Shown here piece by piece: positions 1-64,000 of a stretch of DNA of 64,000 bases (position 1 is its first letter; every line of letters begins with the position of its first letter). The stretch lies in contig CAISPO010000020.1 in the NCBI GenBank assembly GCA_903887415.1, positions 1 to 64,000 of the forward strand, written 5' to 3'. This DNA is from an uncultured Bacteroidota bacterium (GTDB lineage: Bacteria > Bacteroidota > Bacteroidia > Chitinophagales > Chitinophagaceae). The notes under the pieces were generated by a model. The model was not told the origin of the DNA. It saw nothing but the letters and a program-made list of their open reading frames with translations, and ran no database searches. The position numbers and the translations under genes are program-made.

Positions 1-20
1 TAATAATAAACCGCTATCAA
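1..20 (+). repeat. IS630 left inverted repeat
   Basis: Begins TAATAATAAACCGC and is the exact reverse complement of 1122-1141 over 20 bases. It marks the left end of the element. Confidence 0.88.
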
Positions 21-42
21 AAATATTAAAAAGATATTTTAG

Positions 43-50
43 TATCTTTG
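43..50 (+). promoter_or_regulatory. -7 box for the transposase
   Basis: TATCTTTG fits the Bacteroidota -7 consensus TAnnTTTG and sits 17 bases before the ORF A start. No clear -33 TTTG is visible at the usual distance upstream. Confidence 0.45.
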
Positions 51-67
51 TGTGCAAATAGATAACT

Positions 68-592
68 ATGCGCACTTTACAATTAGCAGGTCATCTTACT
101 GATACACAATTAAAAGAAAGGCTGACAGCTGCAAAAGATAAGCCTGAGTTTAGTAGGTGGCAGATATTGTACATGGTTCAGGTGGGGCAAGTGCATTCAG
201 CGGCGGTCATATCTCCACTTGTTAACTTGTCTAAGCCAAGTATTTACAAGATTGTGCAGCAATATAACAGGTCTGGAGTAAAGGGTATTAAATACACATC
301 ACGTGGCGGCCGCCGAAAAGCCCTTCTATCCATTGAAGACGAAACTGATCTGCTAAGTTCTATTGAAGATAAAGCCAGCAAAGGGTTGATCAAAACAGCG
401 AATGATATTCGCAAGATGGTAGAATCAAAAGTAGGTAAATCGGTTTCTGATGATTATCTATGGGATTTATTGAATCGCAATGAATGGAAGAAGAAGATGC
501 CTCGTCCCCATCACCCCAAAAGGGATATTTCTGAGCAGAAGAAGTTTAAAAAAAACTTCCCAAGCGTGTGGCGTCCATCAAGTGGGACGTAA
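68..592 (+). CDS. IS630 transposase, N-terminal frame (ORF A)
   Basis: 174 aa. It carries the N-terminal helix-turn-helix region of IS630 transposases (residues about 25-75, with the segment SKPSIYKIVQQYNRSG) followed by a basic linker, and ends soon after an A-run. It contains no catalytic DDE residues; those are in the -1 frame (ORF B). Read alone it would be a DNA-binding fragment, which in some insertion sequences acts as a transposition repressor; that role is inference here. The ATG at 68 follows the -7 box closely. The last residues after the A-run are out of frame with the family. Confidence 0.85.
   Translation: MRTLQLAGHLTDTQLKERLTAAKDKPEFSRWQILYMVQVGQVHSAAVISPLVNLSKPSIYKIVQQYNRSGVKGIKYTSRGGRRKALLSIEDETDLLSSIEDKASKGLIKTANDIRKMVESKVGKSVSDDYLWDLLNRNEWKKKMPRPHHPKRDISEQKKFKKNFPSVWRPSSGT
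550..556 (+). other. Probable programmed -1 frameshift site
   Basis: In the ORF A frame the codons run TTT AAA AAA AAC, so the heptamer A AAA AAC is a textbook -1 slippery site inside a run of eight A (548-555). Slipping back one base yields ...FKK then LPKRVASIKWD, joining the two halves of the transposase. The alternative is a one-base deletion in a run of nine A. Confidence 0.6.
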
Positions 593-1116
593 AATCTGAC
601 TGCTCAAAGCCTGTAGTTGTGTTTTTTGAAGATGAGGGTCGTTTTGGACGTATCAGCAAGGAGATGCGCTGCTGGGTAAGAAAAGATATGGTTCCATCTG
701 TACCCCGGCAAATGGTCAGGGAGTACATTTATGCATATAGTGCTTTGTCTGCTCAGACAGGTGATTGTTTTTCAATGATAAGCCCATATTGCAATACAGA
801 GTGTATGAACATTTTCTTGCACCAACTTGCAGATCATTACAAAGATTATCGAATAGTACTTGTTCTTGATAAAGCAGGCTGGCATATTAGCAGAACAATT
901 GATTTACCTCCAAACCTTCTACTAATGCACCTACCTCCTTATTCGCCTGAATTAAACCCAGTAGAGATTTTATGGAGAGAAGTAAGAAAAAAAGAATTCC
1001 ACAATGAGGTATTCGACAGCCTTAATGATGTGGAGAAGGTACTGGTCAAAATATTGGGAACATACCATAAAGACCCAGAAGCGATAAAGCAGTTAGCTAA
1101 AGGATATTCATTTTAA
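568..1116 (+). CDS. IS630 transposase, catalytic frame (ORF B)
   Basis: The catalytic DDE domain of the same transposase, in the -1 frame relative to ORF A. The triad is visible: the first Asp in FFEDEGRFG, the second Asp in VLVLDKAGWH, and the Glu in SPELNPVEILWREV. The listed start at 568 is a GTG, but the natural product is almost certainly the ORF A-ORF B fusion of about 345 aa, the normal length of the family. The stop lies a few bases inside the right inverted repeat, which is typical for compact IS630 elements. Confidence 0.85.
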   Translation: MASIKWDVKSDCSKPVVVFFEDEGRFGRISKEMRCWVRKDMVPSVPRQMVREYIYAYSALSAQTGDCFSMISPYCNTECMNIFLHQLADHYKDYRIVLVLDKAGWHISRTIDLPPNLLLMHLPPYSPELNPVEILWREVRKKEFHNEVFDSLNDVEKVLVKILGTYHKDPEAIKQLAKGYSF

Positions 1117-1121
1117 TAAAA

Positions 1122-1141
1122 TTGATAGCGGTTTATTATTA
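1122..1141 (-). repeat. IS630 right inverted repeat
   Basis: Perfect 20-base inverse of the left end. Host sequence resumes at 1142. Confidence 0.88.
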
Positions 1142-1224
1142 ATCGTTTGTGTGGTGATTTATATAACCCGATAAAATTCCGAATTATTTTCCTGAGTTTA
1201 TGAATTATTTCCAGAGCGAAATTC

Positions 1225-1563
1225 TTAGCTCAGCCGGTCACCCAACTTCACCGTATCCTTCGATGGCGTAACCAGTACATAACCCAGGCCTTCGGTATTC
1301 TTAAAGCCAAGAGTAAGTACCTCTGAATCAAACGGTCCAACTCTTCTTATGGGGAAATTCACTACACAAGCTACCATCATGCCTTGCAGTTCATCCTTTT
1401 CATAAGTGCCTGGCAGTTGCACACTCGATTTTTTAATACCTATTTCAGGCCCAAAGTCTATTAGCAGTTTGTAGGCGGGTTTCCTTGCTTCGGGGAAGTC
1501 GCGTACTTCAATAATTTTTCCAAGACGGATATCTACTTTTTCAAAATCTTCGTAGGTGATCAT
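1225..1563 (-). CDS. csaA: CsaA-like tRNA-binding domain protein
   Basis: 112 aa, the usual length for CsaA. It is a single EMAP-II/Phe-tRNA-synthetase-beta type OB-fold with the family opening FEKVDIRLGKI and the internal segment KKSSVQLPGTY. CsaA proteins are cytosolic homodimers that bind tRNA-like or unfolded protein substrates and have been called export chaperones. The ATG at 1563 gives the conserved start of the fold. It stands alone: the IS630 element lies on one side and a lipoprotein gene on the other, 54 bases upstream on the same strand. Confidence 0.88.
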   Translation of the reverse strand: MITYEDFEKVDIRLGKIIEVRDFPEARKPAYKLLIDFGPEIGIKKSSVQLPGTYEKDELQGMMVACVVNFPIRRVGPFDSEVLTLGFKNTEGLGYVLVTPSKDTVKLGDRLS

Positions 1564-1617
1564 ACGTGTGAAATTTGCTGCAAATTAAGAATACGCCAGA
1601 TTCCGGGATAAATTCTA

Positions 1618-1986
1618 TCAATAAGACGTATACTGCGTACTTCCGAAATTAAGGCCATAAGCCGTATTAATTGTTAATACGGTTTTAGAACCAACCATTC
1701 CAAGCTCTGCTTTAGCGACTGCAACATGCGCATTTAAAATAAAAATAGACGTAGAAGAAGATCCGGCATTTGCATAGGTCAGCAACAGACCGTTATATGA
1801 CATTTCCTTTTGGGTAGAATCACTGCTGAGAAAAATATAATCGGCAGGCTTATTGCTGTTGCCGTAAAGTGTTATAGCCGCCAGGCCATTAACCGTGCCA
1901 GACACTACTTCTACTTTATCCTTTTTGGAGCAGGAAGAAATACAGCAGTAAAAAACAGCCAGAACTATAACCAGCTTTGCTTTCAT
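1618..1986 (-). CDS. Small putative lipoprotein
   Basis: 122 aa, not recognised. The N terminus MKAKLVIVLAVFYCCISSC followed by SKKDK is a short hydrophobic signal ending in a Cys that fits a lipobox, so the mature protein is probably a periplasmic or outer-membrane lipoprotein. The rest is a predicted beta-rich domain without family motifs. It lies between csaA and a 49-aa membrane protein gene, all on the minus strand. Confidence 0.6.
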   Translation of the reverse strand: MKAKLVIVLAVFYCCISSCSKKDKVEVVSGTVNGLAAITLYGNSNKPADYIFLSSDSTQKEMSYNGLLLTYANAGSSSTSIFILNAHVAVAKAELGMVGSKTVLTINTAYGLNFGSTQYTSY

Positions 1987-2036
1987 TGTACTGCTAACGC
2001 AAACAATGCAATGTTTAGTATGCCCGGGGGAAATTC

Positions 2037-2186
2037 TTATTTATACTGCGCGTTATTCAGCAGTATAATCGCCTCATAAATAAATACTGATCCCAGGACC
2101 ATTAATCCAAAAAACAAAATGGAAGTGATCACTGTAAAAGTGGTGGACAGGACATTGTTTTCTTTTTCAAAATGTACATTTTCCAT
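2037..2186 (-). CDS. 49-aa single-span membrane protein
   Basis: A complete short ORF beginning MENVHFEKENNVLSTTF and ending NNAQYK, with one long hydrophobic stretch (about residues 19-42) and a charged N-terminal segment. A -7 box (TATCTTTG, minus strand, 2216-2223) stands 30 bases upstream of the ATG, which supports a real transcript. It is followed 50 bases later by the lipoprotein gene. No family recognised; the architecture suggests a small inner-membrane accessory protein. Confidence 0.6.
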   Translation of the reverse strand: MENVHFEKENNVLSTTFTVITSILFFGLMVLGSVFIYEAIILLNNAQYK

Positions 2187-2215
2187 ATGATGATTGATTG
2201 AGTGGTGAGTTGATA

Positions 2216-2223
2216 CAAAGATA
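2216..2223 (-). promoter_or_regulatory. -7 box for the 49-aa membrane protein
   Basis: TATCTTTG on the minus strand matches TAnnTTTG and lies 30 bases before the ATG at 2186. Confidence 0.45.
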
Positions 2224-2613
2224 ATACGGTAATTGACACCTCATATGGGAAAAACACCCTTTTTTTAGTTAATGTCCCATTAATAAATTGTTAGGAGTAA
2301 CTGAGGTTTTCCGTCACTGAAATGCCGGGAGCTACCGCCAGCAGTGGTTTTTGACATATTATGATTATTGTATGGTTTGTAATATTTTTTGTTAACAGCA
2401 CGTTGGTTACGTCTATTCTACGGGTATATTCAGCATGGAATGTTAAGCGTACGTGTAAATTCATGTAATTAAATAGTTAAAGGCAATAGGATTGATTTTA
2501 ACTACCTGAAAAAGCAAGATATTTACGTTAGCTTTGTATGAGCATGTGGTGAAAGTGATTTAAGTAGGGGCTAAATTAACTTGAACCGGTTTTAATAGAG
2601 CATATGTTATCTC
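2224..2613. other. Non-coding stretch before the histidine kinase
   Basis: About 390 bases, AT-rich, no ORF supported. The only signal noted is a plus-strand -7 box, TAGCTTTG at 2529-2536, which would give the kinase at 2614 a leader of roughly 70 bases. Confidence 0.5.
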
Positions 2614-4698
2614 ATGTCAATAAATAACAAGAATTTATTACACCAGCTTAAAGAACATTTTGGCAGCTCCGTTCCAATCGAGTTGCTGCCCTTCCTGGCG
2701 ACGATAAACGAGAAATATAACCAGAGCGAGATACAGGTTACCCCATCTCACGGTGCACTTGTAAAAGTAAAGAACAAGACGAAAACTGCCGCCGACTGTG
2801 CCCGGCTGAAGGTTCATCATGCACTGATACAACAAACAGCAAAAACAGGGTCCTGGGAATTTGATTTCCCCGAGCATACTACTACTGCGCATAAAAAAAC
2901 CGGGGATGCCCACGTTTATTACTTTTCTGATGAGGTGTACCGGATACTGGGCCTTGAGCCGGGGTCTTTTGAATTGAGCAAAGACTTTTTCTTTCCCCAG
3001 CTCAATCCATATGACTTAAGTATCATCCTGGAAAGCGCCTCTGAGGAAGGACACGATAATAAACGCTACGAAGAAGAGCATACGCTGAGGCTCAAAGACG
3101 GCACAGAGCGCGTGGTGCTGAAAAAGTCGGATATATTTTTTGACAAAAACAGCCTCTCCCCGTCCAGGATAATAGGCACACTGCAGGATATTACCGAGAT
3201 CAAAACACTGGAACATGCGCTTCACAGTGTAAAAAAAGAGAAGGAAGCTATTCTACAGAACCTGTTCAACGCTTATCTCTCTTATGATGTGATCAATGAC
3301 AAGGTGCTGTTTTCAAATGTTGCCTTCAAGAAGTTATTTGAAGACACTCCGTTGCAGAACAGATCGAGCGAGGCTTCCTTTTTATCTATCATATCGGAGG
3401 AAGACAAAACAGGGGCATACTCGCTGCTCCGTAACCTGGCTAAGGGTATTACGGCCTGCCACAACTTCCGTATCAGGCTTAATGACGGCGGCTACCGCTG
3501 GCTTGAATCGCGCCTCGTACCTACTTTGGGAACCGACGGCAGGCTGGTGCGCATAGAGCTGATAGCTAATGATATCACTGCCTATAAGAAAGCGGATACC
3601 AGTGCAAACGAGATAAGAACCGACCTGCAGAAACAGCTCTTCGGTGTAGGTGAAGTAGTGCTGCTGCTCAATGACAAGCTGGAGCTTACCTATGTATCGG
3701 AAAATGTAAGCCGCTTGCTCGGCTATATGCCGGAAGATATAACCGGTACAGCCCTTACCGATATTGTGTATCCTGCCGATCTCGAACAAGTGGCCGGCTT
3801 TTACGATAATATCCTGGCTGGCAATAAAGACGCCAACAGGATCGCATTCCGGTTCACAAGCAAGGGAGGTGATGAAGTATGGTGCGAATGCGTGGTACAT
3901 AATATGGCCGGCAATTCGCTGATAGGCGGCATCATTACCCGTGTGCGGGATGCAACTTTCTTTAAAGAGCAGGAAACTCAACTCATCTCTACGCTTGATG
4001 ACCTGAAAAAAGTAAATGCCAACCTGGAAGATTTTGTATCGGTAGTATCCCATGATCTCAGGGCGCCGCTGCTGTCTATGAAAGGCATACTGGACCTTAT
4101 AGAACTGAAAGACGATAATGTGCACCTGGCCGATGAAATGGAATACCTGAGAGGCAGCGTAAACAAACTGGACAGCTTCATCATAGACCTGCTGGACTAC
4201 TCAAGGTGCACCAGGAGCGAACTGAAACCGCAAAGTGTATGCCTGGAAGAGATACTGGACGATACTACCAACTACCTGAAATTCATGAACCCGCAGCATA
4301 TGCCGGTGGAGTTCAAAAAGTTCGTAAAAAATGGAGTGTTGTTTTATTCTGACCCAAAGATGCTCAACATCATCCTTAATAACCTTATCTCGAATGCCAT
4401 AAGGTACAGCAGCCCAACTACAGACCACCCGTATGTGGAAGTGCGCATAAATGCTACTGATGAAAACGCAAAGATTGAAGTCATTGACAATGGAATAGGA
4501 ATTGCAAAAGAAGATCAGGACAAGGTATTTGATATGTTTTACCGTGTATCAGCGGATAACAACGGCACCGGTATAGGATTGCACCTGGTGAAGCTGGCCG
4601 TTGAAAAGCTGGCAGGCGAAATAACGATAGAATCTGAACATAACGCAGGCACTAAGTTTTCTATACTCATCCCCAACATGCTTCACAACCAAAACTAA
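2614..4698 (+). CDS. PAS-domain sensor histidine kinase
   Basis: 694 aa, apparently soluble: no signal peptide or membrane span. After an N-terminal segment (1-70) come three PAS/PAC units (about 75-200, 205-335 and 335-460), the dimerisation box with phospho-acceptor His480 in VVSHDLRAP, and an ATPase domain (about 585-692) with N box NNLISNAIRYSS, DNGIGI and GTGIGL. The short HisKA/HATPase core is of the cytoplasmic PAS type. A single-domain receiver starts six bases after its stop, so the two form a transcription unit and probably a phosphotransfer pair. The signal sensed cannot be told from sequence. Confidence 0.93.
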   Translation: MSINNKNLLHQLKEHFGSSVPIELLPFLATINEKYNQSEIQVTPSHGALVKVKNKTKTAADCARLKVHHALIQQTAKTGSWEFDFPEHTTTAHKKTGDAHVYYFSDEVYRILGLEPGSFELSKDFFFPQLNPYDLSIILESASEEGHDNKRYEEEHTLRLKDGTERVVLKKSDIFFDKNSLSPSRIIGTLQDITEIKTLEHALHSVKKEKEAILQNLFNAYLSYDVINDKVLFSNVAFKKLFEDTPLQNRSSEASFLSIISEEDKTGAYSLLRNLAKGITACHNFRIRLNDGGYRWLESRLVPTLGTDGRLVRIELIANDITAYKKADTSANEIRTDLQKQLFGVGEVVLLLNDKLELTYVSENVSRLLGYMPEDITGTALTDIVYPADLEQVAGFYDNILAGNKDANRIAFRFTSKGGDEVWCECVVHNMAGNSLIGGIITRVRDATFFKEQETQLISTLDDLKKVNANLEDFVSVVSHDLRAPLLSMKGILDLIELKDDNVHLADEMEYLRGSVNKLDSFIIDLLDYSRCTRSELKPQSVCLEEILDDTTNYLKFMNPQHMPVEFKKFVKNGVLFYSDPKMLNIILNNLISNAIRYSSPTTDHPYVEVRINATDENAKIEVIDNGIGIAKEDQDKVFDMFYRVSADNNGTGIGLHLVKLAVEKLAGEITIESEHNAGTKFSILIPNMLHNQN

Positions 4699-4704
4699 CC
4701 CAGG

Positions 4705-5139
4705 ATGCACAACCCAGAGAAGTTTTCATTTAAAAAAGTAGTTGCAATAGAAGATACCAAAATAGACCAGTACATTATCGAGAATACGATGAAAAAATGC
4801 AATTTCAGCCGTGAACTGCTGGTGTTTGGTTCGCCAGGCGATGCATTGTCTCACTTTGGTATTGTGGAAGAAAAAATGGCCGACCTGCCAGACCTCATAT
4901 TCCTGGACATACACATGCCTAAAATGAATGGCTTCGAGTTTCTGAGCGCCCTCAATGAAAAATACAATGGGCTTAAAAACAAGATCAATGTCGTGCTGCT
5001 GACTTCGTCTCTGGACCCGCTTGACAAGAACATGTCAACGGAATTCCCCAACATTAAGCTTTATCTGAACAAGCCATTGAATATAGAGAAGCTGGAGAAG
5101 ATAAGCGCAATGATGTGCGAACAGCCGAGCCCGCAGTAA
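4705..5139 (+). CDS. Single-domain response regulator
   Basis: 144 aa, a CheY-like receiver without an output domain. The acidic pair is E16-D17, the phospho-acceptor is Asp68 in LIFLDIHMPKMNG, the switch Thr/Ser lie in LLTSS and the conserved Lys in YLNKPL. It follows the kinase gene after six bases and is presumably its partner, acting through protein-protein contact or as a phosphorelay sink. A run of nine C follows shortly after (about 5193-5201). Confidence 0.92.
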   Translation: MHNPEKFSFKKVVAIEDTKIDQYIIENTMKKCNFSRELLVFGSPGDALSHFGIVEEKMADLPDLIFLDIHMPKMNGFEFLSALNEKYNGLKNKINVVLLTSSLDPLDKNMSTEFPNIKLYLNKPLNIEKLEKISAMMCEQPSPQ

Positions 5140-5202
5140 CTGCAACTGCCGGGCCAGAGCAGCCTTAATACACGGCTGCCAATATGCTTAAGCCCCCCCC
5201 CG

Positions 5203-6576
5203 TTAACGCCGGATTGCTCCTACATAAAAGTCAATGATCTTCTTCTGCAGCATCATATTTACCGAAGCTGATATTTTATTTTCAGATGCCTGCAGCAATA
5301 CGAGCTGCGCATTCGATTCCGTGATAAAATCTGCTGCTCCTTCTTTATACCTTCCGTTTACGGCTTCATAGGCTTTCTGTGCAGCGGTCAGTCCTTTGTC
5401 CACGGTCTCCATTTGCTGCACGGCATTTGTATAATCGTTGTAGGCATGTTTCACATCAGCCACAATACCTATCCGCGTATCCTGCAGGTCAATTTTAGCA
5501 TTATCGGCGCTTATCTTCGCGATGGCTACATTAGACTTGGTATAGTACCGGTCGAATATATTCCACACCGCATTAATGCCTACCAAGCCGTAAGTAAATT
5601 TATAAAGCTGCGTTGGTATCACTTCCTGAGTGGCCGGTTGTGCATTCTCTCCGTTTATATCCAGTGAGTTGAAGTACGCCCCGTTGTTATAAATACCTGC
5701 CGAAAGGCTCACATTGGGCAGGTAACCGCTGCGGTATTTCTTTATGATCCAGTTAGCATACTCTGTGTTGAGCATGGCTGATTTGAAGTCAACCCGGTCT
5801 TGCAGCGCCTCGTTCACAAGTGTTTCCCGGTTCCCATACTGCGCTGCTGCCGGGTTGTCATCAATAGTAATATCTTCCACCTCATAGTTATCAGTAGAGT
5901 CTATCCGCAATTTTTGGAACAACAGTATTTTGTCGTTCTGCATGCGGCTCTGCGCATTTATGAATAGCAGCTTGTCGCTGCTGGTTTGCGCCTGCTGCTG
6001 ATATAGATCTGTTTTAGACTTCCGGCCCACATCAGTAAGGGCCAAGAGCTGGTCTTCTCTTTTCAACGATGTAGCCAGGTTCGCGCTGTCGAGTGAAACT
6101 ATTTTCTTGTCCAGCACCACCTGCAGGTAGGCTTGTGTTACATCCAGTTCTATTTGTTGCTTTGCACGGTCCAGTGAAAGATTAGACATCTGCTCGTTCA
6201 GCTTCGCCGATTTCCAGGTAGAGTAGTTGTAGTAGCCGGTAAACAGGTTCAGGCTGCTGGTAAGCTGGTAGTTAAACTGGCTGCGGTTTGTATTCACCAC
6301 CTCTGGCCCGGCGGATGCGTAGAAGTTATTGCCCCGGTCATAATTATACGCTCCACCCGCTGCCAGGTTCGGCAGGTATTGTCCATATGCGGCCAGCACC
6401 TGTGCTCCAGCTGACGCAACACTATTGCTGCCCTTCAAGACAGCAGTTGAGTGGTCGAGCGCCATGCTTACACAATCCTGCAGGCTTAGTGCTTTAACGG
6501 CCTGTTGTTGCGCCGAGGCATTCACGGTAAGTGATAATGCGATGAATGCAAGAACCGGTGCCAATTTATTTTTCAT
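5203..6576 (-). CDS. TolC-family outer-membrane efflux channel
   Basis: 457 aa. Signal peptide (1-22, ending in NASAQ) then two outer-membrane efflux protein repeats with long amphipathic helices; the segment starting LSLQDCVSMALDHS is the usual opening of the family. Last gene of a minus-strand operon with an RND permease and an adaptor, so it should form the outer-membrane duct of that pump. It is separated from the adaptor gene by 175 bases that hold two GC-rich palindromes. Confidence 0.92.
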   Translation of the reverse strand: MKNKLAPVLAFIALSLTVNASAQQQAVKALSLQDCVSMALDHSTAVLKGSNSVASAGAQVLAAYGQYLPNLAAGGAYNYDRGNNFYASAGPEVVNTNRSQFNYQLTSSLNLFTGYYNYSTWKSAKLNEQMSNLSLDRAKQQIELDVTQAYLQVVLDKKIVSLDSANLATSLKREDQLLALTDVGRKSKTDLYQQQAQTSSDKLLFINAQSRMQNDKILLFQKLRIDSTDNYEVEDITIDDNPAAAQYGNRETLVNEALQDRVDFKSAMLNTEYANWIIKKYRSGYLPNVSLSAGIYNNGAYFNSLDINGENAQPATQEVIPTQLYKFTYGLVGINAVWNIFDRYYTKSNVAIAKISADNAKIDLQDTRIGIVADVKHAYNDYTNAVQQMETVDKGLTAAQKAYEAVNGRYKEGAADFITESNAQLVLLQASENKISASVNMMLQKKIIDFYVGAIRR

Positions 6577-6612
6577 GCTCTTCTATTTTTAGTTGCAATT
6601 TTCCATCCAGTT

Positions 6613-6685
6613 GCCCCGGCCTTCAGGCCAGGGAATAATTAGCAAAAAGGCTTCAGGCTTTTCTCCCCGGCATAAAGGCCGGGGC
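6613..6685. repeat. Pair of GC-rich palindromes inside the efflux operon
   Basis: Two units, an imperfect one near 6613-6633 (CCCCGGC...GGCCAGGG) and a perfect 7-bp stem at 6665-6684 (CCCCGGC, six-base loop, GCCGGGG), lie between the adaptor and TolC genes. They resemble REP-type intergenic repeats and could lower expression of the downstream tolC. Confidence 0.55.
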
Positions 6686-6751
6686 TATTACCCAATTGTT
6701 TAAAATGAAATCCACCGCATTTTATCCAATTTATATTTCTTTAGTATCACC

Positions 6752-7858
6752 TTACATCTGCACTCTTACTTTTTGGCCCTCCTGCAGCTCAGGGCTGACA
6801 CTGATTCCTACCACATCGCCAATATTAATACCACTTGTTATAGTCACGCGCACACCATTATTGTTATCAACCACAATCGGCTGATAGTGTATCGCGCTAT
6901 CAATGATCACTGGCACGAAATACTTGCCGCCTCTCACTACAAGTGCTTCCGATGGAATGCTCAGGTTTTTCTGTTCGGGCGCCTGGAATGTGACCTGCAG
7001 GTAGCTACCGGGAATTATAGGGTCTGTCGTGTTCGGCAGGTCAATTTCTGCAAGCATCATGCGGGTCTTGGGGTCAAGCTCGCCTGCTATGCGTGTCACG
7101 CTGGCTTTTATTTTCACGGCTGGCCGTTCGGCCATAGTGATCGTTACCGGGTAGCCTTCGCGCAGGAATGTGGCGTCACTTTGCGATACATACACATAGA
7201 TGCGGATCTTATCCAGTTGCGACAATGTTACCACCGGCTGTGCGCTGGTTTGTGAGTTTGTTGCATTTTGCACCAGTGCACCAGGGTCTGCAAAGCGGGC
7301 AGTGACCGTACCTGCAAAAGGCGCGATAATGTTTTTATACAGCATTTGCTCCTTCAGCGACTGCACCTGCGCCTCCGCCACTTGAACCGCAGTTGCCGAT
7401 GCCTCAGCATCCTCTTTAGAAATATAATCCTTCTGCACAAGCGCCTTGTCGCGGGCAGCTATTTTCTTTTTGTTTTCAAGGTCTGCCACTGCGGCCTTAT
7501 ACGCCTGGTCAGTCTCCGGCGATACGATCGTCGCCAGCAACTGCCCCTGCTTCACCTTGTCACCCTTGTCCACGAGGATTTTGTTCATATACCCGCTTGT
7601 TTTGGCATACAAGGTTACCGTCTGAAACGGGCGCGCTTCCCCTATCAGTACAAGCCCTTTTTCAGCAGATGACATTCCTGCTTTTATAACTTTTACTACC
7701 GGTCCAGCCTTGATCTCCGTTACTTTATTTTGGGTTTCTTTCTCCAGCGATTCTTTTTGGTGGAGCAGCTTAAAGCTCAGCCCGGCGGCAGCGGCGATCA
7801 CTAACAATGCGCCTCCTATCCAGATGCGCACCGAGCTGTTTTTGTTATTTGTGTCCAT
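6752..7858 (-). CDS. RND efflux periplasmic adaptor (membrane fusion protein)
   Basis: 368 aa of the HlyD/AcrA adaptor family. One N-terminal membrane anchor (about 10-30) is followed by a lipoyl-like half (KTSGYMNKILVDKGDKVKQGQLLATI), a coiled-coil hairpin, the second lipoyl half (NIIAPFAGTVTARFADPGALV) and beta-barrel/membrane-proximal domains. It links the RND permease encoded 31 bases upstream to the TolC channel downstream. The hydrophobic anchor rather than a lipobox is as expected for many Bacteroidota adaptors. Confidence 0.93.
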   Translation of the reverse strand: MDTNNKNSSVRIWIGGALLVIAAAAGLSFKLLHQKESLEKETQNKVTEIKAGPVVKVIKAGMSSAEKGLVLIGEARPFQTVTLYAKTSGYMNKILVDKGDKVKQGQLLATIVSPETDQAYKAAVADLENKKKIAARDKALVQKDYISKEDAEASATAVQVAEAQVQSLKEQMLYKNIIAPFAGTVTARFADPGALVQNATNSQTSAQPVVTLSQLDKIRIYVYVSQSDATFLREGYPVTITMAERPAVKIKASVTRIAGELDPKTRMMLAEIDLPNTTDPIIPGSYLQVTFQAPEQKNLSIPSEALVVRGGKYFVPVIIDSAIHYQPIVVDNNNGVRVTITSGINIGDVVGISVSPELQEGQKVRVQM

Positions 7859-7889
7859 AATTTTCTATTTTAGTTTTTTTAGTCTTTTG

Positions 7890-10800
7890 TTAATGCTGTT
7901 CGCGAGTAGTTATTGATGGATCTGGCGTTAGCACCGTGTGCGCGCCTTCTACTTCATCGTAGCGCATAGTTTCCAATGCAAACTGCTCATCCAGCTTATT
8001 GCGTGTTGGTGCATTCTTTCTTAGTAATGAATAAATAACCGGCACAATGAACAGTGTAACAACAGTTGCTACAATAAGGCCGCCCATCACTGCACGCCCC
8101 AGGGGCGCATTTTGTTCTCCGCCTGCTCCTGTTCCTAATGCCATCGGTATCATTCCCAATACCATGGCAAGCGCGGTCATCAACACCGGGCGCAAGCGGG
8201 TCTTGCCTGCTTCCAGCGCAGCCTCCACGGCATTCAGGCCTTTTTCCACACGTACTTCGTTCGCAAAGCTCACCATCAATATAGAATTGGATACGGCAAT
8301 ACCTACCGCTACGATAGAACCCATAAGCGATACGGTATTGATAGTAGTACCGGTAAGGGCCAGCATCCAAAGAATACCTATAAATGCGCCGGGCACGGCA
8401 AACAGGATGATGAACGGATCAAGCCACGTTTGAAATAATACGACCATCAACAGGTACACGAGCACTACAGACAGTATCAACCCCAGGCCCAGCGTTGCAA
8501 ATGTGCTTTTCATTACTTCCGGCTGGCCGCGCATACGTATGTGCATACCTGCGGGCAGTTGACCCATGGCAGCTATTTTCTTTTCAATGTCATCGGCTAC
8601 AGATCCCATATCCCGGCCATCCACATTCGCAGTAATGTCCATTACACGCTGCACTGTATAATGGCTGATCACGTCATATTGATTCTCATAATTCACCGTT
8701 GCCAGGTTGCCTAACGTCTGCGTCTGCGACATCGGCATATCTGTCAGGCTGGCCGTTGCTCCGGAGGGCGAGCCGGAGGTAACCGGAGTATTCAATATGC
8801 TATTCACGGAACTGAGCTCCTGGAAAGGCACCTTTACGGCCACCTGGTAGTTAACATTGTTAGCCGGGTTTATATAGAAAGATGGCGCAACGGTGGAGTT
8901 GGATGACAAAGCCACAAGCATTGCATTTGCCACGTCTTTTTGCTGTAGCCCCAGTTCCTGCGCACGTTCCCGGTTCACGTTGAATTTCAGTGTCGGGTAG
9001 TCCAGTATTTGCTTGATGTTCACACCAGTAGTGCCTGGAATGGTGCGAATAGCATTTTTAAGTATTGTAGCATACTTATAAGATGTATCATAGTTGTTGT
9101 TCTCGATCTGGACGTCAATAGGCGCAGGAACACCAAAATTCAACACCTGGCTCACAATATCTGCCGACTGAAAGTAAACAGCACAGCCTGGAAAACAATC
9201 ATTAAGGTCTTTACGTATCTGCCGGACATATTCATTGGTAGCTTTATGGTCTTTATTGAGTGAAATAAGAATGTCTGCATCCATACTGCTGGTATTGTCC
9301 GTCGGTACAAAAGCCAGGTTGTAAAAGAGCGGCACACCGATCATATCATTTATGACGCCCAGGTCTTTTTTCCCTATGATCTTTTGGATATGCGCTTCGG
9401 CAGAGTCCACCAGGCGCTCTGTCTCTTCTATACGGCTGCCCACAGGCGCACGGAAATGCAGCTTCATCATGCCTGTATCCGTATTCGGAAAGAAGTCAGT
9501 GCCAATCACTTTCACCAGCAAGACCGAAATTACCATCACGCAAAGCGTAATGATCAGTACCACCCTCCTGTTCTTTAAAAAGCCATGCAGCAAGCGGGCG
9601 TACAGCTCCGTGAATTTCTCAAAACGCCGGTCTCGATCCTTGTTGAACCTGAAAGAAAAGTTTTTAAACCGGCTGCCATTAACCGGTGCTTCATCCCCAT
9701 GATGTTCCCCGGGCATGAGCATACGCGCAAGTACAGGAACTAATGTCCTCGACAATATATAAGATGCCATCATGGAGATGACCACAGATAATGCCATAGC
9801 CTGGAATAAATATTTGGAGGGGCCTGTAAGCAGCACTACAGGGAAGAATACGATACAAATGGCGAGTGTGGCCATAAGCGCCGGCACGGCTATTTGCTGT
9901 GCGCCATCGAGTATCGCTATCGTAAGCGGCTTGCCAAGCCCGCGGTTTCTATGTATATTTTCCACCTCAACAGTGGCATCGTCCACCAGCATACCGATCG
10001 CCAGCGAGAGGCCGCCAAGCGTCATGATGTTCAATGAGTTGCCGGTGAGCTTCAGGAAGATGATACCAACGAATATGGAAAGCGGGATAGACGTGCATAC
10101 GATCAGCATACTACGCCAGCTACCCAGGAAGAACATGATCATCAGCGACACCAATATGGCGCCGATCGCGGCCTCTTCCAAAACACTGTCTATCGCATTT
10201 TTCACAAACACAGACTGGTCAAAATCGATCTTCAGGTTAAGGCCCTGCGGGGCTGTTTCCTTGATCACTGGTATCATTTCTTTAGCGGCTTCCACGACCA
10301 TAAGCGTTGAGGCGGTCGATTTTTTTAGGATAGATAAATAGGCAGCACGTTTTCGGTCCACACGCACTATGTTGGTCTGATCAGCATAGCCATCTGATAT
10401 TTTACTTATCTGGCCCAGTGTTACAACTTGCCCGTTTATCCATTTTACCGGTATCTTCTCGAATTCTTTTACCGCATCCGGGCTGGAATTAAGCTGCACA
10501 TTGTACTCGCGGGAGCCTATGCGGGCCGTCCCTGCGGGGATGATGAGGTTTGAGTTTTGCAGCGCATTCAGCAGGTCCACGGGCGACAAGCCATAGGCTT
10601 GCATTGCTTTGGGGTCGCCATCCACAACTATTTCCCGCTGCTTGCCGCCAAACGGAGCCGGTGTGGAAAGACCTGTGATGGTAAAAAGGCGCAGCCGGAT
10701 AAAGTTCAGCGCGTAATCGAATATTTTATCCTCGCCCAATGTCTTGCTCGACATGGTCATTTGTGCAACCGGCACATTGGTCGCATTAAATTGCAGGATA

Positions 10801-11183
10801 ACCGGAAGCTGTATGCCTGGCGGCATGCCATGTATAGAGGTGCCCGCTACAGCCGACATCTGCGCAATGGCCGCGCCTATATCTGCGTCTTTTTCAAAAT
10901 AGACATGCAATATGCCTATACCCGGTTGTGTCTGCGACTCTATACGCTCCACGCCATTCACAGATGATGAGATGCCGCGCTCGCTGAGGTAGGTTACTTT
11001 CTTTTCCATTTCTGCAGCCGAAAGCCCCGGATACGTCCATATCACGGATACAACCGGGATATCAATTACGGGAAAGATGTCCTTTTTCATGTACCACGCG
11101 GACATTGACCCCATAAGTAATATAAGAAATGCCATTACAGCAACGGTATAAGGCCTCCTTAATGCTAATCTAACTATCCACAT
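7890..11183 (-). CDS. RND efflux permease
   Basis: About 1097 aa, inner-membrane proton-driven pump of the AcrB/HAE-1 type, with twelve spans in the 1+5+1+5 pattern and two periplasmic loops. The first span begins MWIVRLALRRPYTV; the proton-relay aspartates lie in GMLVDDATVEVENI. I chose the ATG at 11183 because it is the family's start; a start at 11243 would add 20 untypical residues. Substrate is unknown: the sequence looks like the hydrophobic-compound rather than the heavy-metal subfamily. Middle gene of the operon hypothetical protein-permease-adaptor-TolC. Confidence 0.93.
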   Translation of the reverse strand: MWIVRLALRRPYTVAVMAFLILLMGSMSAWYMKKDIFPVIDIPVVSVIWTYPGLSAAEMEKKVTYLSERGISSSVNGVERIESQTQPGIGILHVYFEKDADIGAAIAQMSAVAGTSIHGMPPGIQLPVILQFNATNVPVAQMTMSSKTLGEDKIFDYALNFIRLRLFTITGLSTPAPFGGKQREIVVDGDPKAMQAYGLSPVDLLNALQNSNLIIPAGTARIGSREYNVQLNSSPDAVKEFEKIPVKWINGQVVTLGQISKISDGYADQTNIVRVDRKRAAYLSILKKSTASTLMVVEAAKEMIPVIKETAPQGLNLKIDFDQSVFVKNAIDSVLEEAAIGAILVSLMIMFFLGSWRSMLIVCTSIPLSIFVGIIFLKLTGNSLNIMTLGGLSLAIGMLVDDATVEVENIHRNRGLGKPLTIAILDGAQQIAVPALMATLAICIVFFPVVLLTGPSKYLFQAMALSVVISMMASYILSRTLVPVLARMLMPGEHHGDEAPVNGSRFKNFSFRFNKDRDRRFEKFTELYARLLHGFLKNRRVVLIITLCVMVISVLLVKVIGTDFFPNTDTGMMKLHFRAPVGSRIEETERLVDSAEAHIQKIIGKKDLGVINDMIGVPLFYNLAFVPTDNTSSMDADILISLNKDHKATNEYVRQIRKDLNDCFPGCAVYFQSADIVSQVLNFGVPAPIDVQIENNNYDTSYKYATILKNAIRTIPGTTGVNIKQILDYPTLKFNVNRERAQELGLQQKDVANAMLVALSSNSTVAPSFYINPANNVNYQVAVKVPFQELSSVNSILNTPVTSGSPSGATASLTDMPMSQTQTLGNLATVNYENQYDVISHYTVQRVMDITANVDGRDMGSVADDIEKKIAAMGQLPAGMHIRMRGQPEVMKSTFATLGLGLILSVVLVYLLMVVLFQTWLDPFIILFAVPGAFIGILWMLALTGTTINTVSLMGSIVAVGIAVSNSILMVSFANEVRVEKGLNAVEAALEAGKTRLRPVLMTALAMVLGMIPMALGTGAGGEQNAPLGRAVMGGLIVATVVTLFIVPVIYSLLRKNAPTRNKLDEQFALETMRYDEVEGAHTVLTPDPSITTREQH

Positions 11184-11312
11184 GTTTTTAAAATTGAACT
11201 TTGAATGTAGTATTGTTAGTTTTTGTTCAGAGGACTTAACCACAGAACAAAAACAAATTCGTAGGAGCAGCCGAAAGATCGTTGGGGCTGCGGTTCAAAA
11301 AAAGGGGAGATA

Positions 11313-11717
11313 TCAGACTTGTAAATGACGCACCCACAAATAGACGGGGGTGGACATAGCTATCCCGGGAGGCAGGGAAGGAGCATAACGTACTTCATCT
11401 TTCGTGAAAAACGCAAGTACAAGGTGGCGCACGAAAGACGCCGGCAAAAAAACATCAGCGTGTTGAAGGTCATCGCCATGGGCAGGCACATCGGCCAGGC
11501 TTATTTCAGATTGGTGCTTATCAGCGATCAGGCAATCCTTAATATCATGAGTGGAGAAGTGATCGCCGGCTAAGTTTGTGTTTAAAGATTTTTGATCGTA
11601 CAAATGCAGGCGCACGTACCTTTTCACCGGGCTGGAACAGAAGACGGTAAAAAATACAGCCATCGCCAGCCACATTGTGCCGGTAACTTTTGATTTCTTA
11701 TGGTGGTAATAGGACAT
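11313..11717 (-). CDS. Hypothetical membrane-anchored protein leading the RND operon
   Basis: 134 aa from the ATG at 11717 (an earlier GTG-type start at 11732 is possible). One hydrophobic segment near the N terminus (TMWLAMAVFFTVFCSS) suggests a signal or anchor, and a His/Asp-rich middle follows (HFSTHDIKD, ADKHQSE, AHGDDLQHAD). No family recognised. It lies 130 bases before the permease on the same strand and may be cotranscribed with it. Confidence 0.5.
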   Translation of the reverse strand: MSYYHHKKSKVTGTMWLAMAVFFTVFCSSPVKRYVRLHLYDQKSLNTNLAGDHFSTHDIKDCLIADKHQSEISLADVPAHGDDLQHADVFLPASFVRHLVLAFFTKDEVRYAPSLPPGIAMSTPVYLWVRHLQV

Positions 11718-11883
11718 CGTTACGGTGGGCAAAGCTATAACTAATTATTCTCTGCAATGCCATTATCTCCTTAATGAAACCATAAAAAAAATTGATTCAC
11801 AGAAAGCAAATGTGGGGGCAACAGTGCGCCGGGGTGCCTTTACCAACTCAATATACTGGCAATCAATGAGATAACATAGCGCA

Positions 11884-12402
11884 CTATATCACGGCAAACG
11901 AGTGGATGAATTTATCGGCAGTTGCTGTGACGCCAGTCTTAATCGGGCACATGGTAATAATGGAATACTGGAATTTATTGACCAGGTATATGCGGCCTTT
12001 TCCGGCAGACTGATTTGTAAAAAAAGTAAACTCAATAAACGGTTTGTCCCGCAGGTTTGTTTCTGTTGTAGTTACCTTGATAGCATTCATAGCACTTGTA
12101 ACGCCGTCCCTACTGTTTTCCAGCATTTGTTTTACATCACCATTTTTGGGATAAAAGGTAGTCATGTCAATCCAGCCGGACATGTACACCTCTTTGTCGT
12201 TTGGAGCGTATGTGCTGGAATGTATTTTGAAAGGAGTACCCTCTTCATTTTTGTCCTCTTGCGTAGTTTCTTCCGGCTTGCCCGGAAATGAAATGGAATA
12301 ATGCCCTTCAGCACAGTTGTACTTAACCCAGGAATCAGCCTGGATAAAACCGGATAAAGCCATTGCCAGTAATAATGCCGGAATAAATAAATATTTTTTC
12401 AT
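11884..12402 (-). CDS. Secreted protein, paralogue of 14824-15342
   Basis: 172 aa from the ATG at 12402, which gives a clean signal peptide (MKKYLFIPALLLAMALSGFIQA). The mature part begins with the pattern W-x-KYNCAEGHYSISFPGKPEE and is closely similar along its whole length to the protein at 14824-15342. Function not recognised. The two copies flank the frameshifted cyclase locus on opposite strands, which suggests local duplication. Several positions differ, including CAEG versus SSEG at the start of the domain. Confidence 0.75.
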   Translation of the reverse strand: MKKYLFIPALLLAMALSGFIQADSWVKYNCAEGHYSISFPGKPEETTQEDKNEEGTPFKIHSSTYAPNDKEVYMSGWIDMTTFYPKNGDVKQMLENSRDGVTSAMNAIKVTTTETNLRDKPFIEFTFFTNQSAGKGRIYLVNKFQYSIITMCPIKTGVTATADKFIHSFAVI

Positions 12403-12523
12403 AAAGTCCGATTTACACAACATAAAGTTACCTACTTACTGGATGATACGATTCTCCTGTTAATCTTTTATGAACACTTTATGAATCGAAGGCGAAAGTG
12501 TACTGCGTGCCCGGCCGCAGATT

Positions 12524-13534
12524 TCATTTAACCCCATCCACGAAATACATGCTCAGCTCACCCTTGTTCTTGGCAGATATTTCCCCGCGATAGGTGCATT
12601 TGTATTGTTCCTTTACAAGCTCATAAGTATCCTGCGAAATGTTTACCCGGCCAGCCTCGCCGCCTTGCTCCATGCGGGCTGCTATGTTCACCGCATCGCC
12701 CCATATATCATAGGCAAATTTTATTACACCTACAATGCCTGCTACTACGCTGCCGCTATGTATGCCTATCCTTATCTCGAAGGTCCTATCACCCAGGCGT
12801 CGGCGGCGCTCCTGCATAAATGCATTGATGTCCAGCGCGGCTTGCACCACCCGCTGTGCGTGCATGGGGTCAGCCACCGGCAGGCCGCCTACAGCCAGGT
12901 AGGCGTCTCCTATCGTTTTTATCTTCTCTATATTGTACTTGCCGGTTATCTCGTCAAAGGCTTTGAAGCAGGTATGCAGCTCATCTATAAGCTGCTGCGG
13001 ATTCATCTTCTCGCTGGCCGCCGTGAAATTGACAAAATCGGTAAACAATACCGTAACATGATCGAAGTAGCGCGCCTCTGCTGTGCCTTTATCCTTAAGC
13101 TCATCTGCCACTTCCGATGGCAGTATGTTCAGCAGCAAGTCTTCCGAGCGCTTCTTTTCCCGTGAGAGCAGAACATTTGTTTTCTTCTGGTTTCTGTAGT
13201 TCCTCAGTACAAAGAAAATGGCTACGAGCAGCAATGTAATGCTCACCAGCAGGAACGCCCATATCAGCACCTGTATCTTTATTTCGCGGTCGCGCTTCTG
13301 GGCATCCGCCTGGCGTTTTTCCAGGTTTATCTTTTGCTGCACAGCTAACAGAATAAATGCATTTCTCTGGGCTGCAGAACTGTCTGATACCCGCCGTGCC
13401 GAATCTTCAAAATTGAATGCCACCTTGTAGTTGCCATTCACGGCATAAGCTTTTGCCAGCAATGGATATACAAATTCGAGCAGTTCATATTGATCCCATT
13501 TGGCGCCGTCAATTATGATCTGGTTTGCCTGCAA
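12524..13534 (-). CDS. Adenylate cyclase C-terminal half (frameshifted gene)
   Basis: 336 aa read from a TTG at 13534; really the 3' part of one gene with 13543-14448. It contains the last TPR-like helices, one membrane span (QVLIWAFLLVSITLLLVAIF), a linker (LLLNILPSEVADEL) and a class III nucleotide cyclase domain. Metal-binding Asp residues are in LFTDFVNFT and TIGDAYLAV; the Lys in IEKIKTIG and Asp in YDIWGDAVN favour ATP over GTP. An intact homologue is at 42513-43634. Translation may depend on slippage at the T7/A7 run at 13551-13557, otherwise this half lacks a proper start. Confidence 0.8.
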   Translation of the reverse strand: MQANQIIIDGAKWDQYELLEFVYPLLAKAYAVNGNYKVAFNFEDSARRVSDSSAAQRNAFILLAVQQKINLEKRQADAQKRDREIKIQVLIWAFLLVSITLLLVAIFFVLRNYRNQKKTNVLLSREKKRSEDLLLNILPSEVADELKDKGTAEARYFDHVTVLFTDFVNFTAASEKMNPQQLIDELHTCFKAFDEITGKYNIEKIKTIGDAYLAVGGLPVADPMHAQRVVQAALDINAFMQERRRRLGDRTFEIRIGIHSGSVVAGIVGVIKFAYDIWGDAVNIAARMEQGGEAGRVNISQDTYELVKEQYKCTYRGEISAKNKGELSMYFVDGVK

Positions 13535-13542
13535 CAGGGTGG

Positions 13543-14448
13543 CTAAGCCCTTTTTTTATCATTTAATTCCAGGTACACATCCCCGAGTACGGCTATGGAT
13601 TTTGCTGAATTATTATTCAGTTTATTGTGTGCCAGGCCGGTTTCTATGTCTTCTTCGAGCAGCGGAATGGCTTCTTTATAGCGCTTTTCAAGATAATAAG
13701 TGATGCCGAGGTTTCCGCCCGTAATACCTATCCACACTTTCTGCTTATTATGCTTCGACAGGCTATAGGCATCCAGGAAATAGCGCTCCGCTGAATCATA
13801 AACTCCCGAACGCCGGTAACACAGGCCAATAGTGTTTAAAAGATCGGCGGTAGTAGGGCGAAGTATTTTGGTTTCCGTATTTTTAGTTTCTAAAAAAATA
13901 GGGAGCGCTGTAGCATAATCTTTAAAACGGTAATAGCACAAACCAAGGTCGTATAAATAACTATATTTCTGCGGGAATTGGCCTGGCGTAAACCGGGAAT
14001 AGATATTGTATGCGTCCAGCGATAATTCGAATCCCTTGCTGAATGTCTTTGGGTTCCGCCAGTAATAGTCAGCCATTATCTCCAGGCCTTGCGCCTGCAG
14101 TTCAGGCATTTTGTTCTCTTCCAGCTCTTTTATGAGCCCCGGTAATTCATTTTCTATTTTCGCTTTCTCCAATTGCTTGCCCCACCACCTCAACAAGTAC
14201 GAATATTCCTTTAGTTTCAGGGCATACTTCAATTGTTTGTCGCCATTGTCGTCAGCCAGTTTTTCAAGAGCGGTTGTTTCGTTGAAAACATAGGCCGAGT
14301 CCTGCCCATTCATATGGCTGTATATGGAATCGATAGTAAAAAACTGAACAGCATAAGACTTGTGAAGCAGGTTATCGGGGGACGCCTGCGCATTTAATAA
14401 ACAACCTATCGAAAGAAAAGCGGTAATAATAAATGCTTTTGCAGCCAT
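13543..14448 (-). CDS. TPR sensor N-terminal half of the frameshifted adenylate cyclase
   Basis: 301 aa. Signal peptide (about 1-22, ending in NAQA), then tandem TPR-like helix pairs up to the break (motifs such as LGLCYYRFKDYATALPIF and LGITYYLEKRYKEAIPLL). The reading frame ends at NDKKRA-stop, but the -1 frame continues with KGLATLLQANQ, restoring the TPR series and running into the membrane span and cyclase. The natural product would be a periplasmic TPR sensor joined to a cytoplasmic cyclase of about 640 aa. The total length (1925 bases) is one short of a multiple of three. Confidence 0.8.
   Translation of the reverse strand: MAAKAFIITAFLSIGCLLNAQASPDNLLHKSYAVQFFTIDSIYSHMNGQDSAYVFNETTALEKLADDNGDKQLKYALKLKEYSYLLRWWGKQLEKAKIENELPGLIKELEENKMPELQAQGLEIMADYYWRNPKTFSKGFELSLDAYNIYSRFTPGQFPQKYSYLYDLGLCYYRFKDYATALPIFLETKNTETKILRPTTADLLNTIGLCYRRSGVYDSAERYFLDAYSLSKHNKQKVWIGITGGNLGITYYLEKRYKEAIPLLEEDIETGLAHNKLNNNSAKSIAVLGDVYLELNDKKRA
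13551..13557 (-). other. Frameshift point in the cyclase gene (A7 on the coding strand)
   Basis: Coding strand reads GAT then seven A then GGGCTTAG. One more A, or a -1 slip, joins the TPR frame to the cyclase frame. A transcript slipping on the A-run, a real deletion and a sequencing error are all possible. Confidence 0.75.
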
Positions 14449-14454
14449 GTGCCA

Positions 14455-14646
14455 TCAGTTAAAATAACCTTTCGGAATGCTTAGCCATTGCCCGTGGGCC
14501 AGGTGCCCGGTTATCAGGAAGTATATAAGGGCCAGCGGCCAGAATATCCAATGAATAATGAGCAAAATGATGCTATGGTAAATATGCCAGCTAACGAGCG
14601 CTGTGTAAAGGCCCAGTAAAAAGTAGAGGATGGATCTGTTTCTCAT
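14455..14646 (-). CDS. 63-aa membrane protein
   Basis: A short, very hydrophobic protein with two predicted spans (about 5-22 and 25-47) and a C-terminal tail ending in SIPKGYFN. Its stop is six bases from the start of the TPR/cyclase gene, so it is probably the first gene of that unit. No family recognised. The tight spacing and long open frame for its size support it as real. Confidence 0.6.
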   Translation of the reverse strand: MRNRSILYFLLGLYTALVSWHIYHSIILLIIHWIFWPLALIYFLITGHLAHGQWLSIPKGYFN

Positions 14647-14780
14647 GGCTGCGGATTGTATCTGTTATTACTGATGTAAAAATGCAACTTTTTCTCTATG
14701 TTTTTATGAAAAATTCAAAAAAACAGTTTCAAATAATTTTCGAAATGCCATATTTCAAACAATGAAAACATAAAAATGGG

Positions 14781-14788
14781 TACATTTG
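14781..14788 (+). promoter_or_regulatory. -7 box for the secreted protein at 14824
   Basis: TACATTTG matches TAnnTTTG and lies 36 bases before the ATG. Confidence 0.45.
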
Positions 14789-14823
14789 ATAGTCTGCATT
14801 GATCATAAAAATCAAAAGGCATT

Positions 14824-15342
14824 ATGAAGAAATTCCTGCTTATTCCGGTGCTGGCCATCATGACGGTTTGTTCCAGCTTCACGCCTGCCAGTGATTGGGA
14901 AAAATATACTTCTTCCGAAGGGCATTTTTCTATTTCTTTCCCCGGCAAGCCCGAAGAAAGTGTGCAGGACGATGAGACCGATGACAATGTGTTCTACAAA
15001 ATCCACTCGGCCACGTATGCGCCAAGCGAAGCTGAGGCCTATATTACCGGCTGGGCAGACATGACCACTGTTTTTCCTAAAAACAAAACGATCAAACAAT
15101 TCCTGGAAGACTGCCGCGACAATGTGACCCGCAGCATGCGGGCCCTGCAGGTAAACACTACAGCCACCGAGCTGGGCGACAAACCCTATATTGAGTTTAC
15201 TTTTGCTTCAGATGAGGCTACCGGTAAAGACCGTATCTACCTGATCAATAAGTTTCAATATTCTATCATCACCATCTTTTCGCTAAAGACAGGCATCCCG
15301 CCATCCGCAGATAAATTTATCGGGTCGTTTGCAACGATGTAA
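14824..15342 (+). CDS. Secreted protein, paralogue of 11884-12402
   Basis: 172 aa with signal peptide (about 1-21) followed by WEKYTSSEGHFSISFPGKPEE. It aligns end to end with the product of 11884-12402, the best-kept parts being the N-terminal FSISFPGKPEE block, the GW-x-DMTT segment and the C-terminal YLINKFQYSIIT block. No catalytic motif seen; function unknown. Transcribed away from the cyclase unit. Confidence 0.78.
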   Translation: MKKFLLIPVLAIMTVCSSFTPASDWEKYTSSEGHFSISFPGKPEESVQDDETDDNVFYKIHSATYAPSEAEAYITGWADMTTVFPKNKTIKQFLEDCRDNVTRSMRALQVNTTATELGDKPYIEFTFASDEATGKDRIYLINKFQYSIITIFSLKTGIPPSADKFIGSFATM

Positions 15343-15897
15343 ATGGGCACGGATAGCATATTTTTATCCCACCTTTATACATAACAATATTTGTATTGCG
15401 AGTAAAATGTAACAGTTTTTCAGAAAAAAAAGTTTGCGCAGGTTTTTGATGGTTATTAATGAGTTGCGCTCGAAAAATATCACAAAAATATCACGTTTAT
15501 ATCACAGGCTTTTCTGTGCTTTTCACGACCGGCGATTATATGTATTTATTTGATACTTATAACTGTATCCACTAGTTTCTGGTTAACTTCTGGTTATTAC
15601 CCGAAAACTTCTGCCTACCGGCAGATAAATCCGGGTTAGCTGCGAAAAGATTTCACCCCGCAAATGCGGGGCAGGCTACAAGTGCGCAAAGAAAAACCGC
15701 AAAGGGCGCAAAGCTGAGCACGGAATATGGCCTTTTGCGACACAAAGCTAATAAGCAAAATTATACGGCCCAACACGTTTTAGCTATAGAGGAAAATGGT
15801 TTGGTTATAGTGTGGGCCTGAAATAAAACATCTCCAAACCTTTTCTTTATTGTAATGTATTATCGTATATTTATCTAGTAATTATGATGCCTATACT
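15343..15897. other. 555-base non-coding stretch
   Basis: No ORF supported. It holds a perfect palindrome CCCCGC/GCGGGG (15656-15671) and beside it a run of degenerate GCGCAAAG-type units (about 15688-15715) of the same kind as at 34095-34165. The rest is AT-rich with no clear promoter for the downstream gene. Confidence 0.5.
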
Positions 15898-17496
15898 ATG
15901 AAAAAAATCCTCTTTCTTCTCTTCCTCTTTTACACAGTTCACCTCCATGCGCAGTCTCTTGGCATTGACAGCACAAGGTTTGTTACAGGATTACGAGTAG
16001 GAACAAGTATTAACTATGCCATACCCACTGCTGATAAAGGGATACTATTTGTTGGTTATGACTATGGAAACCCAGGTGGTATTATTCCTTATTTCCCTTT
16101 AGATACTGGGGTGAATGGAAATGTATTTATTGGTAAAATAGACAGTAACCAGCAAATAAGCTGGCTAAAAGTATATGGTGGTAGTGACGCTGATGGCGCT
16201 ATCAGCGCATGCCAGACCGCTGATGGCGGTTACGCAGTGTTGGCGAATACTTTATCAAGTAACGGCGATGTTACCGGATTTAAAGGCGTAACAGATATAT
16301 GGCTGTTAAGACTTGATGCATCAGGAAACATGCTGTGGGAAAAGACCTATGGCAGCTCGGCGCAAGATGGAGGAATGTCTGTAGCCGCAACGCCGGATCA
16401 TGGATTTATTATTGCAGGCACAAGCTTTGGCCACGACGGTGATGTGCCTTTTCATTACGGCAGCACTTCTTTATACGATTGGTTAGTGATTAAGACCGAT
16501 AGCGCCGGTACGGTGCAGTGGAGTAAAGACCTGGGCGGGACAGGTGATGAAGGCTATACAGGGTCAATACTTGTCATAGACTCTGCTTATTACCTGGTAA
16601 GCAATTCTTTTTCAACCGACCATGACTGTACAGATACTGCCTGGCATAGCGGAGTACCTACAGCGGCCGATCTGTACATATTGAAAATAGATGCGGCAGG
16701 CAATGTGCTGTGGGACAGCAGCTATGGGGGAACCAATACGGACGGCGCAAACTTTGCTATGTATGATACACGGGACAGTACTATAGTTATCAGCGGATTT
16801 ACCGGTTCTAATGATTATATGGTAACAGGATACCAAGGCAACGGAGATATGTGGGTGCTGAAAGTAAATAAGAACGGAACATTGCTGTGGCAGAAGACAC
16901 TGGGCAGCTCATATGAAGATAATTGTACCGGGATTTGCGCTGCCAATAATGGCAGATATTTAGCGTATGGCAATACGCATAATGGAATAATAGGATTAGA
17001 AAATTTATGGTTGTTTGTTTTAGATAGTGCGGGAAATGAAACATACAACAAACTCTTTGGTGGCGTTTATGGTGTAGTAGAGACCTCCTGTTCCATACTC
17101 CCATATTTGAACGGATATGTTGCTACCGGATTAAGCGGCGCCGATTCTTTTACAGAGGGTACCACCTACGGAAATTTCACTGACGGAGGCCCCTTTTTAA
17201 GCTATATAGATACAAACTTTAGCAGTATGGTCATTAATATAAAAAACGGTCTATTCTCTCAAATCAACATTTGGCCAAATCCTTGCTATGATTATTTGAA
17301 GGTAAGTTTTTCTGATAAAACAACATACAACATTATCGTAGTCAATAGCATCGGGCAAATGGTGTATAAAGCAACGATCAATGCAAGTACTAACAATATT
17401 ATTATTAATACGGAAGGCTTTACAGGCGGGATGTATTGTATAGAATGGATTAATGAAGACGGATACGTGGATACAAAGAAGTTTATCAAAAACTAA
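15898..17496 (+). CDS. T9SS cargo protein with repeated propeller-like units
   Basis: 532 aa. Signal peptide (1-19, ending in HAQS), then six or more copies of a unit of roughly 55 residues with the core W-x-x-K/R-x-DxxGxxxWxKxYGG and a following DGG or D-rich turn (for example WLLRLDASGNMLWEKTYG), as in beta-propeller SBBP-like repeats. The C terminus (from INIWPNPCYD) is a type A T9SS sorting domain. The protein is therefore exported through the outer membrane and probably surface-attached. Ligand unknown. A decayed cargo gene follows after 20 bases. Confidence 0.85.
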   Translation: MKKILFLLFLFYTVHLHAQSLGIDSTRFVTGLRVGTSINYAIPTADKGILFVGYDYGNPGGIIPYFPLDTGVNGNVFIGKIDSNQQISWLKVYGGSDADGAISACQTADGGYAVLANTLSSNGDVTGFKGVTDIWLLRLDASGNMLWEKTYGSSAQDGGMSVAATPDHGFIIAGTSFGHDGDVPFHYGSTSLYDWLVIKTDSAGTVQWSKDLGGTGDEGYTGSILVIDSAYYLVSNSFSTDHDCTDTAWHSGVPTAADLYILKIDAAGNVLWDSSYGGTNTDGANFAMYDTRDSTIVISGFTGSNDYMVTGYQGNGDMWVLKVNKNGTLLWQKTLGSSYEDNCTGICAANNGRYLAYGNTHNGIIGLENLWLFVLDSAGNETYNKLFGGVYGVVETSCSILPYLNGYVATGLSGADSFTEGTTYGNFTDGGPFLSYIDTNFSSMVINIKNGLFSQINIWPNPCYDYLKVSFSDKTTYNIIVVNSIGQMVYKATINASTNNIIINTEGFTGGMYCIEWINEDGYVDTKKFIKN

Positions 17497-17516
17497 TCAT
17501 ACGTAAAACACATCTT

Positions 17517-17869
17517 ATGAAAAACATCCTAGCAGGTGCAGCTATGCTATGCCTTACCGTCAGCCTTAATGCACAATCATACAAACTGGCGCCCCAGCCG
17601 CCGACATATTCGTTCGTGAACACTCCGGGCATAACCCTACCTCAGATAGTGGATAGTATGTATGCAAATGCGGACGTTACCGATACTGAAGAGGGTGGCG
17701 AAGAAGACCAGCTATACACCTTTAAAAAATATGGCGGCAACAGGTAAATATGAACGACAGCTCAAAGCAACCACAATTAGATATTTCAACATTGAAAGAA
17801 GGCATTTACATATAGTGTATAAGATCTGGTGGCGCGAATTTTAACTGTAGGTTACCTGCAAACTCATAA
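17517..17869 (+). pseudogene. Decayed T9SS cargo gene
   Basis: The first frame (17517-17747, 76 aa) has a complete signal peptide (MKNILAGAAMLCLTVSLNAQ) and about 55 further residues before a stop. In another frame from 17750 the sequence reads SSKQPQLDISTLKEGIYI, then a TAG and CIRSGG, which looks like the last strands of a T9SS sorting domain (DIS-x-L-x-x-GIYI). A secreted protein that lost its middle and picked up a frameshift and a stop explains both pieces. The alternative is a short secreted peptide of 76 aa. Confidence 0.5.
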
Positions 17870-18098
17870 GCGAAATAATTTTCCGTGAAAAGCCGTAAAA
17901 CCGGGTTATCTTTTTTTGGAATTCATGAAAATAAATCGTTATTTTTGCTTAGCTTTAACGAATAAAATAACAAATTTTGTATTGGTACGCTGTAATCCGC
18001 GCCAGTACTGGTTTTGCACACTGTATTCCAAAAAAAAGTAAAAAAGATGGAGACAAATAAGTAATGGAAAAGAATAAATAAAGTTTTTTTTTAAAAGT
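17870..18098. other. Non-coding stretch before the choice-of-anchor gene
   Basis: AT-rich with several A and T runs; nothing supported as coding. Confidence 0.4.
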
Positions 18099-18128
18099 TT
18101 TGTTTTCACAAAAAAGTTTCTAATTTTG
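18099..18128 (+). promoter_or_regulatory. Promoter of the choice-of-anchor A gene
   Basis: TTTG at 18099-18102, 18 bases of spacer, then TAATTTTG at 18121-18128: a good match to the Bacteroidota -33/-7 arrangement. The start codon used (18192) is 63 bases downstream. Confidence 0.6.
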
Positions 18129-18191
18129 CGTATATGTTAATGAATTACAATTTTGAAGTTAACGATTTGCAAACCATTTAAAATCGAAATT

Positions 18192-21100
18192 ATGAAAAGA
18201 ACATTACCCCTAAGTTGCCTCTTCATTTTATTGTTGACAACCACACGGCTTATTGCTCAAAGCCCCACTGCGCCTGCGTTAGACTTCAACGTATTCACAC
18301 AGGGCGGCATTAATTTCACGGCGGGTTCCACGCAGGGTCCTGTTGCCACAGGTGGCAATCTGGCTATTGGTGGCAACTATGCTGTCTCCACAACATCGCC
18401 TGGTTCATTTACGGTAGCCGGCATACCCACATCGGTGGTCGTTGGCGGCGGGATAAATTACTCCAGCGGCATTTTAACTGTGAACAATAACGGATATGTG
18501 AAACTGGGCGACTGCTCCGGCTCCACTATCTGGTACACAGATATGAGCGGCCTGTATGCGCCTATGAACATAACCGCCGGCTCTGACTATAGCGGTGTGC
18601 CAAGCGTGCAGATGCAGATGACATCTTACGCGATCGGTGTGAGCCCCACATCAAATCCCGTTTGCCAGCCATCTGGAATAGATTTCACCTCTGCATTCCT
18701 GCAGATGAGGTCGAGCGCTTCTACTATGGGGGCGTTTACTGACAATGCTTCATTGTATGATGCCAGCAACGATCTTCTGTCCGTTCACACCGGCCTGCCT
18801 TCTGCCGTAAAGATCACGCTGCATTCCGGCACCAATGTGCTCAACATCACCGGCGCCGATCTTAATGCGGTTACTTCGTTCACGTACAATAATGCCCCGG
18901 ATTCCAACCATGTGCTCCTTATTAATGTGAATGTTTCCGATTCTTTTGCATGGTCGCCATTTTCCACATCAGGTATAGATATTACCGGCTGCCCTTACGT
19001 GCTGTTTAATTTCTACAATGCCCCCAAGCTCAATATATGCGGCACCGGCTCTGTAGAGGGCTGCATATTTGCACCTTCCTGCGACATTACAAAAACTACC
19101 AACCCTTCTCCTTGCGAAGGGCAGATAATATGCCATTCTTATTGCCATTCATCGGGCGATGACCATCACTGCCCTTGCCGCTGCCATATTCCCGGCTGCG
19201 GAGGCGGTATTAACGTTGCGGCATCATTTGATGTAAACATCGACAACCAATGCCTGACTGATAATGTATTTATCTTTACCGGCAGCGCCACGGGCGTAGG
19301 CCCATTCACATACCACTGGGATTTTGGTGACGGAACCTCTGCGCATACCATGGATGCAGTAAAAGCGTACACCGCGACAGGCACATACCATGTAAAATTT
19401 GTTGTAACAGGCGCCGGCGGTTCAGCAGACAGCGTTACCCATACTGTAATAGTATCTCCTTCACCGGTTTCCGGGTTTACAGTGAATGACTCCATCCAGG
19501 TGCTTACCGGCAATAGCTTTGCATTTACCGCCCTTGGCTCCGGCTGCTCCTATAACTGGGATTTTGGCGATGGCACTACAGGTACAGGCCCCGACCCGGT
19601 AAAAACCTATAGCTCTGTTGGCGGTTATGTGGTTACAGAACGGGTAACCAGCGGCTCCGGCTGCGTAATGTATGCATACATGAAAGTGTTTGTGATCTGC
19701 GACAGCGTATCATGCGGCTGCCACGGCGGCCTGGAAAGCGTGAGCCTTGGCGATGCTGTTAGCCGCCGCACAATAAACAACATCAAAAACAGCGTAAACA
19801 CCAAGCCTGACTACAACACAATGCCTGTTTTCCACAAGGATCCGCATTCTTCAGCCAGGACAACAGGCTCGGGAAGCTCTATTGAGCGTTTTGCACCAGC
19901 CAACCTTGCAAATACCACTCCGCAGGTGAGCACACCTACCGACATTACCTCACTGACCTCCGCTGTTGATGCCTTCTCGGTGGACTATGTAAATAATAAT
20001 GCTGCTAAAGCTGCCGTGCTTGCTATAACAACGCTGCACAGCGCATACAATCATACCAAGTCCATCTGCGACCGTTTCCGCGGAGCCACATTACAAAGCA
20101 CCGAGATCGTGCAGATACAGGGTATCAATTTCATACAGTTCCGGTTGCTGCAGCAGAATGGAGCAGTGGAATATTGTATCGCATTTGCGGCAGGTAAATC
20201 AGCAGGCAGCACACACTTTGACGTGCAGAGCAAATGGCTGATCTCAGAGTACACAGGCGATGATTCCGTGTTCAATTTCCAGGTTTGGGCAGCCTCTCCG
20301 CTCAATACGCAGATACTCACCAACGATGTGCTCACCAACCTTTCAGCAGTATTACCCCTGCAGCAAGTGGATGCCAACTTTACCCTGCCAACCACTTATA
20401 TTGCAGCAGGCAAGAGAGATAAAGGCTTCCTGGACCTGAATATCACCAGCGCCGTTAACTCTACCAACTGCAAGATCATTTTCATAGAACAGAAAAACGA
20501 ACAATCGGGCACTGATACGCTTGAAATTCCCTTCACGCTCATAGGCGGTGTACCTAATAACTTCCAGATACCTATTTATGATGGGTATCAGTACGAAGGG
20601 CACCTGTATATGAACGATACGCTGCTGGACGATGTATATATGGCAGATGGCAACTGGAGCCAGGATTTTGACGGGCAGATCACCGTGAAGCCAAACAACA
20701 ATTACAGCCGCGTTTATACAGAAGGTGAATATCCCCTCTACCGCAGCATTACGGCTACAGGTACCAGCAACGATTATCTTTCTCTCTACAAATTCATCAC
20801 TTCCGGTGAAGACAAGGTGGACCTTACCAGCTATCATTCGTTCAAGTTCCTGGCAAGGGGCGGCGGAAAAGTGCAGATACGCCTCATAAAAGACGGCATT
20901 ACAAAATTTGATGACCAGTATTACACCACACTGACATTAGATACCGCTACGCAAAACTATCAGATAAGCCTCAATGACTTCGCATCAGATAATGCCAGCC
21001 TGAGTACCTACATCAACCCATATGATGTAACTGCGGTTGTATATACTTTCCAGTATGGCGGCAAGGAGACCAACGTTAGTTTCTTTGCAGATGACCAGGC

Positions 21101-21401
21101 GTTTTCAACAACGGTGGTGAACAGCACCCGTATCATCACATCTAATAAGCTGACCATAATGCCAAACCCGGCGAGCGGGCCATTCCAGTGCCAGTTCACC
21201 GCAACACAAAACGAAAATATGACCCTGGAGCTGACAGATGTGTCTGGCCGCGTTGTTTACAAGCAAGCTGTGCAGGCTGTAGCCGGCGTGAACACTGTTA
21301 CTGTAAATATACCCTCCGGTGCAATTGACGGCATATTCTTTGTGAGGATGGGCAACAGCTCGGTAAAATATGATGTTACCAAAATGACAATAGTGCGCTA
21401 A
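18192..21401 (+). CDS. Choice-of-anchor A / PKD domain T9SS surface protein
   Basis: 1069 aa from the ATG at 18192, which starts a normal signal peptide ending in RLIAQS. Residues about 25-300 form a choice-of-anchor A type beta domain (ALDFNVFTQGGINF, ATGGNLAIGGNYAV). A Cys/His-rich segment (about 308-338; seven Cys and five His) follows, then two PKD domains with the WDFGDGT signature (about 375 and 455), a Ser/Thr-rich linker, a long unassigned region and a C-terminal T9SS sorting domain (from IMPNPASGPF). Probably a large surface adhesin or matrix protein. Own promoter upstream and a strong terminator downstream make it a single-gene unit. Confidence 0.85.
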   Translation: MKRTLPLSCLFILLLTTTRLIAQSPTAPALDFNVFTQGGINFTAGSTQGPVATGGNLAIGGNYAVSTTSPGSFTVAGIPTSVVVGGGINYSSGILTVNNNGYVKLGDCSGSTIWYTDMSGLYAPMNITAGSDYSGVPSVQMQMTSYAIGVSPTSNPVCQPSGIDFTSAFLQMRSSASTMGAFTDNASLYDASNDLLSVHTGLPSAVKITLHSGTNVLNITGADLNAVTSFTYNNAPDSNHVLLINVNVSDSFAWSPFSTSGIDITGCPYVLFNFYNAPKLNICGTGSVEGCIFAPSCDITKTTNPSPCEGQIICHSYCHSSGDDHHCPCRCHIPGCGGGINVAASFDVNIDNQCLTDNVFIFTGSATGVGPFTYHWDFGDGTSAHTMDAVKAYTATGTYHVKFVVTGAGGSADSVTHTVIVSPSPVSGFTVNDSIQVLTGNSFAFTALGSGCSYNWDFGDGTTGTGPDPVKTYSSVGGYVVTERVTSGSGCVMYAYMKVFVICDSVSCGCHGGLESVSLGDAVSRRTINNIKNSVNTKPDYNTMPVFHKDPHSSARTTGSGSSIERFAPANLANTTPQVSTPTDITSLTSAVDAFSVDYVNNNAAKAAVLAITTLHSAYNHTKSICDRFRGATLQSTEIVQIQGINFIQFRLLQQNGAVEYCIAFAAGKSAGSTHFDVQSKWLISEYTGDDSVFNFQVWAASPLNTQILTNDVLTNLSAVLPLQQVDANFTLPTTYIAAGKRDKGFLDLNITSAVNSTNCKIIFIEQKNEQSGTDTLEIPFTLIGGVPNNFQIPIYDGYQYEGHLYMNDTLLDDVYMADGNWSQDFDGQITVKPNNNYSRVYTEGEYPLYRSITATGTSNDYLSLYKFITSGEDKVDLTSYHSFKFLARGGGKVQIRLIKDGITKFDDQYYTTLTLDTATQNYQISLNDFASDNASLSTYINPYDVTAVVYTFQYGGKETNVSFFADDQAFSTTVVNSTRIITSNKLTIMPNPASGPFQCQFTATQNENMTLELTDVSGRVVYKQAVQAVAGVNTVTVNIPSGAIDGIFFVRMGNSSVKYDVTKMTIVR

Positions 21402-21424
21402 GCATTGTTTCTGATATTGATCTT

Positions 21425-21460
21425 AAAAACGCGGCTCCGGAAACGGGCCGCGTTTTTTTT
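21425..21460 (+). terminator. Rho-independent terminator
   Basis: A 9-bp stem (AAACGCGGC paired with GCCGCGTTT) followed by a T-run, 24 bases after the stop of the 1069-aa surface protein. Confidence 0.85.
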
Positions 21461-21576
21461 GTGGGACATGGTGAAATAAAAGACAATAAAATTATCGCGA
21501 AACAATTCATCCGGCTTTTTATATACACTTATTTATCATTTTTCACTAACTTTATTTTTCATAATTACCTGCCCTT

Positions 21577-23049
21577 ATGAAAAAAGCCCTGTTATACCTC
21601 CTGCTGCTTTGCAATGGTTTTAATTTATCTGCCCAGAATTATCAATGTCTGCGGCACGATAGTACCATATATTGGTTCACAGATAACATTCATTATTTAA
21701 GGGGCATACGCATAGATTCCGTTATTGTGTCGGGCGCAGATACTATATATTATCCTTATCAAACAGGAAGATATACCCCTTCTTATACACCTGCAGGGGC
21801 AAGCTGGGTGGGCCAGGGAGTAATTCAGCAGCCGGATGGCACTTTCCTGTTTGGTAATGCGTACAGCGACACCGTTGTCATAAAGACACAGGCAAACCTG
21901 GGCGACAACTGGATCTTCTGTCATGATACCAGCAGCTTGTTTTATAAAGCCACGGTAACCGCTATAGATACTATGACCATTCTTGGTGCATTGGATTCTG
22001 TAAAGCAGGTAACCATCAATGCCTACAACCCCGCCTTGGTCACCACTGATTACGTGAACAATTTTACTTTTCTATTGAGCAAGTATCACGGCTTCGCGCA
22101 GATCTTTGATCTGTACAATTTCCCGTACCATGACCCAGCATCGGCGATCGAAGACTGCACCGACCATTACTTTAATATACTGAGCGCCTATGGGGCTCAT
22201 AGCCAGATATTTAATATGGTGCCATTCCACGTCCCCACCCGCAAGGAGCTGTATGATCTTCATCCCACTGATGTACTGGAATATAATACCACTACTTATT
22301 GTTCTTGTGCGCTTCCTGATTACGAAGGCCCCGAATATGACAGCGTTCTTTACAGAAATGACATTGATCCCTTTCACGCTAAAATTGCTCTGTATAGAAT
22401 TTTGGGTGTAAATACCTTTATGTGTAATGAACCGGATTCAGACCGGCACTACAATACATACATCGAAACAGACACGGTCATTATGGACACCACCACTGCC
22501 TTTGTGATGAATGGCTTGCCTGAAGAAACCATCTGGTCCCCAACCTACTACTATAATCCAGTCGATACTACACATTGTTTTACCGGGGCATTTATTACCG
22601 TAACATTGTCTGGTATTTTTGATTGCGGCAATTATAGAACTGATTATAAGGTGGGTTTGAGTTTCCTTGATTCCGGTTTTTGTCAGGTATGCCCTATTGT
22701 AGGTGGCGCAGGAGCAGAGACGTATGTGAACCTTATTTATTCCCGGAAAGATGGGACCCCTTGTGGGAATCCGCCCAACCTTACCGTAGATAACCCAACT
22801 CAAAATGCACCTGGTTTCACCTTATCGCCAAACCCCACAAACGATGTATTTGTCATCAATAAAACGGACGACCAGCAACCATACACCTATACCATTATCA
22901 ATACTTTCGGGCAGATTGTTAAAACCATTTCCTCCAATAGCAGTAAAGTAATTTTTGATGTACACGATCTCGCTCCCGGATTGTATTATGTGAGCATTGT
23001 TTCGGATAAAGGGGAAAAGATAAATAAAAAGATATTGGTGATTCATTAG
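21577..23049 (+). CDS. T9SS cargo protein, unknown function
   Basis: 490 aa. Signal peptide (1-19, ending in LSAQN), a Tyr/Asp-rich extracellular part without recognised domains, and a C-terminal T9SS type A sorting domain (from FTLSPNPTNDVF to KKILVIH). Several Cys pairs (for example CSCALPDYEG) suggest disulphides outside the cell. It stands alone between a terminator and the acyltransferase gene. Confidence 0.8.
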   Translation: MKKALLYLLLLCNGFNLSAQNYQCLRHDSTIYWFTDNIHYLRGIRIDSVIVSGADTIYYPYQTGRYTPSYTPAGASWVGQGVIQQPDGTFLFGNAYSDTVVIKTQANLGDNWIFCHDTSSLFYKATVTAIDTMTILGALDSVKQVTINAYNPALVTTDYVNNFTFLLSKYHGFAQIFDLYNFPYHDPASAIEDCTDHYFNILSAYGAHSQIFNMVPFHVPTRKELYDLHPTDVLEYNTTTYCSCALPDYEGPEYDSVLYRNDIDPFHAKIALYRILGVNTFMCNEPDSDRHYNTYIETDTVIMDTTTAFVMNGLPEETIWSPTYYYNPVDTTHCFTGAFITVTLSGIFDCGNYRTDYKVGLSFLDSGFCQVCPIVGGAGAETYVNLIYSRKDGTPCGNPPNLTVDNPTQNAPGFTLSPNPTNDVFVINKTDDQQPYTYTIINTFGQIVKTISSNSSKVIFDVHDLAPGLYYVSIVSDKGEKINKKILVIH

Positions 23050-23153
23050 CCCACAAACACGAGTTTGAAGCCAAGCCTATGCCGAGCCAACTCCTGCTTG
23101 CTCCATTTAGTGAGTTTATAACTCGCTCCATAGCAGACTACCCGAATGTTTTT

Positions 23154-23161
23154 TACATTTG
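23154..23161 (+). promoter_or_regulatory. -7 box for the acyltransferase gene
   Basis: TACATTTG matches TAnnTTTG and ends 12 bases before the ATG at 23174. Its position argues against the upstream TTG at 23159 as the start. Confidence 0.45.
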
Positions 23162-23173
23162 GCATACAACCAC

Positions 23174-24361
23174 ATGCAAAAGACCACAAACAAAGTAGCT
23201 TATCTCGATGGGATCAGGGGCATGGCCGCGCTCTCCGTATTTCTTCATCATTACCTGCTGGTCTTTTACAGTTCCTTCTACACATTCGATACCGGCTCCA
23301 GCCATCTGCACAATGCAGAGATAACCTACGGCAAAAGCATATTCAGTGTGTTATCCGGCGGCTACTTCCCCGTCTGCGTTTTTTTTGTTTTAAGCGGCTA
23401 TGTGCTCAGCCGAAAATACTTTATTACCAACCTGCAGGAGGTAATGGTATCCGGTGCATACCGTAGGTTCATACGCCTGTATGTGCCTGTTGCTTTTACC
23501 ATGATCATTGCGTTCGTCCTGATGAAAGCCAACCTGTTTTTCAATGTTCCGGCCAGCCGCATCCAGCACTCCGAGTGGTGGCTCGGCAATATGTGGACAT
23601 TCCCCCACCCGCTTCAGCGCCTGATCACTTGCCTCAGGGTAGGCACTATGTTCCAGGGTGACAATGCGTTCGACACCACCCTCTGGACCATGTCCATTGA
23701 ACTCACCGGCTCGTTCCTGGTTTTTGCATTCCTGGCACTGACCCACAATACCCGGCACAAACTATTATCGCTATTGCTGCTGTTCCTGCTATGTGTAGTC
23801 ACCTACAACCGGCCGATGGCTGCCTTCGTATTCGGCATCAGCCTGAATTATGTAGAAGATGCAGTGCCTTCGCTCAACCAACGCCTGTCGGGTATTCTCG
23901 CGGCGGCATTTTTAGTCTTCGGCCTTGTGCTTGGCTCATTCCCCGACTCTGGCGATTTCAGCGGCACTATCTTCGGCTATATACCTTGGGTATTTACAAA
24001 AGCAGCGCATTGGGTGCATGTATCCGGCGCTTACTTACTGGTGTTGGCATTCGTGCTATCGCCACGGCTGCAGCAAATCATCAGCCTCAGGGTATTCCGG
24101 TTCCTGGGCTATATATCTTTTGCACTGTATTTGCTGCATCCGCTCGTGATAGGCTCACTAAGCTGCTATTTGCTGTTGCATATGTATCCATACATAGGCT
24201 ACAATCATGCGGCGCTCTATATCTTCCTGATCACAGCAGCCGTTTGCATACCCGCATCATGGCTTATGGCCAGGTACATAGATGATCCGGGAATTAAGCT
24301 GTCAAAGTATGTTTATAAAAGATGGTTCAAAAAAAGGGAACCTGAAACAGTTGGTGAATAA
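23174..24361 (+). CDS. Membrane acyltransferase, OafA/YrhL type (acyltransferase 3)
   Basis: 395 aa with about ten membrane spans. The N terminus carries the family signature (YLDGIRGMAALSVFLHHYLLVF, with the conserved Arg and HH). These inner-membrane enzymes move acetyl or other acyl groups to surface glycans or lipids. The ATG at 23174 is chosen over a TTG at 23159 because a -7 box overlaps the latter. Single gene, convergent with the DUF4199 gene; a palindromic repeat lies between them. Confidence 0.88.
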   Translation: MQKTTNKVAYLDGIRGMAALSVFLHHYLLVFYSSFYTFDTGSSHLHNAEITYGKSIFSVLSGGYFPVCVFFVLSGYVLSRKYFITNLQEVMVSGAYRRFIRLYVPVAFTMIIAFVLMKANLFFNVPASRIQHSEWWLGNMWTFPHPLQRLITCLRVGTMFQGDNAFDTTLWTMSIELTGSFLVFAFLALTHNTRHKLLSLLLLFLLCVVTYNRPMAAFVFGISLNYVEDAVPSLNQRLSGILAAAFLVFGLVLGSFPDSGDFSGTIFGYIPWVFTKAAHWVHVSGAYLLVLAFVLSPRLQQIISLRVFRFLGYISFALYLLHPLVIGSLSCYLLLHMYPYIGYNHAALYIFLITAAVCIPASWLMARYIDDPGIKLSKYVYKRWFKKREPETVGE

Positions 24362-24435
24362 CGCCACCTGATCCAGGCTCCGCACAAGTCATTTGAAAGA
24401 GATTACATAAAGATCGTGTCTAACCCATTCTGCTT

Positions 24436-24470
24436 CACCCTCTCCTTTGGAGAGGGCTGGGGAGAGGTCT
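24436..24470. repeat. Palindromic repeat between convergent genes
   Basis: CCCTCTCC-TTT-GGAGAGGG stem (24438-24456) followed by a GGGGAGAGGTC tail. The same stem-plus-tail layout recurs at 57588-57620. Likely works as a two-way terminator or is a REP-type element. Confidence 0.6.
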
Positions 24471-24983
24471 TTATTCGCCCGCAGTAAATGGCCTTTCCCC
24501 ATTCTTTTTAGCAATGCCGCCACCTATCAATGAAAAAATAGCTCCGAAAAATAAAGTACCGAAAATAGCTCCGGCAATTAGGAAAACATTCCAGTATTTC
24601 TTCATTATGTTCATCGACATATCAATTTGCTCGTCAGTAACATTCTGCTTTTTCATCATCTCGTCGTGGGCCATTGTCATGGCTTTTTCTTTCATTTCCG
24701 GGAATATCATCATGGAGACTACACTCCATGCCAGGATCACTATTGTAACGATCATCGATGCCTTGAAGCAGCTCCCGAAAACATTGCCAAAGGTTACATA
24801 GCCATCATTAGCTTTCGAAAAGGCAACAGCATTAAGTAATATCCCGATCAGAAAAGGGATATAAGAAATGTACTGCATTCCGGGCTTAAATGCCGCGCCA
24901 GCCAGGTAAACGATCAAACCGACAATGACCATAGCTATGCCGGTAATAAAACCATAAACGATGTGTGTGTTTTTCTTTTCCAT
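24471..24983 (-). CDS. DUF4199 domain membrane protein
   Basis: 170 aa, four predicted membrane spans in two pairs separated by a Met/Lys-rich loop (EMKEKAMTMAHDEMMKKQ). Layout and the segments GITGIAM/VTFGNVF fit DUF4199, a Bacteroidota family of unknown function. The start is three bases from the end of the dihydroorotase-like gene (24987), so the two form one minus-strand unit. Confidence 0.82.
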   Translation of the reverse strand: MEKKNTHIVYGFITGIAMVIVGLIVYLAGAAFKPGMQYISYIPFLIGILLNAVAFSKANDGYVTFGNVFGSCFKASMIVTIVILAWSVVSMMIFPEMKEKAMTMAHDEMMKKQNVTDEQIDMSMNIMKKYWNVFLIAGAIFGTLFFGAIFSLIGGGIAKKNGERPFTAGE

Positions 24984-24986
24984 GAT

Positions 24987-26255
24987 TTATTTATTTAGAT
25001 GAAATTGGTTGCTGTTTAAAATCCCCAAAACCTTCCCGCTTAATTTCTTTCCCGTAAAAGGGTTATTCTTACTTGCAGATGCGGTATTGCCCGCTGATAA
25101 AGTATGGCTGCCGGCCGTGGTGAATATCGTCATGCAAGCCTTGCTACCCTTTTCTATCTGCTGAGCTTCCAGCCCGAAAATGGCCCTGGGCATGATGGTC
25201 ATTGTTTCTATCAGGCGCTCAATAGTTACATATTCTTTCAGCGAATCCCACAGTATATTAAACGCACATTCCTGCACCGCCATGCCGTCCGAGGCGTATT
25301 CAAATTCCTTCGCTTTGGCATCCCATTCATGCGGGCGGTGGTGCGTTGCTATGCAGTCTATAGTGCCGTCTTTAAGCCCGGCTATCAGTGTCATTCGGTC
25401 TGCTTCGCTGCGCAGAGGCGGCGATACCTTATATGCGCTGTCATAACCGCTCAGCATATCATCAGTAAGCGCGAGATGATAGGGCGTTACAGAACAAGTA
25501 ACCTCCAGGCCTTCGCTCTTCGCCTTCCTGATCAGCTCTATTGACTCAGCCGAAGAAACCCCGGTAATATGCAACTTTGACCCCGTATAGCGCAGCAGCT
25601 CTATGTCCCGGTGCACCATTATAGATTCTGCAAGCACAGGTATCCCCGCCATTCCCAGGCCGGTGGATACTACGCCTTCATTCATTAGCCCCCCTGCCGC
25701 CAATGAAGCGTCCACCGGCAACTGGACCACTGTGCCATGAAAGGCCTTTACATACTCGAGTGCTTTCAGCATCAGGCTGGCCTGCTGTATAGGCTTCCAG
25801 CCGTCAGAGAACGCCATTGCGCCATTGGCACGCATGTCCAGCATCTCCGCCAGGTCTTTGCCATCGGTGTTTTGGGTAGCCGCCCCTACCGGGTGCAGTG
25901 CCACTATATTGCCGCTGGCTTTCTGCAATACAAATTGTATGATCGATTTTGTGCTCAATGCTGGCTGTGTATTAGGCGCCAGCAGTACATCTGTAAATCC
26001 GCCGGCAGCGGCAGTTGCAAGGCCGCTGGCAATAGTTTCCTTATGCTCAAAGCCCGGTTCGCGGTAATCGGCAAATACATCTACCCAGCCCGGGCTCACA
26101 CACAACCCCTTAGCCTCAATAACGGTTTTTACATCTTTATCTATAGTAGCAGCTATGTTTGCAATAATGCCATTCTCTACAAGCAGGTCCACCACCTGGT
26201 CATGAAAACCCGACTGCGGGTCTATTACTCTCGCTTTTTTTATAAGCATCTGCAT
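24987..26255 (-). CDS. Dihydroorotase-like protein, metal site lost
   Basis: 422 aa from the ATG at 26255 (MQMLIKKARVIDPQSG). Whole-length similarity to class I dihydroorotases of the amidohydrolase superfamily, but the residues that bind the two metals are changed: the usual HxH before RxPG reads FADYREPG, and the usual ATDHAPH reads ATHHRPH. It is thus probably not an active hydrolase. In other bacteria such pseudo-dihydroorotases pair with aspartate transcarbamoylase as a structural subunit; such a role here is inference. The DUF4199 gene follows directly. Confidence 0.85.
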   Translation of the reverse strand: MQMLIKKARVIDPQSGFHDQVVDLLVENGIIANIAATIDKDVKTVIEAKGLCVSPGWVDVFADYREPGFEHKETIASGLATAAAGGFTDVLLAPNTQPALSTKSIIQFVLQKASGNIVALHPVGAATQNTDGKDLAEMLDMRANGAMAFSDGWKPIQQASLMLKALEYVKAFHGTVVQLPVDASLAAGGLMNEGVVSTGLGMAGIPVLAESIMVHRDIELLRYTGSKLHITGVSSAESIELIRKAKSEGLEVTCSVTPYHLALTDDMLSGYDSAYKVSPPLRSEADRMTLIAGLKDGTIDCIATHHRPHEWDAKAKEFEYASDGMAVQECAFNILWDSLKEYVTIERLIETMTIMPRAIFGLEAQQIEKGSKACMTIFTTAGSHTLSAGNTASASKNNPFTGKKLSGKVLGILNSNQFHLNK

Positions 26256-26362
26256 TATGTATGATCTCTTTACTGCACAATAAAGATATAAATTACTCCC
26301 CTTAAACATAGTGCAGTGGCAAAAAATAGACTGCTATTTTGAAAAATCAGTAACTTCGTAGT

Positions 26363-26595
26363 ATGTCGCTACAATATATTTCCGATAATTCAGGCCATAA
26401 AACTGCAGTCATTATTCCTATTGATGAATGGAACGGAATACGCAGTAAATATCCCGGCATTGATGCTATTGAAGGGAGTTACCCCAATGGCAAAGAGACA
26501 TGATAGATACCCGTCTCAAAGAAATCGCCGATCACCCCGAACGTATGCGGCCAATAGAAGAATTATTTGCCGAATTAGATAGCGAAGAAGATTAG
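26363..26595 (+). pseudogene. Type II antitoxin gene, frameshifted
   Basis: Frame 1 reads MSLQYISDNSGHKTAVIIPI... and ends after 46 aa at 26503; the next frame carries the rest, LPQWQRDMIDTRLKEIADHP... to SEED (stop 26593-26595). Joining them at the GGG near 26474-26476 (one G missing) gives a 77-aa antitoxin of the kind found with ParE/RelE toxins in Bacteroidota. The length of 233 bases is one short of a multiple of three. The toxin gene starts three bases later. Confidence 0.7.
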
Positions 26596-26598
26596 CCG

Positions 26599-26906
26599 AT
26601 GCCAAACAAAATTATTTATTTTGAGGAAGCCCGGCTGGAAGTGAAAGAAGCGAAGGCATGGTACAAAAAGCAGCAAGACGGCTTGCAGAAAAAGTTTGCT
26701 ATTGCGATTAAGAAGACAATTATCAGGGTTCAAAATCATCCTACTGCCTTTGCAATACGCTATAGAAACATTCGTATTGCCCATCCTGACAATTCCCTTA
26801 CGGTGTTCATTTCTATTTCGAACCAAATAAGCAAGAGATTGGAATTGTTGGTGTGATACATGAAGGCCGCGACCAAACAGCGCAAGACCGTTTAAAGTTC
26901 GATTAA
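26599..26906 (+). pseudogene. RelE/ParE-family toxin gene, frameshifted
   Basis: Starts MPNKIIYFEEARLEVKEA, a typical ParE opening, with AWYKKQQDGLQKKF. The frame is lost at about 26792: the first frame reads AHPDNSLTVFIS, whereas the next frame gives FPYGVHFYFEPNKQEI and runs to RLKFD (stop 26904-26906). One missing T in the sequence for DNFPYG explains it; 308 bases is one short of 103 codons. As written the toxin would be truncated and likely dead. Paired with the broken antitoxin upstream. Confidence 0.72.
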
Positions 26907-26910
26907 CAAC

Positions 26911-28941
26911 TCATGCGACAGAAACAGTTTTCATCCGCGCCAGCAAATACGTCTCCACTCCCAGCATCAGCAACGCCAGCAGCACACATACCTTCCATAG
27001 CGGGAAACTGCCGCCATTGTCGGTAATACCACCGCCATCCACTATACTCATCCATTTTATATTATCGCCCTTCCACTCGCTCTTTAGCGCATTTATATCA
27101 CGGAAGTCCAGTAGCGACTCGCTCTTGTTCTGGTTAAGCGCTATTTGTGTAGTGTCGCTGCCTCCCGCTGTGCTCAGCGCATAGAAGCCCGGCTGCTGCA
27201 CTGCCTGGTCTATAAATACATCAAGCCCGGCGCCATCAGGGCGCTGCGATGGTATGATGTCCATGTCCTTACCATACACATGCACCATGTTGCGCTCAGA
27301 AGCATTTGCAAGCGGCAGATATATTGCTTGCTGAGTGCCGCCGGTTATGGCATAAACACTGCTGCTGCTGCTCTGCATGGCCATTTCATAGAGAAACGGC
27401 GTAAAAAAATAACTGCCCGGAAAATTGCCGGACTGCAGGTCAGCCGAAGTGGCGCAGATGTATAGTTGCCCCTTGGATGGCATATACCTTGCCAGCAGCG
27501 GGTCTCCATTACGAAAACTAAGTACAGACTGCTGGTTGGCGCTAAGCCCTGCGCTGATGATGTAGTGCCAGTTAGCTACCGGCAACTGTACATTTTCGGG
27601 TATTTTGTCAAAAAGGTCTTTTACCAGCGCACTTCCCTGTTGCAGGGAACTCGCTGTTTGCGGCACCGTATCGATACCGGTTATGCGCAGATCGCCGGCT
27701 AGTTTCAGCCCGTCGTTCAGTTGCTGCGGGTTACTTGTTTTCCCGGGGAAAATACAGATACTTTGCCCTGCTTGCAGCGCATCATTCAGCGTTTTGCCCA
27801 GCGCATCATCTATCCGTGTTATGCCATTTAATATCACAAGGTTATACTCCTTCCAGTCCTTAGGCGCACTTGCTGCCTCGGCCTGGTTCAGCCTGAAACC
27901 ATTATATGCCCTGAACGCAGCCTGTATGTACGTATTGGGCTGCCCCTCGTTCAACGCGAGTACGGAAAGGTTCGGCGAGCTGCGGGCCGTGATCCTGAAA
28001 GTATCGTCAAAGCGTACAGAAGGGTCATTGATAGTCAGCGTTATCTTCTGCCAGTTCGCATTGTTCACCTGGAAATTCAGCGTATCAAAGCTCTCCGCCT
28101 TGTCCGAGAAATTGAGGGATGCTGCGCTCTTTACCTGCCCGTTTATAGCGAGGTTCAGCACTGGGTTTTCCTTTGGTGGCTTGCCGGTGCAGTGCGTATG
28201 CACTATTATATAATTGCTCTTACCGGTCTGCAACACGGGAGTGGTGAGGTAAGCGGTGTCTATGTATATATCCTGCGCCTCATCGCTTTGCACGGGCACT
28301 CCATAAAAAGTGATGTTTTTCATCAGGCCCTTATCCGGCTGTGCCGGGAAAGCGCTTTGCTGGAAATCGGAGTAATAATACAGGTCGGCGCCGGTCTTGC
28401 CCTCGTTCTCCATTATGCTTTGTGCGTTGGCAAGCACCTGGTCAACGGTCTTAGCTGATGCCGAGAGGTCGGTGGAGTTTATCTCGGCAAATACTTTGTC
28501 GGCAGGCTCCGCATGATAGCTGGCTGGTTTATCGTTGGTCAGCAGCACAAACTTTGTTCCGGGCGCGGCATGGCGCAATTGCTTTCTTGCGGCATCCTTA
28601 GCCATATCCAGCATGCTCTGGCTGCCTTTCTTTACCGACATGCTGTAGGAGTTGTCTATGTAAATGACCTGGAACTTATGGTCGCCCCTTGTTTTATTAC
28701 TGTTATTGAAAAACGGCTGGGCAAACGCCAGTATGAGCACTGCAAGGAAAAGCAAGCGCGCTGCCAGAAGATATTTGTAGCGCACCTGGCTTTGCTTACG
28801 GCTATTGAGCTGTATGTTCTTCAGGAACCGTGTATGCGGAAAAAAAACGGTCTTATACTTGCGCAGGTTGAACAAGTGTATCAGCACCGGGATCGCCAGC
28901 GACACACCCGCAACCAGGAAAAGGGGATATAAAAAACTCAC
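26911..28941 (-). CDS. BatA-type von Willebrand factor A domain membrane protein
   Basis: 676 aa starting at a GTG (28941). This start gives the family opening SFLYPLFLVAGVSLAIPVLIHL; an in-frame start at 28983 would add 14 odd residues. Two N-terminal spans with the BatA motif HLFNLRKYKTVFFPHTRFL, then a VWA domain with MIDAS-like DNSYSMS (about residue 95), a long extracytoplasmic region and a last span close to the C terminus. Bat proteins have been linked to aerotolerance or envelope stress. It is alone here, without batB-D or MoxR. Confidence 0.82.
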   Translation of the reverse strand: MSFLYPLFLVAGVSLAIPVLIHLFNLRKYKTVFFPHTRFLKNIQLNSRKQSQVRYKYLLAARLLFLAVLILAFAQPFFNNSNKTRGDHKFQVIYIDNSYSMSVKKGSQSMLDMAKDAARKQLRHAAPGTKFVLLTNDKPASYHAEPADKVFAEINSTDLSASAKTVDQVLANAQSIMENEGKTGADLYYYSDFQQSAFPAQPDKGLMKNITFYGVPVQSDEAQDIYIDTAYLTTPVLQTGKSNYIIVHTHCTGKPPKENPVLNLAINGQVKSAASLNFSDKAESFDTLNFQVNNANWQKITLTINDPSVRFDDTFRITARSSPNLSVLALNEGQPNTYIQAAFRAYNGFRLNQAEAASAPKDWKEYNLVILNGITRIDDALGKTLNDALQAGQSICIFPGKTSNPQQLNDGLKLAGDLRITGIDTVPQTASSLQQGSALVKDLFDKIPENVQLPVANWHYIISAGLSANQQSVLSFRNGDPLLARYMPSKGQLYICATSADLQSGNFPGSYFFTPFLYEMAMQSSSSSVYAITGGTQQAIYLPLANASERNMVHVYGKDMDIIPSQRPDGAGLDVFIDQAVQQPGFYALSTAGGSDTTQIALNQNKSESLLDFRDINALKSEWKGDNIKWMSIVDGGGITDNGGSFPLWKVCVLLALLMLGVETYLLARMKTVSVA

Positions 28942-28945
28942 CTGA

Positions 28946-28953
28946 CAAATATA
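28946..28953 (-). promoter_or_regulatory. -7 box abutting the BatA start
   Basis: TATATTTG on the minus strand, only four bases from the GTG start at 28941. If used, the transcript would be leaderless or nearly so. Confidence 0.4.
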
Positions 28954-29053
28954 GGGTAATGTGGGCAACCTGCCTACCAGCAAGAGGTGTGTACTTTACA
29001 AAAAAATAACCGGCACAGGCTTTCGCATGGAGATGACGTGGCACTCACGTTAT

Positions 29054-29712
29054 TCAGGCCAATGCCCGCATACTTTTTTTGTGCCGTGATTTTTTCTTAT
29101 TGTCGGCCGCATGCGGCGGCGGTGTATGTATAGTGTAAAACAGGCCGCCATCAACAAGGCCCTTATAGCCCAAACCCATCTCTAAAAATGCACCAAGCTT
29201 ACCACCGAAACGGAATCCAATGGGCGCAATGCGGAAGTTGAATTTACTGCCCGAGAGTGGACGGGTATAATAGTAAGGCCCCGTAGCGCCATAATCTGTT
29301 TGATGGTACACAGAGCTCCCCATGCCCACCGCGCAATACGACTGGAAGCCTGGGCGATTGGCATAAAGGAATATCAGCTCTGTAGCTATGGTAGTATTGC
29401 TGAGCTTGTATTTGTAGGGCTGCGCTGAGTTGTAATTAGAGAAATTGTATGCGCCCCATTCCATCTGGTTACCTGCGGTGAGGCATATGGCAAGGCGATC
29501 CAGCACGAAATAGCGGTAGGTGAAAAAAGTATTGCCCGAATTACCGGTGAGGGCATGGCGCCACCATAATCGTCTAAGTTCATCAAGTCATACATGTCCC
29601 TGCCGGAGAATACGCCCCAGCCGATGGAAAAATCATGATCGCCATGGAGTACTTGCGCATTGCCGACAAATGCATATATCCCAAACAACATGGCGAGCAA
29701 AAAAGCCTTCAT
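29054..29712 (-). pseudogene. Outer-membrane beta-barrel protein gene, frameshifted
   Basis: The first frame gives a signal peptide and start (MKAFLLAMLFGIYAFVGNAQ, then VLHGDHDFSIGWG) up to DDYGGAM; the following frame continues ALTGNSGNTFFTYRYF, then LDRLAICLTAGNQMEWG and on to a C-terminal barrel part (FRIAPIGFRFGGKLGAFLEMGLGY). One missing base near 29560 (GCATGGC) separates them; 659 bases is one short of 220 codons. The alternating short strands and Gly/aromatic pattern fit a small porin-like outer-membrane protein of about 219 aa. Confidence 0.65.
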
Positions 29713-29854
29713 CCAGGAATAAAAGTTTGGTTATCTTTAAAGATACTATTTTCGGGTACTATTGTGTACCCGCGCCTAATTTGATTGTTATTTATCATAT
29801 ATACTTACTTATCTTAGCTGATACAAGGCAACCAAAATCTTACCACTCAAATTA

Positions 29855-29886
29855 TTTGTTCACTTCAAATATATCCTTTACCTTTG
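29855..29886 (+). promoter_or_regulatory. Promoter of rpmH
   Basis: TTTG (29855-29858), a spacer of 20 bases and TACCTTTG (29879-29886): an almost ideal Bacteroidota housekeeping promoter, 74 bases before the rpmH ATG. Confidence 0.7.
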
Positions 29887-29960
29887 CACTCCATTAAAAA
29901 ATAAGTGCAGGTATTAAAAGCAGGCACTTTCAGTATTGACTTTTTAATTTTTTACTTTTT

Positions 29961-30116
29961 ATGAAACGCACGTACCAACCACACCGCCGCAGCCGCAAAA
30001 CAGTTCATGGTTTCCGTAAACGTATGGAATCAGCTAACGGCCGTAAAGTATTGGCTTCACGCCGCGCCAAGGGCCGTCATAAGCTCACGGTATCTGACGA
30101 GAGCCGCCTGAAGTAA
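29961..30116 (+). CDS. rpmH: Ribosomal protein bL34
   Basis: 51 aa, [22 protein letters not shown]... to SDESRLK, the complete and highly conserved bL34 of the large ribosomal subunit. It has its own promoter and leads the usual rpmH-rnpA-yidD order. dnaA, often nearby in other phyla, is not in this window. Confidence 0.97.
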
Positions 30117-30135
30117 TATCTTAAATCTTTTCGCC

Positions 30136-30546
30136 ATTCGTAATACTTTCCGAGTATATGAGCGGCTCAAGCGAGAGCAGCATATTCATACGCTTTTCCT
30201 CACCGGGAAAGCGTTTTCTGTTTTTCCCATAAGGCTCATTTACGTTCTTTTGCCCCGCACTGATGTCCCGATAGCTATCGGGAGCTCCCCCGTACAGGCT
30301 GGTTTTTCTGTGCCTAAGAAAAAGTTCCGCAGCTCCGTGCACCGCCACCGCATCCGCCGTTTGATGGTAGAAGCATGGAGGCTCCATAAGCACGCTATCT
30401 ACGAGGCCATGCCCCCAAACCAGCAAATGCACCTCTTCCTTATCTTCACTGACAATAAAATGCCAGACTACGAGCTGGTAAAAGAAGCTATTATCAAAGG
30501 CATAGAGAAATTAATAACGTTAGTAAAGAAAGAAGGCACTACATAA
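30136..30546 (+). CDS. rnpA: Ribonuclease P protein component, non-AUG start
   Basis: 136 aa if begun at ATT 30136 (then [14 protein letters not shown]). RnpA is the protein cofactor that helps RNase P RNA remove tRNA 5' leaders. The conserved basic block [20 protein letters not shown] is present. The frame is open from 30112 but has no ATG, GTG or TTG before 30250, and starting there would delete the conserved N-terminal third. ATT stands exactly where relatives have ATG, so an infC-like rare start or a point mutation is likely. A palindrome inside (30266-30283) encodes extra residues. Confidence 0.85.
30266..30283. repeat. 18-bp perfect palindrome inside rnpA
   Basis: TCCCGATAGCTATCGGGA equals its own reverse complement. 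It lies in frame inside rnpA, encoding part of the segment DVPIAIGS that sits between two conserved blocks. I recall similar palindromes as common intergenic repeats in Bacteroidota, so this may be a repeat inserted into a coding gene. Confidence 0.6.
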
Positions 30547-30565
30547 CCCTATTGGGCTTTTCAAC

Positions 30566-30598
30566 TTTGGAATTTGGAATTTTATCTTTGGAATTTTG
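30566..30598 (+). promoter_or_regulatory. TTTGGAATTT repeat leader of yidD
   Basis: Three TTTGGAATT(T) units, the last running into the TTG start codon of yidD (30596). The segment includes TATCTTTG, a -7 box. Near copies lie at 34306-34324 and 58811-58840. Confidence 0.45.
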
Positions 30599-30817
30599 AA
30601 AAAACTCTTCTCCATATTATTCATCGCTATCATCCGGTTTTACCAGGGGGCTATATCGCCATTCTTTGGTGCGAAGTGCAGATTTACCCCTACATGTAGT
30701 GCATATGGCCTGGAGGCAATACAGAAATACGGCCCTTTCAAAGGCGGATGGATGGCCTTTAAGCGTTTCTGCTCCTGCCATCCCTGGGGGAAGCATGGGT
30801 ATGATCCGGTGCCATAG
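30596..30817 (+). CDS. yidD: Membrane protein insertion efficiency factor YidD
   Basis: 73 aa from a TTG start. It has the family signature: [20 protein letters not shown] followed by [10 protein letters not shown] and [15 protein letters not shown], with the conserved Cys residues. YidD is a small inner-membrane-associated protein that helps YidC-dependent insertion. Normal third member of the rpmH-rnpA-yidD group. Convergent with the T9SS gene next door, only two bases away. Confidence 0.93.
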
Positions 30818-30819
30818 GC

Positions 30820-33036
30820 CTACTCTTTGACAAACTTCCGCACCTCAGTACCATTTATTTTCACAAAATAAACACCTGGCGGAAATGCGGACACATCCAC
30901 CCGCACCTGCCCGCTGCCACCTGCAAACTGCCGGCTGTAAACCGTTTGCCCCAGGAGGTTTGTGATCTTTATACCTGATATTTTGCCGGAGGAGGTAATG
31001 GTTAGCTCATCGTTTGCGGGGTTGGGGAATAGGGTGATGTGATCGGTGTTGCCGGAATTTTGAGCAATACCTTCGCATCCATCTATCAAAATGCTGGTAT
31101 AACACCCGGGAGAAATCGTATAAAAAATAGTGTCAAGACCCCATGATGTTCCAAGGGTAACTATACCAGTCGTCGAACCAACTAAAGCTACGCTATTACT
31201 GCTACTCCATATACCACCGCTAACAGAATCATACAAAGTTGTAGGTAATGAGAAAATGCATAAGAAATCGCCAAAAACCCCGTCTCCCGTAATAGCTGCC
31301 GGTGACGCACTCACCGTCACAGTCTTAGTAACATACCCGCTACCTACCGAGTAAGTAATAACAGCAGTACCCAAAGAAAGCCCCGTTACCATACCACTAC
31401 CCGAACCCACTGTAGCCACAGATACATTGCTGCTGCTCCATGTGCCGCCGCCAGTGGCATCACCTAGCAGCAAGGAATCACCTTTGCAGAGGATGGAGTC
31501 GCCGGAGATGGGGGTAATTGAGGTGCTGCTACAAACGCCGACACAGCCAAGGTTTGGGTTATATTTGGCCACAAACATGTTTTCACCTCCCCAATGAAAT
31601 ATAGTGTCACTCCCCAGAATTAATTTAAATGTTGGAGATCCCTCAATATCACCATCAATATAGATATTTCCAGCACAATCTGACACTATTCCGGCATCGT
31701 CATCTCCAGCTGAGTTTAAATAAAATGATTGCAGCAACGTACCTGAAGAAGTAAATCCTGCAAATAGCATTGGGTCGGTACCACCTGGAGCGAAAGTGTG
31801 AAATAAAACCGAGCTATTTATTGCTAAAGAATCACTGACTGACCGACCAGTAACCCAAACATTATTACATGGATCAACAGCTATATCGCTGACTCTAGTA
31901 CCTTCTGCTCCAAATGCGACATGCGTTAATGGGTAAATATACTTTGCCCATAGTGGGATACCAAAGGTATCTATTTTTGCAAGAAAGGAACCACGATAAA
32001 GCATCTGTGTGTGAAAAGAATAGCTGCCAAAAGTCATCGACGTATCATATATAGCACCTCCAATATAGATATCATTATTATTATCCAACGAAAGACCAAA
32101 CGTATACCCATTACCTACCGGATTCATAGCCCAAATTGGATTACCTGCCGTATCAAGTTCCGCTAAAAAAACGTTGTCTGAAAAATAATACATTGTACCA
32201 CTCAGCGTAAGATTTGTAGCACCAAATGCTAAAGTTGGCGAGTTAAAAAATCCTTCCAAATAGAGTCTGTTATTATTACCAATTAACAAACGTTCACCAT
32301 GATCATCGCCAGGACCACCAAAAGTCTTTCCCCATATGAAATTGCCAGACGGGTCATACTTTACAAGAAAAATATCATCTGAATCATGGTGTGGATTAGA
32401 ATTGGCAAACACATGTGTTCCTATTTGCAATATTGAATCGTCGAATGAAGCGCTAACGTAGATATTATTAGCTGCATCTACGGCTATACCACCTATTGCC
32501 AGGTTTTCACCAACCTCGGATATGTTACCGCCGCATGTTGTCAACAATACATTACCGAAAGGGTCAATTTTCAAAATAAAATAGCAGTGATTTTTATTTT
32601 CTCCCCCTCCTACAATATAGTTTGGATTTACAATAGTATGACTACCAAATGAAACACTATCTGTGACTAACATTCCAAGAATAAATAAATTTCCAAGTGC
32701 ATCAGATGAAATATTCATAGCCCCACATTGTCCATTTCTGCTACCTGTCGCCCAAAGTACATTACCTGATGTGTCATATTTTGCAACAATTATTTGAGCT
32801 GAGTCCAATAAATTATGAATCGTGTATGGCGGCAAACAAAGACTGTCCCCAAAATTGTTACCAACAACGTATAAACCAGGAAGAGAACTTACTTTATCAA
32901 TTGCGATCATACCAACATCACTCCCAAGCCCAGAACTACATAATGATCCTTTCGCCCACTGCCACCCCTGCGCATCCACCTTCTGAGAAGCAAACAAACC
33001 GCACCACAATACAACAAATAATAAAATCTTTTTCAT
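30820..33036 (-). CDS. T9SS cargo protein with SBBP-like repeats and a Big2-like domain
   Basis: 738 aa. Signal peptide (1-22, ending in VDAQG), then about seven repeats with the pattern F-x-x-KY/IDxxGNxxW (for example IIVAKYDTSGNVLWATGS) that suggest a beta-propeller. Residues about 505-590 look like a bacterial Ig-like group 2 domain (GGGTWSSSNVSVATV, GLSLGTAVITYSV), partly repeated after it (GGIWSSSNSVALV). A T9SS type A sorting domain ends the protein (from ITLFPNPANDEL). Likely surface-exposed; ligand unknown. Confidence 0.86.
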   Translation of the reverse strand: MKKILLFVVLWCGLFASQKVDAQGWQWAKGSLCSSGLGSDVGMIAIDKVSSLPGLYVVGNNFGDSLCLPPYTIHNLLDSAQIIVAKYDTSGNVLWATGSRNGQCGAMNISSDALGNLFILGMLVTDSVSFGSHTIVNPNYIVGGGENKNHCYFILKIDPFGNVLLTTCGGNISEVGENLAIGGIAVDAANNIYVSASFDDSILQIGTHVFANSNPHHDSDDIFLVKYDPSGNFIWGKTFGGPGDDHGERLLIGNNNRLYLEGFFNSPTLAFGATNLTLSGTMYYFSDNVFLAELDTAGNPIWAMNPVGNGYTFGLSLDNNNDIYIGGAIYDTSMTFGSYSFHTQMLYRGSFLAKIDTFGIPLWAKYIYPLTHVAFGAEGTRVSDIAVDPCNNVWVTGRSVSDSLAINSSVLFHTFAPGGTDPMLFAGFTSSGTLLQSFYLNSAGDDDAGIVSDCAGNIYIDGDIEGSPTFKLILGSDTIFHWGGENMFVAKYNPNLGCVGVCSSTSITPISGDSILCKGDSLLLGDATGGGTWSSSNVSVATVGSGSGMVTGLSLGTAVITYSVGSGYVTKTVTVSASPAAITGDGVFGDFLCIFSLPTTLYDSVSGGIWSSSNSVALVGSTTGIVTLGTSWGLDTIFYTISPGCYTSILIDGCEGIAQNSGNTDHITLFPNPANDELTITSSGKISGIKITNLLGQTVYSRQFAGGSGQVRVDVSAFPPGVYFVKINGTEVRKFVKE

Positions 33037-33123
33037 AGGGCAAGTATTATATAGTGAAAGTACACAATGTTTCTAGGAAAAGAAGCACAGAAAAATTCAA
33101 AAGCTGAAAACCTATCCACAAGC

Positions 33124-33151
33124 AAAGCCCCCTTCAGGGGGTTTGGGGGTT
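33124..33151. repeat. CCCCC-TTCA-GGGGG repeat
   Basis: GCCCCC, loop TTCA, GGGGG, then TTTGGGGGTTT. It touches the AraC stop codon. Further copies are at 35288-35313 (opposite orientation) and 35380-35406. Confidence 0.65.
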
Positions 33152-34063
33152 TTACTTCAACAACTCACATGGCTTCAACCCGGTAACTCGCTTAAATGCG
33201 GTGCTGAAATGGGAGATGCTGCTGTAGCCGAGCGTATTGGCTACGTCGGTTACGGATAGGCCCTGGTGCTGAAGGAGCTCCTTGGCTTTGTCAATACGCA
33301 ATTCCTGCTGGTATTCGTGTATGGTGCGGCCGGTAACGGTCTTAAAACCTTTTTTGAGGTAACATTCGTTCATGGCTACTTTGCGGGCCAGTTCGCGTAT
33401 GGTATGCGGCTGGTCTATGTGCTGCTCTATGATGCGGCGGGCGTCCTGTATCTTTTCGCGCTCGCTCTCATAGGCCAGGAAGCGGCAGGCAGGCACCTGG
33501 CAGGCTTCAAAGGGTATGGTGATACACTCCAGCGCGCGGCGCAGCAGGTGCATAGCTGTGCTGCTCCGCTCCAGTGATTTTATAAATGGCGTACCCATCG
33601 TCTCAGACTGTAGCTTGTCCACCAGGCTGCGGGAAAGGGCGCATATTGAAAACGGTATCTGCGTACTCTGGTCGAACCGGAAGGGCTGGTTGGCCATCAG
33701 CGTTTCGGCTGGATACTGATCAAAGAATGCTGGCAGAAACCGTAGCGTGCAAACACTGCCATTTGATAATGAAGCCTCCGAAAGTTGCAGGTAAGAAAGC
33801 TCCAGGCAAAACTTGTTATCATCTATGGGGTAGAGGCTAAGCATGCCCTTATCCTCACGGTGCTCATCCTCCGGCAGCGCCACTTCATAACACTCGCCCT
33901 GTATAGCATTACTTATCGCCAGCGGCTCAGCAGCAAGCACACTTACCTCCCCGCCTATGAATCGCTCCACGGGGTTTGGTTGTTGTGTAGTTGTTATAGC
34001 TGCTTTTGGCATGGCTGCAAAGTTAAGGGGTTTACTGTATTGATATTGTCTGGGAAGTATCAT
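33152..34063 (-). CDS. AraC-family transcriptional regulator
   Basis: 303 aa from the ATG at 34063 (MILPRQYQYSKPLNF). The C-terminal 100 residues are a double helix-turn-helix AraC domain (TIRELARKVAMNECYLKKGF... SVTDVANTLGYSSISHFSTAFKRVTG). The N-terminal part has no recognised ligand domain. The open frame reaches to a TTG at 34186, but that stretch is made of CGCAAAG repeats and is probably not coding. Target genes are not evident from context. Confidence 0.88.
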   Translation of the reverse strand: MILPRQYQYSKPLNFAAMPKAAITTTQQPNPVERFIGGEVSVLAAEPLAISNAIQGECYEVALPEDEHREDKGMLSLYPIDDNKFCLELSYLQLSEASLSNGSVCTLRFLPAFFDQYPAETLMANQPFRFDQSTQIPFSICALSRSLVDKLQSETMGTPFIKSLERSSTAMHLLRRALECITIPFEACQVPACRFLAYESEREKIQDARRIIEQHIDQPHTIRELARKVAMNECYLKKGFKTVTGRTIHEYQQELRIDKAKELLQHQGLSVTDVANTLGYSSISHFSTAFKRVTGLKPCELLK

Positions 34064-34094
34064 AAAAAGGATCTCTCGAAAAAGGAAGGGGTCT

Positions 34095-34165
34095 CGCAAA
34101 GGCGCAAAAGGTTGCTCGCAAAGCGTAAAGATTTCTCGCAAAGCCGCAAAGCTCGCAGTTCCCTC
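34095..34165. repeat. Degenerate CGCAAAG repeat tract
   Basis: Several imperfect copies of TCTCGCAAAGNCGCAAAG lie just upstream of the AraC regulator. The same units occur at about 15688-15715. Confidence 0.55.
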
Positions 34166-34200
34166 ATATCGCTTTAAGACCGCCAAGCGCGAGTGCGCTA

Positions 34201-34272
34201 CACCTCCCCTCCTGTTTTTAGGAGGGGCGCGCTGAAAAGCATAGCGAAGCAGTGCTTTTCAGCCGGGGTGGT
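34201..34272. repeat. Cruciform-like element of nested palindromes
   Basis: CCCCTCCT/AGGAGGGG stem (34206-34227), then an 11-bp perfect stem GCTGAAAAGCA/TGCTTTTCAGC (34231-34263), enclosed by CACC...GGTGG ends. This resembles a small non-coding mobile repeat. It lies between the AraC regulator and the aldo/keto reductase genes. Confidence 0.6.
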
Positions 34273-34321
34273 TGGCTCGCGCGCAGCAGGTAACTCATTC
34301 GCGCACTTTGGAATTTGGAAT

Positions 34322-35287
34322 TTACCCCACTATCCCTTCAATTTCTCCCATCACTTCAGGAGTCAACTTAGCCAGCACCTCCACCGCTTTCAGGTTTTCT
34401 ATGAGCTGGGCTTCTTTTGTTGCGCCGAGTATGGCGGTGGTTACATGGGGGTTGTGTATGCACCACGCTATGGAAAGTGTCCCTGTAGTTGTACCTATTT
34501 CCTTAGCTACTTTTTCCAGCTTCTTTACTTTTTCTATTTTGTCATCCTGCATCGTCCGTTCTTTGAGCCAGCCGTAACTATCCAGCGACAGGCGAGAGCC
34601 TTCGGGTATGCCTTTGTTATACTTTCCGGTAAGCAGGCCAGATGCCAGCGGGCTCCATATGGTAGTGCCTATACCCACTTCTGCAAAAACGGGCAGGTAA
34701 TCATGTTCCACTTTCTGGCGCTCGAAGAGATTGTATTGCGGTTGCTCTACTGCCGGGCCTATAAGGTTCAGTGATTTTGCCGTTCTGTGTGCTTCCAGTA
34801 TGGCTTCTGCACTCCATTCGCTGGTGCCCCAGTAGAGTATTTTGCCCTGCTGCAGCAGTATATTCATCGTCCATACTACTTCTTCTATAGGTGTTTCAGG
34901 ATCAGGGCGGTGGCAGAAGTAAATGTCCAGGTAGCTGGTGCGCATCCGCGCAAGGGCGGCATGGCAGGCATCGGTGATATGCTTGCGGCTCAGGCCGGTC
35001 TGGTTTGGCCGGTTATATTTTCCAAATAATCCGAAGAACACCTTGCTCGACAGGCAGTAAGAACCTCTGTCCCAGCCCTTCTTGCTCAGCACCTTCCCCA
35101 TTATCAGTTCCGACTTACCGCCTTCATATCCCTCCGCATTATCAAAGAAGTTGATGCCATTGTCATACGCAAGGCTCATCATTTTATCAGCAGCATAGTC
35201 ATCCACCTGTTTAGAAAACGTGACCCACGAGCCATACGACAGTATGCCCAGTTTCAGACCCGTTTTTCCCATTCTGCGGTATTCCAT
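34322..35287 (-). CDS. Aldo/keto reductase (potassium-channel beta-subunit type)
   Basis: 321 aa from the ATG at 35287 (MEYRRMGKTGLKLGILSYG). A TIM-barrel NADPH-dependent oxidoreductase with the AKR tetrad residues in place (FFDNAEGYEGG with Asp and Tyr; LSSKVFF with Lys; YFCHRPDPETP with His). It is closest in look to the AKR6/YghZ group, which reduces aldehydes. Substrate unknown. Single gene flanked by palindromic repeats. Confidence 0.9.
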   Translation of the reverse strand: MEYRRMGKTGLKLGILSYGSWVTFSKQVDDYAADKMMSLAYDNGINFFDNAEGYEGGKSELIMGKVLSKKGWDRGSYCLSSKVFFGLFGKYNRPNQTGLSRKHITDACHAALARMRTSYLDIYFCHRPDPETPIEEVVWTMNILLQQGKILYWGTSEWSAEAILEAHRTAKSLNLIGPAVEQPQYNLFERQKVEHDYLPVFAEVGIGTTIWSPLASGLLTGKYNKGIPEGSRLSLDSYGWLKERTMQDDKIEKVKKLEKVAKEIGTTTGTLSIAWCIHNPHVTTAILGATKEAQLIENLKAVEVLAKLTPEVMGEIEGIVG

Positions 35288-35313
35288 AAACCCCAAACCC
35301 CTAAAGGGGCTTT
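35288..35313. repeat. CCCC-TAAA-GGGG repeat, inverted copy
   Basis: ACCCCAAACCCCTAAAGGGGCTTT: the reverse-orientation form of the repeat at 33124 and 35380. It touches the aldo/keto reductase start. Confidence 0.6.
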
Positions 35314-35379
35314 ACTTGTGAATAAATTACAACTGCTTTATCAACCCTGGGCTCTCTGATCGGGCTTCACTAAATAGGG

Positions 35380-35406
35380 AAGCCCCCTTCAGGGGGTTGG
35401 GGGGTT
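35380..35406. repeat. CCCCC-TTCA-GGGGG repeat
   Basis: AAGCCCCCTTCAGGGGGTTGG, overlapping the stop of the DUF1015 gene. It faces the inverted copy at 35288-35313 about 70 bases away. Confidence 0.65.
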
Positions 35407-36646
35407 AAATCATATACACCGCCAGCCCATCTCTTAGCTTTGGCTCAAACCAGGTGCTTTTAGGGGGCATTACATTTCCACTGTCGGCTATGTCAAAAAG
35501 TTGCTGTATAGTTACCGGGTACAGTGAAAAAGCTACTGCGGCTTCCTTGCTGTCCACACGCTGCTGCAATGCCTGCATGCCGCGTATGCCGCCTATGAAA
35601 TCAATGCGCTTGTCAACCCGTGGGTCTTTAATACCCAGCAGCTTGTCCAGTACATTTTGCTGTAGTATGGTCACGTCCAGCACACCTATCGGGTCTTCCG
35701 AAAAAGTGCCCGGCTTAGCCAGCAGCTCATACCACCTGCCATCCAGGTACATCCCGAAATCGTGTGCGTGGTATGGTTTATAGGCCTCATCGCTGGGCAG
35801 GGAAATAACAAAATCATCTTCCAGCATCTTCAGGAAATCCTTCGGGGCCATGCCGTTAAGGTCTTTAGCTACGCGGTTATAGTCCTGTATCTCCAGTTGG
35901 CTGGCGGGGAATATGCATGTCAAAAAGTAGTTGAACGATTCATCGCCATCCACCGAGTATCCATTATCGCGGCGATCCTGGCATACCTTGGCGGCAGAGG
36001 CTGCACGGTGGTGCCCATCGGCTATATATGTGCAAGGCACATCCTGCGCGAAATGGTGTGAAATCGAAGCCACTTTAGCATATTCGCTGATCACCCAGAA
36101 TATATGGCGCACCCCATCAGAAGCGGTAAAGTCATACTCCGGTGCATGTGTGCTTTTCCATTCTTCTATTATCTGCTGCACGCTCTGGCAGTCATTGTAA
36201 GCCAGGAACACAATACCAGTCTGCGCGCCCGTGGTAGATATATGATTAATACGGTCCAGCTCTTTTTCGGGGCGGGTAAATTCGTGCTTTTTTACAATGC
36301 CGTTGTTATAATCGTCTATCGAAGACCCGCATACCAGGCCGGTCTGCGAGCGGCCATTCATTACCAGCTCATATATGTAGTAGCAGGGCTCTGTATCCTG
36401 CACCATTATTTTGTCCTGCACCATGGCGTCCAGGTTTTCCTTAGCCTTTTCATATACCAGCGAGCTGTGCACATCAACGCCATCAGCCAGGTCTATCTCC
36501 GACCGGGTAACATGGTAGAAATTGTACGGGTCTTTTTTGAATGCGCGCGCTTCTGCAACGCTCACCACATCATAAGGTAGAGTGGCCACTTCGGCCGCAA
36601 GTTGCTTTACAGGCCTCAGGCCCTTGAAAGGAGTTATTTTTGCCAT
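35405..36646 (-). CDS. DUF1015 family protein
   Basis: 413 aa from the ATG at 36646 (MAKITPFKGLRPVKQLA, the usual opening). The family markers are visible: YIADGHHRAASAAKVCQ, and KKHEFTRPEKELDRINH near the middle. In Bacteroidota this gene commonly follows serC and serA. Here it follows serC by about 145 bases, with no serA between. Biochemical role unknown; a link with serine metabolism is suggested by neighbourhood only. Confidence 0.9.
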   Translation of the reverse strand: MAKITPFKGLRPVKQLAAEVATLPYDVVSVAEARAFKKDPYNFYHVTRSEIDLADGVDVHSSLVYEKAKENLDAMVQDKIMVQDTEPCYYIYELVMNGRSQTGLVCGSSIDDYNNGIVKKHEFTRPEKELDRINHISTTGAQTGIVFLAYNDCQSVQQIIEEWKSTHAPEYDFTASDGVRHIFWVISEYAKVASISHHFAQDVPCTYIADGHHRAASAAKVCQDRRDNGYSVDGDESFNYFLTCIFPASQLEIQDYNRVAKDLNGMAPKDFLKMLEDDFVISLPSDEAYKPYHAHDFGMYLDGRWYELLAKPGTFSEDPIGVLDVTILQQNVLDKLLGIKDPRVDKRIDFIGGIRGMQALQQRVDSKEAAVAFSLYPVTIQQLFDIADSGNVMPPKSTWFEPKLRDGLAVYMI

Positions 36647-36791
36647 AAAGATTATCCGCTGCAAGCGGAGTTTTATAAATTAGTGTGTATGAGGCGCTAA
36701 TTTACTATTTCCCCGTGTATTCGTTTTTTAAATAAAAAAATCAACCGCAATACGTTGCAGCCAGGAGCATAATATGATCTCCTTCTCCTTA

Positions 36792-37856
36792 TCAGGAAAC
36801 TGATTTCATAATTTCCGCCAGCCGCTCTACCCAGTCCAGCGGCACGGCATTGTATATCGATGCCCGGAAACCCCCTACCGACCTGTGGCCCTTAATGCCG
36901 GTAATATCATTTTCCTCGCACAGCTCCTGTAGTTTTTTCTCTGCCTCAGGTGTCTTCGCGGTGAAGCATACATTCATAAGGCTCCTGTGCGCTTTTTCCG
37001 TTACATATGGGGTAAATACACTGCTGTTGTCCAGTGTGTCGTAAAGCAGCTTTGCCTTTTGCTTGTTTTCTTTTTCTATTGCGGCTATCCCGCGCGACTC
37101 TATCCAACGGAGCATCAGCAAGGACACATACACGCCAAAAACATTGGTAGTATTCAGTATAGAGCCTTCCTTTACTTGTGCAGTATAGCTGAGCATTGGC
37201 GGTAGTTCGCGCACAGTGCGTTTCAGCAAGTCTTTCCGTATCACTGCAAGCGCCACTCCTGCTACTCCAAGGTTCTTCTGGGCAGCAGCATAAAACATGG
37301 CGTATTTAGAATAGTCGTGCTTGCGGCTGAAGATATCGCTGCTCATATCGGCTATCAGCGGCGCTTTAATTTCCGGTGCCTGCCCCCACTGGGTGCCGTA
37401 GATGGTGTTATTGGTGGTGACATGCACGTAGGCCAGCTTTGCGGGTATTTTAGCGGGCCACTCAGGCAACCTGTTGTAGTTGCTCTTCTTAGAAGACGCT
37501 AATATTTGCGCATCTCCGTAGAATGCTGCGTACTGCTGCGCCTCTTCGGCCCAGCGCCCACTGTCTATATATCCCGCAGCGCCTTCCTGCGGCAGGAAGT
37601 TCATAGGTATCATGCAAAACTGCTGCCTGCCCCCGCCATGCAGCCATAGCGGCTCGTAGCTGTCATCCAGCCCGCATAATTTTTTTACAAGGTGTTTGCT
37701 TTCCGCCAGTATCTCCGCGAACTCCGGGCCACGATGCGACAATTCCAGTACAGAAAGCCCTGTTTTCTTAAACTTATTTACAGCCTTTGCGGCTTCGTGC
37801 AGCACTTCCGGCGGCAATGCGGCCGGGCCCGCGTTAAAATTGATCTTTGCCTGCAT
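36792..37856 (-). CDS. serC: Phosphoserine aminotransferase
   Basis: 354 aa, full length. A PLP-dependent class V aminotransferase that makes 3-phosphoserine from 3-phosphohydroxypyruvate in serine synthesis. It opens with INFNAGPAALPPEVL and has the PLP lysine in AAAQKNLGVAG, the phosphate-binding GGGRQQF, and the C-terminal GHRSVGGFRASIYNA. Probably cotranscribed with the DUF1015 gene; the DUF502 gene upstream is 15 bases away on the same strand. Confidence 0.96.
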   Translation of the reverse strand: MQAKINFNAGPAALPPEVLHEAAKAVNKFKKTGLSVLELSHRGPEFAEILAESKHLVKKLCGLDDSYEPLWLHGGGRQQFCMIPMNFLPQEGAAGYIDSGRWAEEAQQYAAFYGDAQILASSKKSNYNRLPEWPAKIPAKLAYVHVTTNNTIYGTQWGQAPEIKAPLIADMSSDIFSRKHDYSKYAMFYAAAQKNLGVAGVALAVIRKDLLKRTVRELPPMLSYTAQVKEGSILNTTNVFGVYVSLLMLRWIESRGIAAIEKENKQKAKLLYDTLDNSSVFTPYVTEKAHRSLMNVCFTAKTPEAEKKLQELCEENDITGIKGHRSVGGFRASIYNAVPLDWVERLAEIMKSVS

Positions 37857-37871
37857 TTTTCTTCTTCTGTT

Positions 37872-38468
37872 TTATGTTGGTTCTTCTGTTGTTTGTTTTT
37901 CTTCTGTTGTTGTTATCCCGCCGCTTACTGCAAACTTCATTGCCTCACCGGAGGTCATATCTTTTACCGGCTTTACATTCTTACCATCCGTCACTATCAC
38001 CCAGCCTGATATTGCATAGGCATGCGGCAGGTAAACCGCTACTTTGTCTTCCATGCCCAGGTACGTCATATCGCGCTGGGTCATAAAGCCTATCCGCCAA
38101 ATTTCGGGGTTTACATTCACACATACCCAAACAGGTTTGTTAAACCGCTTTTTATCACCGACAAAAGACTTGATCACGTCCCGCACTGATGAGAAAATGT
38201 GCTTTATTCCCGGCGTGCGCTCCATAAGGTGCTCAAACGCATCAAACAGCCATTTGCCCACGAAAAAACGTGTGCCAAGATACCCAACACCAGTCACCAA
38301 CACTACGATGAAGATGACGCCAAACCCACGGCCTCTCGGCACAAACGGTACCATGTTGTCTATACCATTAAACGCCGAATAAAGAATATAGGCGGTAATA
38401 GCTATAGGGCTTAACAACAACAGGCCCTGCAGAAAAGACCTTAATAAAACAGCAGCGAAACGGCGCAT
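37872..38468 (-). CDS. DUF502 membrane protein
   Basis: 198 aa from the ATG at 38468 (MRRFAAVLLRSFLQGLLLL). Two N-terminal membrane spans, then the DUF502 core (FVGKWLFDAFEHLMERTPGI, then SSVRDVIKSF and GWVIVTDGKNV) and a Thr/Glu-rich C-terminal tail. Function unknown. First gene of the DUF502-serC-DUF1015 group. Confidence 0.87.
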   Translation of the reverse strand: MRRFAAVLLRSFLQGLLLLSPIAITAYILYSAFNGIDNMVPFVPRGRGFGVIFIVVLVTGVGYLGTRFFVGKWLFDAFEHLMERTPGIKHIFSSVRDVIKSFVGDKKRFNKPVWVCVNVNPEIWRIGFMTQRDMTYLGMEDKVAVYLPHAYAISGWVIVTDGKNVKPVKDMTSGEAMKFAVSGGITTTEEKQTTEEPT

Positions 38469-38596
38469 GGCCGCAAAGGTACGGAATGCACACAAACACC
38501 ATTTCAAAAATATCACTATTGGCGCATCATTTAAGCTAGAATTTGTAATTTATTACCCTACATTCGTAAGTGCTATACTACCGTTTTAATACACAG

Positions 38597-40321
38597 ATGA
38601 AAAAAATACTTTCTTTATTAGCTTGTTGTATAATATCTGGTGTATTGCTGCAATACCGGGTAGCCAACTCAGGCATCATGCCAGGAGCGCCCCCATTAAA
38701 GGTCACGGTCTGGGACGCTTTCGGATACTATGTTTACCTGCCCTCTATCTGCATTTACCATGATTATAAACAACTGAACTGGCTGCCCGCTGTTGATAAA
38801 AAGTATGCAGTTACCGGCGGCGATGGCTACCAGGCCATGAAGCTCGATAATGGAAATTACACTTTTAAATACCTGGGTGGAGTGGCCATTTTAGAATCCC
38901 CTTTCTTTTTTATCGGCCACTTCATTGCCCTGCACAGCAGCTATCCGCCCGATGGTTTTTCACCGCCATACCAGTATGCGCTGGGCTTTGGTGTTATCTG
39001 TTATTGCATACTCGCGGTGTTTCTTTTACGAAAAGTATTGTTGCTCTATTTCCAAGACCTTACCACCTGCATTACTTTATTGATGGTATGCCTCGCTACC
39101 AACTTCATCCAGTATGCGGCGGTGGACAATGGCCAGAGCCACGGTTATATCTTCCCGCTTTATGTACTGGTTTTATATGCCACAATAAAATGGCACCGGA
39201 AGCCTGCACCAGGCTGGGCTGGGCTCATCGGCTATCTCATAGGGCTGGGTATGATATGCCGCCCTACTGAGGCAATCATGCTCTTTATTCCTTTGCTATG
39301 GGATACGCATGATAAAGAGGCTGCCAAGCGAAAATGGCTGTTGGTGAAACAACATAAATGGCATCTAGCACTTGCCGCTGCCGGAGGTCTTATGGGCATT
39401 CTGCCTCAGTTGCTATATTGGAAAGCCACTACAGGTTCATTTATATTTGATGTAGGCAGCAAGTGGGATTTCCTGAACCCCCATTTCCGTGTTTTGTTCG
39501 GCTGGGAAAAGGGATGGTTCATCTATACGCCGGTCACACTTTTCTTCATAGCCGGGATGTTTTTTATGAGGCAATTTCCGTTCAAAAAATCTGTTCTTTG
39601 GTTTTGTCTGCTTAATGTATATATCATCATTGCGTGGTCGGAATGGCGGTATGGCGGCAGCTATTCTACACGGGCATTGGTGCAGAGCTATCCGTTGTTT
39701 GCCCTTCCCATGGCTGCTATCACAGAGCGGATAGGAAAAACAAAATGGCGATGGGCGTTTTATGTTGTTTGCGCGTACCTGCTTTTTGTCAATCTCTTCC
39801 AGGTGAATCAATACAACAAGACCGTTTTGCATTTCGATGATATGAACCGGAAATACTATGGCCGCATTTACCTGAACCCGCACCCATCGCCTTTGGATAT
39901 GAGCCTGCTGGATAACGATGAAGTGCTTAACGATGAAGCGGCATATCATAAACACATCCTTTCTGAAAAGGACAGCCCATTCCATGTACACTTTGATAGC
40001 CCTTCCCCCTATACATTATTCCAGAGCCAGCCCCTCGGGCTAAGTGAGCAGAAAAGATGGCTGAAAGTAGAAGCTGAAGTATTTAGCGCCGGTTTCTGGC
40101 AGAGCTACCTGAACCTGGACTTGAAATGCGGGGACTCTGTGAAACATGTGCGCGCACGCCTTTTCAATGCCATTAGCCCTGACCGTAAAGAAAACCATTA
40201 CGCCTTTTATGTGAGCATACCCGCATATCTGCAGTGCGATGGTTTCAGATTATACATCACTGATGCCTTTACATTTGACGGGGACATTCACAAAATAGTC
40301 ATTACGGAGTTTGATAAATAG
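38597..40321 (+). CDS. Polytopic membrane protein, GT-C-like
   Basis: 574 aa from the ATG at 38597. About ten to eleven membrane spans with a first extracytoplasmic loop bearing WDAFGYYVYLP, as in dolichyl-phosphate-sugar-type (GT-C) glycosyltransferases, and a soluble C-terminal beta domain (from about residue 430). The fold assignment is inference. The C terminus overlaps an upstream TTG of the PagL-like gene, but that gene's ATG lies 47 bases after the stop. Confidence 0.65.
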   Translation: MKKILSLLACCIISGVLLQYRVANSGIMPGAPPLKVTVWDAFGYYVYLPSICIYHDYKQLNWLPAVDKKYAVTGGDGYQAMKLDNGNYTFKYLGGVAILESPFFFIGHFIALHSSYPPDGFSPPYQYALGFGVICYCILAVFLLRKVLLLYFQDLTTCITLLMVCLATNFIQYAAVDNGQSHGYIFPLYVLVLYATIKWHRKPAPGWAGLIGYLIGLGMICRPTEAIMLFIPLLWDTHDKEAAKRKWLLVKQHKWHLALAAAGGLMGILPQLLYWKATTGSFIFDVGSKWDFLNPHFRVLFGWEKGWFIYTPVTLFFIAGMFFMRQFPFKKSVLWFCLLNVYIIIAWSEWRYGGSYSTRALVQSYPLFALPMAAITERIGKTKWRWAFYVVCAYLLFVNLFQVNQYNKTVLHFDDMNRKYYGRIYLNPHPSPLDMSLLDNDEVLNDEAAYHKHILSEKDSPFHVHFDSPSPYTLFQSQPLGLSEQKRWLKVEAEVFSAGFWQSYLNLDLKCGDSVKHVRARLFNAISPDRKENHYAFYVSIPAYLQCDGFRLYITDAFTFDGDIHKIVITEFDK

Positions 40322-40367
40322 TGGTACGTGGTTTAGCCTTTTGATACTTATATTTGTGGCCATTTCT

Positions 40368-41534
40368 ATGACAGGTAAGCGATTATTATCAAGGCTGTTA
40401 TTACAACTGGCTTTTTGTGCGCCGGTGATCGCGCTGCTACCATTTTGCAGCTATGCGCAGCATGATGCAGGAGGGGTAACACCCTGGTCAGGCTTTGGAA
40501 TAGAAGTGAACCCGATCTTTGAAAAGGTGTACAAGCATGAAGCGAAATTTACCGTACCGCTGCCTGCACTTACCACTGGTGTGGATGTAAACCTAAAGCT
40601 GCATACCTACGGCAAAATGGCCTGGGAGCAGAGGCGTAAGTATCCTACCATTGGCCTCGGCATCACCTACATCAACTATGGCATTGACTCTATCTACGGC
40701 CGCTGCGTGGGCATTTATCCAAATATTGAGCTGCCGCTGGTAAGGGGCAAGAAACTGGAATGGACATTGCGAATAGGCGATGGCATCGGCTATGTAACGG
40801 AACACTACAGCCGCATAGATCCGGTAGATACAGCAAATGTGGCCATAGGCAGCCATATCAACGATTTCTTCTCCTTCAATACCGACCTGCGATACCACAT
40901 AGATAAGCATTGGGACATACAACTTGGCGGCAACTTCAACCATATTTCTGATGCTTCATACCACAAGCCAAACCTGGGTGTAAACACTTATGGTGTACAC
41001 ATCGGGATCAGCTATTACCCGGTTACCTCAAAGCCGCCACATATAGAGCGTAAGCTCGACACGCTTAAGAACCGTTGGCTCTTCCAGGCGCGCATGGGGA
41101 TGGCGTTTGTTTCCAGCGAAACACCGGGTGGCCCCTTATATCCTGTTTATATTGTCTCGGGCTATGTGAGCAGGCGCTGGCTGGGTAAGAATAAAATGTT
41201 CGCAGGGTATGATTATTCCTACCACAGCGACATCTATGCCTTTTTGCGCAACAACGAAATATACCCCGGCCATGAAGCGCAACACTCGTATGAAACTGCT
41301 GTGTTTGCGGGCAATGAGTTTATGCTGGGCCGGGTAGGCGCTGTGCTGCAGGTGGGTGTTTATACCCATGAAGCAGCGCTGAAACTTGATCCCTATTACG
41401 AGAAGATAGGCGGCAATTATTACATCGTTCAGAAAGAGCATGGCCCACTCAAAGAATTTTTCCTTTCCGCATTTTTGCTCACGCACAAAATTGTGGCCGA
41501 GCTTGGCGAGATAGGGATGGGAGTCGGCTTTTAG
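40368..41534 (+). CDS. PagL-like acyloxyacyl hydrolase (lipid A 3-O-deacylase)
   Basis: 388 aa from the ATG at 40368, giving a signal peptide ending in CSYAQ. The first half is an outer-membrane barrel of the PagL family with the catalytic-type motif FNHISDASYHKPNLG (His and Ser two apart, followed by a PN-x-G turn). PagL removes the 3-O acyl chain of lipid A. The second half (about 230-388) looks like another barrel of the same kind without that motif, so the protein may be a duplication. It follows the GT-C-like gene closely, which hints at envelope glycolipid modification. Confidence 0.75.
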   Translation: MTGKRLLSRLLLQLAFCAPVIALLPFCSYAQHDAGGVTPWSGFGIEVNPIFEKVYKHEAKFTVPLPALTTGVDVNLKLHTYGKMAWEQRRKYPTIGLGITYINYGIDSIYGRCVGIYPNIELPLVRGKKLEWTLRIGDGIGYVTEHYSRIDPVDTANVAIGSHINDFFSFNTDLRYHIDKHWDIQLGGNFNHISDASYHKPNLGVNTYGVHIGISYYPVTSKPPHIERKLDTLKNRWLFQARMGMAFVSSETPGGPLYPVYIVSGYVSRRWLGKNKMFAGYDYSYHSDIYAFLRNNEIYPGHEAQHSYETAVFAGNEFMLGRVGAVLQVGVYTHEAALKLDPYYEKIGGNYYIVQKEHGPLKEFFLSAFLLTHKIVAELGEIGMGVGF

Positions 41535-41541
41535 TAGTTAT

Positions 41542-41570
41542 GTCCCGCACCTCAAAGGTGTTGGACACCT
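41542..41570. repeat. CACC-TCAAA-GGTG repeat
   Basis: GTCCCGCACCTCAAAGGTG, then TTGGAC closes an outer stem. A variant lies at 59763-59788. Both sit just past stop codons. Confidence 0.4.
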
Positions 41571-41578
41571 AATGGGAA

Positions 41579-41941
41579 CTATTTTATCACCTTACCGTTG
41601 CACTGCACATATAAAATTTCCGTGTCGTTCTCCTCCTTATGCTTGATGATATATTTCAGGCTGCCGGAGTCCTTTATCAGGCTATCACCTATGTTGACTA
41701 CATTCCAAAGTTCAGGTTCCACGGGCTGGTACTGAAGGCCATTGCTCATTGAATAGGTGAAGGCGTTTTTGCCGTGGTCGCTGCTATCACGATATTTGGC
41801 TTCAACCCGATAATGCAGATAAACGGGCCTTTCGACCTTATTTACCTTGTCAGCAAAATGCCCGCATTTGTTGAGGCATGCCGACAGGTACATCACCGGA
41901 AGAAATGCAATAGCGAGCAAAATTATTGTTCTTGTTTTCAT
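41579..41941 (-). CDS. Putative lipoprotein
   Basis: 120 aa from the ATG at 41941 (MKTRTIILLAIAFLPVMYLSAC), a typical lipobox. The mature part is small and charged with no recognised domain (for example HYRVEAKYRDSSDHGK). Downstream of the VOC protein gene on the same strand by 58 bases. Confidence 0.65.
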   Translation of the reverse strand: MKTRTIILLAIAFLPVMYLSACLNKCGHFADKVNKVERPVYLHYRVEAKYRDSSDHGKNAFTYSMSNGLQYQPVEPELWNVVNIGDSLIKDSGSLKYIIKHKEENDTEILYVQCNGKVIK

Positions 41942-41999
41942 ATAGGTTAGTTTTTTGCCGGGTGGGTGTCCCGCATCTTTGACGTCGGGGCCCAATATA

Positions 42000-42347
42000 T
42001 TACCATTTCGGTTTTACAAAATACAGCACAGTATTATCCGGGTCTTTGAAATGAACATACAGGCCCGACTTGCCATCATCTTCACTCTTGAAAGGAATGT
42101 TATTCGCACTTAGCAGGTCTTTTGCTTCATCTATGTTTGCTATCATGAAACCAATAGATACGCTGCCCGAACTGCTCTCGCCGCCATGAGACGGATGAAT
42201 GCCAATCGTGATGCCTGTAGCCTCTACCATTGCATAGTGGTTGTCCCACCGCTGTTTCAGTGTGAGGCCTATCTGTTCATAAAATTTAATGGAGGCATCC
42301 ATGTCTTTCACCATGATGGTAACATTGGAGCCGGTGATGTGTGGCAT
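42000..42347 (-). CDS. VOC-family (glyoxalase/bleomycin-resistance-like) protein
   Basis: 115 aa, one vicinal-oxygen-chelate domain made of two beta-alpha-beta3 units (TGSNVTIMVKDMDASIKFYEQ and SIGFMIANIDEAKDLL). Such proteins usually act as dimers with a divalent metal. Which reaction it carries out is unknown. The ATG at 42347 gives the conserved first strand. Confidence 0.87.
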   Translation of the reverse strand: MPHITGSNVTIMVKDMDASIKFYEQIGLTLKQRWDNHYAMVEATGITIGIHPSHGGESSSGSVSIGFMIANIDEAKDLLSANNIPFKSEDDGKSGLYVHFKDPDNTVLYFVKPKW

Positions 42348-42512
42348 GAGGTGTGTTTTTGTAAAAGTAGAGAATTAATGGGGTTCCCAATAACGAAATC
42401 CAGTGCGCTATTTTACGATATCCTGTAAATGGCACGCCATTCTTGCTGGGTTATCCAATGCTGGTTCACCCTCGCGGCTCCCCGCAAGGTAACGAGCAAA
42501 GCGGGTGCGGGA

Positions 42513-43634
42513 TTAAAAGGCCCTTCGGTTAGCATCCGGGCGGATCTTCTCTTCTTCTGAGCCCAACTCTTTTGGGCCAATGACAAAATACATTTTCAGC
42601 TTCCCTTTATTTTTCGCATCCACTTCCCCGCGGTATTCACACACAAATTTGTCTTTCACAAGCTGATAGGTTGACTCCGATATGGTGATCTTACCCGGCT
42701 CGCTGTTCTGCTCCATTCGGGCCGCAGTATTCACTGTATCGCCCCATATATCGTAGGCAAATTTCTTCACGCCTACTATACCGGCAATAACGCTGCCTGT
42801 ATGTATCCCTATCCTCATTTCAAAGGTGGCATCGCCCATCTGGAACTTACGGTGCACCATAAAATTGCGCATCAACAGGGCAAAAGTTACTGCATCTGCC
42901 GCATGGTTCCTGTTTGGTGTTGGCAGGCCCGACACTGCCAGGTATGCATCGCCAACCGTTTTTATTTTTTCAATATTGCATTTTTCCAGCACTTCGTCAA
43001 ATGCCTTAAAGCAGGCGTGCATTTCGCCCACCAGTTGCGCGGGCGAAAACCGTTCTGCCACCTTAGTGAAGCTGACGAAATCGGTAAAGATCACGGATAC
43101 ATTATTGAATTGCTGCGCCACGGTGATGCCCTTTTCCTGTATCTCTATTGCTACCTTTTCCGGGAGGATGTTGAGCAGCAGCTCTTCTGCTTTTTTCTTT
43201 TCACCGATCAGCATCTGGTTTGTACTTTTTTGCCGGCCGCTTTTGCGCATAAGAATGGATATCACCACCAGGAATACAACCACCTCAACCCCAATGGCCA
43301 TCAGCACCAGCTTTTTGTTCGAATCGTCCTTGACGGCAAGGTCCATTTGCTTATTCATTTCCGCCATTCTCCAGGCGCTGTTCTTATCACCGGCCTGGTT
43401 GTACAGATCTGCTGCTTTCAGAAAATAGTTTAGCGCGGTGTCATATTTTTTGTCGAAGTCGTAGGTGAAGCCGAGGTTCTCATACAGCACTGCTTTTGCA
43501 GCATTTCCGGCTTTGGGGTTTTTAAGCTCGTCAAGTAGTGAGTCTATTGTGTTTCTTTCATCAGTTTGAGCGTAAACATTACCACCGCCTGAAAAAAGCA
43601 ATACAGCAAGCAGTAACTTAAAATGCAGTTTCAT
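42513..43634 (-). CDS. TPR/adenylate cyclase sensor
   Basis: 373 aa, intact. Signal peptide (about 1-22), one or two TPR-like helix pairs (AVLYENLGFTYDFDKKYDTA), a membrane span (about 120-142), a linker with LLLNILPEKVAIEI and a class III cyclase domain. Metal Asp in IFTDFVSFT and TVGDAYLAV, adenine-specific Lys in IEKIKTVG and Asp in YDIWGDTVN, transition-state Asn/Arg in VNTAARME. Predicted to make cAMP in response to an extracytoplasmic cue. Its domain order matches the frameshifted copy at 12524-14448, but with a shorter sensor part. Confidence 0.92.
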   Translation of the reverse strand: MKLHFKLLLAVLLFSGGGNVYAQTDERNTIDSLLDELKNPKAGNAAKAVLYENLGFTYDFDKKYDTALNYFLKAADLYNQAGDKNSAWRMAEMNKQMDLAVKDDSNKKLVLMAIGVEVVVFLVVISILMRKSGRQKSTNQMLIGEKKKAEELLLNILPEKVAIEIQEKGITVAQQFNNVSVIFTDFVSFTKVAERFSPAQLVGEMHACFKAFDEVLEKCNIEKIKTVGDAYLAVSGLPTPNRNHAADAVTFALLMRNFMVHRKFQMGDATFEMRIGIHTGSVIAGIVGVKKFAYDIWGDTVNTAARMEQNSEPGKITISESTYQLVKDKFVCEYRGEVDAKNKGKLKMYFVIGPKELGSEEEKIRPDANRRAF

Positions 43635-43838
43635 CCTGGTTATTTTACACCAAGGTAAAGAAGTTTATTTAATTGCGGGAAACAAGGGGTGTTGAGCAGA
43701 TAAATTGCTGAGCGCTCCGGTATTTGACTGTATTTCCCGCTCACGGTATCATTTTTGTACATTGAGCTCTATATTTTAGAAATCTTGAATACCCCCGTAC
43801 AGGCTTACTTGTAAAATGTAAAGGATTAAAAAAGCGAC

Positions 43839-44246
43839 ATGCAGAAAATAAAGAGGTGTTTGATAATTGACGATGACCACGATGATCAGGAGATATTTTT
43901 AATGTGCCTGAATAGAGTTGATAGCGATGTCAATTGTTTAACAGCAGATGATGGCGTAGAAGCCGTAGCCATGCTAAAATCTGATTCCAATTATACGCCC
44001 GATTTTATATTTATCGATGTTAATATGCCGAAAATGAATGGCATAGAATGCTTAAAGATCCTGAAAAATATAGAACGTTTAAAATATACTAAGATTTTCA
44101 TGTACTCAACCACTTCAGAAGCCTCTTTTGTAAAGGAGAGCAGAAACCTGGGCGCAGACGACTTTATAATTAAACCATCGAGAACCGCAGAGCTGAAAGA
44201 TAAACTGGCTAGGATATTTGGTATCGTTTCTGTGGTAAGTAAATAA
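43839..44246 (+). CDS. Single-domain response regulator
   Basis: 135 aa receiver: acidic triad D11-D12-D13, phospho-acceptor Asp60 in FIFIDVNMPKMNG, Thr/Ser in MYSTTSEAS, Lys in FIIKPS. No output domain. The histidine kinase ORF begins 15 bases after its stop, so they are a pair, here with the receiver first. Confidence 0.92.
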   Translation: MQKIKRCLIIDDDHDDQEIFLMCLNRVDSDVNCLTADDGVEAVAMLKSDSNYTPDFIFIDVNMPKMNGIECLKILKNIERLKYTKIFMYSTTSEASFVKESRNLGADDFIIKPSRTAELKDKLARIFGIVSVVSK

Positions 44247-44270
44247 TAAATTCATCTTTATTTGGAAAAA

Positions 44271-45812
44271 ATGGGCACAGGTATTGTTGACGGAGAGACC
44301 GGTTTGTATCGGAAAATGATAGAGGAAATTCAGGACTATGCCATAATACTGCTGGATAAAGATGGGTTTATCAGGAATTGGAATAAAGGAGCGCAGAAAA
44401 TTAAGTTATATACTGAAAAAGATATTTTAGGCAAGCACTTCAGTATATTCTATTTGCCGGAGGACATTCAGAGTAATTTGCCTCAAAAATTATTGAACGA
44501 AGCCACAGAGAGCGGAAGGGCTGCCCATGAAGGGTGGCGAAAAAGAAAGGATGACTCCAAGTTCTGGGGAAGTGTCACCATCACTGCACTGCATGACGAT
44601 GAAAACAACGTTATTGGTTTTTGCAAAGTGACGCGCGACCTGACAGACAAGAAAATTTCAGATGATCGCTTAAGAATGAGCGAGGAGCGGTATCACCAGA
44701 TGATCTCAGAAGTACAGGATTACGCCATCATACTGCTGAGCCCGGAAGGAGTTATCGAAAACTGGAATGCCGGGGCCGAGGCTATAAAGGGCTATAAAAG
44801 CAGTGAGGTGATCGGGAAAAAATTTGAGTTGTTCTACACTAAAGAAGACCGGGAAAATGGCTTGCCGGGCCGGCTGCTGAATGAGGCGAAAGATAATGGC
44901 AAAGCAACCCAGGAAGGGTGGCGGGTACGAAAGGATGGGTCCAGGTTTTGGGGAACAATTGTAATTACTGCTTTACACGGTAAGGATGGTAAGATCATTG
45001 GATTCTCAAAAGTAACCCGCGATCTTACGCACCAAAAAGCAGCGGAACAAAAACTTGCAGCTTACACCGAGGAACTTGAAATACAAAACAGCGAGCTGCA
45101 GCAATTTGCCTATGTGGCTTCTCATGATCTCCAGGAGCCGCTCCGAAAGATCCAGACATTTGCTGAGCTGATACAGGAGCATTATGATGACAAGGAGTTT
45201 GTAAAAAGGTATTTTCAGAAATTAGATTCATCAGCCAGGCGCATGGCAGAATTGGTGAAGTCGCTATTGAATTACAGCCGCCTCTCCAGGGACAAAGAAG
45301 AAAAAGACAGTAGTATCACCGAAGTAAACCTGGGCGATGTACTGAATGAAGTAAAACAGGATTTTGAGCTGTTGATCGAAGACAAAAAAGCGGTTATTAA
45401 TTGCGGGCCGCTGCCGGTGGTAACCGGTAACCAAATGCAGCTCGGGCAACTATTCTCTAACCTTATCAGCAATTCTTTAAAATTTTCCAATGTAGCTCCG
45501 GTAATTAACATAGACTCCCGGATAGTAAAAAAAGAGCAAATTGAAAATGCCCCTAAAACGCTTAGTGCTCACAGATACCATCTCATTACTTTTGAGGATA
45601 ACGGAATTGGATTTGAAGAACAATACAGCAAAATAATTTTTTCTCTGTTCCAACGATTACAACGGAAGCAGGATTATGCTGGCACAGGTATTGGGCTGGC
45701 ATTATGTAAGAAAATTGCAGAAAACCACGATGGCTTAATATTTGCCACCAGCGGTTTAGATAAGGGCGCAACATTTCATGTGTACCTGCCCGTAATGGAG
45801 GGGGCCGGTTAA
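44271..45812 (+). CDS. Two-PAS sensor histidine kinase
   Basis: 513 aa from the ATG at 44271 (a TTG at 44262 would add three residues). Two tandem, closely similar PAS domains (each beginning IQDYAIILL... or VQDYAIILL..., with KDGSRFWGTIVITALH-type ends) imply internal duplication. Then a coiled linker, the H box with phospho-His in VASHDLQEPL (residue 285) and an ATPase domain (FSNLISNSLKFSN, DNGIGF, GTGIGLALC). No membrane span: a cytoplasmic sensor, perhaps binding a cofactor or small ligand in the PAS cores. Confidence 0.93.
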   Translation: MGTGIVDGETGLYRKMIEEIQDYAIILLDKDGFIRNWNKGAQKIKLYTEKDILGKHFSIFYLPEDIQSNLPQKLLNEATESGRAAHEGWRKRKDDSKFWGSVTITALHDDENNVIGFCKVTRDLTDKKISDDRLRMSEERYHQMISEVQDYAIILLSPEGVIENWNAGAEAIKGYKSSEVIGKKFELFYTKEDRENGLPGRLLNEAKDNGKATQEGWRVRKDGSRFWGTIVITALHGKDGKIIGFSKVTRDLTHQKAAEQKLAAYTEELEIQNSELQQFAYVASHDLQEPLRKIQTFAELIQEHYDDKEFVKRYFQKLDSSARRMAELVKSLLNYSRLSRDKEEKDSSITEVNLGDVLNEVKQDFELLIEDKKAVINCGPLPVVTGNQMQLGQLFSNLISNSLKFSNVAPVINIDSRIVKKEQIENAPKTLSAHRYHLITFEDNGIGFEEQYSKIIFSLFQRLQRKQDYAGTGIGLALCKKIAENHDGLIFATSGLDKGATFHVYLPVMEGAG

Positions 45813-45835
45813 CGGCAACTACGGCAATGCAGCGG

Positions 45836-47374
45836 TCAATGTGAGCGTGGCTGGTCGTTTTCTTCAGCCACCCATATCAGGTGTTCCAGTTCCTTACGTG
45901 TGATAAGAGTTGCCCGGTATATTTTTTCTGAGGGCGCCCATGTTTTACCATCTTTACTGCGCGTCTCTGGCAGGGCGCTCCAGAGAATTTTCTTAGCGCG
46001 GTTCACGATCAGCAGCTTGGCATAGTCAGAGCCCATACAAATGAAAAATGAACTATCCGGCAGTTCTGTAGCTATACCTCCAGAGTAAAAACCTCTTTTG
46101 CATCCGTCTGTACTGCATTCATATTCCCATACGGTCTCCAGTACGTTTGTATCCTTGGCTGGTTCACGCATCAGCAAAATGGAAGGAGGCTTGCTTATGC
46201 CATGGCAATAATTATTGTTGAAAAAATAAAGATCCCCTTCTTTCGACCGCCTGATGCTGTGCTGGTTACAAAACAGGTCATTGCCTTTTGGCGCTACCCC
46301 CTTTTTATAGATCTCACCATAGTTCCTCAGCACCTTGCCGCTCGGGTATTGTATCGTTATTATCCGGCTCAGGTTACGATAGCTGGCATAGATCATTTTA
46401 TTTTTCTCGTCAAAATAAAATGCGTTCATATGGACCTCATACCGGCGGCTTATATCGCCGGGCAAGTAGTTTATATAATCGGACTCCATAAGATGCTGAG
46501 CCCCCCGCCATAGCCATACCACCTTGCCTTTTTCATCAAACTCTATAATGGTGCTGTACCGTCCCCTGTTTTTCGCGTTGGGCGCATCAACAAATGCCGA
46601 GCCTTCAGAACCGGTGTATCTGTTATGCTTTGTGGTATCGGGAACGGTAACAAAATAGCTGCTGTCTTCAGTCTTGACCCTGCTGTACCAAACAAAATCT
46701 GTGCCCAATACCATGTAATGGCCATTTGCCAGCCGAGTAAATTCATGATGATGAAATCCTGTGCCTGTATCGTTGTTATAAGCCGGTGTCTCCCATAATT
46801 TTTTCCCATTGTAGTCCATTTCATACCCGGTTATGTCTTCGAGATAGGTAATGGTGCCTTGTGGTGTAACTTTTATATCGCCTACACCCATTGAATCAGG
46901 CATATACCATACCGGGTTGCCATTCATATCATAGATCACGCCGGCACCGTCTATACATGCGTAGGCATCTTTGTAAGACGTTGCCGGCTGAAGGATATTA
47001 AGGCGCATTTTTGTTGTGTCAACTGCAGACCTCCGCCCAGTACTAAAGTGGTACAGGTCACTTTTTTTTACACCATCCCTTTTGCTATCATAAACAACCC
47101 GCCAGGTATAACGGCTTGCAAAAGCAGGAACTTCTGCTATTATTTTACTTGTTTTACTATTAGGCGAGAGGATAATATTTTTATTAAAAGAATCTTCGGT
47201 AAGGTAATTCCCGGCTGCAATTTCAACCTGGTAACTATTACGGCCATCGCCGGGAGGAAACGAAAAACCAATAATGCGATAGTTGAGGGTGCTGTTTTCC
47301 TTCGGAAAAACCTGCCCCCTGAGATGAAATGAAACAATAAATAAAATGACTGTAATTGGTAGTTTTTGCAACAT
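45836..47374 (-). CDS. Arylsulfotransferase (ASST) family protein
   Basis: 512 aa from the ATG at 47374. Signal peptide (about 1-20), an N-terminal Ig-like beta domain (about 30-115) and a six-bladed propeller-type ASST domain. Histidines expected at the active site of PAPS-independent arylsulfate sulfotransferases appear in GFHHHEF, EVHMNAF and NQHSIRR. The enzyme moves sulfate between phenolic compounds in the periplasm or outside; the natural substrate here is unknown. Single gene. Confidence 0.8.
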   Translation of the reverse strand: MLQKLPITVILFIVSFHLRGQVFPKENSTLNYRIIGFSFPPGDGRNSYQVEIAAGNYLTEDSFNKNIILSPNSKTSKIIAEVPAFASRYTWRVVYDSKRDGVKKSDLYHFSTGRRSAVDTTKMRLNILQPATSYKDAYACIDGAGVIYDMNGNPVWYMPDSMGVGDIKVTPQGTITYLEDITGYEMDYNGKKLWETPAYNNDTGTGFHHHEFTRLANGHYMVLGTDFVWYSRVKTEDSSYFVTVPDTTKHNRYTGSEGSAFVDAPNAKNRGRYSTIIEFDEKGKVVWLWRGAQHLMESDYINYLPGDISRRYEVHMNAFYFDEKNKMIYASYRNLSRIITIQYPSGKVLRNYGEIYKKGVAPKGNDLFCNQHSIRRSKEGDLYFFNNNYCHGISKPPSILLMREPAKDTNVLETVWEYECSTDGCKRGFYSGGIATELPDSSFFICMGSDYAKLLIVNRAKKILWSALPETRSKDGKTWAPSEKIYRATLITRKELEHLIWVAEENDQPRSH

Positions 47375-47383
47375 AGAACGCAC

Positions 47384-48052
47384 TAAATATTAAAAAATAT
47401 TTATTTATAGCACACACAGCGTTTGGGTAATTTTTATAAAGACCGGAAATAAGATAAAAGGTTTAAATCAGAAAGCTATTTCACTGGCCATCGAAGAGGA
47501 TAAATTGTATTTATAGATATTCCCACTCGAAATAAAAAAACGCATTTCCCTCATACAAATAAAACGAAACTTTCAAGGCAAAACAAATACGAAAACTAGG
47601 CAAAAGGGGTTATTTATTAGGGCATGATTATTCTATAAATAATCAATATCATAGATCATTGTTTACCAACCATTTTTTCATTTGTCGATTTTTAACTTAA
47701 AAAAATATTTGTGTATAAAATGTTTGCCTTTCTCTTGTCATTTCTCGCTTTTAAAGTTGATTGTGCGTATGTCGTTTGCAGAGCATATGCGCAAAAATAC
47801 TAGAACGCAAGCCATATCACTCTTCGCTCCGTTTTCTTCGCGCTTCACATTTTTGAAGGGTTGTAATTCAAAATCATCGCATAGATAAAGCACTGCGGAA
47901 GAAGCCCAAAAGGGCTTCAATATGATAGCCACCGGTGAAGCCGGTGGTAAAATGAGCCATAAAAAAAAGCCCAACATACTTGAGCTTTGTAACGAAATGA
48001 TGCCACCATCCAGGTACGGGTGGCTACACCAGGGTAAGCGTCCTCTGCGCAT
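47384..48052. other. 670-base non-coding stretch rich in palindromes
   Basis: No gene supported. It holds a GAAGCCC-AAAA-GGGCTTC stem (47901-47918) and a CCACCGG-TGAAG-CCGGTGG stem (47929-47947) about ten bases apart, a GCCACC/GGGTGGC pair near 48003-48024, and a relative (47804-47850) of the repeats at 49457 and 50082. The left 400 bases are AT-rich and featureless. Confidence 0.55.
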
Positions 48053-48418
48053 TTAATAAAAGAATTGCTCGCAGATGATCTTACCGTCTTGTACTTCAAA
48101 CACGGCTATTTCTTCCAGGTTCACACGGGGCCTGCCTATAAAAGTGACATCCCTGCCCATGGCCACACTAAAGAACTTCCCACCTACAACCGGCTCACTG
48201 CATGTCTGGCTGTGGATGGCCGCTATCAGTTTCCGCCTTGCTGCTCCTTTGGCTATTATCGCATCCATACCCCTGGTAAGCGTAGGGATTCCCATAGCTG
48301 CCGCATGTTCCGGCTCTTTGTTTACAATGTCTTGGCTATAAAGCTCATTCAGTATTTCCATCCATTTCTGTTGTTTGGCTAGTTCGTAATACCGGGTGGC
48401 TACTTGTTGTGTTGTCAT
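48053..48418 (-). CDS. SnoaL-like / NTF2-family protein
   Basis: 121 aa from the ATG at 48418 (MTTQQVATRYYELAKQQKW). A cone-shaped alpha+beta barrel family that includes SnoaL polyketide cyclases and many uncharacterised proteins. The family helix and strands are visible (WMEILNELYSQDIVNKEPE; EEIAVFEVQDGKIICEQFFY). Transcribed divergently from an AraC regulator that probably controls it. Confidence 0.8.
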   Translation of the reverse strand: MTTQQVATRYYELAKQQKWMEILNELYSQDIVNKEPEHAAAMGIPTLTRGMDAIIAKGAARRKLIAAIHSQTCSEPVVGGKFFSVAMGRDVTFIGRPRVNLEEIAVFEVQDGKIICEQFFY

Positions 48419-48504
48419 AATTTCAGTTTTAATGATTTTAGATATTGAGTTTGTTTCAACAAAATTAGGCAGATGCCTTACACTAATAGTATCAAAAAGT
48501 ACAT

Positions 48505-48512
48505 TAAATTTG
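48505..48512 (+). promoter_or_regulatory. -7 box for the AraC regulator
   Basis: TAAATTTG, 23 bases before the ATG at 48536. A second -7 box, TAATTTTG on the minus strand at 48460-48467, would serve the divergent SnoaL gene. Confidence 0.4.
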
Positions 48513-48535
48513 CCCAATCGTATTTATTTTCCACC

Positions 48536-49456
48536 ATGGATGCATTAAGCGACGTTTTGGATAGTTTGAAGTTGAAGGCTGTTGTGTATCAGAAGATCTG
48601 CTTCTCAGCGCCCTGGGGCATAGCGATTGCTCAGGATCAGTATTCGCAATTCTGGCGGCTTTTGAAAGGTACCTGCTATGTCAGCATACCTGGTGAAGAG
48701 TTGATAAGGATGCATGAAGGCGACTTTGTCTTTGTGCCTAATGGGGCGGCACACCGTATTCTCGGGCATCCCAATAATGCATCCGTACCTGCATCCAGGT
48801 ATGTTGCCGCATTACAATGCGGGCAACCCTTATTCCAGGGCGCCGACGAGGAAACTTTGTTGATCGGCGGGCATTTTGAGTTCTCTTCATCGGTGCATCA
48901 CCCCTTTTTGCGATCGTTGCCAAAGGCTATCAGGATAAATGGTGCCCAAAATGAGATAAGGTTTTGGCTGGAACAAGCCGCGTCATTTATGAATGATGAA
49001 CTGAGCTCTGCCAGACCGGGGAGCCAGGTAATTCTTGGCAAGTTGGCAGAAGTTGTTATTATCCTGATTATACGGGCTTATATCGAAGAAGGAGATTTAG
49101 CCCGGGGTTTTCTCCGGGCATTTAAAGACCCAAGAATCAGCGCTTCTTTAAATAGTATGCATGCGACTCCGGAAAGGGAATGGACATTAGAACAGCTCGC
49201 TGCGGTTGCGGGAATGTCGCGGTCCCTGTACTGCAAAGAGTTTAAAAGGTTGCTGGGCGAAACGCCATTGGCTTACCTCACCAACTGGCGCATTCAGAAG
49301 TCTAAAGAATTTTTATTGGCAAACAAAGAAAACATCTGTGAGATAGCCGAAAAAGTGGGCTACCAGTCCGAAGCAGCGTTCAACAGGCTGTTTAAATCAA
49401 AAGTAGGAGAAACGCCGGCTAGTTATAGGAGAAAGGCACTTGGCCAGACAAAATAG
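48536..49456 (+). CDS. AraC-family regulator with cupin sensor domain
   Basis: 306 aa from the ATG at 48536 (MDALSDVLDSLKLKAVVYQK). The N-terminal cupin_6-type domain (GDFVFVPNGAAHRI, then a GGHFEF strand) likely binds a small ligand. The C-terminal AraC DNA-binding domain is complete (TLEQLAAVAGMSRSLYCKEF... NICEIAEKVGYQSEAAFNRLFKSKVG). It lies divergent from the SnoaL-like gene, which is its likely target, along with its own promoter. Confidence 0.9.
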   Translation: MDALSDVLDSLKLKAVVYQKICFSAPWGIAIAQDQYSQFWRLLKGTCYVSIPGEELIRMHEGDFVFVPNGAAHRILGHPNNASVPASRYVAALQCGQPLFQGADEETLLIGGHFEFSSSVHHPFLRSLPKAIRINGAQNEIRFWLEQAASFMNDELSSARPGSQVILGKLAEVVIILIIRAYIEEGDLARGFLRAFKDPRISASLNSMHATPEREWTLEQLAAVAGMSRSLYCKEFKRLLGETPLAYLTNWRIQKSKEFLLANKENICEIAEKVGYQSEAAFNRLFKSKVGETPASYRRKALGQTK

Positions 49457-49505
49457 AAAAAAGCGAAAGCCACATCGCTCTTCGCTCTGTTTCGTTCGCT
49501 CTTAT
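49457..49505. repeat. GCGAAAG...TTCGCTCTT repeat, copy A
   Basis: Starts directly after the AraC stop. Its 41-base core differs at three positions from the copy at 50082-50132. Short complementary ends (AAGCGAA, TTCGCTCTT) allow a hairpin. Confidence 0.6.
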
Positions 49506-49543
49506 TTTAATGTCGGGAAGACCAGGGCTTTAGGAATATCAAC

Positions 49544-50035
49544 CTAGTGTTCATTCGCATCGCCTGCTATAGCCGCCTCTATCGTGGCGATGTCGATCTT
49601 TTTCATTTCCATCATTGCTTTAAACGCGCGTTTGGCAGTAAGGCTATCTTTACTCGTTGTAGCATCCAACAGCACACGGGGAGTAATTTGCCACGACAAT
49701 CACCATTTATCTTTACACCAGCCACACTGACTTTCTGCTCCATTATTATTTACAATAGCTTCCCAATACCTATCGGTTTCAGCCTGGTCTTCCGTAATTA
49801 TTTGAAACGAAAATGCCTCGCTGTGCCGGAAGGCAGGGCCGCCATTCAGGCCAAGACATGCTACTCCCAATACCGTGAATTCAACTGTTAGTACATCGCC
49901 TTCTTTTCCGTCCGGATAGTTAGCAGGAGCCCGGTGGATAGCGGTGATCTTACTATTCGGGAATGTCTGCGCATAAAAGCTTGCCGCTTCCTCCGCATTA
50001 CCGTTGTACCAAAGACAAATTACATTCTGAGCCAT
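49544..50035 (-). pseudogene. PhnB-like VOC protein gene with an internal stop
   Basis: The frame from 50035 reads MAQNVICLWYNGNAEEAASF... GWCKDKW and then meets TGA at 49700-49702, but continues in the same frame LSWQITPRVLLDATTSKDS... to GDANEH (TAG 49544-49546). The rejoined 163-aa product has the full length and the conserved C-terminal WxITPRVL segment of PhnB-type VOC proteins, where the stop position is normally Gly (GGA to TGA). Hence a nonsense mutation. Flanked by two copies of the same repeat. Confidence 0.75.
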
Positions 50036-50081
50036 TTAGATCTCTTTTTTAGCGTGCTATACAAAAATAAGTTTTTAGACA

Positions 50082-50132
50082 AAAAAAGCGAAAGTCACAT
50101 CGCTCTCCGCTCTGTTTCTTTCGCTCTTCATT
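50082..50132. repeat. GCGAAAG...TTCGCTCTT repeat, copy B
   Basis: Near-identical to 49457-49505 and in the same orientation. The two copies flank the VOC pseudogene; a weaker copy is at 47804-47850. Confidence 0.6.
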
Positions 50133-50230
50133 TGGTGCATAACCGGGTTACCTTTTTAGCATTTTGCGTATAAACATTTGGAAAGAATTTTTCAACGCTC
50201 TGCGTCTCCCGTTTCACAAATCAATAAGCC

Positions 50231-50530
50231 ATGAAAACAAAAATAATAGGCCGCGTATGCCTGATGATATGCGCATCGCTGTACCTTGCCTCTTGTGATA
50301 TGGATATGGGTGTAGATGTTTCTTTGAAGAACCAACAAAAGGATACGGTTTATGTTTCAATGAATCTGATCGATAAGTCTTTTCACTTTGCAGACAGGGA
50401 AATATTTCACAAAGCCCATTGGAATGATTCGCGGCAGGCCTATATTTTACCGCCTGATAGTACTCTTATCCTATTCACCGGGATAAATGGTGTTGATACT
50501 TCGGATATACCTTTTGATGCTCTACTATAA
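50231..50530 (+). CDS. Putative lipoprotein, probably truncated at its 3' end
   Basis: 99 aa with a lipobox signal (MICASLYLASC). The mature part has no known domain. The last codons and stop (near 50525) fall where the cusB fragment on the other strand also ends abruptly, so the C terminus was probably replaced when the cus fragment was joined here. Confidence 0.5.
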   Translation: MKTKIIGRVCLMICASLYLASCDMDMGVDVSLKNQQKDTVYVSMNLIDKSFHFADREIFHKAHWNDSRQAYILPPDSTLILFTGINGVDTSDIPFDALL

Positions 50531-51090
50531 GTTGTAATCGCATTTATAGGTTTCCCTGATCTTACGACGGTTTGTATCTGACCTGTGTTCATACCTAACA
50601 GCCGAAGCCTTTCTTTGGCGGCATTAATAAGCGATACGTTAGCCGGATCATTCTTTAACAGGAATAAAAGGTTTTCCTCGTTAGTAAGTAATTCGGGGCT
50701 ATAAACGTCCATTACCTTCTGTCCGATACTTATTTTTTGATACCTGTAGGTCAGGTACAACTTTTCAATTCTACCTGTTGCCCATGAGGAAATGACACCG
50801 GTTTGGCGGGTATCATAAGCAATCGAACCAATCGCGGTAACGACGGGACTTACTTCATATGACTTTGTAGTAATTGCCGGTATGGATGAAATGACAAATT
50901 CATTCGTTGGTCTTAATAATGACGATAAATTTAAACTGGCTGTATCACCCCTAACAATAGGTGACATATCCATTCCATTCATTTCTTTATCCTCGGCGCT
51001 TTCCTTTTTTGACTGCTGGCAGCCCAATAACAGGATAACCGTTAAACCAGTGAGCAGATTTATGAAAAGCAATTTAGAAGTCCATTTCAT
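50440..51090 (-). pseudogene. cusB-like efflux adaptor, 3' truncated
   Basis: 216 aa frame. Lipoprotein signal (LLLGCQQSKK), a Met-containing N-terminal stretch (EMNGMDMSPI) and the start of a CusB/HlyD adaptor (TRQTGVISSWATGRIEKLYL with GQKVMDVYSPELLTNEENL). Homology stops at about TTYS (50528); the remaining codons belong to other sequence. The lipoyl, barrel and C-terminal domains are missing, so it is not functional. Eight bases downstream of the TolC gene of the same Cus-type operon. Confidence 0.75.
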
Positions 51091-51097
51091 CGATAAC

Positions 51098-52357
51098 TTA
51101 TTTTATTTCCAACAATTTCTCCAACTCGATTTGAATAATTAGTAATTGATGCAATTGATCTAAGTATTCAAGTTGTGTCATATTCAACGTTTCCCATGCA
51201 TCAAAAAGCATAAATAATTCTTCTGTGTTTTGCTCATACCCTAACTGCATGGTTTGATAATTTTTCTTTAAGGCAGGGATTATCTTGTTTTCATATAATC
51301 CGACCTGTTTTTTCTTAGCGTCAAAATCAGCAAGCATTGCCCCGGTCATACCCTGCGCTTCATTTATTATCATTGCTTTTTGCTGATTAAGTGATTCCGA
51401 TTTCCATTTGTAGCTTTCTATGTTTGCGTTGTACATTTTGGACGACCACGGAGCCAACGGAATCCTAACCATGCCCATTAATGAAAACATCATTGGATTA
51501 TCTCCGAATGCAACTCCGTTATCATACTTTATTCCAAATTCAGGTTTTAGTTTTGTTCGTTCCAGGTTAATTTTCAAGTTATTGAGTTGTATATTATCTT
51601 CAATCGCTCTAATATCGCTACGTGCATTTGAAAAAGTTGCGCTGTCTAAGGATATTTCTGAGTAGTCGTGGATCATGTAAAAAGAATCAATTTCAAAAGA
51701 TAGCTTTTTGTCTCTGTTCATAAGCATATTAAGCAAAATTCGCTTCTGACTTATTTCACTCCCCAGCATTATACTCATACTCTCTACATTGCCGAGCGAT
51801 GCTTTTACTTTATAATAAGCGCTGATCTTTCCCAAGCCATTCTTGTATCTCAACTCTGCGCTTTCCATCATGAAGTTGAGTAGTTTTTCATCTTGCGCAA
51901 GAATTGTTAGTTTCCGTTTATCAATCATCCACTCATAATAATTCTTCTTTGCATCAGCAAACAAATCATTTAGCGTATGATTCTTCCTTTCCTTTTCAAG
52001 GGATGACATTGCCAGCATGTATCTTGATTGCGCATCCAGATTGCTTTTATTAGGAAACATCTGTTGTATGGAAAACATAAATTGCCCCATGCCTGGTGAT
52101 CCCATGCCATCCCCTCTCCACATTTTAGTATTATAAGGGGTCATAAAAAATCCTGCGCCAACCTCAGGAGGCATCCAACTTTTTGCGCCATAAGCGGCTT
52201 CGTCCATTGAGCGTATTTCAGCATCATACATTTTCAGACCGGGGTTATTCGATCTGATCTTATTCAAAATACTATCCAGACTTAGCACCTGTGCCTGGCT
52301 ATAAAAGCCAGAGCATAAGATGGTCAATATCCATATCGTTTTATTCATGCGCATCAT
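51098..52357 (-). CDS. TolC-family protein of a Cus-type operon
   Basis: 419 aa, full length. Signal peptide (about 1-23, ending in YSQAQ) and two TolC-type repeats. The protein is rich in Met near residues 70-95 (GDGMGSPGMGQFMF), common in copper/silver efflux channels. Lies between the damaged cusA and cusB, so it is an orphan. Visibly more AT-rich than the RND operon at 5-11 kb, which fits acquisition from elsewhere. Confidence 0.85.
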   Translation of the reverse strand: MMRMNKTIWILTILCSGFYSQAQVLSLDSILNKIRSNNPGLKMYDAEIRSMDEAAYGAKSWMPPEVGAGFFMTPYNTKMWRGDGMGSPGMGQFMFSIQQMFPNKSNLDAQSRYMLAMSSLEKERKNHTLNDLFADAKKNYYEWMIDKRKLTILAQDEKLLNFMMESAELRYKNGLGKISAYYKVKASLGNVESMSIMLGSEISQKRILLNMLMNRDKKLSFEIDSFYMIHDYSEISLDSATFSNARSDIRAIEDNIQLNNLKINLERTKLKPEFGIKYDNGVAFGDNPMMFSLMGMVRIPLAPWSSKMYNANIESYKWKSESLNQQKAMIINEAQGMTGAMLADFDAKKKQVGLYENKIIPALKKNYQTMQLGYEQNTEELFMLFDAWETLNMTQLEYLDQLHQLLIIQIELEKLLEIK

Positions 52358-52405
52358 TTGTACGGAAATGTTTTCATTCTATTCAGTTTTCACTTTTACA
52401 ATTCT

Positions 52406-54875
52406 TTAGTGTTTGGTTTCCATCACTTCTATTTTTCCATGTTTTTTTAATTCATGTTCTTTATTCATCAAAAATATTAAGGGGGGTAACCAGTAGAATA
52501 AATGTAGATGAAGTGATTACGCCACCTATCATTGGTAAAACAATGGGTATCATTACGTCACTTCCCACACCGGTGCTCCATAGAATAGGAATTAAACCGA
52601 ATAAAGACACACATACCGTCATCAACTTTGGCCTTAATCTTTTAGCTGCTCCCGCAATTACATATTCCTTCAAGTCATCTCTGGTAATCGTGTCGCCCGA
52701 ATTTCCTTTTTTTGCCACCAACTGCTGCATTGCATCATTCAGGTAAATAACCATTACGATATTTGTTTCCACCGCTAATCCAAATAATGCTATGAAGCCA
52801 ACGGCGACAGCAATCGAAATATTTACCCCCCAGAAATAGATCATAAAAGCACCACCAATGAGTGCGAAGGGTAGGGAGATAAGGCTGAAGAATGCTTCAC
52901 GGAAAGAATGGAATGCAAAATACATCAGAACAAAAATTATAGCCACCACCACAGGCAGTATCATTTTTAATGTTTTTTCGCCGCGAATCAGGTTTTCATA
53001 ATTGCCACTCCAATTCAGGTAGTAACCTTTGGGCATTTTCTTGATCAGTGCGTTTAGCTTTTGCTGCGCGTCTTCTACCGTGCTGGCAAGGTCTCGTTCC
53101 CTCACATTAAAAAGAACAGAGCCTTTTAGCATCGCATTTTCCGAATTGATCATTGGTGGCCCTTCTGTGATTTTTATATCAGTAACTGCCGAAAGTGGTA
53201 TCGGGCCGAAGCCCATAGTTTGCACCTGTAGTCTCTTAACCGACTCAAGATTGTCACGGAAACTTTGGGCAAAACGCATATTTACTGAAAAGCGTTGGCG
53301 TCCTTCAACGGTAGTTGTAAGCGGCATTCCCCCCAGAGCGCTTTCTACAACTGTATTTACATCATCAACGCTCAATCCGTACCGGCTGATTTCATCCCTT
53401 TTAACCGCTATATCAATATATTTTCCGCCGGTAATGGGTTCCACATACAGGTCTTTAATTCCCTTGGTTCCTTCAAGGGCCTTTTTTATCAGTTGAGAGA
53501 ACGCATATATCGTATCCAAATTTTGGCCGAACACCTTAATGCCAACATCTGTCCGTATCCCCGTAGAAAGCATATTGATTCGATTAATGATTGGTTGCGT
53601 CCAGCCATTTATTACGCCAGGGATCTGGAGCATTTTGTTCAAATTATTAATGATACTGTCTTCCGTAAACCCTTTCCTCCACTCACTTTTTGGTTTTAGC
53701 ATAACAATAGTTTCCACCATGCTGATGGGCGAATTGTCGGTTGCGGTATTTGCTCTTCCTACTTTGCCCAAAACGTTCTTCACCTCGGGAAATGACGCTA
53801 TGATTTTATCCTGTACCTGCAATAGACGTTTAGCCTCAGAGTTCGAAATATCAGGCAGCATTACAGGCATAAATAAAAGAGAACCTTCATCAAGCGGTGG
53901 CATAAACTCACGCCCAAGGCTCATTACCAAAGGAATGCCGACAACAAGCGCCGATATATTTACGACAAGCGTTATCCATCTTCTTTTGATACACGCCCTG
54001 ATAACAGGTTCATATATCCTTTCCAGTACACGATTCACAGGGTTAACATGCTCCGGTAAAAATCTTCCTTTCATAAAAAACGAAATGATAACAGGTGCCA
54101 GAGTTACTACCAGTATTGCATCGACCGCCATAATGAAGGTTTTAGTAAACGCAAGGGGATGAAATAATTTACCCTCCTGACCCGTTAACAGAAACACTGG
54201 CAAAAAAGAGGCAATAATAATTAAGGTCGAAAAGAATACCCCTCTTGATACTTGTATACAGGATGCCTTTATCAGTTTCATTCTGATATCTTCCGGTATT
54301 TTCCGATAAGAAGCTTTCTTGACACCCGATCCTTGTTTTGACTTGTTTAGAAAATTCATAATCTAAATATTTTCGGGTTCATCACTGTTTTGCCATTCTG
54401 ATAGCCTGCGATAAGCGTTTTCCGACATAATTATTCCATTATCAACAATTACCCCGATTGCTATGGCAATACCGGTCAACGACATTAGATTGGAGGACAG
54501 GCCAAATGCATTCAGTAGAATAAAACTGATGGCAAGCGTAATAGGAATTTGTATAATAATGCTGACTGCACTACGCCAGTGAAAAAGAAAAACAAGCACA
54601 ACGAGGGAAACTACAATCATCTCTTCTTTAAGTTTTCCAGTTACCGTTTTAATGGCAGCTTCTATCAGTGCGCTTCTGTCATAAGCGGTTTTAAATGTTA
54701 CACCTTCCGGCAAACCTTTTTCGACCTCTTTCATTTTTATTTTTACAGCTTTAATTACATTGTCTGCATTCTCTCCATATCGCATCACTACAATTCCACC
54801 CACTACTTCTCCAGTTCCATTTTCATCAAATATTCCACAGATATCCAGCAGACGAACACTGATAGGTGTGTTCAG
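52406..54875 (-). pseudogene. cusA/czcA-type heavy-metal RND pump, decayed
   Basis: About 820 codons of the roughly 1040 of a CusA-type permease. Three lesions: (1) the first 200-odd residues are missing, with homology starting at GIFDENGTGEVVGG; (2) an in-frame TAG at 54363-54365 after SDEPENI; (3) a one-base insertion in a run of six C (52481-52486), so the frame ends NIFDE instead of continuing in the next frame as LIFLMNKEHELKKH to a stop at 52406. Recognisable parts include GIAIAIGVIVDNGIIMSENA and GREFMPPLDEGSLLFMP. Confidence 0.85.
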
Positions 54876-54945
54876 TTATATCTGTGTACTTGTTAGAGTA
54901 CATACACACTTACCGAAGAATAATATAAAGGGAGTAAGTGTGTAT
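54836..54945. repeat. Three adjacent perfect hairpins at the broken end of cusA
   Basis: Hairpin 1: CACAGATAT/ATATCTGTG (54836-54886) with an inner GAACAC/GTGTTC stem. Hairpin 2: GTACT/AGTAC (54886-54901). Hairpin 3: ATACACACTTAC/GTAAGTGTGTAT (54902-54945), 12 bp perfect. They fill the gap between truncated cusA and the 299-aa ORF. They could be ends of a mobile element, a recombination site or a terminator. Confidence 0.6.
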
Positions 54946-55844
54946 TAACTAAATATAGTATAGAACTTTGGCTTTTCTGAAGGGTCTTTTCTTTGCTTCA
55001 ATAACGTAAAGCCTTTGGGGTTAGTGCCAGTTATTTTTAGCTCTATCGAATCACCCTTTGGAGTGTCCCTCCTTTTGGTAGTTTTGAAATAGAGTTTTGT
55101 CAGATGGACGACAGCATTTTCAGTGAGTGATTTAGTATTTATTCCTAAACCAGTTTCTGCAATTACTCCCTTCCATTTTTCTAATAGCTTCTCGCGTGTA
55201 AAAGAACTACCGGTTTTGAAATAGCGATTTAACTGGACTTTGAAATTATTGTTATCGTTCAGTGTAACGAAATTGGCTGCGGTTTTCAGGTTTTTGAATT
55301 TCTTACTATCTCTTAATGACAGTGTTTGAAGAATTGTAATTATATCAGATCTTTCTATGTAGGGTGAGTACTCTACGTAAGTTTCCATAATAGTTCTCTC
55401 AATGTAGTTTAAATTATAACTTTTCAACTGTTCTCTTAGTTCTTCTATATCGGCGCCTACCACTTTATTTATTATGCTATTAACCAGCGCTGGCTTATCA
55501 ATCTTATCAGCCCTATTTTCAGCAACATGGATATTCGATTCACTGGCACCGAAAGTAATATTATGTTCCTCAGTCTTCAATGCTTCGACTAGTTGATACT
55601 TATTCTGATACAATTCGCTTCTAACTCGATACCCTTCTACACAGGCATCAATACTCAGATAGTTAACAGCTAATTTGCCGTTAATATCCTTTCTAAGAAA
55701 CTGTGCGCCTTTATCTCCAGTTTGATTTATTATAGTGTCTCTAATCTTTGATAGGTTAGATTCTAAATGAGGGTTTTTTGCGTAGTTAAAACTTATACAA
55801 TCCAGTCTCCCATGTGGACTACCAAAAGTGCCAAAAACACCCAT
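54945..55844 (-). CDS. Unrecognised 299-aa protein
   Basis: No signal peptide, no membrane span, no family recognised. It is Lys/Asn/Ile-rich, with predicted helices in the middle (residues 120-215, for example ADIEELREQLKSYNLNYIERT) and a basic C terminus (LYFKTTKRRDTPKGDSIELKITGTN). Base use is AT-rich like the cus fragment, unlike the genes on both outer sides. Lies between a cusA relic and tRNA-Pro, a common integration point. Could be cargo of a former mobile element. Confidence 0.6.
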   Translation of the reverse strand: MGVFGTFGSPHGRLDCISFNYAKNPHLESNLSKIRDTIINQTGDKGAQFLRKDINGKLAVNYLSIDACVEGYRVRSELYQNKYQLVEALKTEEHNITFGASESNIHVAENRADKIDKPALVNSIINKVVGADIEELREQLKSYNLNYIERTIMETYVEYSPYIERSDIITILQTLSLRDSKKFKNLKTAANFVTLNDNNNFKVQLNRYFKTGSSFTREKLLEKWKGVIAETGLGINTKSLTENAVVHLTKLYFKTTKRRDTPKGDSIELKITGTNPKGFTLLKQRKDPSEKPKFYTIFS

Positions 55845-55922
55845 TTTCAGGGTGGGATGCCGGAACTACAATAGAGGAATGTAAAATGCTTGAAACCCGC
55901 TACAGGACTACATATCAGGGCA

Positions 55923-55956
55923 TAAAAAAACCTGACAACCAATTGATTATCAGGTA
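55923..55956 (-). terminator. Terminator after tRNA-Pro
   Basis: Minus strand: ACCTGA/TCAGGT stem with further inner pairing, then a run of T, starting about seven bases after the tRNA 3' end. Confidence 0.7.
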
Positions 55957-55962
55957 TTTCTG

Positions 55963-56036
55963 TCGGGAAGACAGGATTCGAACCTGCGACCACATGACCC
56001 CCAGCCATGTACGCTACCGGGCTGCGCTACTTCCCG
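55963..56036 (-). tRNA. tRNA-Pro (anticodon GGG)
   Basis: 74 bases folding as a cloverleaf: acceptor CGGGAAG/CTTCCCG, D arm GCGC/GCGT with loop AGCCCGGTA, anticodon arm CATGG-CTGGGGG-TCATG (anticodon GGG), T arm GCAGG-TTCGAAT-CCTGT, discriminator A. The CCA end is not encoded. It aligns throughout with bacterial tRNA-Pro. Confidence 0.95.
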
Positions 56037-56040
56037 AACT

Positions 56041-56285
56041 TTACAAAACACTTATATCCTGTAAATATCGTTTCATACCCCGGTTTTTAATTTTTTTCTC
56101 TAAAACTACAGCTTCACTTCTTGAAGCGCAATCAATCATTTTATTTTAACCCACGGTATGCCCTTGGATGTAAAATTTCCTTTCCCGCTATTATGTTCTA
56201 CGATTCTTTTAACAAAATTACCCGTAGAGCCTACATAATATTTATCTAAAGAACTGCTATATAATATATAAACTACAAATTCCAT
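56041..56285 (-). pseudogene. GIY-YIG nuclease gene, frameshifted, next to tRNA-Pro
   Basis: Starts MEFVVYILYSSSLDKYYVGS (Y-I-L...Y-V-G core of GIY-YIG) with TGNFVKRIVEHNSGKG, the second motif. The frame ends PWVKIK-stop, while the next frame supplies the normal ending DCASRSEAVVLEKKIKNRG to DISVL (stop 56041-56043). One A missing in a run of four near 56145 explains it; 245 bases is one short of 82 codons. The start codon abuts a partial tRNA-Pro copy, and the stop lies five bases before the intact tRNA-Pro. About 81 aa when repaired, a normal length for this small nuclease family. Confidence 0.8.
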
Positions 56286-56347
56286 ATCCAAACCTGCGAC
56301 CATCCCGCTCCTTAGCGGGATACGCTACCGGGCTCCGCTACTTCCCG
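56286..56347 (-). tRNA. Degenerate partial tRNA-Pro copy (relic)
   Basis: Matches the intact tRNA-Pro over its 5' acceptor strand and D arm with one change, and again over TGGTCGCAGGTT of the T arm. It has a different anticodon arm (TCCCG stem, eight-base loop) and a changed T loop (TTTGGAT). Everything after the T loop is missing: the GIY-YIG start codon stands there instead. Cannot form an acceptor stem, so not a working tRNA. Confidence 0.65.
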
Positions 56348-56433
56348 AAAACCAATTGGTTTTCCTTTATTAAGGGGCTGCAAATATAACGGTAAAAAGT
56401 GTTTAGGGCAAATCTATTGTTTGCTAATCTGCC

Positions 56434-56892
56434 TTATACGCCAAATTGCGAAAGGTGGTGGTCCAGATGCTTGTAGAACATATTGTTCCACTCCGTGCCG
56501 GAAAGCTTACCAAAAGAAAGCGATTCCTTTTGATCGAAGTGGCTTCCCCCTAACTGCTGCGTTTTTTTGATATAATTGATGAGCCGTTCCTTCTCCGTGT
56601 TAAACTCCTTTTCAGTGGTCATCAGGAACGCAGGGCCGGTGCGGCTATTATGCTTATACGGTTTCTCGGTTACCACTGCACCCTTCACAAACGTCTTTAA
56701 CATCCACTTCAGGACACCTTTGGGTGCGGCATGTTTGTTGTCATAGATCATCTCGTAGGTCACGCAGCAGTGCGCCAGCATCTGGCCAACGTTCATCTTA
56801 CCCCATTTGGGTTGTGTGGCAGGGGTCAGCTTATTGATCCGCTCAATAATTCCCGTTGCAACAGCCGGGTCAAAAATATTAGGTAGTGCCAT
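56434..56892 (-). CDS. DUF1569 (DinB-like) protein
   Basis: 152 aa with the family signature QPKWGKMNVGQMLAHC and the C-terminal KHLDHHLSQF, whose His residues would complete a DinB-type metal site. Four-helix bundle expected. Function unknown. Directly upstream of the tRNA region; folE lies upstream on the same strand. Confidence 0.85.
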   Translation of the reverse strand: MALPNIFDPAVATGIIERINKLTPATQPKWGKMNVGQMLAHCCVTYEMIYDNKHAAPKGVLKWMLKTFVKGAVVTEKPYKHNSRTGPAFLMTTEKEFNTEKERLINYIKKTQQLGGSHFDQKESLSFGKLSGTEWNNMFYKHLDHHLSQFGV

Positions 56893-56938
56893 TTTATGTT
56901 TTCAATTGATCCGGCAGGCCGGGATAACAAATAGTTAG

Positions 56939-57535
56939 TTACTTCAGATCATGCGAAACTAGCTTCAAAAACTCAGACCGGGTCTCATTTTTCATAAACT
57001 GGCCGCTGAACGCTGATGTGGTGGTGATGCTGTTTTGTTTCTGCACACCACGCATCATCATGCAAAGATGCTGCGCTTCTATTACCACGCCTACGCCCAG
57101 GGGGTTCAGCGTTTCCTGTATCACATCCAGTATCTGGTGCGTCATGCGCTCCTGCACCTGCAGCCTGCGGCTGAAACACTCCACCACGTGGGCTATTTTG
57201 CTCAGGCCGGTTATCACACCATCAGGTATATAGGCCACATGCGCCTTCCCGAAAAACGGGAGCATATGGTGCTCGCACAGTGAATACAGCTCTATATTCT
57301 TCACCAGCACCATCTCATTATAAGACTCGTGGAACATAGCTGATTTCAGGATCTGCGCCGCATCCATAGTATATCCCTGGGTGATGAACTGCATCGCCTT
57401 TGCCACACGCTCCGGCGTTTTCAGCAGCCCCTCCCTGTTGGGGTCTTCGCCTACAGCCTCCAATACACCGTGATAATGCTCCTTGAGCTTTGCCGTTACA
57501 TCCTCATCGTAATACTCTTTCTTATGGTATGCCAC
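56939..57535 (-). CDS. folE: GTP cyclohydrolase I
   Basis: 198 aa, full length. Converts GTP to dihydroneopterin triphosphate, the first step of tetrahydrofolate and related pterin synthesis. The zinc ligands and active site are visible in [34 protein letters not shown], and [20 protein letters not shown]. Neighbour of queD, which uses the same product in queuosine synthesis, so the two probably serve a shared pterin route. Confidence 0.97.
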
Positions 57536-57587
57536 TGTATGTGATTTAGATTAGCGTTAAAAAATGTACGCTATGAATTACGTAACA

Positions 57588-57620
57588 TCTCCGCTCCTTT
57601 AGGAGAGGCCGGGCGAGGTC
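57588..57620. repeat. Palindromic repeat between folE and queD
   Basis: CTCC-TTTA-GGAG core followed by AGGCCGGGCGAGGTC, the same stem-plus-tail layout as 24436-24470. Confidence 0.55.
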
Positions 57621-58032
57621 ATCCGAAGTACTCTACATATATTTTGGGTGTCTCCACCAGCTTCACACAGTGCAGTTTTACATTGCCCCCATGCTCTACG
57701 TGAGGCTTCAGCTCGTCCCAGATGCCCATAGCAAAGTTTTCAGCGCTGGTGAACTTTCCCTTCATGAAGTCCACATCCAGGTTCAGGTTGCGGTGATCTA
57801 CTTTCTCCACTATCACGTCTTTTATCAGGTCGCCAAGAGTTTTGGCATTGTATATGAATCCTGTTTCGGGATGTGGCATCCCTTTAATAGTTACGTGCAG
57901 CTCGTAATTATGGCCGTGCCAATTCTCATTGGCGCATTTACCAAAGACCTCTTTGTTCTCTGCATCACTCCAGTTCTTATTCACGAGTTTGTGTGCCGCG
58001 TTAAAGTGCTCCACACGTGTTAGATATACCAT
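57619..58032 (-). CDS. queD: 6-carboxytetrahydropterin synthase
   Basis: 137 aa of the 6-pyruvoyl tetrahydropterin synthase family. Zinc-binding His residues lie in HFNAAHKL and NWHGHNYELHV, the catalytic Cys in KCANENWHGHN. Makes 6-carboxytetrahydropterin from dihydroneopterin triphosphate, the product of FolE, in queuosine biosynthesis. Same strand as folE. The ATG at 58032 gives the conserved opening VYLTRVEHFNAAH. Confidence 0.93.
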   Translation of the reverse strand: MVYLTRVEHFNAAHKLVNKNWSDAENKEVFGKCANENWHGHNYELHVTIKGMPHPETGFIYNAKTLGDLIKDVIVEKVDHRNLNLDVDFMKGKFTSAENFAMGIWDELKPHVEHGGNVKLHCVKLVETPKIYVEYFG

Positions 58033-58133
58033 TTTTTTTATTTAGGATGCAAAATTAGGGAACTTGAAGGAAATAATGGCTGATCTGCGTTTTCTGTAAA
58101 AACGGTTACTTTCTTAACTTCGCTGATATACTT

Positions 58134-58790
58134 ATGAATATACTGATCGCTGCGGCCACGGATGCCGAAATAGCACCGCTTAATGCTTTCTTTCAAACAG
58201 CCTCGCTCCCCGGAACGATTACCGGCGGCGTCATCATTACCGGTGTGGGTATGCTGAATACTGCTTATGAGCTTACTAAACACCTTTCTGTAAGCAGGTA
58301 TGACCTGGTGCTGCAGGTGGGTGTGGCCGGCAGCTATGTGAACAACCTCAAGCCCGGTGATGTAGTATTTGTGACCAGCGACCAATATGGCGACCTGGGC
58401 GCAGAAGACAATGACAACTACCTGGATATTTTCGAAATGGGGTTTATTAATCCAAACGTATCTCCCTTCATAAATGGCAAGCTGCTTACACCACTGCTCC
58501 CGGTACATAACCGCATAAAGCTGCCGCAAGTGAGCGGGCTCACAGTAAACACAGTAAGTGGCAATGAACGTACAGTAGCCCAGCGCAAGGAAAAGTTCCA
58601 TTGCGATATAGAAAGCATGGAGGGCGTAGCGCTGCATTATGTGTGCCTGCGCGAAAAAGTGGCCTTCGCACAGGTGAGAGCAGTTTCGAATTACGTAACC
58701 CCCCGCGATAAGAGCCAGTGGCAGATGAAAGACGCCATTATAAACTTAAACAAATGGCTCATAGATTTTATACAAACGCTGGCGCATTAA
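58134..58790 (+). CDS. mqnB: Futalosine hydrolase
   Basis: 218 aa, nucleoside phosphorylase fold. Removes hypoxanthine from futalosine in the alternative menaquinone pathway. Markers: GVGMLNTAYELTKHL, LVLQVGVAGSYV, DIESMEGVALHYVC (with catalytic-type Glu) and RAVSNYVTPRDKSQWQ. mqnD follows on the same strand after 54 bases. Divergent from queD. Confidence 0.92.
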   Translation: MNILIAAATDAEIAPLNAFFQTASLPGTITGGVIITGVGMLNTAYELTKHLSVSRYDLVLQVGVAGSYVNNLKPGDVVFVTSDQYGDLGAEDNDNYLDIFEMGFINPNVSPFINGKLLTPLLPVHNRIKLPQVSGLTVNTVSGNERTVAQRKEKFHCDIESMEGVALHYVCLREKVAFAQVRAVSNYVTPRDKSQWQMKDAIINLNKWLIDFIQTLAH

Positions 58791-58798
58791 GGAAGCAT

Positions 58799-58840
58799 AC
58801 CTTTGTTGCCTTGGAATTGGAATTTTAACTCTGGAATTTA
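58799..58840 (+). promoter_or_regulatory. -7 box and TTGGAATT leader of mqnD
   Basis: TACCTTTG at 58799-58806 fits TAnnTTTG. It is followed by a copy (58811-58840) of the TTGGAATT repeat also seen before yidD. Confidence 0.5.
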
Positions 58841-58844
58841 AATA

Positions 58845-59675
58845 ATGAAACTCACCCTTGGCTTTAGCCCGTGCCCAAACGACACCTTTATTTTTGATGC
58901 AATGGTCAACGGCCATATAGATACCAAGGGTATTACTTTCGACTACGTAATGGAAGATGTGGCCACGCTAAACCAATGGGCGGAGCAGGGCAAACTGGAC
59001 ATTACCAAACTCAGCTACAGCACCTTTCTCCATACCGTAAACAATTATGCATTGCTGCATAGCGGCAGCGCGCTTGGCGAAGGGGTTGGACCACTGCTGA
59101 TATCAAAAAAGCCCCTTGATCTTTCTGATATTGATACGTTTAAAATAGCCATCCCGGGATTTAATACCACTGCAAACCTTCTGCTCTCTCTCGCATTTCC
59201 ACACGCGAAGAACAAAACCGAAATGGTATTCAGCGAGGTAGAAGATGCGGTGCTAAGCGATGAATATGATGCAGGGCTCCTAATTCACGAAGGCCGGTTT
59301 ACTTACCAGAACAAGGGCCTCACAAAGCTCATAGACCTCGGCGACTGGTGGGAGCAAACCACCCAGGCAGCCATACCACTTGGCGGTATAGTAATACGCC
59401 GCAACTTTGAAAAAGAGTTATGTGCCACTGTTGATAAAATACTAAAGGAAAGCCTTGCATGGTCATGGAAGCGCTACCCTGAACTGACACCGTTTATTAC
59501 CGAGAATGCACAGGAAATGCAGGAAGACGTAATGCGCCAGCACATAAACCTTTATGTAAACGGCTACACTACCGACCTCGGCGAGAAAGGCAGAAACGCC
59601 ATTACCACTCTTTTTGAAAAAGCGAAGGCCGGCGGACTGATAAAAGGGGAGATGGCAGGGAGTATATTTTATTGA
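58845..59675 (+). CDS. mqnD: 1,4-dihydroxy-6-naphthoate synthase
   Basis: 276 aa, periplasmic-binding-protein fold used as an enzyme. Converts cyclic dehypoxanthine futalosine to 1,4-dihydroxy-6-naphthoate. Opening LTLGFSPCPNDTFIFDAMVNG is characteristic, as is the segment HEGRFTYQNKGL. Works after mqnB and the radical-SAM MqnC; mqnA and mqnC are not in the window. Confidence 0.94.
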   Translation: MKLTLGFSPCPNDTFIFDAMVNGHIDTKGITFDYVMEDVATLNQWAEQGKLDITKLSYSTFLHTVNNYALLHSGSALGEGVGPLLISKKPLDLSDIDTFKIAIPGFNTTANLLLSLAFPHAKNKTEMVFSEVEDAVLSDEYDAGLLIHEGRFTYQNKGLTKLIDLGDWWEQTTQAAIPLGGIVIRRNFEKELCATVDKILKESLAWSWKRYPELTPFITENAQEMQEDVMRQHINLYVNGYTTDLGEKGRNAITTLFEKAKAGGLIKGEMAGSIFY

Positions 59676-59762
59676 TGAAACGCTTCTGATCGCGGATTTA
59701 TCGGATTCATGGATATCATCGCCATTTTATTCAGGCTTCCAACCCAACTGCCCCATATAAGC

Positions 59763-59788
59763 GCCGCCTCAAAGGTGGGACATTGGCG
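59763..59788. repeat. CGCC-TCAAA-GGTG repeat
   Basis: Variant of 41542-41570, placed just past the nitrilase-family gene's stop. Confidence 0.35.
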
Positions 59789-60571
59789 TCATAACAACAA
59801 AAACTTATCTGCATCATTCAAAAAGGGAAGGGTCGTCCGCACCTTTTGCAACACTTCTTTTTCCAATGTTACTGTATGGCAGGCGGGGGTATTTGCCTGT
59901 TGCCAGATCAGCTCGCCGAGGGGGCCAAATACGCTGCTGTCTCCCGTATAATGATTGTTTTTTGCATCTGTACCTATACGGTTCACACCCACTACATAGC
60001 ATTGGTTTTCTATGGCGCGCGCCTGTAGCAGGGTTTTCCAGGCCAGGCTGCGCTGCTGGGGCCAGTTGGCCACATAGAGGAGTACGTCGTAATCATCGCC
60101 GGTATTCCTGGCCCAGACGGGGAAACGCAGGTCGTAGCAAACCTGCAGGTTTATGCGCCAGCCGTTCACCTGGGCTATAGTGCGGCGCTCGCCGCGGGTG
60201 TAGTGCTCGTCTTCGGTGCCGTAGGCAAAGAGATGGCGCTTGTCGTAAATGCCTATTTCGCCATTGGGCTGCACCCACAACATGCGATTGAAGTAATTCT
60301 CTTCCTCTTCTATTATCAGGCTGCCGGTGAGTATGCAGCGATATTTTACGGCCATATCCGCCATCCAGCGCACGGAGTGGCCGTCCATAGGCTCAGCAAG
60401 CCGCTCGGGAGCCATGCTGAAGCCGGTGCTGAACATCTCCGGAAGTACCACTACTTGCTTAGGGCCGGTGATAGCAGCTATAGTGGCTTCGTATTGCTCC
60501 AGGTTAGCCGCCTTGTCTTCCCACGCTATATCCGGCTGTATAAGTGTTATATGTAAGTGTTCGCTGCCCAT
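59789..60571 (-). CDS. Nitrilase-superfamily amidase (omega-amidase type)
   Basis: 260 aa. The Glu-Lys-Cys triad is visible: LPEMFSTGF, IYDKRHLFAYG and LQVCYDLRFPVWAR. The RHLFAYG segment fits the YafV/omega-amidase branch, which removes alpha-ketoglutaramate or ketosuccinamate. A cytosolic enzyme of nitrogen salvage. Single gene. Confidence 0.88.
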   Translation of the reverse strand: MGSEHLHITLIQPDIAWEDKAANLEQYEATIAAITGPKQVVVLPEMFSTGFSMAPERLAEPMDGHSVRWMADMAVKYRCILTGSLIIEEEENYFNRMLWVQPNGEIGIYDKRHLFAYGTEDEHYTRGERRTIAQVNGWRINLQVCYDLRFPVWARNTGDDYDVLLYVANWPQQRSLAWKTLLQARAIENQCYVVGVNRIGTDAKNNHYTGDSSVFGPLGELIWQQANTPACHTVTLEKEVLQKVRTTLPFLNDADKFLLL

Positions 60572-60694
60572 AATTTGATATGAAGCTACGAAAAATTAAA
60601 TTTGTAAAAAACGGTTAAAACTGTCAGATATTTGAACATAATAGAGTGCCGGACGTTTTTAGTGCCGATATTTACCAGCAGGCGGTGAGCGCCA

Positions 60695-61420
60695 ATGAAT
60701 ATGAAAAAACTATTGTTCCTCTTATTGCTGGTTCTGCCCATTACTGCATATTGCGGTAAAAAGAAGCCCATCAAGCCATTCCTGCGCACGAGATGGAAAG
60801 AAACAATGAGAATGAAGCCCGATTCCAGCGTTATTGCCTTTACGGATACCATGTTTCTTTCATTCAATGGCAGGGATACGTTCTCTTACCATTTCAAGAA
60901 TGGCTTTATTTATAATGGCGCATATATTTTCAAAGAAGACAGCATCCTGGACCTGGGCACGGTGAAGTACCGGCTTATGGAATTCAAAGTCAATAAGGAT
61001 ATCGTACTGGTAAATGAAAATGGCATCTACCGGTTTGGCGTTGACTCTACCGATACGGTTAAGGCCATCATAATACCGAAGGAAGAAAAGATACTGCCCG
61101 TAACCAGCATAGACCAGATGATTGGCCACTGGACCGTGTATAAGAAAACCGGCGTGGGCTCTACCGGCGCGCCCGACATGGCCATGCAGCTAAGGTCGGC
61201 TTACATCACTGGGCCCTCAACCGAAGGTAAACTGGGCTATTTATTTGGCGGCGATGATCCGGGCAATGCGCCATCGTGGTATATCAAAAACTTTAACGAA
61301 GATCAGTCGCTGCAATGCGATGGCAAAACACCGCGCGGTTTCAAAGTTATCAAATGCCAGAAGGGCGAAATGATACTGGAAGATGAGAGTATGCGGTATT
61401 ATTTGAAACAGTTCAGATAG
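60695..61420 (+). CDS. Secreted protein of unknown function
   Basis: 241 aa with a signal peptide (about 1-20, ending in YCG) and a basic start to the mature part. A central Glu/Lys-rich beta region and a C-terminal lipocalin-like set of strands (GHWTVYKKTGVG... KVIKCQKGEMILED) are suggested but not assigned. No neighbours on the strand; probably monocistronic. Confidence 0.7.
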   Translation: MNMKKLLFLLLLVLPITAYCGKKKPIKPFLRTRWKETMRMKPDSSVIAFTDTMFLSFNGRDTFSYHFKNGFIYNGAYIFKEDSILDLGTVKYRLMEFKVNKDIVLVNENGIYRFGVDSTDTVKAIIIPKEEKILPVTSIDQMIGHWTVYKKTGVGSTGAPDMAMQLRSAYITGPSTEGKLGYLFGGDDPGNAPSWYIKNFNEDQSLQCDGKTPRGFKVIKCQKGEMILEDESMRYYLKQFR

Positions 61421-61540
61421 CCCTCCCCTCATTGATGAAAGATCGGGCCCTTGTTCCGTCGAATACCTCGATCAAATCGCTGCTATCTTTTGCCCATGGC
61501 GTTGATTGAGGCAAAATAATCCCCTGAATCTTGGTCCGGG

Positions 61541-62497
61541 CTAGCATTCCTCATCTTTACAGGGGATCTCCGCAGACTCCAGCTCTATGGTTGCATGATG
61601 TATGCTGTTGTGCAGCAGCTCGTGTTTTATTTTATGCACCACATCCATTTTTTCGTTGAAGCTCAACGCCTCATTCAGCACCAGGTGAGTAGTCAGCGCA
61701 TTTTCGGTGGTACTCATGGCCCATATGTGCATGTGATGTATATTTTCCACGCCCTTTACCTTTTTTATCACACCTTCTATCTTATCAAAGTCTATATCGT
61801 CAGGCACTGCATCCAGTGTCATGCGTAGGCTGCCGGTGAGCAGCGACCATGTGCCGATCAATATTACCGCCAGCACCGCAATACTTACCGCACCGTCAAG
61901 CCAATACCAGTTGGTGAATTTGATGATGAGGCCTGATACAACAACGCCCAGCGACACCAGTGCATCGGTCATCAGGTGGAGGTATGCGCCCTTAGTGTTC
62001 AGGTCATGGTCTTTATTCCTGAAAAAAAGAAGCGCTGATGTAAGGTTGATAGCAATGCCGATACCCGCCACTATAGCCACAATACCGCCATCAATGTCAT
62101 GGCGTGGATGCAGCAGCCTGTTTACCGACTCATACCCCAGCATACCGATAGCTACACATAATACTACGGCATTAGTGAGCGCGGCCAGGATAGTTGTTTT
62201 CTTATATCCGTAAGTAAAGGTTTCTGTTGGCTTCACCTTTGCCAGCTTAAAGGCAATAAGCGACAACGCCAGGCTGGCCACATCACTGAGATTATGCCCT
62301 GCATCTGAAAGCAATGCCATAGAATGTGTCATAAAACCGGCTATGGCCTGCACCACTACATAGGCGCTATTCAGCACAATACCAAAGATGAAGGCTTTGT
62401 TGGCAACGTCTCCGGGCGACACATGATGGTGGTGATGGCCTGCATGGCTGTGCCCGTGGCTATGATCGTGGTCGTGGCTATGCCCGTGACTGTGCAT
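61541..62497 (-). CDS. Cation diffusion facilitator (CzcD/ZitB type)
   Basis: 318 aa with six membrane spans. A His-rich N terminus (13 His in the first 25 residues) precedes the first span. The metal site is seen as DAGHNLSDV and HLMTDALVS, the HxxxD pairs of spans 2 and 5. The C-terminal cytoplasmic domain (HHMHIWAMSTTENAL) has the usual regulatory metal residues. Exports zinc or similar ions out of the cytosol. Single gene. Confidence 0.94.
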   Translation of the reverse strand: MHSHGHSHDHDHSHGHSHAGHHHHHVSPGDVANKAFIFGIVLNSAYVVVQAIAGFMTHSMALLSDAGHNLSDVASLALSLIAFKLAKVKPTETFTYGYKKTTILAALTNAVVLCVAIGMLGYESVNRLLHPRHDIDGGIVAIVAGIGIAINLTSALLFFRNKDHDLNTKGAYLHLMTDALVSLGVVVSGLIIKFTNWYWLDGAVSIAVLAVILIGTWSLLTGSLRMTLDAVPDDIDFDKIEGVIKKVKGVENIHHMHIWAMSTTENALTTHLVLNEALSFNEKMDVVHKIKHELLHNSIHHATIELESAEIPCKDEEC

Positions 62498-62750
62498 TGA
62501 TTTAGAAGCTAATTCGGGTGCAAGCTACGAAATATAGGGTTAGGCATTTGTTGTAATGCGTCATATACCTTTGGCATGGTTTTGATTGAGCGCTATAGGA
62601 TATTTTTCGCATATACTAAAACATACCATTATTGCGTTGTCAATTAATCGTGAATATCTTGTTAATATAGATGAAAAATAACAAAGGTTAGACATATCGT
62701 TATACTTTTATTTTTTTAGGAATAAACTTCCAGTATTTACAAATACCTAA

Positions 62751-63599
62751 ATGATAGATGAGGCCCGCACATTATTAAGCAGCATACAGGACACGATCGT
62801 GAACCTGGACACCATGCTTGCTGAAAAAAATGACATGATCGACTTGTTGTCGCATGATCTGCGGAGCCCTGTGAACAGGATACTGGGCCTTAGTAATCTC
62901 ATAAAGATCGACGACGACACCAAGAAAGAAATCTACGCCGATTATATCACCGAGGAATGCAATAGCCTGCTCAGTGTGCTGGAAAACATATTGATGATGC
63001 TGAAGGAAGACAGCCGCCCTTTCACGATGGTCCACGTAAACCTAAAAGAGCTTATAGATGAAACTGTCCGTTTCTTTGATTTTGCACTCAATGAAAAAAA
63101 GCTGGAAGTCATTGTTTCTGTTGACAAATCCATATATATCACCGTTCAGAAAGAGCTGTTTATACAGGCTGTGAGAAACATCATGGGAAATGCCATAAAA
63201 TTCTCATCTGATGGAAAGAATATTTTTATCACTGCAAAACAGGAAAATGACGGAGTGTCGCTCGCAATAAAAGATGAAGGCTTAGGGTTTATGCAGTCGG
63301 AGATCGAAAAGTTGTTCGACCGTTTTACCAGCACCGGTAAGAAGGGCACACATGGCGAAGCATCTATAGGGCTGGGCCTGTACCTGAGCAAGAAAATGAT
63401 AGAAAAGCATGACGGCAAGCTCATCGCAGCTAGTGAAGGAATAAATAAAGGTGCCACATTTACTATAACATTACCAGGCCTGGTAACCAAAAAGCCGAAG
63501 GCGAAAAGCACTCAAAAATCTGCCGAAAATGGCGCTAACATTCCTATTATCTCCGGGCGAAAAGCAGGCTCACGTTTCATCTCTCCGCAAATAATATAA
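62751..63599 (+). CDS. Small cytoplasmic histidine kinase
   Basis: 282 aa without PAS or membrane segments. A short coiled start leads to the H box with phospho-His35 (DLLSHDLRSPVNRIL), then an ATPase domain (IMGNAIKFSSD, DEGLGF, IGLGLYLSKKMIEK). The C-terminal tail from about residue 250 is Lys/Ser-rich and looks disordered. No receiver is encoded next to it; partner unknown. Its core resembles the kinase at 2614. Confidence 0.9.
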   Translation: MIDEARTLLSSIQDTIVNLDTMLAEKNDMIDLLSHDLRSPVNRILGLSNLIKIDDDTKKEIYADYITEECNSLLSVLENILMMLKEDSRPFTMVHVNLKELIDETVRFFDFALNEKKLEVIVSVDKSIYITVQKELFIQAVRNIMGNAIKFSSDGKNIFITAKQENDGVSLAIKDEGLGFMQSEIEKLFDRFTSTGKKGTHGEASIGLGLYLSKKMIEKHDGKLIAASEGINKGATFTITLPGLVTKKPKAKSTQKSAENGANIPIISGRKAGSRFISPQII

Positions 63600-63610
63600 A
63601 ACCCATAACT

Positions 63611-63643
63611 GGAAAAATATGGAATCAGACTCCGGATTTTTCC
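63611..63643 (+). terminator. Possible terminator after the kinase
   Basis: GGAAAAAT/ATTTTTCC stem of 8 bp with an inner GGA/TCC pairing. No long T-run beyond the stem itself. Confidence 0.4.
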
Positions 63644-63722
63644 AAACATATCGCGGAATCATACATAAATAGCGTCTTCGGCAATGCCCTCAACATCTTT
63701 CCCAAACTTTCTGCTTTTACAT

Positions 63723-64000
<278 letters not shown>

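Follow-up and report, generated by a model that had tools for sequence, protein, structure and literature searches.

What is a gene for a GIY-YIG nuclease doing between a partial and an intact copy of one tRNA gene, and does the arrangement recur elsewhere? A locus in the window, the 64,000-nt stretch of DNA analysed here, raises this question. An earlier, sequence-only reading had taken the locus for a compact nuclease cassette that entered a tRNA-Pro gene and regenerated a whole tRNA. The locus lies on the minus strand, and all coordinates are those of the whole stretch. Read along that strand, a promoter-like element and a leader are followed by a dead 5' copy of tRNA-Pro, a GIY-YIG frame, an intact tRNA-Pro(GGG) and a terminator:

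56382..56413, minus strand: putative promoter-like element, TTTG-N20-TATATTTG, presumably of the Bacteroidota type (sequence; conserved in the alignment with the empty sites L040 and L041)
56286..56347, minus strand: dead 5' copy of tRNA-Pro, tRNA nt 1-61, ending in the T loop (blastn 77%; empty-site alignment)
56302..56321, minus strand: perfect GC palindrome ATCCCGCTAAGGAGCGGGAT, replacing the anticodon arm of the dead copy (sequence; same architecture in other dead copies)
56136..56285, minus strand: N-terminal part of the GIY-YIG nuclease ORF, 49 aa from the ATG at 56285 or 55 aa from the ATG at 56303, ending at a frameshift-induced TGA
56041..56139, minus strand: remaining, C-terminal portion of the nuclease (32 aa), read in a different frame; it includes the catalytic Glu region SEAVVLEKKIK and ends at the stop TAA, 56043-56041
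55962..56036, minus strand: intact tRNA-Pro, anticodon GGG (ARAGORN; Rfam tRNA, 59.4 bits)
55930..55955, minus strand: terminator hairpin 3' of the tRNA, then a T run

Both the intact tRNA-Pro and the partial copy, with the ATG of the nuclease frame directly after its end in the T loop, are as the sequence-only reading had placed them. That reading also recognized the T-loop break of the damaged copy (GGTTTGGATATGG in the dead copy, GGTTCGAATCCTG in the intact tRNA); it missed the copy's other departure from the intact tRNA, the palindrome at the anticodon arm. Its intact nuclease gene did not hold up. The frame stops at a TGA (56138-56136) and the part carrying the catalytic Glu, lost through the frameshift, continues in another frame, which indicates either a frameshifted relic or a 1-nt sequencing error; read together, the two frames match PF01541 with 45 bits. 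An intact nuclease can thus be ruled out here and, a sequencing error at the lost base aside, the local gene is a relic. The gap between nuclease stop and tRNA, given earlier as five bases, is four when counted from the out-of-frame stop. An Rfam scan of the window returned tRNA only, so that the nuclease lies within neither an intron nor an intein. Directly 3' of the tRNA, a 299-aa ORF (54945-55844, minus strand) had no Pfam, NCBIfam or PADLOC match. Further along, an AcrB-type efflux gene is broken (52461-54803, minus strand), with two ORFs matching PF00873 positions 421-1015 and 283-417 and the first 280 positions missing.

Alignment of the flanks with relatives lacking the insertion supports an insertion into the tRNA gene. 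Two empty sites from the same genus (L040 in G028, L041 in G022) have the promoter and leader of the window and, immediately after them, tRNA-Pro. Their alignment with the window extends over promoter, leader and the tRNA 5' part that corresponds to the damaged copy, and since it includes the dead copy, it is this copy that holds the original tRNA position. In the window, the dead copy and the intact tRNA start 311 bp apart, which is the size of the addition, and a whole tRNA was regenerated, as had been proposed. Occupancy is patchy: only two of the genus's 28 tRNA-Pro(GGG) loci, in the window genome (G000) and in G033, contain a GIY-YIG gene. In G033 the nuclease differs from that of the window and the promoter has been duplicated as well, which suggests that the two insertions at the same tRNA-Pro are independent. 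At another locus (L062, G031:C8), a solo dead tRNA-Pro copy and a duplicated promoter stand upstream of an intact tRNA-Pro, with no GIY-YIG gene; this copy is likely a scar.

We sought to assess how far this association extends. Within the genus, a search with the nuclease yielded about 60 matches, spread over 29 of the 35 genomes, and nearly all proteins of the 80-90 aa type were encoded beside a tRNA on the same strand. A profile built from 13 of these proteins matched 208/296 genomes of the class and 147/196 of the family, and with a second profile 94 of 148 genomes from the phylum were matched. Taking the best locus per genome and counting as adjacent any nuclease gene at most 250 bp from a tRNA, we found adjacency at 27/30 loci in the class set and 26/28 in the family set, always on the strand of the tRNA. 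The loci from genomes elsewhere in the phylum followed this pattern in 17 of 20 cases. Named hosts include Chitinophagaceae, Mucilaginibacter, Marinifilum, Crocinitomicaceae, Saprospiraceae and Ignavibacteria. In the same genomes, none of 30 control genes for a UPF0213-type GIY-YIG protein lay near a tRNA. This comparison (53/58 vs 0/30, Fisher p about 1e-18; random expectation about 0.8%), together with the recurrence of the layout at tens of tRNA loci, rules out chance adjacency, and the control likewise rules out tRNA proximity as a general property of GIY-YIG genes. The statement of the sequence-only reading that small GIY-YIG ORFs in Bacteroidota often lie next to tRNA genes is thereby confirmed by count.

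The same layout at non-tRNA sites, named beforehand as evidence that would weigh against this reading, was not generally encountered. We inspected seven loci at which no adjacent tRNA could be called, and six retained clear tRNA fragments. Of the five that came from the class and family sets, every one but L113, which has at most a weak T-arm-like stretch, has such fragments accompanied by a palindrome or the 3' end of a tRNA. At two loci (L010 and L012), a cassette and a dead tRNA-Ala copy occur with no tRNA beside them; the left junction falls in the TTCTCCAC of a tRNA 3' end, downstream of an apparent convergent gene, and relocation via microhomology is possible. Carriage by phages or plasmids is unsupported, as phage and plasmid collections gave no cassette match and viral contigs a single weak one.

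The units share a simple anatomy. They measure about 310-460 bp and the GIY-YIG gene is their only ORF. Most follow a layout that mirrors that of the window and that the sequence-only reading had not described: an intact tRNA and its terminator are followed by the GIY-YIG gene, a dead 3' tRNA copy and a further terminator (class A; for example L011 and L140). In class B, to which the window, L028 and L031 belong, a dead 5' copy precedes the nuclease gene and the intact tRNA. Dead partial copies flank intact tRNAs of some 15 amino acids, and solo dead 5' copies, at times in tandem, occur upstream at L015, L022 and L070. Identity to the intact neighbor falls along the 5' copies (n = 54) from 98% over nt 1-25 to 51% over nt 61-75; along the 3' copies (n = 72) it rises from 66% to 98% over the same two stretches, reaching about 99% from nt 57. 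By these profiles both types of copy meet in the T loop, so that the break seen in the window is a feature of the whole family. The ends of class B 5' copies spread more widely (nt 39-74) than those of solo 5' copies.

Class A units also form tandem arrays, likewise beyond what had been noted before. L134 (G134:C9:904800-911800) consists of ten near-identical units of a GIY-YIG gene and a tRNA-Met fragment with a period of 457 bp, and arrays of four units at L140 (period 322 bp) and three at L137 (period 345 bp) occur as well. Nuclease genes and tRNAs also overlap. Of 149 ORFs, 59 have their stop codon within a tRNA or a copy of one, and for 13 of these the tRNA concerned was called intact; frequent positions are the TAG of nt 8-10 and the D loop. 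This is the same microhomology as that described below for a phage enzyme. Some ARAGORN calls near GIY-YIG genes (L112, L119, L161) are hybrids of tRNA copies.

The encoded protein, about 80 aa long, consists of the GIY-YIG domain alone and has no DNA-binding domain beyond that fold. The catalytic positions Y6, Y17, R27, H31 and E63 are invariant, and an AlphaFold model predicts a confident single domain (83 residues, pLDDT 91). The nearest solved structures are UPF0213 (1zg2, E 4.7e-15) and SLX1 (about 7e-9), with I-TevI far behind. The UPF0213/YhbQ-type and Slx1 domains are thus closest in both sequence and fold; however, the UPF0213 control genes do not share the tRNA association, and the cassette nucleases fall outside their clade, the ten control rows forming a separate group of the tree (support 88) apart from the tRNA-linked clades. 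In this tree of 119 proteins, the identity of the tRNA at the locus changes 41 times, against a mean of 91.1 after shuffling (0/200 as low), with labels somewhat blurred by the hybrid ARAGORN calls. Lys(TTT), Asp(GTC) and Ser(GGA) each occupy one tree group across several genera. Nuclease lineages thus appear loyal to one tRNA, a pattern that old vertical inheritance could explain in part. Since dS is saturated, only pN and pS are informative, and pN was well below pS in every pair compared (Lys, 0.13 vs 0.88; Arg(TCT), 0.21 vs 0.73). Judged by these values, the nucleases are under purifying selection.

Considering these features together, we read the window locus as the decayed form of a minimal chromosomal mobile cassette, one of a family whose members combine a lone GIY-YIG gene of about 80 aa with a duplicated part of one tRNA gene and probably home by cutting the T arm (estimated probability roughly 0.68). 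The T-loop break, the rebuilt tRNA, patchiness, decay, arrays and tRNA loyalty jointly point to homing. Under this proposal, the nuclease would cut the T arm of its own tRNA gene in alleles that lack the cassette, and homologous repair from a cassette-bearing chromosome would copy the cassette in. Because the cassette would bring the missing tRNA part with it, one full tRNA would always be rebuilt and a dead partial copy left behind. Two ways of insertion at the T-loop break could give rise to classes A and B, and misaligned repair of breaks at occupied loci could produce the tandem arrays.

A precedent exists in SegB of phage T6, a free-standing GIY-YIG enzyme encoded beside tRNA genes that cuts inside tRNA genes at RAWTSGAAC, and whose cutting, with recombination, amplifies tRNA-segB in tandem by way of microhomology that links the 5' end of the tRNA with the 3' end of segB (PMC13096335). 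By our reading, this motif would be the reverse complement of the T-arm sequence GTTCSAWTY. The cassettes thus resemble SegB of the T-even phages in their position by tRNA genes, the T-arm-like motif and the tandem amplification of tRNA and nuclease. SegB, by contrast, is larger and phage-borne and shows no preference for a tRNA isotype (PMC13096335), whereas the cassette nuclease is an 80-aa lone domain on a bacterial chromosome that is loyal to one tRNA identity and sits inside a cassette that rebuilds this tRNA. We drew this likeness from the published description of SegB; in a tblastn search with one 83-aa member as query, no phage record was found at 1e-5. With free-standing GIY-YIG homing genes in general, the cassettes share the catalytic residues, occupied and empty alleles, independence of introns and inteins, and target loyalty. 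Our best reading is therefore that they are a variant of such genes that would work in the manner of SegB.

Several observations sit less comfortably with homing. The intact tRNA of the window is identical to that of the empty site L040 and should therefore remain a target. A lone fold without an added DNA-binding domain is odd for a sequence-specific homing enzyme, and its nearest solved relatives include the structure-specific SLX1, not I-TevI. The wider scatter of class B 5' copy ends is a further such point. An alternative, unlikely as we consider it, is that a domesticated Slx1-like structure-specific nuclease helps to repair or stabilize tRNA loci, the duplications being by-products and not a means of spread. 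The fold relationship and purifying selection are in keeping with such a role, as is the capacity of both palindromes and tRNA arms to form hairpins. Presence at only two of 28 tRNA-Pro sites is not, nor are the frequency of decay, of which the window is an example, the arrays of as many as ten near-identical units and the apparently independent insertions at one tRNA-Pro in G000 and G033.

The tRNA genes themselves bring site-specific recombination to mind, being classic integrase sites. Cassettes could be passengers of a tyrosine-type recombinase acting in trans, with class A arrays as attL/attR-like accretions and the GIY-YIG gene as cargo. Like tRNA-integrating islands, they use a tRNA gene, rebuild it, leave a residual 3' fragment and accrete in tandem; class A in particular resembles integration at a tRNA site, the element ending in a perfect 3' tRNA fragment. 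We nevertheless regard this as quite unlikely: unlike such islands, the cassettes have no integrase, their units of 310-460 bp are too small to code for one, and they come with both 5' and 3' fragments, of which the class B order with the 5' fragment first misfits the logic of att sites. It is also the nuclease lineage, and not a recombinase, that tracks tRNA identity. Very unlikely, in our estimation, is a role of the dead copies as RNA, in which hairpin-bearing tRNA mimics would serve as decoys, antitoxins or processing signals for an RNA-acting GIY-YIG enzyme, as in type III toxin-antitoxin systems. The resemblance to those systems is one of layout alone. Tandem dead copies do precede tRNA, terminator and nuclease at L070, L015 and L022, and a hairpin architecture that stays while its sequence varies would suit an RNA. 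Yet one side of the acceptor stem is missing from the copies, which also break off in the T loop, many loci hold only a dead 3' copy after the nuclease, and GIY-YIG enzymes are as a rule DNA nucleases.

Homing by T-arm cutting thus remains our preferred reading, and the chromosomal cassette family it describes is widespread in Bacteroidota and apparently undescribed. We found no description of such a GIY-YIG/tRNA family in the open-access full-text literature, preprints excepted, and the survey in the SegB study was limited to proteins of phages and archaeal viruses (PMC13096335). If the reading is true, SegB-like targeting of tRNA genes would be a common force on bacterial chromosomes that strikes essential genes, and no phage oddity. 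It would also explain many Bacteroidota genes annotated only as 'GIY-YIG nuclease family protein' and many tRNA pseudo-copies. The question it raises is how an 80-residue catalytic domain could choose one tRNA gene yet spare its own. A bolder version, tentative and in our view somewhat more apt to fail than to hold, is that no smaller autonomous mobile cassettes are known than this family, which would extend across the phylum. Here an 80-aa GIY-YIG domain, lacking a DNA-binding domain, would recognize one specific tRNA gene, perhaps from the hairpins that it can form, cut it in the T loop and restore the tRNA, and the palindromes at the anticodon arm would act as an immunity mark on dead copies. 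Should the 80-aa domain alone prove able to find one tRNA gene, the cassettes would be more than a variant of free-standing GIY-YIG homing genes.

The palindromes, finally, are a recurrent feature of the dead copies. The anticodon window contains one, with a stem of 6 or more, in 41/52 of the 5' copies and 52/68 of the 3' copies. This anticodon-window count and the identity profile serve better than a simple tally of palindromes, which is weak as a statistic given that stems of that length occur in 33/99 intact tRNAs too. From copy to copy the palindrome sequence varies, while the hairpin architecture and its position are constant. Their effect may be to rid dead copies of the recognition site; alternatively, they may be mobile repeats that favor hairpin loops. 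With REP-like palindromes they share dispersal through the genome: TCCCGA-N-TCGGGA, mostly TCCCGATAGCTATCGGGA, occurs 54 times in the genome of the window vs 4 times for a reversed control, with a site in the window at 30266-30283. They differ in that in most tRNA copies they are fixed at one place, the anticodon or D loop. A REP-like unit of GGTTCCCCGGAACAAGG followed by TCCCGATTTTTCATCGGGA was found at L090, L091, L092 and L097, and reversed at L093 and L100; its palindrome also fills the anticodon arm of tRNA-Lys dead copies. At L005, 3' of the GIY-YIG gene, a single dead tRNA-Ala copy carries palindromes in the anticodon arm, on the T-arm side and in the terminator loop, as though they had been entering hairpin loops.
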